Source of the DNA: Negativicutes bacterium
GTDB lineage: Bacteria; Bacillota_C; Negativicutes; Acidaminococcales; Acidaminococcaceae
DNA length: 7,918 bases
Direction: 5' to 3'
Assembly: GCA_009930275.1 (NCBI GenBank)
Contig: RZYP01000086.1
Coordinates: forward strand, 1 to 7,918
Of the stretch, positions 1-7,918 are shown piece by piece. Every line of letters begins with the position of its first letter. Position 1 is the stretch's first letter. Made by a program: the position numbers and the translations under genes. The notes under the pieces were generated by a model. That model was not told the DNA's origin, searched no databases, and saw only the letters and a list, made by a program, of their open reading frames with translations.

Positions 1-85
1 CACGGTCAAAAGGCGGCAAAATAGCTCTTCGTTTAGTCATTGTGACATCTCAGGCTTGCCTGTAATGAGTCTATTTGTAAATATA

Positions 86-116
86 TTAACCTTTAACTTA
101 ATGGGTGTAATATAAT
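86..116 (+). promoter_or_regulatory. Possible housekeeping promoter for the first gene
   Basis: A perfect -10 hexamer TATAAT lies at 111-116, with a -35-like TTAACC at 86-91. The 19-bp spacing is longer than the usual 17, and the -35 is a weak match. The stretch is AT-rich and sits about 60 bases before the start of the only downstream gene. The -10 is clear to the eye; use as a promoter is inferred. Confidence 0.4.
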
Positions 117-178
117 ACTTATTAATATGGAATAATATGCTGCCGTGAGGAGAACAAATTAGAAAGGAGCGCTGAAAT

Positions 179-808
179 ATGAAAAAGAGATCGAAGCGAA
201 TAATTATTGGTGTTATTGGATTTCTTCTCCTAACGGTGCTTGCCTTTGCGATCTATTTCTATATGGCTTTTTCAGGTAACATCATTGAACGATTTAGCCA
301 GCAAAGGGCAATCATCAAGGTATATGAAACAAGATATGATGAAGATTTTAAGATTGTAAGTTCAAGCTACGGCTATAAGCGCAAGGAATTTTCATTCAGG
401 TTATCTTCGAAGAGTAAACCGGAAATAATATTCACATCGACTCTGGATGAAGCGGACCGTATCGATCGATATGCGGCTGCCCGCAGTATAGATTATTTAC
501 GTAAAGTTGTATCTGAAGCATTTGGTAAAGACTTTGATGATCTGCAATACAGAGTCAACATCTTTGAAGAGTACAATTCACCAGATCTTCTCGAGCGTGA
601 TGTGACCACTCGCTTAAGCCAGAACCAATATGTTGTTGATTTATCCTGGGATCCGTCCGTCCTTGATACTTTGCAGATTGATACCATTTTTAAAGACATG
701 ACACAGCGGATCTCAGGGCGTCTGGATACATCCATTGGCGGCCTGAAGATCCGCGCTGGAGTGTATGACGGAAAAGATTACTATATCACTGAGGTTGATC
801 TGAGATAA
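179..808 (+). CDS. Single-pass membrane-anchored protein of unknown function
   Basis: A 209-residue protein with a basic N-terminus (MKKRSKR) followed by one hydrophobic helix at about residues 9-29, then a mostly polar region of about 180 residues expected outside the membrane. There is no lipobox cysteine after the helix, so a membrane anchor or uncleaved signal is more likely than a lipoprotein. Just after the helix, FSGNIIERF followed by a charged helix and YDEDFKIVSSSYGYKRKEFSF resembles the general plan of YfjL-like small membrane proteins of Bacillota; this is only an impression and no catalytic motif is visible. The ATG is supported by AGAAAGGAG at 161-169, 9 bases upstream. It has its own promoter-like region and is followed by a terminator, so it is probably monocistronic and not part of the sigma-factor operon. 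Confidence is high that it is a gene, low on function. Confidence 0.85.
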   Translation: MKKRSKRIIIGVIGFLLLTVLAFAIYFYMAFSGNIIERFSQQRAIIKVYETRYDEDFKIVSSSYGYKRKEFSFRLSSKSKPEIIFTSTLDEADRIDRYAAARSIDYLRKVVSEAFGKDFDDLQYRVNIFEEYNSPDLLERDVTTRLSQNQYVVDLSWDPSVLDTLQIDTIFKDMTQRISGRLDTSIGGLKIRAGVYDGKDYYITEVDLR

Positions 809-844
809 TCATCAATGATTAGGACGGAAGGGCTAATGAATCTT

Positions 845-880
845 AAGGAACTGCCGCAAAGAGACAGGCAGTTCTTTTTT
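845..880 (+). terminator. Rho-independent terminator after the first membrane protein
   Basis: GAACTGCC (848-855) pairs perfectly with GGCAGTTC (867-874) around an 11-base loop and is followed by TTTTTT (875-880). The stem can extend outward by A-T and G-T pairs to 845. It ends the transcript of the 179-808 gene and separates it from the sigma operon. Confidence 0.9.
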
Positions 881-933
881 ATCCTGATATCCATCTTCTG
901 AACAAAAAATATAAACAAAAAATCAAAAATGAA

Positions 934-961
934 TGAACCGTTTGGTGTCGGCATTCGTATA
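934..961 (+). promoter_or_regulatory. ECF-type (sigma-W-like) promoter upstream of the sigma gene
   Basis: TGAACC at 934-939 and CGTATA at 956-961 are separated by exactly 16 bases. Bacillus ECF promoters of the sigma-W class are known to have a TGAAAC-like -35, a 16-bp spacer and a CGTA -10, so this matches with one change in the -35. Transcription would start near 967-969, just before the GGGAGGTGG ribosome binding site and the GTG at 984, giving a leader of only about 15 bases. Its position directly before an ECF sigma gene suggests autoregulation, which is inferred. Confidence 0.65.
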
Positions 962-983
962 TGTTAGTAAGGGAGGTGGTAAA

Positions 984-1475
984 GTGCTCGATGATTACAT
1001 AGAAAAACATGGAAGGCGCCTTTATGGTCTATGTCGGACACTGTGCCAAAACCCTGATGATGCCGATGATTTGTACCAGGAGACCTGGCTGAAGGTCCAT
1101 CAAAAATTTGACCACTACAACCCTGAGTATGAATTTGAAGGTTGGCTGACACGGATATGCGTTAATACCTACAAGGATCAGTTGCGAAAGAAAAAAATCA
1201 GCCTGATCTTCGACCTGTTTGACTCTCAGGAGGCGAAGGACGCAGTACTTGAAAAAGCTGCCACAGAAGAAAAAGAGGACTTTAGTGACCTTCATGCTGC
1301 GGTGAAAAAACTTCCTGAAAAACTTCGACTGACAATAGTCTTGTACTATTTCAGAGATCTCGACGTCGGTGAAACCGCAGCGATTTTAAATATTCCACCA
1401 GGTACCGTAAAGTCCAGATTGAGTAAGTCCAGACTGCTGTTGAAGGAGATGATCAACGATGAAATTGAGCTATGA
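984..1475 (+). CDS. ECF-family RNA polymerase sigma factor
   Basis: A 163-residue sigma-70-family protein of extracytoplasmic-function size that directs RNA polymerase to a small regulon. Region 2 occupies about residues 5-70: NPDDADDLYQETWLKV is the core-binding helix and FEGWLTRICVNTYKDQLRKK is the -10 recognition helix. After a linker (about 70-105), region 4 at about 108-155 has LPEKLRLTIVLYYFRDL followed by the helix-turn-helix ETAAILNIPPGTVKSRLSKSR, which reads the -35. There is no region 1.1 or 3. The start is set at GTG 984 because GGGAGGTGG (971-979) lies just upstream; an upstream in-frame ATG at 933 has no ribosome binding site and lies next to the -35 of the proposed promoter. The 3' end overlaps the next gene by 17 bases, implying translational coupling. 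The assignment to the family is firm; the signal it answers to is unknown. Confidence 0.93.
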   Translation: MLDDYIEKHGRRLYGLCRTLCQNPDDADDLYQETWLKVHQKFDHYNPEYEFEGWLTRICVNTYKDQLRKKKISLIFDLFDSQEAKDAVLEKAATEEKEDFSDLHAAVKKLPEKLRLTIVLYYFRDLDVGETAAILNIPPGTVKSRLSKSRLLLKEMINDEIEL

Positions 1476-1770
1476 TTTTGAACAATACCAGCCACCAAGA
1501 CTCACTGAACAGATGCTCAACGCTGTTTTTCAAAAACGCCGTGAAGTTCGTCGCATGTTCCTTTTTGCCGCGGCGTCCAATCTAATTCTGATCAGCCTTG
1601 CTCTTCTGGCGCTTGCGCTAGCCCCATACTCCATGATAGCCAGTGTTATATGTCTGGTGTTCCTGGGAATTTATCTGTCGGCAAGTGGAATATTGACTGT
1701 CCTGCTTACCAGAAAACTCATTGACCGTTACGGCAAAGCCTCTGCCGTACCCTTTGCACTCAATGCCTAA
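1459..1770 (+). CDS. Small two-helix membrane protein, candidate anti-sigma factor
   Basis: A 103-residue protein with a short polar N-terminus (about residues 1-32, with a basic patch KRREVRR) and two hydrophobic segments at about 33-56 and 60-84, ending in a short basic tail. Both ends are predicted to be cytoplasmic by the positive-inside rule. It starts inside the sigma gene (17-base overlap) with AAGGAG at 1443-1448, ten bases before the ATG. A membrane protein directly coupled to an ECF sigma gene is commonly its anti-sigma factor. However, it lacks the HxxxCxxC zinc anti-sigma motif, and its cytoplasmic part of about 32 residues is very short for a classical sigma-binding domain. The anti-sigma role therefore rests on position alone; it could be a co-regulated membrane subunit of the next protein. 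Confidence 0.8.
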   Translation: MKLSYDFEQYQPPRLTEQMLNAVFQKRREVRRMFLFAAASNLILISLALLALALAPYSMIASVICLVFLGIYLSASGILTVLLTRKLIDRYGKASAVPFALNA

Positions 1771-1791
1771 ATCAGAAAGGAAGATGGATAA

Positions 1792-3084
1792 ATGTATGCA
1801 GCATCTTTTTACCTAATTTTTGTCGCAGCACTGTTTCTGGTGCTCCCCATCCTCATCGGAGTCTATGTATATCGGGATGCTAACAGCCGTGGGATGAATG
1901 CAGCCCTTTGGACTTTAATTGCGGCTCTGGCCCCATCCGGTATCGGCTTGATCATCTACCTGGTGGTTAGATCAGATTATAATAGTTTTGAATGTCCCAA
2001 TTGTAAGGCCCCAATCCTTGAAGAATACGCCACTTGCCCTAAATGTGGAACGAGCTTAAAGGCTAAGTGCACCAATTGTGGTAAACCGATTGCTTCCGGT
2101 TGGCAAAACTGTGCTCATTGCGGAGAACCCATTCCTGGAGACGCAAAGATCCCTACCCTCCCAAAGCGTAAAGACAATGGTCTGGGCAAGATATTGGTGG
2201 CCGTCATTCTTATTCCTGTTCTCATCATATCCACTCTTGTTTTCGGACTTGCCAGCTTCCGCAGCGGCCATCCGACCAGCGTTGGTTCAGTTGATGGCAT
2301 GCGTATTGAGGACTTTGCAGAAAACAAGGTCATATCAGATTGGCTCAAAAGTTGCGATGCATCCGGCACAGGAATTTATGTTCTGGAATACCAGTATCCA
2401 AAAGATGATTCAAGTAATCTGAATCGATCGAACTATATCGTCTATCGAACTGGGCTTTCTAAGGATGTCAACGTGGCAGCTGTTGGTTTCCAAAATTTCT
2501 TTAGGGAATCATTGCGAATTGAATACAACGATTCTGAAATAACTGGATCAACAGATTATCATATTTACCAGGTGGACTATTCTACCACAGCAAAGGTTCA
2601 ACTTGAAGTTCTAGTGAATGGCCAGAAAGCGGATTATAAGTTAACAACATCCACAGATCCACTTCTGTTTATCGATCCAGTACCGTGGCGAAACGGCGCA
2701 GCCAATTTATATAAGCTTCGCCTGGATTATCTGGGTGATAACTCAGGAGTTAGTCGGCTGGTCAAAGAAACTGGGCTTGAATTCGCAGGGGACTATACCC
2801 TCGAGCTGAAAACTTCGGAAAAACCTTATGGTTTAAGAGTTATTTATACTGACGCGATCATGGATTTTGAAACGAATATCTACTCACCTTACGCCACAGA
2901 GCTACTTGGCTTAATCAAGAATCTGGACTATGTTGAAATCACCGATGGTGAAAGTACATTTCGGCTGACAGCAGATGAAGCTTCCCAAACTCTGGGTCAT
3001 GATGTGAAGGACTTTGGAACAGATCCATCCAAGCTTGAAGCGTATCTTAATTCAATCTACGGTGATAACCAGTTCGACCAGTAG
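1792..3084 (+). CDS. Membrane protein with double zinc ribbon and probable DUF4825 domain
   Basis: A 430-residue protein, third gene of the sigma operon, 21 bases after the second gene and preceded by AGAAAGGAAG (1774-1783). Order of parts: hydrophobic helix at about 5-27; DANSRGMNAALWTLIAAL leading into a second helix (about 36-60), a segment common in clostridial zinc-ribbon membrane proteins; two CxxC...CxxC zinc ribbons with cysteines 68/71/82/85 and 93/96/107/110; a third helix at about 133-155; then about 275 residues expected outside. In that part, residues 307-352 (LYKLRLDYLGDNSGV and later TSEKPYGLRVIY) resemble DUF4825, a domain seen in clostridial envelope proteins. The middle part (about 170-290) is not recognised. 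An odd number of helices puts ribbons and C-terminal domain on opposite faces, which would suit a signalling protein that senses outside and acts inside. Sensor or anti-sigma partner is inference from operon context. Confidence 0.85.
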   Translation: MYAASFYLIFVAALFLVLPILIGVYVYRDANSRGMNAALWTLIAALAPSGIGLIIYLVVRSDYNSFECPNCKAPILEEYATCPKCGTSLKAKCTNCGKPIASGWQNCAHCGEPIPGDAKIPTLPKRKDNGLGKILVAVILIPVLIISTLVFGLASFRSGHPTSVGSVDGMRIEDFAENKVISDWLKSCDASGTGIYVLEYQYPKDDSSNLNRSNYIVYRTGLSKDVNVAAVGFQNFFRESLRIEYNDSEITGSTDYHIYQVDYSTTAKVQLEVLVNGQKADYKLTTSTDPLLFIDPVPWRNGAANLYKLRLDYLGDNSGVSRLVKETGLEFAGDYTLELKTSEKPYGLRVIYTDAIMDFETNIYSPYATELLGLIKNLDYVEITDGESTFRLTADEASQTLGHDVKDFGTDPSKLEAYLNSIYGDNQFDQ

Positions 3085-3198
3085 GTCAAATGACAACAGC
3101 TAAGCTTCAATTAATTATCCACCATGAAAGCAGATTTTGGTTTTCAACCTTGAGTATTATTAGTGAATAAAGCTATCAGAAATATGACTTCTATTCCA

Positions 3199-3222
3199 AA
3201 CCACCTGAAAAGGTGGTTTTTT
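3199..3222 (+). terminator. Rho-independent terminator closing the sigma operon
   Basis: AACCACCT (3199-3206) and AGGTGGTT (3211-3218) form a perfect 8-bp stem with a GAAA tetraloop, followed by TTTT (3219-3222, continuing the T-run of the stem). It lies about 115 bases after the zinc-ribbon gene. No other gene lies between, so it ends that operon and insulates the conjugative-element genes downstream. Confidence 0.92.
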
Positions 3223-3236
3223 CATTAAGTGGCATC

Positions 3237-3260
3237 CTGACCGTTAAAAGCGACGGTCAG
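3237..3260. repeat. Perfect 8-bp inverted repeat between the operon terminator and DUF3846
   Basis: CTGACCGT (3237-3244) and ACGGTCAG (3253-3260) are exact reverse complements separated by 8 bases. No T-run follows on either strand, so it is not a standard terminator; an operator or a recombination-related site is possible. A second, shorter one (TTCCTA 3291-3296 with TAGGAA 3312-3317) lies downstream. The repeats are visible; roles are unknown. Confidence 0.5.
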
Positions 3261-3366
3261 AAAAACCCTACCAGACAACAGAAAAATCCATTCCTACTTT
3301 TGCGCGTAACATAGGAAAAAAGGAATATTTCGTGCAAATTCAAAAACAGAAAAGGAGAAGAAATCT

Positions 3367-3516
3367 ATGGATGTATTGATTGTTGAACCTGAAAAATCGC
3401 CGCGTATGGCCAGTATCACCGGTGATCTGAACTCTCTGCAGCAGGTTGTAGGCGGCTACATCGAAGCCGTCTATCCCTACAATGACCCGGTTGCCATCGT
3501 CTGTAATGCACAGTAA
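3367..3516 (+). pseudogene. 5' fragment of a DUF3846 gene, interrupted by the RIT element
   Basis: The first 44 codons (3367-3498) read as the N-terminal half of a DUF3846 protein, a small protein family common in integrative conjugative elements of Clostridia: MDVLIVEPEKSPRM, then the typical VGGYIEAVYPYNDPVAIV stretch. From 3499 the frame enters the 29-bp terminal repeat of the insertion and ends at TAA 3514-3516 after adding VCNAQ, giving a 49-residue truncated product. The start is supported by AAGGAG at 3352-3357, nine bases upstream. The rest of the gene lies 3.4 kb downstream at 6948-7220. Joining 3498 to 6948 gives an uninterrupted 134-residue frame, which shows directly that the insertion split one gene. 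The function of DUF3846 is not established. Confidence 0.88.
3498..3503 (+). repeat. Left copy of the CGTCTG junction direct repeat
   Basis: CGTCTG at 3498-3503 recurs in the same orientation at the right junction (6947-6952); both are followed by two differing bases and ATG. In both places it encodes the conserved Val-Cys of DUF3846. It is a candidate overlap or target duplication of the insertion, although short enough that part of the match may reflect the recombinase site itself. Confidence 0.5.
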
Positions 3517-3527
3517 TCAATAATGTA
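3499..3527 (+). repeat. Left terminal inverted repeat of the RIT element (29 bp)
   Basis: The sequence from GTCTGTAATG (3499-3508) to ATAATGTA (3520-3527) is the exact reverse complement of 6897-6925. One mismatch follows at 3528, then AG matches again. It contains GTAAT at 3503-3507 and again at 3513-3517, one helical turn apart, and a third TAAT at 3521-3524, a pattern that could be stacked recombinase-binding sites. Confidence 0.92.
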
Positions 3528-3535
3528 TAGTTGGT

Positions 3536-3634
3536 CACCTCCTACCCGTTAAACCTCCCACTATTCAATGAGAAAATTGATTTAGCCACCAATTTACTCA
3601 ACATAACAAGGTGGCTCATCAAATTTGGGAGGTG
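3536..3634 (+). promoter_or_regulatory. ritA leader hairpin that can sequester the ribosome binding site
   Basis: In the untranslated leader, AGCCACC (3584-3590) pairs with GGTGGCT (3610-3616) around a 19-base loop. The stem extends through a small bulge by AAAATTGAT (3573-3581) against ATCAAATTT (3618-3626), 8 of 9 paired. Outside this, ACCTCCCA (3553-3560) is the exact complement of TGGGAGGT (3626-3633), which is the ritA ribosome binding site. An additional CACCTCC at 3536-3542 could pair with GGAGGTG (3628-3634) as an alternative. Transcripts reading in from DUF3846 would contain both pairing strands and fold the binding site away. The pairings are visible; control of translation is inferred from known insertion-sequence strategies. 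Confidence 0.6.
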
Positions 3635-3640
3635 TATCAA

Positions 3641-4858
3641 ATGCAAAATGCAGGGATCGAGCTAAAGAGTTTATTCGAAGAGGTCGCGCAAAAACTTGAA
3701 AGATCAGGGCGCTCAAAGAGCACCATCGGTGTTTACCGCGCAACATGGAACAGACTGCTTGCTTATTCTCCGGATGGATGCTATGACAGGTTGGTTTGTA
3801 AAAAATTCCTGCTAGACAGATGCTTTGTAGATCCTGGATCTCTGACACAATGTCTTGATCGACAGATGCGAGGAGATCTGCGGCATATCAATGTACTTCA
3901 TGAGTACGTAGACCATGGAACAATTTCTCAAAGATACTCTCGCGCCAGAAGCATTGAAGACAGCTCATTGTATGAGACTTTTTTCAAAGAATATATGGCA
4001 TATTTTCACGTGCTCAATCATTCCTCGTCTTGGGAAAAAAGTACCGCTGTTGCACTGCGCCTGTTTTCCGAAATTCTGAAGCCATTGGGCATTACCAGCC
4101 CTGACGAAATTTGCTCAGATGCAGTGCTTCATTTTATTGAATTGACGAGCGATACATCAATAGCATTTAAGCGTATAAGGTATCTGCAAGTCAAAGAATA
4201 TCTACAGTGGCTTAAAAAGCAGGGCTTTATCAAAAGCGACTACTCAGAACTTTTTCCTGCGGTACACCATAAACCGGCAGCTTTGCCACGGGTATGGAGT
4301 GAAAATGACATTTCGCGAATGCTTGCTGCAATCGATACTGACAACCCGGTTGGGAAGAGAAATTACGCCATATTTCTTTTGTTATCCAGAACTGGCCTGC
4401 GCATCAGCGATGTTGTCTCTTTGGAGTTTTCAAATATCTGTTGGCGAAGAAATGTTCTGTCGATCATTCAATGCAAAACCAATCAGCCATTGACTCTTCC
4501 CATAAGCAAAGAGATCGGGCTTGCCATTATTGATTATGTGAAGAATGGCCGCCCCAAATCCGACTCGCCAAAATTGTTTTTGAGCCATCTAGCCCCCTTC
4601 CAACCATTGGCGTACCATAACAATTTAAGCAACGAATTCAGAAAATACATGCGAAGAGCAGGCATTGTTTTTAAAACAGATACTCATAATGGAGTTCATA
4701 CCCTTCGGCACTCCTTTGCCACAAATATGCTGAATGAAGGCGTTTCCTTAAAAGCAATATCCGACATTGTCGGCCATAGCAGCATTCACGTGACTTCCAC
4801 CTATTTGCGTGTAGAGACGAAGCAATTGAAGCTTTGTGCGTTGAGTGTGGAGGTATAG
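3641..4858 (+). CDS. ritA: Tyrosine recombinase, first of the RIT trio (RitA-type)
   Basis: A 405-residue site-specific tyrosine recombinase. The longer N-terminal part (about 1-215) includes a core-binding helical domain (about 110-200, YFHVLNHSSSWEKSTAVALR onward); the catalytic domain covers about 220-400. The complete catalytic set is present: Arg254 (TGLRISD), Lys279 (QCKTN), His353-x-x-Arg356 (HTLRHSFA), His379 (VGHSS) and the nucleophile Tyr388 (STYLRV). It is about 70-80 residues longer than its two partners, mostly at the N-terminus. ATG 3641 is chosen over an in-frame GTG at 3611 because GGGAGG at 3627-3632 sits 8 bases before it and the GTG lies inside a leader hairpin stem. It ends 2 bases before ritB. 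It differs clearly in sequence from RitB and RitC, so the trio is not a recent tandem duplication. The RIT role comes from context; the recombinase family is certain. Confidence 0.93.
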   Translation: MQNAGIELKSLFEEVAQKLERSGRSKSTIGVYRATWNRLLAYSPDGCYDRLVCKKFLLDRCFVDPGSLTQCLDRQMRGDLRHINVLHEYVDHGTISQRYSRARSIEDSSLYETFFKEYMAYFHVLNHSSSWEKSTAVALRLFSEILKPLGITSPDEICSDAVLHFIELTSDTSIAFKRIRYLQVKEYLQWLKKQGFIKSDYSELFPAVHHKPAALPRVWSENDISRMLAAIDTDNPVGKRNYAIFLLLSRTGLRISDVVSLEFSNICWRRNVLSIIQCKTNQPLTLPISKEIGLAIIDYVKNGRPKSDSPKLFLSHLAPFQPLAYHNNLSNEFRKYMRRAGIVFKTDTHNGVHTLRHSFATNMLNEGVSLKAISDIVGHSSIHVTSTYLRVETKQLKLCALSVEV

Positions 4859-4860
4859 CC

Positions 4861-5838
4861 ATGAAGTGTTTTGAATTTAAAAGCAGACTTGCTCCGCAGA
4901 TGGCTGCTTATCTGCAGCAACGACAAAAAAACGGTTTCAAAGTCAGGAATCACGGAATTTACATGCAGGAATTTGACCAAATGGTTCTGGAATTGGCTGA
5001 CACTGACCATATTACCAAAGGCGCTTTTGATCAGTGGGATAGCATTAAGCCATACCTGACGAACCGAACTAAAATCGCAAGGCATAACATCATCAGATCG
5101 TTTGCAAAATATATGTTTGCCCGGGATGGAATTTCTTATGTACCTGATACCAGTACATTGAAAAGCACTTCTGCGTTTTCTCCATATATTTTTACAAAGG
5201 TTGAGATTCACAGATTGATCTCTGCTTCAGACAATCTCGCGATGAGAAACAACGCCCCAGCCCGACACCTGGTTATTCCAACTGTGCTGAGAATGCTTTA
5301 TTCTTGCGGTTTCCGAATAAATGAACTTCTAGAACTAAAAATTAGGGATGTTGATTTTGAAAACGGAACCGTTATGATTCGGCATGCAAAAGGTGGCAAG
5401 GACAGGATTGTACCGATGCACGATTCGATGCTTGCCTACTTGAAAAAGTATCGGGAGCAGCTTGTCGACAAGTCAGATGATGAATGGCTTTTTAAATCGC
5501 CTTATGGCCATTACAGTAGAAACACAATCTATGAAAATTTCAGAGAGCTTCTTTTTCTCGCAGGAATTAAGCATAGAGGCCGTGGGCATGGCCCCAGAGT
5601 CCATGATTTACGCCATACATATGCGGTGCACTCATTGGAATCACAACTGACCGATGGTTACAGCCCTATGGAAATACTGCCGCGACTTGCCGCCTATATG
5701 GGGCATTGTGATTACCGTGCCACCTGTGTATATCTGCATTTAACTGCTGAGATTTTTCCTGAATTAACAAATCAAATCGAGGCTGCATACAGCACTATTA
5801 TTCCAGCATTGGGAGGTGTCCCTTATGCAGAAGACTGA
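4861..5838 (+). CDS. ritB: Tyrosine recombinase, second of the RIT trio (RitB-type)
   Basis: A 325-residue tyrosine recombinase with an N-terminal core-binding domain (about 1-105) and a catalytic domain (about 115-310). Catalytic residues visible: Arg152 (CGFRINELLEL), Lys177 (HAKGGKDRIVP), His248-x-x-Arg251 (HDLRHTYAVHS), His282 (MGHCD) and Tyr291 (CVYLHLT). The stretch between the HxxR and GH motifs (TDGYSPMEILPRLAAYMGH) is a little longer than in XerC/D, as is usual for this branch. Start at ATG 4861: GGAGG (4849-4853) is 7 bases upstream, and the ritA stop is only 2 bases before, so translation is coupled. An in-frame GTG at 4834 inside ritA is less likely. The C-terminus overlaps ritC by 14 bases. 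Expected to act with RitA and RitC on the terminal repeats; whether all three are catalytic in one complex is not known from sequence. Confidence 0.93.
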   Translation: MKCFEFKSRLAPQMAAYLQQRQKNGFKVRNHGIYMQEFDQMVLELADTDHITKGAFDQWDSIKPYLTNRTKIARHNIIRSFAKYMFARDGISYVPDTSTLKSTSAFSPYIFTKVEIHRLISASDNLAMRNNAPARHLVIPTVLRMLYSCGFRINELLELKIRDVDFENGTVMIRHAKGGKDRIVPMHDSMLAYLKKYREQLVDKSDDEWLFKSPYGHYSRNTIYENFRELLFLAGIKHRGRGHGPRVHDLRHTYAVHSLESQLTDGYSPMEILPRLAAYMGHCDYRATCVYLHLTAEIFPELTNQIEAAYSTIIPALGGVPYAED

Positions 5839-6838
5839 TTTTACAAAAGCGCTAACTTCATATTTCTCGGATTTTCTTCCGACAACAAGAGGATTAAGTA
5901 AAAATACGATTATGTCGTACCGAGATGTATTCAAGCTTCTATTGGAATATATGCATGGTGTAAAGCGAATTGATGCAGATCAAATTGAACTGCGATTACT
6001 TGACCGCGAGACCGTACTCGGATTTCTCAATTGGCTAGAAACAAATCGCAATGTCTCGATATCCACACGCAACCACCGTTTGGCATCGCTCCAAGCTTTT
6101 TTCAGGTACTCACAATACAGATATCCGGATCAAATAGCGGCTTGCCAAGACATTATTGAGATTAAACCCAAAAAATGTGCTAAACCCTTGGTTTCATATT
6201 TGGACAGACAACAATTAGAAGTGCTGTTTTCCAAACCAAACACACATATCGCCGAAGGTCGTCGTGATTTGACGATAATGGCAGTGCTTTACGACAGCGG
6301 TGCCAGAGTGCAAGAACTCATTGATTTGAACGTAAATAGCATAAGACTCGAGCATCCTTCCAGAATTGTGCTAACCGGAAAAGGAAACAAAACCAGACAA
6401 GTTCCATTGATGAAAAACACCTGTACGTTGCTAGACCATTACCTGAAGGAATTCCATCGCACATCTACTGGTTCTTCGCCGTTGTTCTCAAACAGAAGAA
6501 ATTGTCGTCTCAGTCGTTCTGGAATTACATACATTTTAAAAAAGTATGCAGATATGGCCCAACCACTTGTCTTGTCCAAAGATATTTCGCCACATATTTT
6601 ACGGCATTCGAAAGCTATGCATTTACTTCAGGCCGACGTTAATCTCATATACATTCGGGACTTTCTCGGACACGCCAATATAACAACAACCGAAGTGTAC
6701 GCTCGCGCAGATGATGAAATGAAGCGAAAAGTCTTTGAAAAGGCAGTACCAAATTATACGACCAAGGAAATGATGCCCTGGGAAGAAGATGAGAGCTTAA
6801 TGAATTGGCTGGAGAAACTTGGCACAAAACAGTTCTGA
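5825..6838 (+). CDS. ritC: Tyrosine recombinase, third of the RIT trio (RitC-type)
   Basis: A 337-residue tyrosine recombinase, the most XerC/D-like of the three. The N-terminal SAM-like core-binding domain covers about 5-110 (LSKNTIMSYRDVFKLLLEYM, then STRNHRLASLQAFFRY) and the catalytic domain about 125-305. Catalytic residues: Arg161 (SGARVQEL), Lys186 (TGKGNKTRQVP), His257-x-x-Arg260 (HILRHSKAMHLL), His283 (LGHANI) and Tyr292 (EVYARAD). An acidic C-terminal tail (MMPWEEDESLMNWLEKLG) follows the active site and may mediate subunit contacts. ATG 5825 has GGGAGG at 5811-5816, 8 bases upstream, and overlaps the ritB end by 14 bases; the GTG at 5816 lies in the binding site itself. The 11 bases TTGGGAGGTGT before this gene are identical to those before ritA. 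The stop is followed by a hairpin and the right terminal repeat. Confidence 0.93.
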   Translation: MQKTDFTKALTSYFSDFLPTTRGLSKNTIMSYRDVFKLLLEYMHGVKRIDADQIELRLLDRETVLGFLNWLETNRNVSISTRNHRLASLQAFFRYSQYRYPDQIAACQDIIEIKPKKCAKPLVSYLDRQQLEVLFSKPNTHIAEGRRDLTIMAVLYDSGARVQELIDLNVNSIRLEHPSRIVLTGKGNKTRQVPLMKNTCTLLDHYLKEFHRTSTGSSPLFSNRRNCRLSRSGITYILKKYADMAQPLVLSKDISPHILRHSKAMHLLQADVNLIYIRDFLGHANITTTEVYARADDEMKRKVFEKAVPNYTTKEMMPWEEDESLMNWLEKLGTKQF

Positions 6839-6846
6839 TTATGTGC

Positions 6847-6895
6847 AGCAAGCAGAGGCGAAACCCACTTATGACAGGTGTTTCGCTTCTTTGCT
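6847..6895 (+). terminator. Hairpin after ritC, weak or T-poor terminator
   Basis: AGAGGCGAAAC (6854-6864) pairs with GTTTCGCTTCT (6880-6890) over 11 positions with one G-T pair, and after a 2-base bulge AGCAA (6847-6851) pairs with TTGCT (6891-6895). It starts 8 bases after the ritC stop and ends just before the right terminal repeat. There is no proper T-run, so it may terminate poorly, protect the transcript 3' end, or act as a structural element at the end of the RIT unit. Confidence 0.5.
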
Positions 6896-6896
6896 C

Positions 6897-6925
6897 TACA
6901 TTATTGATTACTGTGCATTACAGAC
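6897..6925 (-). repeat. Right terminal inverted repeat of the RIT element (29 bp)
   Basis: Exact reverse complement of 3499-3527, from TACATTAT (6897-6904) to CATTACAGAC (6916-6925). Its outer ten bases also form the outer part of the left arm of the palindrome at 6916-6957. Unlike the left repeat, it has no stop codon in the frame of the downstream DUF3846 fragment. Confidence 0.92.
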
Positions 6926-6957
6926 ATTATGCATAGCTCCGCATAACGTCTGCCATG
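6916..6957. repeat. Imperfect palindrome across the right RIT junction, candidate recombinase core site
   Basis: CATTACAGACATTATGC (6916-6932) and GCATAACGTCTGCCATG (6941-6957) are 17-base arms matching in 14 positions as reverse complements, separated by an 8-base spacer ATAGCTCC. Tyrosine recombinases are known to bind inverted arms flanking a 6-8 bp crossover region, so the geometry fits a core site. The left arm belongs to the terminal repeat and the far half of the right arm to DUF3846 codons. The structure is visible; use by the Rit proteins is inferred. Confidence 0.55.
6947..6952 (+). repeat. Right copy of the CGTCTG junction direct repeat
   Basis: CGTCTG at 6947-6952 matches 3498-3503 in the same orientation, and ATG follows two bases later in both. 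The DUF3846 frame resumes here with Val-Cys-His-Glu-Glu-Gly-Lys, so this marks where target sequence begins again on the right side. Confidence 0.5.
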
Positions 6958-7220
6958 AAGAAGGCAAGCTCATCGGCCTCCCGCTTAACCGAAAACTTGA
7001 GGACTACGACATCATCGCCGGAACCTTTATCGTCTGCGGGCTGGGCGAAGAGGATTTTGATTCCTTGACGCCTGAACTGGCAGAAAAGTACCGCGAGAAA
7101 TTTGCTGATCCTGAGATCTTCATGAAGATGGGCAACCGCATCGTCGCCATACCTATCAAACCCAAGGACGAGCTGCATGTGGCCAAACCGAAACAAAAGT
7201 CCACGGAACCGGAGCTCTAA
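6948..7220 (+). pseudogene. 3' fragment of the interrupted DUF3846 gene
   Basis: The last 90 codons of the DUF3846 gene: VCHEEGKLIGLPLNR, then YDIIAGTFIVCGLGEEDFDSL, EKYREKFADPEIFMKMGNRIVAIP and a lysine-rich tail. These are the typical C-terminal blocks of the family, missing from the 5' fragment at 3367. In frame with 44 upstream codons it would restore a 134-residue protein. The reading frame is open backward through the right terminal repeat to a TTG at 6819 inside ritC, with GGAG at 6811-6814, so a chimeric protein with 43 foreign residues could in principle be made, but this start is weak. The next gene, pcfB, begins 93 bases later. Probably non-functional unless the RIT element excises precisely. 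Confidence 0.85.
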
Positions 7221-7313
7221 AATTTACGGATCTTTACGAGTTTACTTATTTCAAATGCAAGTTACGTATTTTTGTAAATTGATTTCACCTAATCACGAGA
7301 GGAGGACTTTTTC

Positions 7314-7793
7314 ATGCAGGAAGAAGTGGAAAACAGGACCGTTGCCCTGGCTGTCAGTACCACCCGAATGACCGGACGTGTTCTGAAGGCCGCACTCATC
7401 AAGGTTTTGGCTGAAATGAAGAAGAGCCGGGACAGTCCGCCACAGATCCCCCACGGCAAGCAGACCGTGAAGGAGCTTATCGGTCAGAATGCCGGTGTCT
7501 CCAACATTGAGATCACAGATAAAAACATCAAATCCTTTGAGCAGGTCGCCAGAAAGTACGGCGTAGACTATGCACTCAAGAAGGACACCACCGGAGAGAA
7601 ACCCAAATATCTGGTCTTCTTCAAAGCCCGGGATGCTGACGCCCTCACCGCTGCCTTCACAGAATATACGGCGAAGGTCCTCAAGAAGGACAAGCAACCT
7701 TCCATTTTGGAGCAGCTTGCCAAATTCAAGGCTCTGGTTCAGACCAAGGTCATGGACCGGGTGAAAAACAAAGACAAGGAGCTGACGCGATGA
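7314..7793 (+). CDS. pcfB: PcfB-family (DUF3801) conjugation accessory protein
   Basis: A 159-residue soluble, basic protein. The start MQEEVENRTVALAVSTTRMTG, then LKAALIKVLAEMKKS, the block HGKQTVKELIGQNAGVSNIEIT and KYGVDYALKKD leading to YLVFFKARDADALTAAFTEY, are the features of the PcfB/DUF3801 family. In the enterococcal plasmid pCF10, PcfB is known as a conjugation factor that helps dock the relaxosome with the coupling protein; in Tn1549-like elements its homologue sits immediately before the VirD4-type gene, as here. ATG 7314 has AGAGGAGG at 7298-7305, 8 bases upstream. The stop overlaps the next start by 4 bases (ATGA), implying coupling. The preceding 93-base spacer is AT-rich and carries AATTTAC (7221-7227) and GTAAATT (7274-7280) as an inverted repeat; it may hold a promoter, but none is clear. 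Family assignment is quite sure, mechanism in this element inferred. Confidence 0.85.
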   Translation: MQEEVENRTVALAVSTTRMTGRVLKAALIKVLAEMKKSRDSPPQIPHGKQTVKELIGQNAGVSNIEITDKNIKSFEQVARKYGVDYALKKDTTGEKPKYLVFFKARDADALTAAFTEYTAKVLKKDKQPSILEQLAKFKALVQTKVMDRVKNKDKELTR

Positions 7794-7918
7794 ATGTAAA
7801 AATCAAGCGGATGCTCCTATTAAACCTCCCCTATGTTCTGATTGCTCTACTTGGCACGAAGCTCGGTGAAGCCTGGCGATATTCTCCAGGACTGGATATC
7901 TCCCAAAAAGTGCTGCAT
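7790..7918 (+). CDS. VirD4/TraG-type conjugative coupling protein, 5' end only
   Basis: Forty-three codons, starting at the ATG that overlaps the pcfB stop and running off the window end without a stop. The peptide starts MNVKIKRMLLLNLPYVLIALLGTKLGE, a basic tip followed by a first membrane helix, then AWRYSPGLDISQKVLH. This is the N-terminus expected for the type IV secretion coupling ATPase (VirD4/TraG/PcfC) of Tn1549-like conjugative elements, which brings the relaxase-DNA complex to the mating channel at the membrane. The Walker motifs would lie beyond the window, so the call rests on the N-terminal pattern and the position after pcfB. Confidence 0.75.
   Translation, partial: MNVKIKRMLLLNLPYVLIALLGTKLGEAWRYSPGLDISQKVLH

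Follow-up and report, generated by a model that had tools for sequence, protein, structure and literature searches.

The window, by which we mean the whole 7,918-bp stretch of DNA analysed, carries two fragments of a DUF3846 gene with three Phage_integrase proteins between them, as identified with Pfam, and this split gene sits just upstream of a DUF3801 gene of the PcfB type. PF12957 (DUF3846) matches 3367-3513 at profile positions 1-48 (E 5e-15) and 6924-7217 at positions 44-102 (E 9e-17). The features of the locus are as follows.

3367..3503, +, DUF3846 5' fragment; PF12957 1-48; 45 native codons and 2 bases
3498..3503, +, border 6-mer CGTCTG on the ritA side (bare border)
3504..3513, +, tip half-site TAATGCACAG, left end
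3521..3530, +, second half-site TAATGTATAG, left end; 17 bp from the tip
3641..4858, +, ritA, tyrosine recombinase of 405 aa; PF00589; catalytic motifs; 30% to Cupriavidus RitA
4861..5838, +, ritB, tyrosine recombinase of 325 aa; PF00589; catalytic motifs; 37% to Cupriavidus RitB
5825..6838, +, ritC, tyrosine recombinase of 337 aa; PF00589; catalytic motifs; 45% to Cupriavidus RitC
6894..6903, -, second half-site, right end; TAATGTAGAG on the - strand
6911..6920, -, tip half-site TAATGCACAG, right end
6921..6926, +, inner spacer 6-mer CAGACA of the putative unused core
6927..6946, no strand, double core, a 20-bp head-to-head half-site pair TTATGCATAGCTCCGCATAA; like the layout in relatives
6947..6952, +, border 6-mer CGTCTG on the ritC side
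6953..7220, +, DUF3846 3' fragment; PF12957 44-102; codons 47 on, 88/88 residues as in the intact protein P0001
7314..7793, +, DUF3801 gene, PcfB type; PF12687, E 8e-43; conjugation neighbour

The interrupted gene and its RIT element

The native DUF3846 sequence runs for 45 codons and 2 bases on the left and picks up again at 6953; the net insertion is 3504-6952, with CGTCTG at either border. The junction CGTCTG covers the third base of codon 44, all of codon 45 and the first two bases of codon 46, and the reading frame of the 5' fragment reaches a stop at 3514-3516. The sequence-only reading of this DNA had described a complete RIT splitting a single DUF3846 gene, which the domains, the homologues and the ends bear out. 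Its division into 44 and 90 codons needs correction, the native left part being 45 codons and 2 bases.

A protein search with the C-terminal fragment returned 690 proteins, the best 120 of which were compared with the window. Intact homologues aligning across both fragments, whose absence the same reading had named as the finding that would count against it, make up 118 of the 120 matches listed and align linearly. An origin of the two fragments from two DUF3846 paralogues, likewise raised there, is not indicated by these listed homologues and was ruled out, since they align to both fragments. The other two of the 120 (P0002 and P0098) align to the C-terminal fragment only, P0002 being a second occurrence of the window's insertion that differs from the window frame at one internal residue and at the start codon. 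With regard to intact proteins, P0022 from Proteiniclasticum sp. QWL-01 is identical to the window at 44/45 residues of the native N-terminal part and 86/88 of the C-terminal part, and P0001 at 43/45 and 88/88, respectively. As the fragments are near-identical to intact genes elsewhere, the window insertion looks recent.

The expected empty site is found only at the protein level for the window allele, and at the DNA level for a sister insertion in Gemmiger; neither 391 genomes nor the plasmid set contained a near-identical DNA empty site of the window's own allele. Regarding the claim that one mobile element is nested in a conjugative one, the insertion stands, while the putative conjugative host is represented by one neighbouring gene, DUF3801, annotated "PcfB" in three of four plasmid matches to the stretch. 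This is the conjugation gene within the window; a relaxase, a coupling protein and the element ends would fall outside it. Such nesting is not new, because a RIT in radC of an ICE is on record, together with one in a transposase gene (PMC3414803, available extract).

Within the element, ritA and ritB are separated by 2 bases at the ATG start used, and ritB and ritC overlap by 14 bases. RitA, RitB and RitC all exhibit the HxxRH, the GH...Y and the first Arg motif, and the trio pairs one-to-one, in order, with recombinases of a Cupriavidus taiwanensis plasmid (30/37/45%). RitA has been described as containing two core-binding domains (PMC8138268). The element proper covers 3504-6946 (3,443 bp), in the order ritA-ritB-ritC, and has a perfect 29-bp terminal inverted repeat (3499-3527 / 6897-6925). 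Outward of the right tip half-site follow CAGACA, the 20-mer TTATGCATAGCTCCGCATAA and CGTCTG; this palindrome spans 6921-6952, and its 20-bp part falls outside the terminal inverted repeat. The sequence-only reading overlooked both this extra palindromic piece and the site common to relatives. The end layout exceeds chance, because it recurs in these relatives.

As described in the extract available (PMC3414803), RITs comprise three overlapping or adjacent tyrosine recombinase genes over about 3.5 kb, with a 28-29 bp repeat and an overlapping palindrome at one end. The window element exhibits the same trio order, length, inverted repeat and end palindrome. RITs are found in several phyla; no one has so far reproduced their transposition, and both empty sites and target specificity are given as not tested (PMC10214605, in the sections consulted).

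The DUF3846 site in related elements

A RitA profile scan of genome contigs yielded 49 loci, the closest being L024 from a Clostridia MAG (49%) and L025 from Gemmiger formicilis MCC627 (46%). Both lie inside DUF3846 genes at the same codon as in the window, L024 in the opposite orientation. PF12957 is split into 1-50 / 43-102 on one contig in L024, and into 1-48 / 43-103 in L025/L105, which lies on two contigs with the break inside ritB. Two faecal scaffolds deposited as phage, L153 and L183, carry further copies, both reversed and each with one border visible. All five clade loci that could be examined are thus at the same DUF3846 codon, forward in the window and L025/L105 and reversed in L024, L153 and L183, in a comparison that includes one locus on two contigs and two with one border each. 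Whichever the orientation of the RIT, the 20-bp double core is on the 3' side of the DUF3846 gene in 5/5, and the palindrome of this clade accordingly lies on the ritA or the ritC side of the element.

RitA of the other four clade loci is 43-49% identical to that of the window and 53-100% identical among themselves. RitC of the window, L024 and L105 forms one group with support of 100/98, in an analysis whose bootstrap had not yet converged. When 43 RIT sequences, not all of which had flanks, were scanned with a DUF3846 profile derived from close homologues, it matched only the window RIT, L024, L104 and L105; over 17 further loci it matched L153 and one intact gene away from the unrelated RIT L168. 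RitA profile searches for more clade copies gave G002 alone in 247 genomes and G001 alone in overlapping sets of 245, 295 and 391 genomes. IMG/VR scans gave 0, 2 and 2 loci, the first pair being other RITs and the second weak matches (23-32%), and further RitA homologues came without genomic context.

In the Gemmiger case, the C-half used as a DNA query against 247 genomes of the family revealed no intact allele; a later search of the genus found five in 3 of 35 genomes. These run without gap from the N-half to the C-half through the site, with CGTCTG as the 6-mer in four and CGTTTG in one. The scaffold L182 provides a sixth intact allele, and all six are devoid of the palindrome at the DNA level.

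Based on these comparisons, the window RIT probably inserted recently and belongs to a clade whose members target a single fixed position in DUF3846 genes of conjugative elements. This clade differs from known RITs in its fixed target site, in the half-site reading of its ends and in a palindrome side that varies with orientation. A clade with a fixed target and a readable end plan is what is new here, the RIT trio, repeat, palindrome and nesting in an ICE being already known; no RIT target rule or half-site plan was found in the literature searched, which did not reach the main RIT papers. Such a small element exploits a gene carried by conjugative elements and could spread with them while truncating one gene. 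The fixed target, the uninterrupted alleles, both orientations and the repeated half-site plan offer concrete substrates for first RIT assays, and the clade merits specialist attention.

Proposed integration and its alternatives

We propose that the RIT circularises and that joining its ends creates two core sites, inverted and back to back, each core consisting of a half-site, a 6-bp spacer and a half-site. The circle junction would measure 86 bp and read half-site, 7, half-site, 6, half-site, half-site, 6, half-site, 7, half-site. The Rit proteins would pair one core with the matching 6-bp DUF3846 site, where strand exchange would take place. The choice of core would set the orientation, and the unused core would always be left on the 3' side of the gene, as in the five clade loci. 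An in-place inversion, in which the bare border recombines with the unused core, would lead to the same end state. DUF3846 is truncated after codon 46, and recombination of border with border is expected to excise the RIT cleanly.

The predicted junction contains six half-sites, three kinds twice, which would suit three recombinases; assigning one kind to each Rit enzyme is a guess based on their number. For comparison, the dif site of XerC/XerD is one core, in which two arms of the CATAA-N6-TTATG kind, each about 11 bp long, flank a 6-bp spacer. The proposed RIT junction has similar arms and spacer but would comprise two cores and two outer half-sites, in contrast to the single core of dif. 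The need for three recombinases has been termed difficult to understand (PMC3414803, available extract); if the six-half-site reading is true, it would explain this need.

Other groups of elements share several of these properties. SEs share with the window RIT site specificity, inverted repeats, 6-bp border footprints and a spacer of 6 bp where the ends join (PMC10214605, sections consulted). They differ in their genes (intA, tfp, intB and srap) and in having only one core at that joint, compared with three catalytic recombinases and two proposed inverted cores in the RIT. GInts resemble RITs in having several recombinase genes and in inserting site-specifically, including into diverse homologues of a single target gene (ssb), but possess four essential genes, and the text searched mentions neither a palindrome nor an inverted repeat (PMC5385486, in part). 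Tn554 likewise has more than one tyrosine recombinase, site specificity and a 6-bp footprint (PMC10214605, in part, and general knowledge), but includes the accessory gene TnpC and no recombinase trio (partly general knowledge). Despite the shared multiplicity of tyrosine recombinases or relatives, the site-specific insertion and, for SEs, the 6-bp footprint (PMC10214605, in part), it is hardly credible that the element belongs to one of these groups, given the catalytic motifs in all three proteins and the one-to-one match to the Cupriavidus taiwanensis trio. The frame list shows no gene-sized sense-strand frame between the inverted repeats besides the three recombinases, and no fourth gene of the srap, ginD or TnpC type inside the ends. 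Equally little can be said for a RIT that merely landed next to a palindrome already part of its target, as its position outside the terminal inverted repeat might suggest: 118 of the 120 listed homologues are continuous through the site, and the six intact Gemmiger-type alleles, which have no palindrome, rule this out.

The shared position could also reflect descent, that is, a single ancestral insertion inherited with the host element instead of targeting. RitA (46%) and RitC (57%) of the window and L025 have indeed diverged to a similar degree as their DUF3846 genes. Nevertheless, the near-identity of the window fragments to intact genes, which indicates a young insertion, the occurrence of both orientations and the intact Gemmiger alleles close to the interrupted one already disfavour inheritance, which we regard as very improbable. 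Inversion of an inserted RIT, by recombination of its bare border with the unused core, is a more serious alternative to two modes of insertion as the origin of both orientations, and we consider it plausible though less likely than not. The RITs of L153 and L025/L105 are 99.9-100% identical (1,688 and 1,524 bp) in opposite orientation, with related flanks (96.2% identical over 1,625 bp) and the double core in place. However, as these flanks differ by about 4% and the border 6-mers are TGTCTG and CGTCTG, the two loci are not one allele before and after, and L024 and L183 are separate, older cases. Targeted insertion at the fixed codon remains our preferred reading of the shared site, on evidence of mobility that is comparative.

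End plan and targets of other RITs

In the end plan, two half-sites of 10 bp each, 17 bp apart, are followed by a spacer of 6 bp and then by the 20-bp head-to-head half-site pair, which is normally on one side of the RIT only. The double-core pattern, drawn after looking and requiring at least 4/6 matching spacer bases, occurred in 25 of 39 RIT loci or parts, against an average of 0.3 in shuffles; these 39 include near-duplicates (L027 and L139 on the same contig, four Flavobacterium copies, and L104 and L105 as halves of one element) and contigs with little flank. The remainder of the same loci gave 2 matches in 166,203 bp. The pattern was absent from 14/39, several of them without flanks. 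The offset of the second half-site, which is outside the pattern definition, was evaluated in 25 RITs, namely the 25 with a double core minus L139 and L103, plus L074 and L144 (spacers 3/6); an offset of 17 was the best of 14 offsets in 24 of them.

Ten plasmid RITs with annotated ritA and ritC, fetched later, exhibited the plan clearly in four (L158, L159, L161 and L166), partially in two (L157 and L163) and not at all in four (L160, L162, L164 and L167). In the other eight loci of the later set, several of which are truncated and have estimated ritA starts, it was clear in L153 and L155, partial in L168 and L169, and negative in L152, L154, L156 and L165. L155, L168 and L103 have double cores or target halves on both sides, which the proposed model does not explain.

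With a bare end counted as placed at a match of at least 18/24, a threshold set after looking, 19 of the 25 RITs tried could be placed, and their border 6-mers agree at 5-6 of 6 positions in 16/19 and fully in 11. The borders disagree in L136, L138a and L144. The bare end is less well placed in L027, L139, L102, L140, L143 and L151, and the borders of L027 also disagree. The mismatched borders suggest that a RIT may take a spacer along when it moves to a new target, as described for SEs (PMC10214605, in part).

The flanking pieces of other RITs were searched separately for protein families. In L137, L138b and L146 (IstB_IS21), L149 (Transposase_mut) and L148 (PemK, the second piece scoring below the curated cut-off), both pieces matched the same family and their coordinates abut. 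Matches on one side only were obtained for L141 (NUDIX), L144 (Mu-transpos_C_2), L073 and L102 (DNA_methylase), L138a (rve), L027 (Toprim), L151 (DNA_pol_A), L074 (MutS_I) and L136 (TetR_N, just under the cut-off), and no family was found for the flanks of L101, L031 and L140. The IstB_IS21 profile ends at 104 and restarts at 106 in L137 and L138b, and ends at 159 and restarts at 160 in L146; the Transposase_mut profile in L149 ends at 166 and restarts at 167. The motifs at these insertion sites are what we take to be Walker A, Walker B and the catalytic Asp. Homing to the best-conserved protein motif fits some RITs by eye but fails for DUF3846, and it is not claimed as a general rule, because the DUF3846 site ranks 33-47 of 130 five-residue windows in 21 sequences and is not among the best conserved.

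There is also a broader reading, held tentatively and with nearly balanced expectations: RITs may be target-specific elements with an 86-bp six-half-site array, two inverted cores and one half-site kind per recombinase, which could insert or flip either way at a fixed site, each lineage having its own target (DUF3846; elsewhere IstB motifs, the topB start and others). The target pattern gives a hint of how these elements, on which little work has been done, select a target and integrate there. In G785, one RIT is present both in an istB gene (L146) and in a NUDIX gene (L141). The two copies have the double core at opposite ends of the RIT but in the same relation to the target letters that the two sites share.

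Recurrent targets of RIT elements

Among the RIT loci from other genomes, scaffolds or plasmids (numbered L), one genome, G785, carries two nearly identical RITs (RitC 99% identical), one inside an istB gene (L146) and the other inside a NUDIX gene (L141). These two loci have target letters around GACGAA / GATGAA in common, and their double cores, the 20-bp head-to-head half-site pairs, lie on opposite sides of the RIT. The IstB_IS21 profile is split at the identical position, 104/106, by RITs of L137 and L138 whose RitC proteins are 50% identical, and L138 contains a second, different RIT approximately 3 kb from the first. The start of topB-like genes is the site of the related RITs of L027 and L097 (RitC 55% identical), which, on a by-eye reading, are located at the same IIAEKPSV codons; of these two loci, the Toprim and Topoisom_bac families were confirmed in L027 only.

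Insertions at gene ends and near tRNA genes

In three Flavobacterium loci (L032, L035 and L037), the RIT lies within the final codons of a small gene, presumably histone-H1-like, and the end of the RIT can be read as its new C-terminus (...ENQKK, then a stop). The RIT border of L098 is found near 3743-3761, in tRNA T-arm-like sequence, and is adjoined by two tRNA genes:
3414-3502, tRNA-Ser
3528-3617, tRNA-Ser

Two-sided arrangements and element-sized contigs

In L155, L168, L103, L034 and L029, similar host sequence borders the RIT at both ends as inverted copies, and the first three of these loci exhibit the 20-bp double core at both sides. This two-sided arrangement is not explained by the model of a circularised RIT with two inverted cores inserting at a fixed 6-bp target site in either orientation. 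The contigs of L103 and L029 are short, and the arrangement in these two loci may be an assembly effect.

For 16 of the 77 RitA homologues (P0121-P0197), the longest contig measures 3,400-3,500 bp, which is about the length of the RIT element itself; these 16 include the nearest homologue, P0121 (90% identical). Contigs of this size would be expected where RITs that are multi-copy or circular cause assemblies to break at the RIT ends.

Genes upstream of the split DUF3846 gene

The upstream gene stretch of the window comprises:
179-3084, the whole stretch, one protein of which matches YfjL_N below the threshold
933-1475, sigma-70 family factor
1459-1770, short ORF overlapping the end of the sigma-70 family factor gene
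1792-3084, zinc-ribbon/DUF4825 protein
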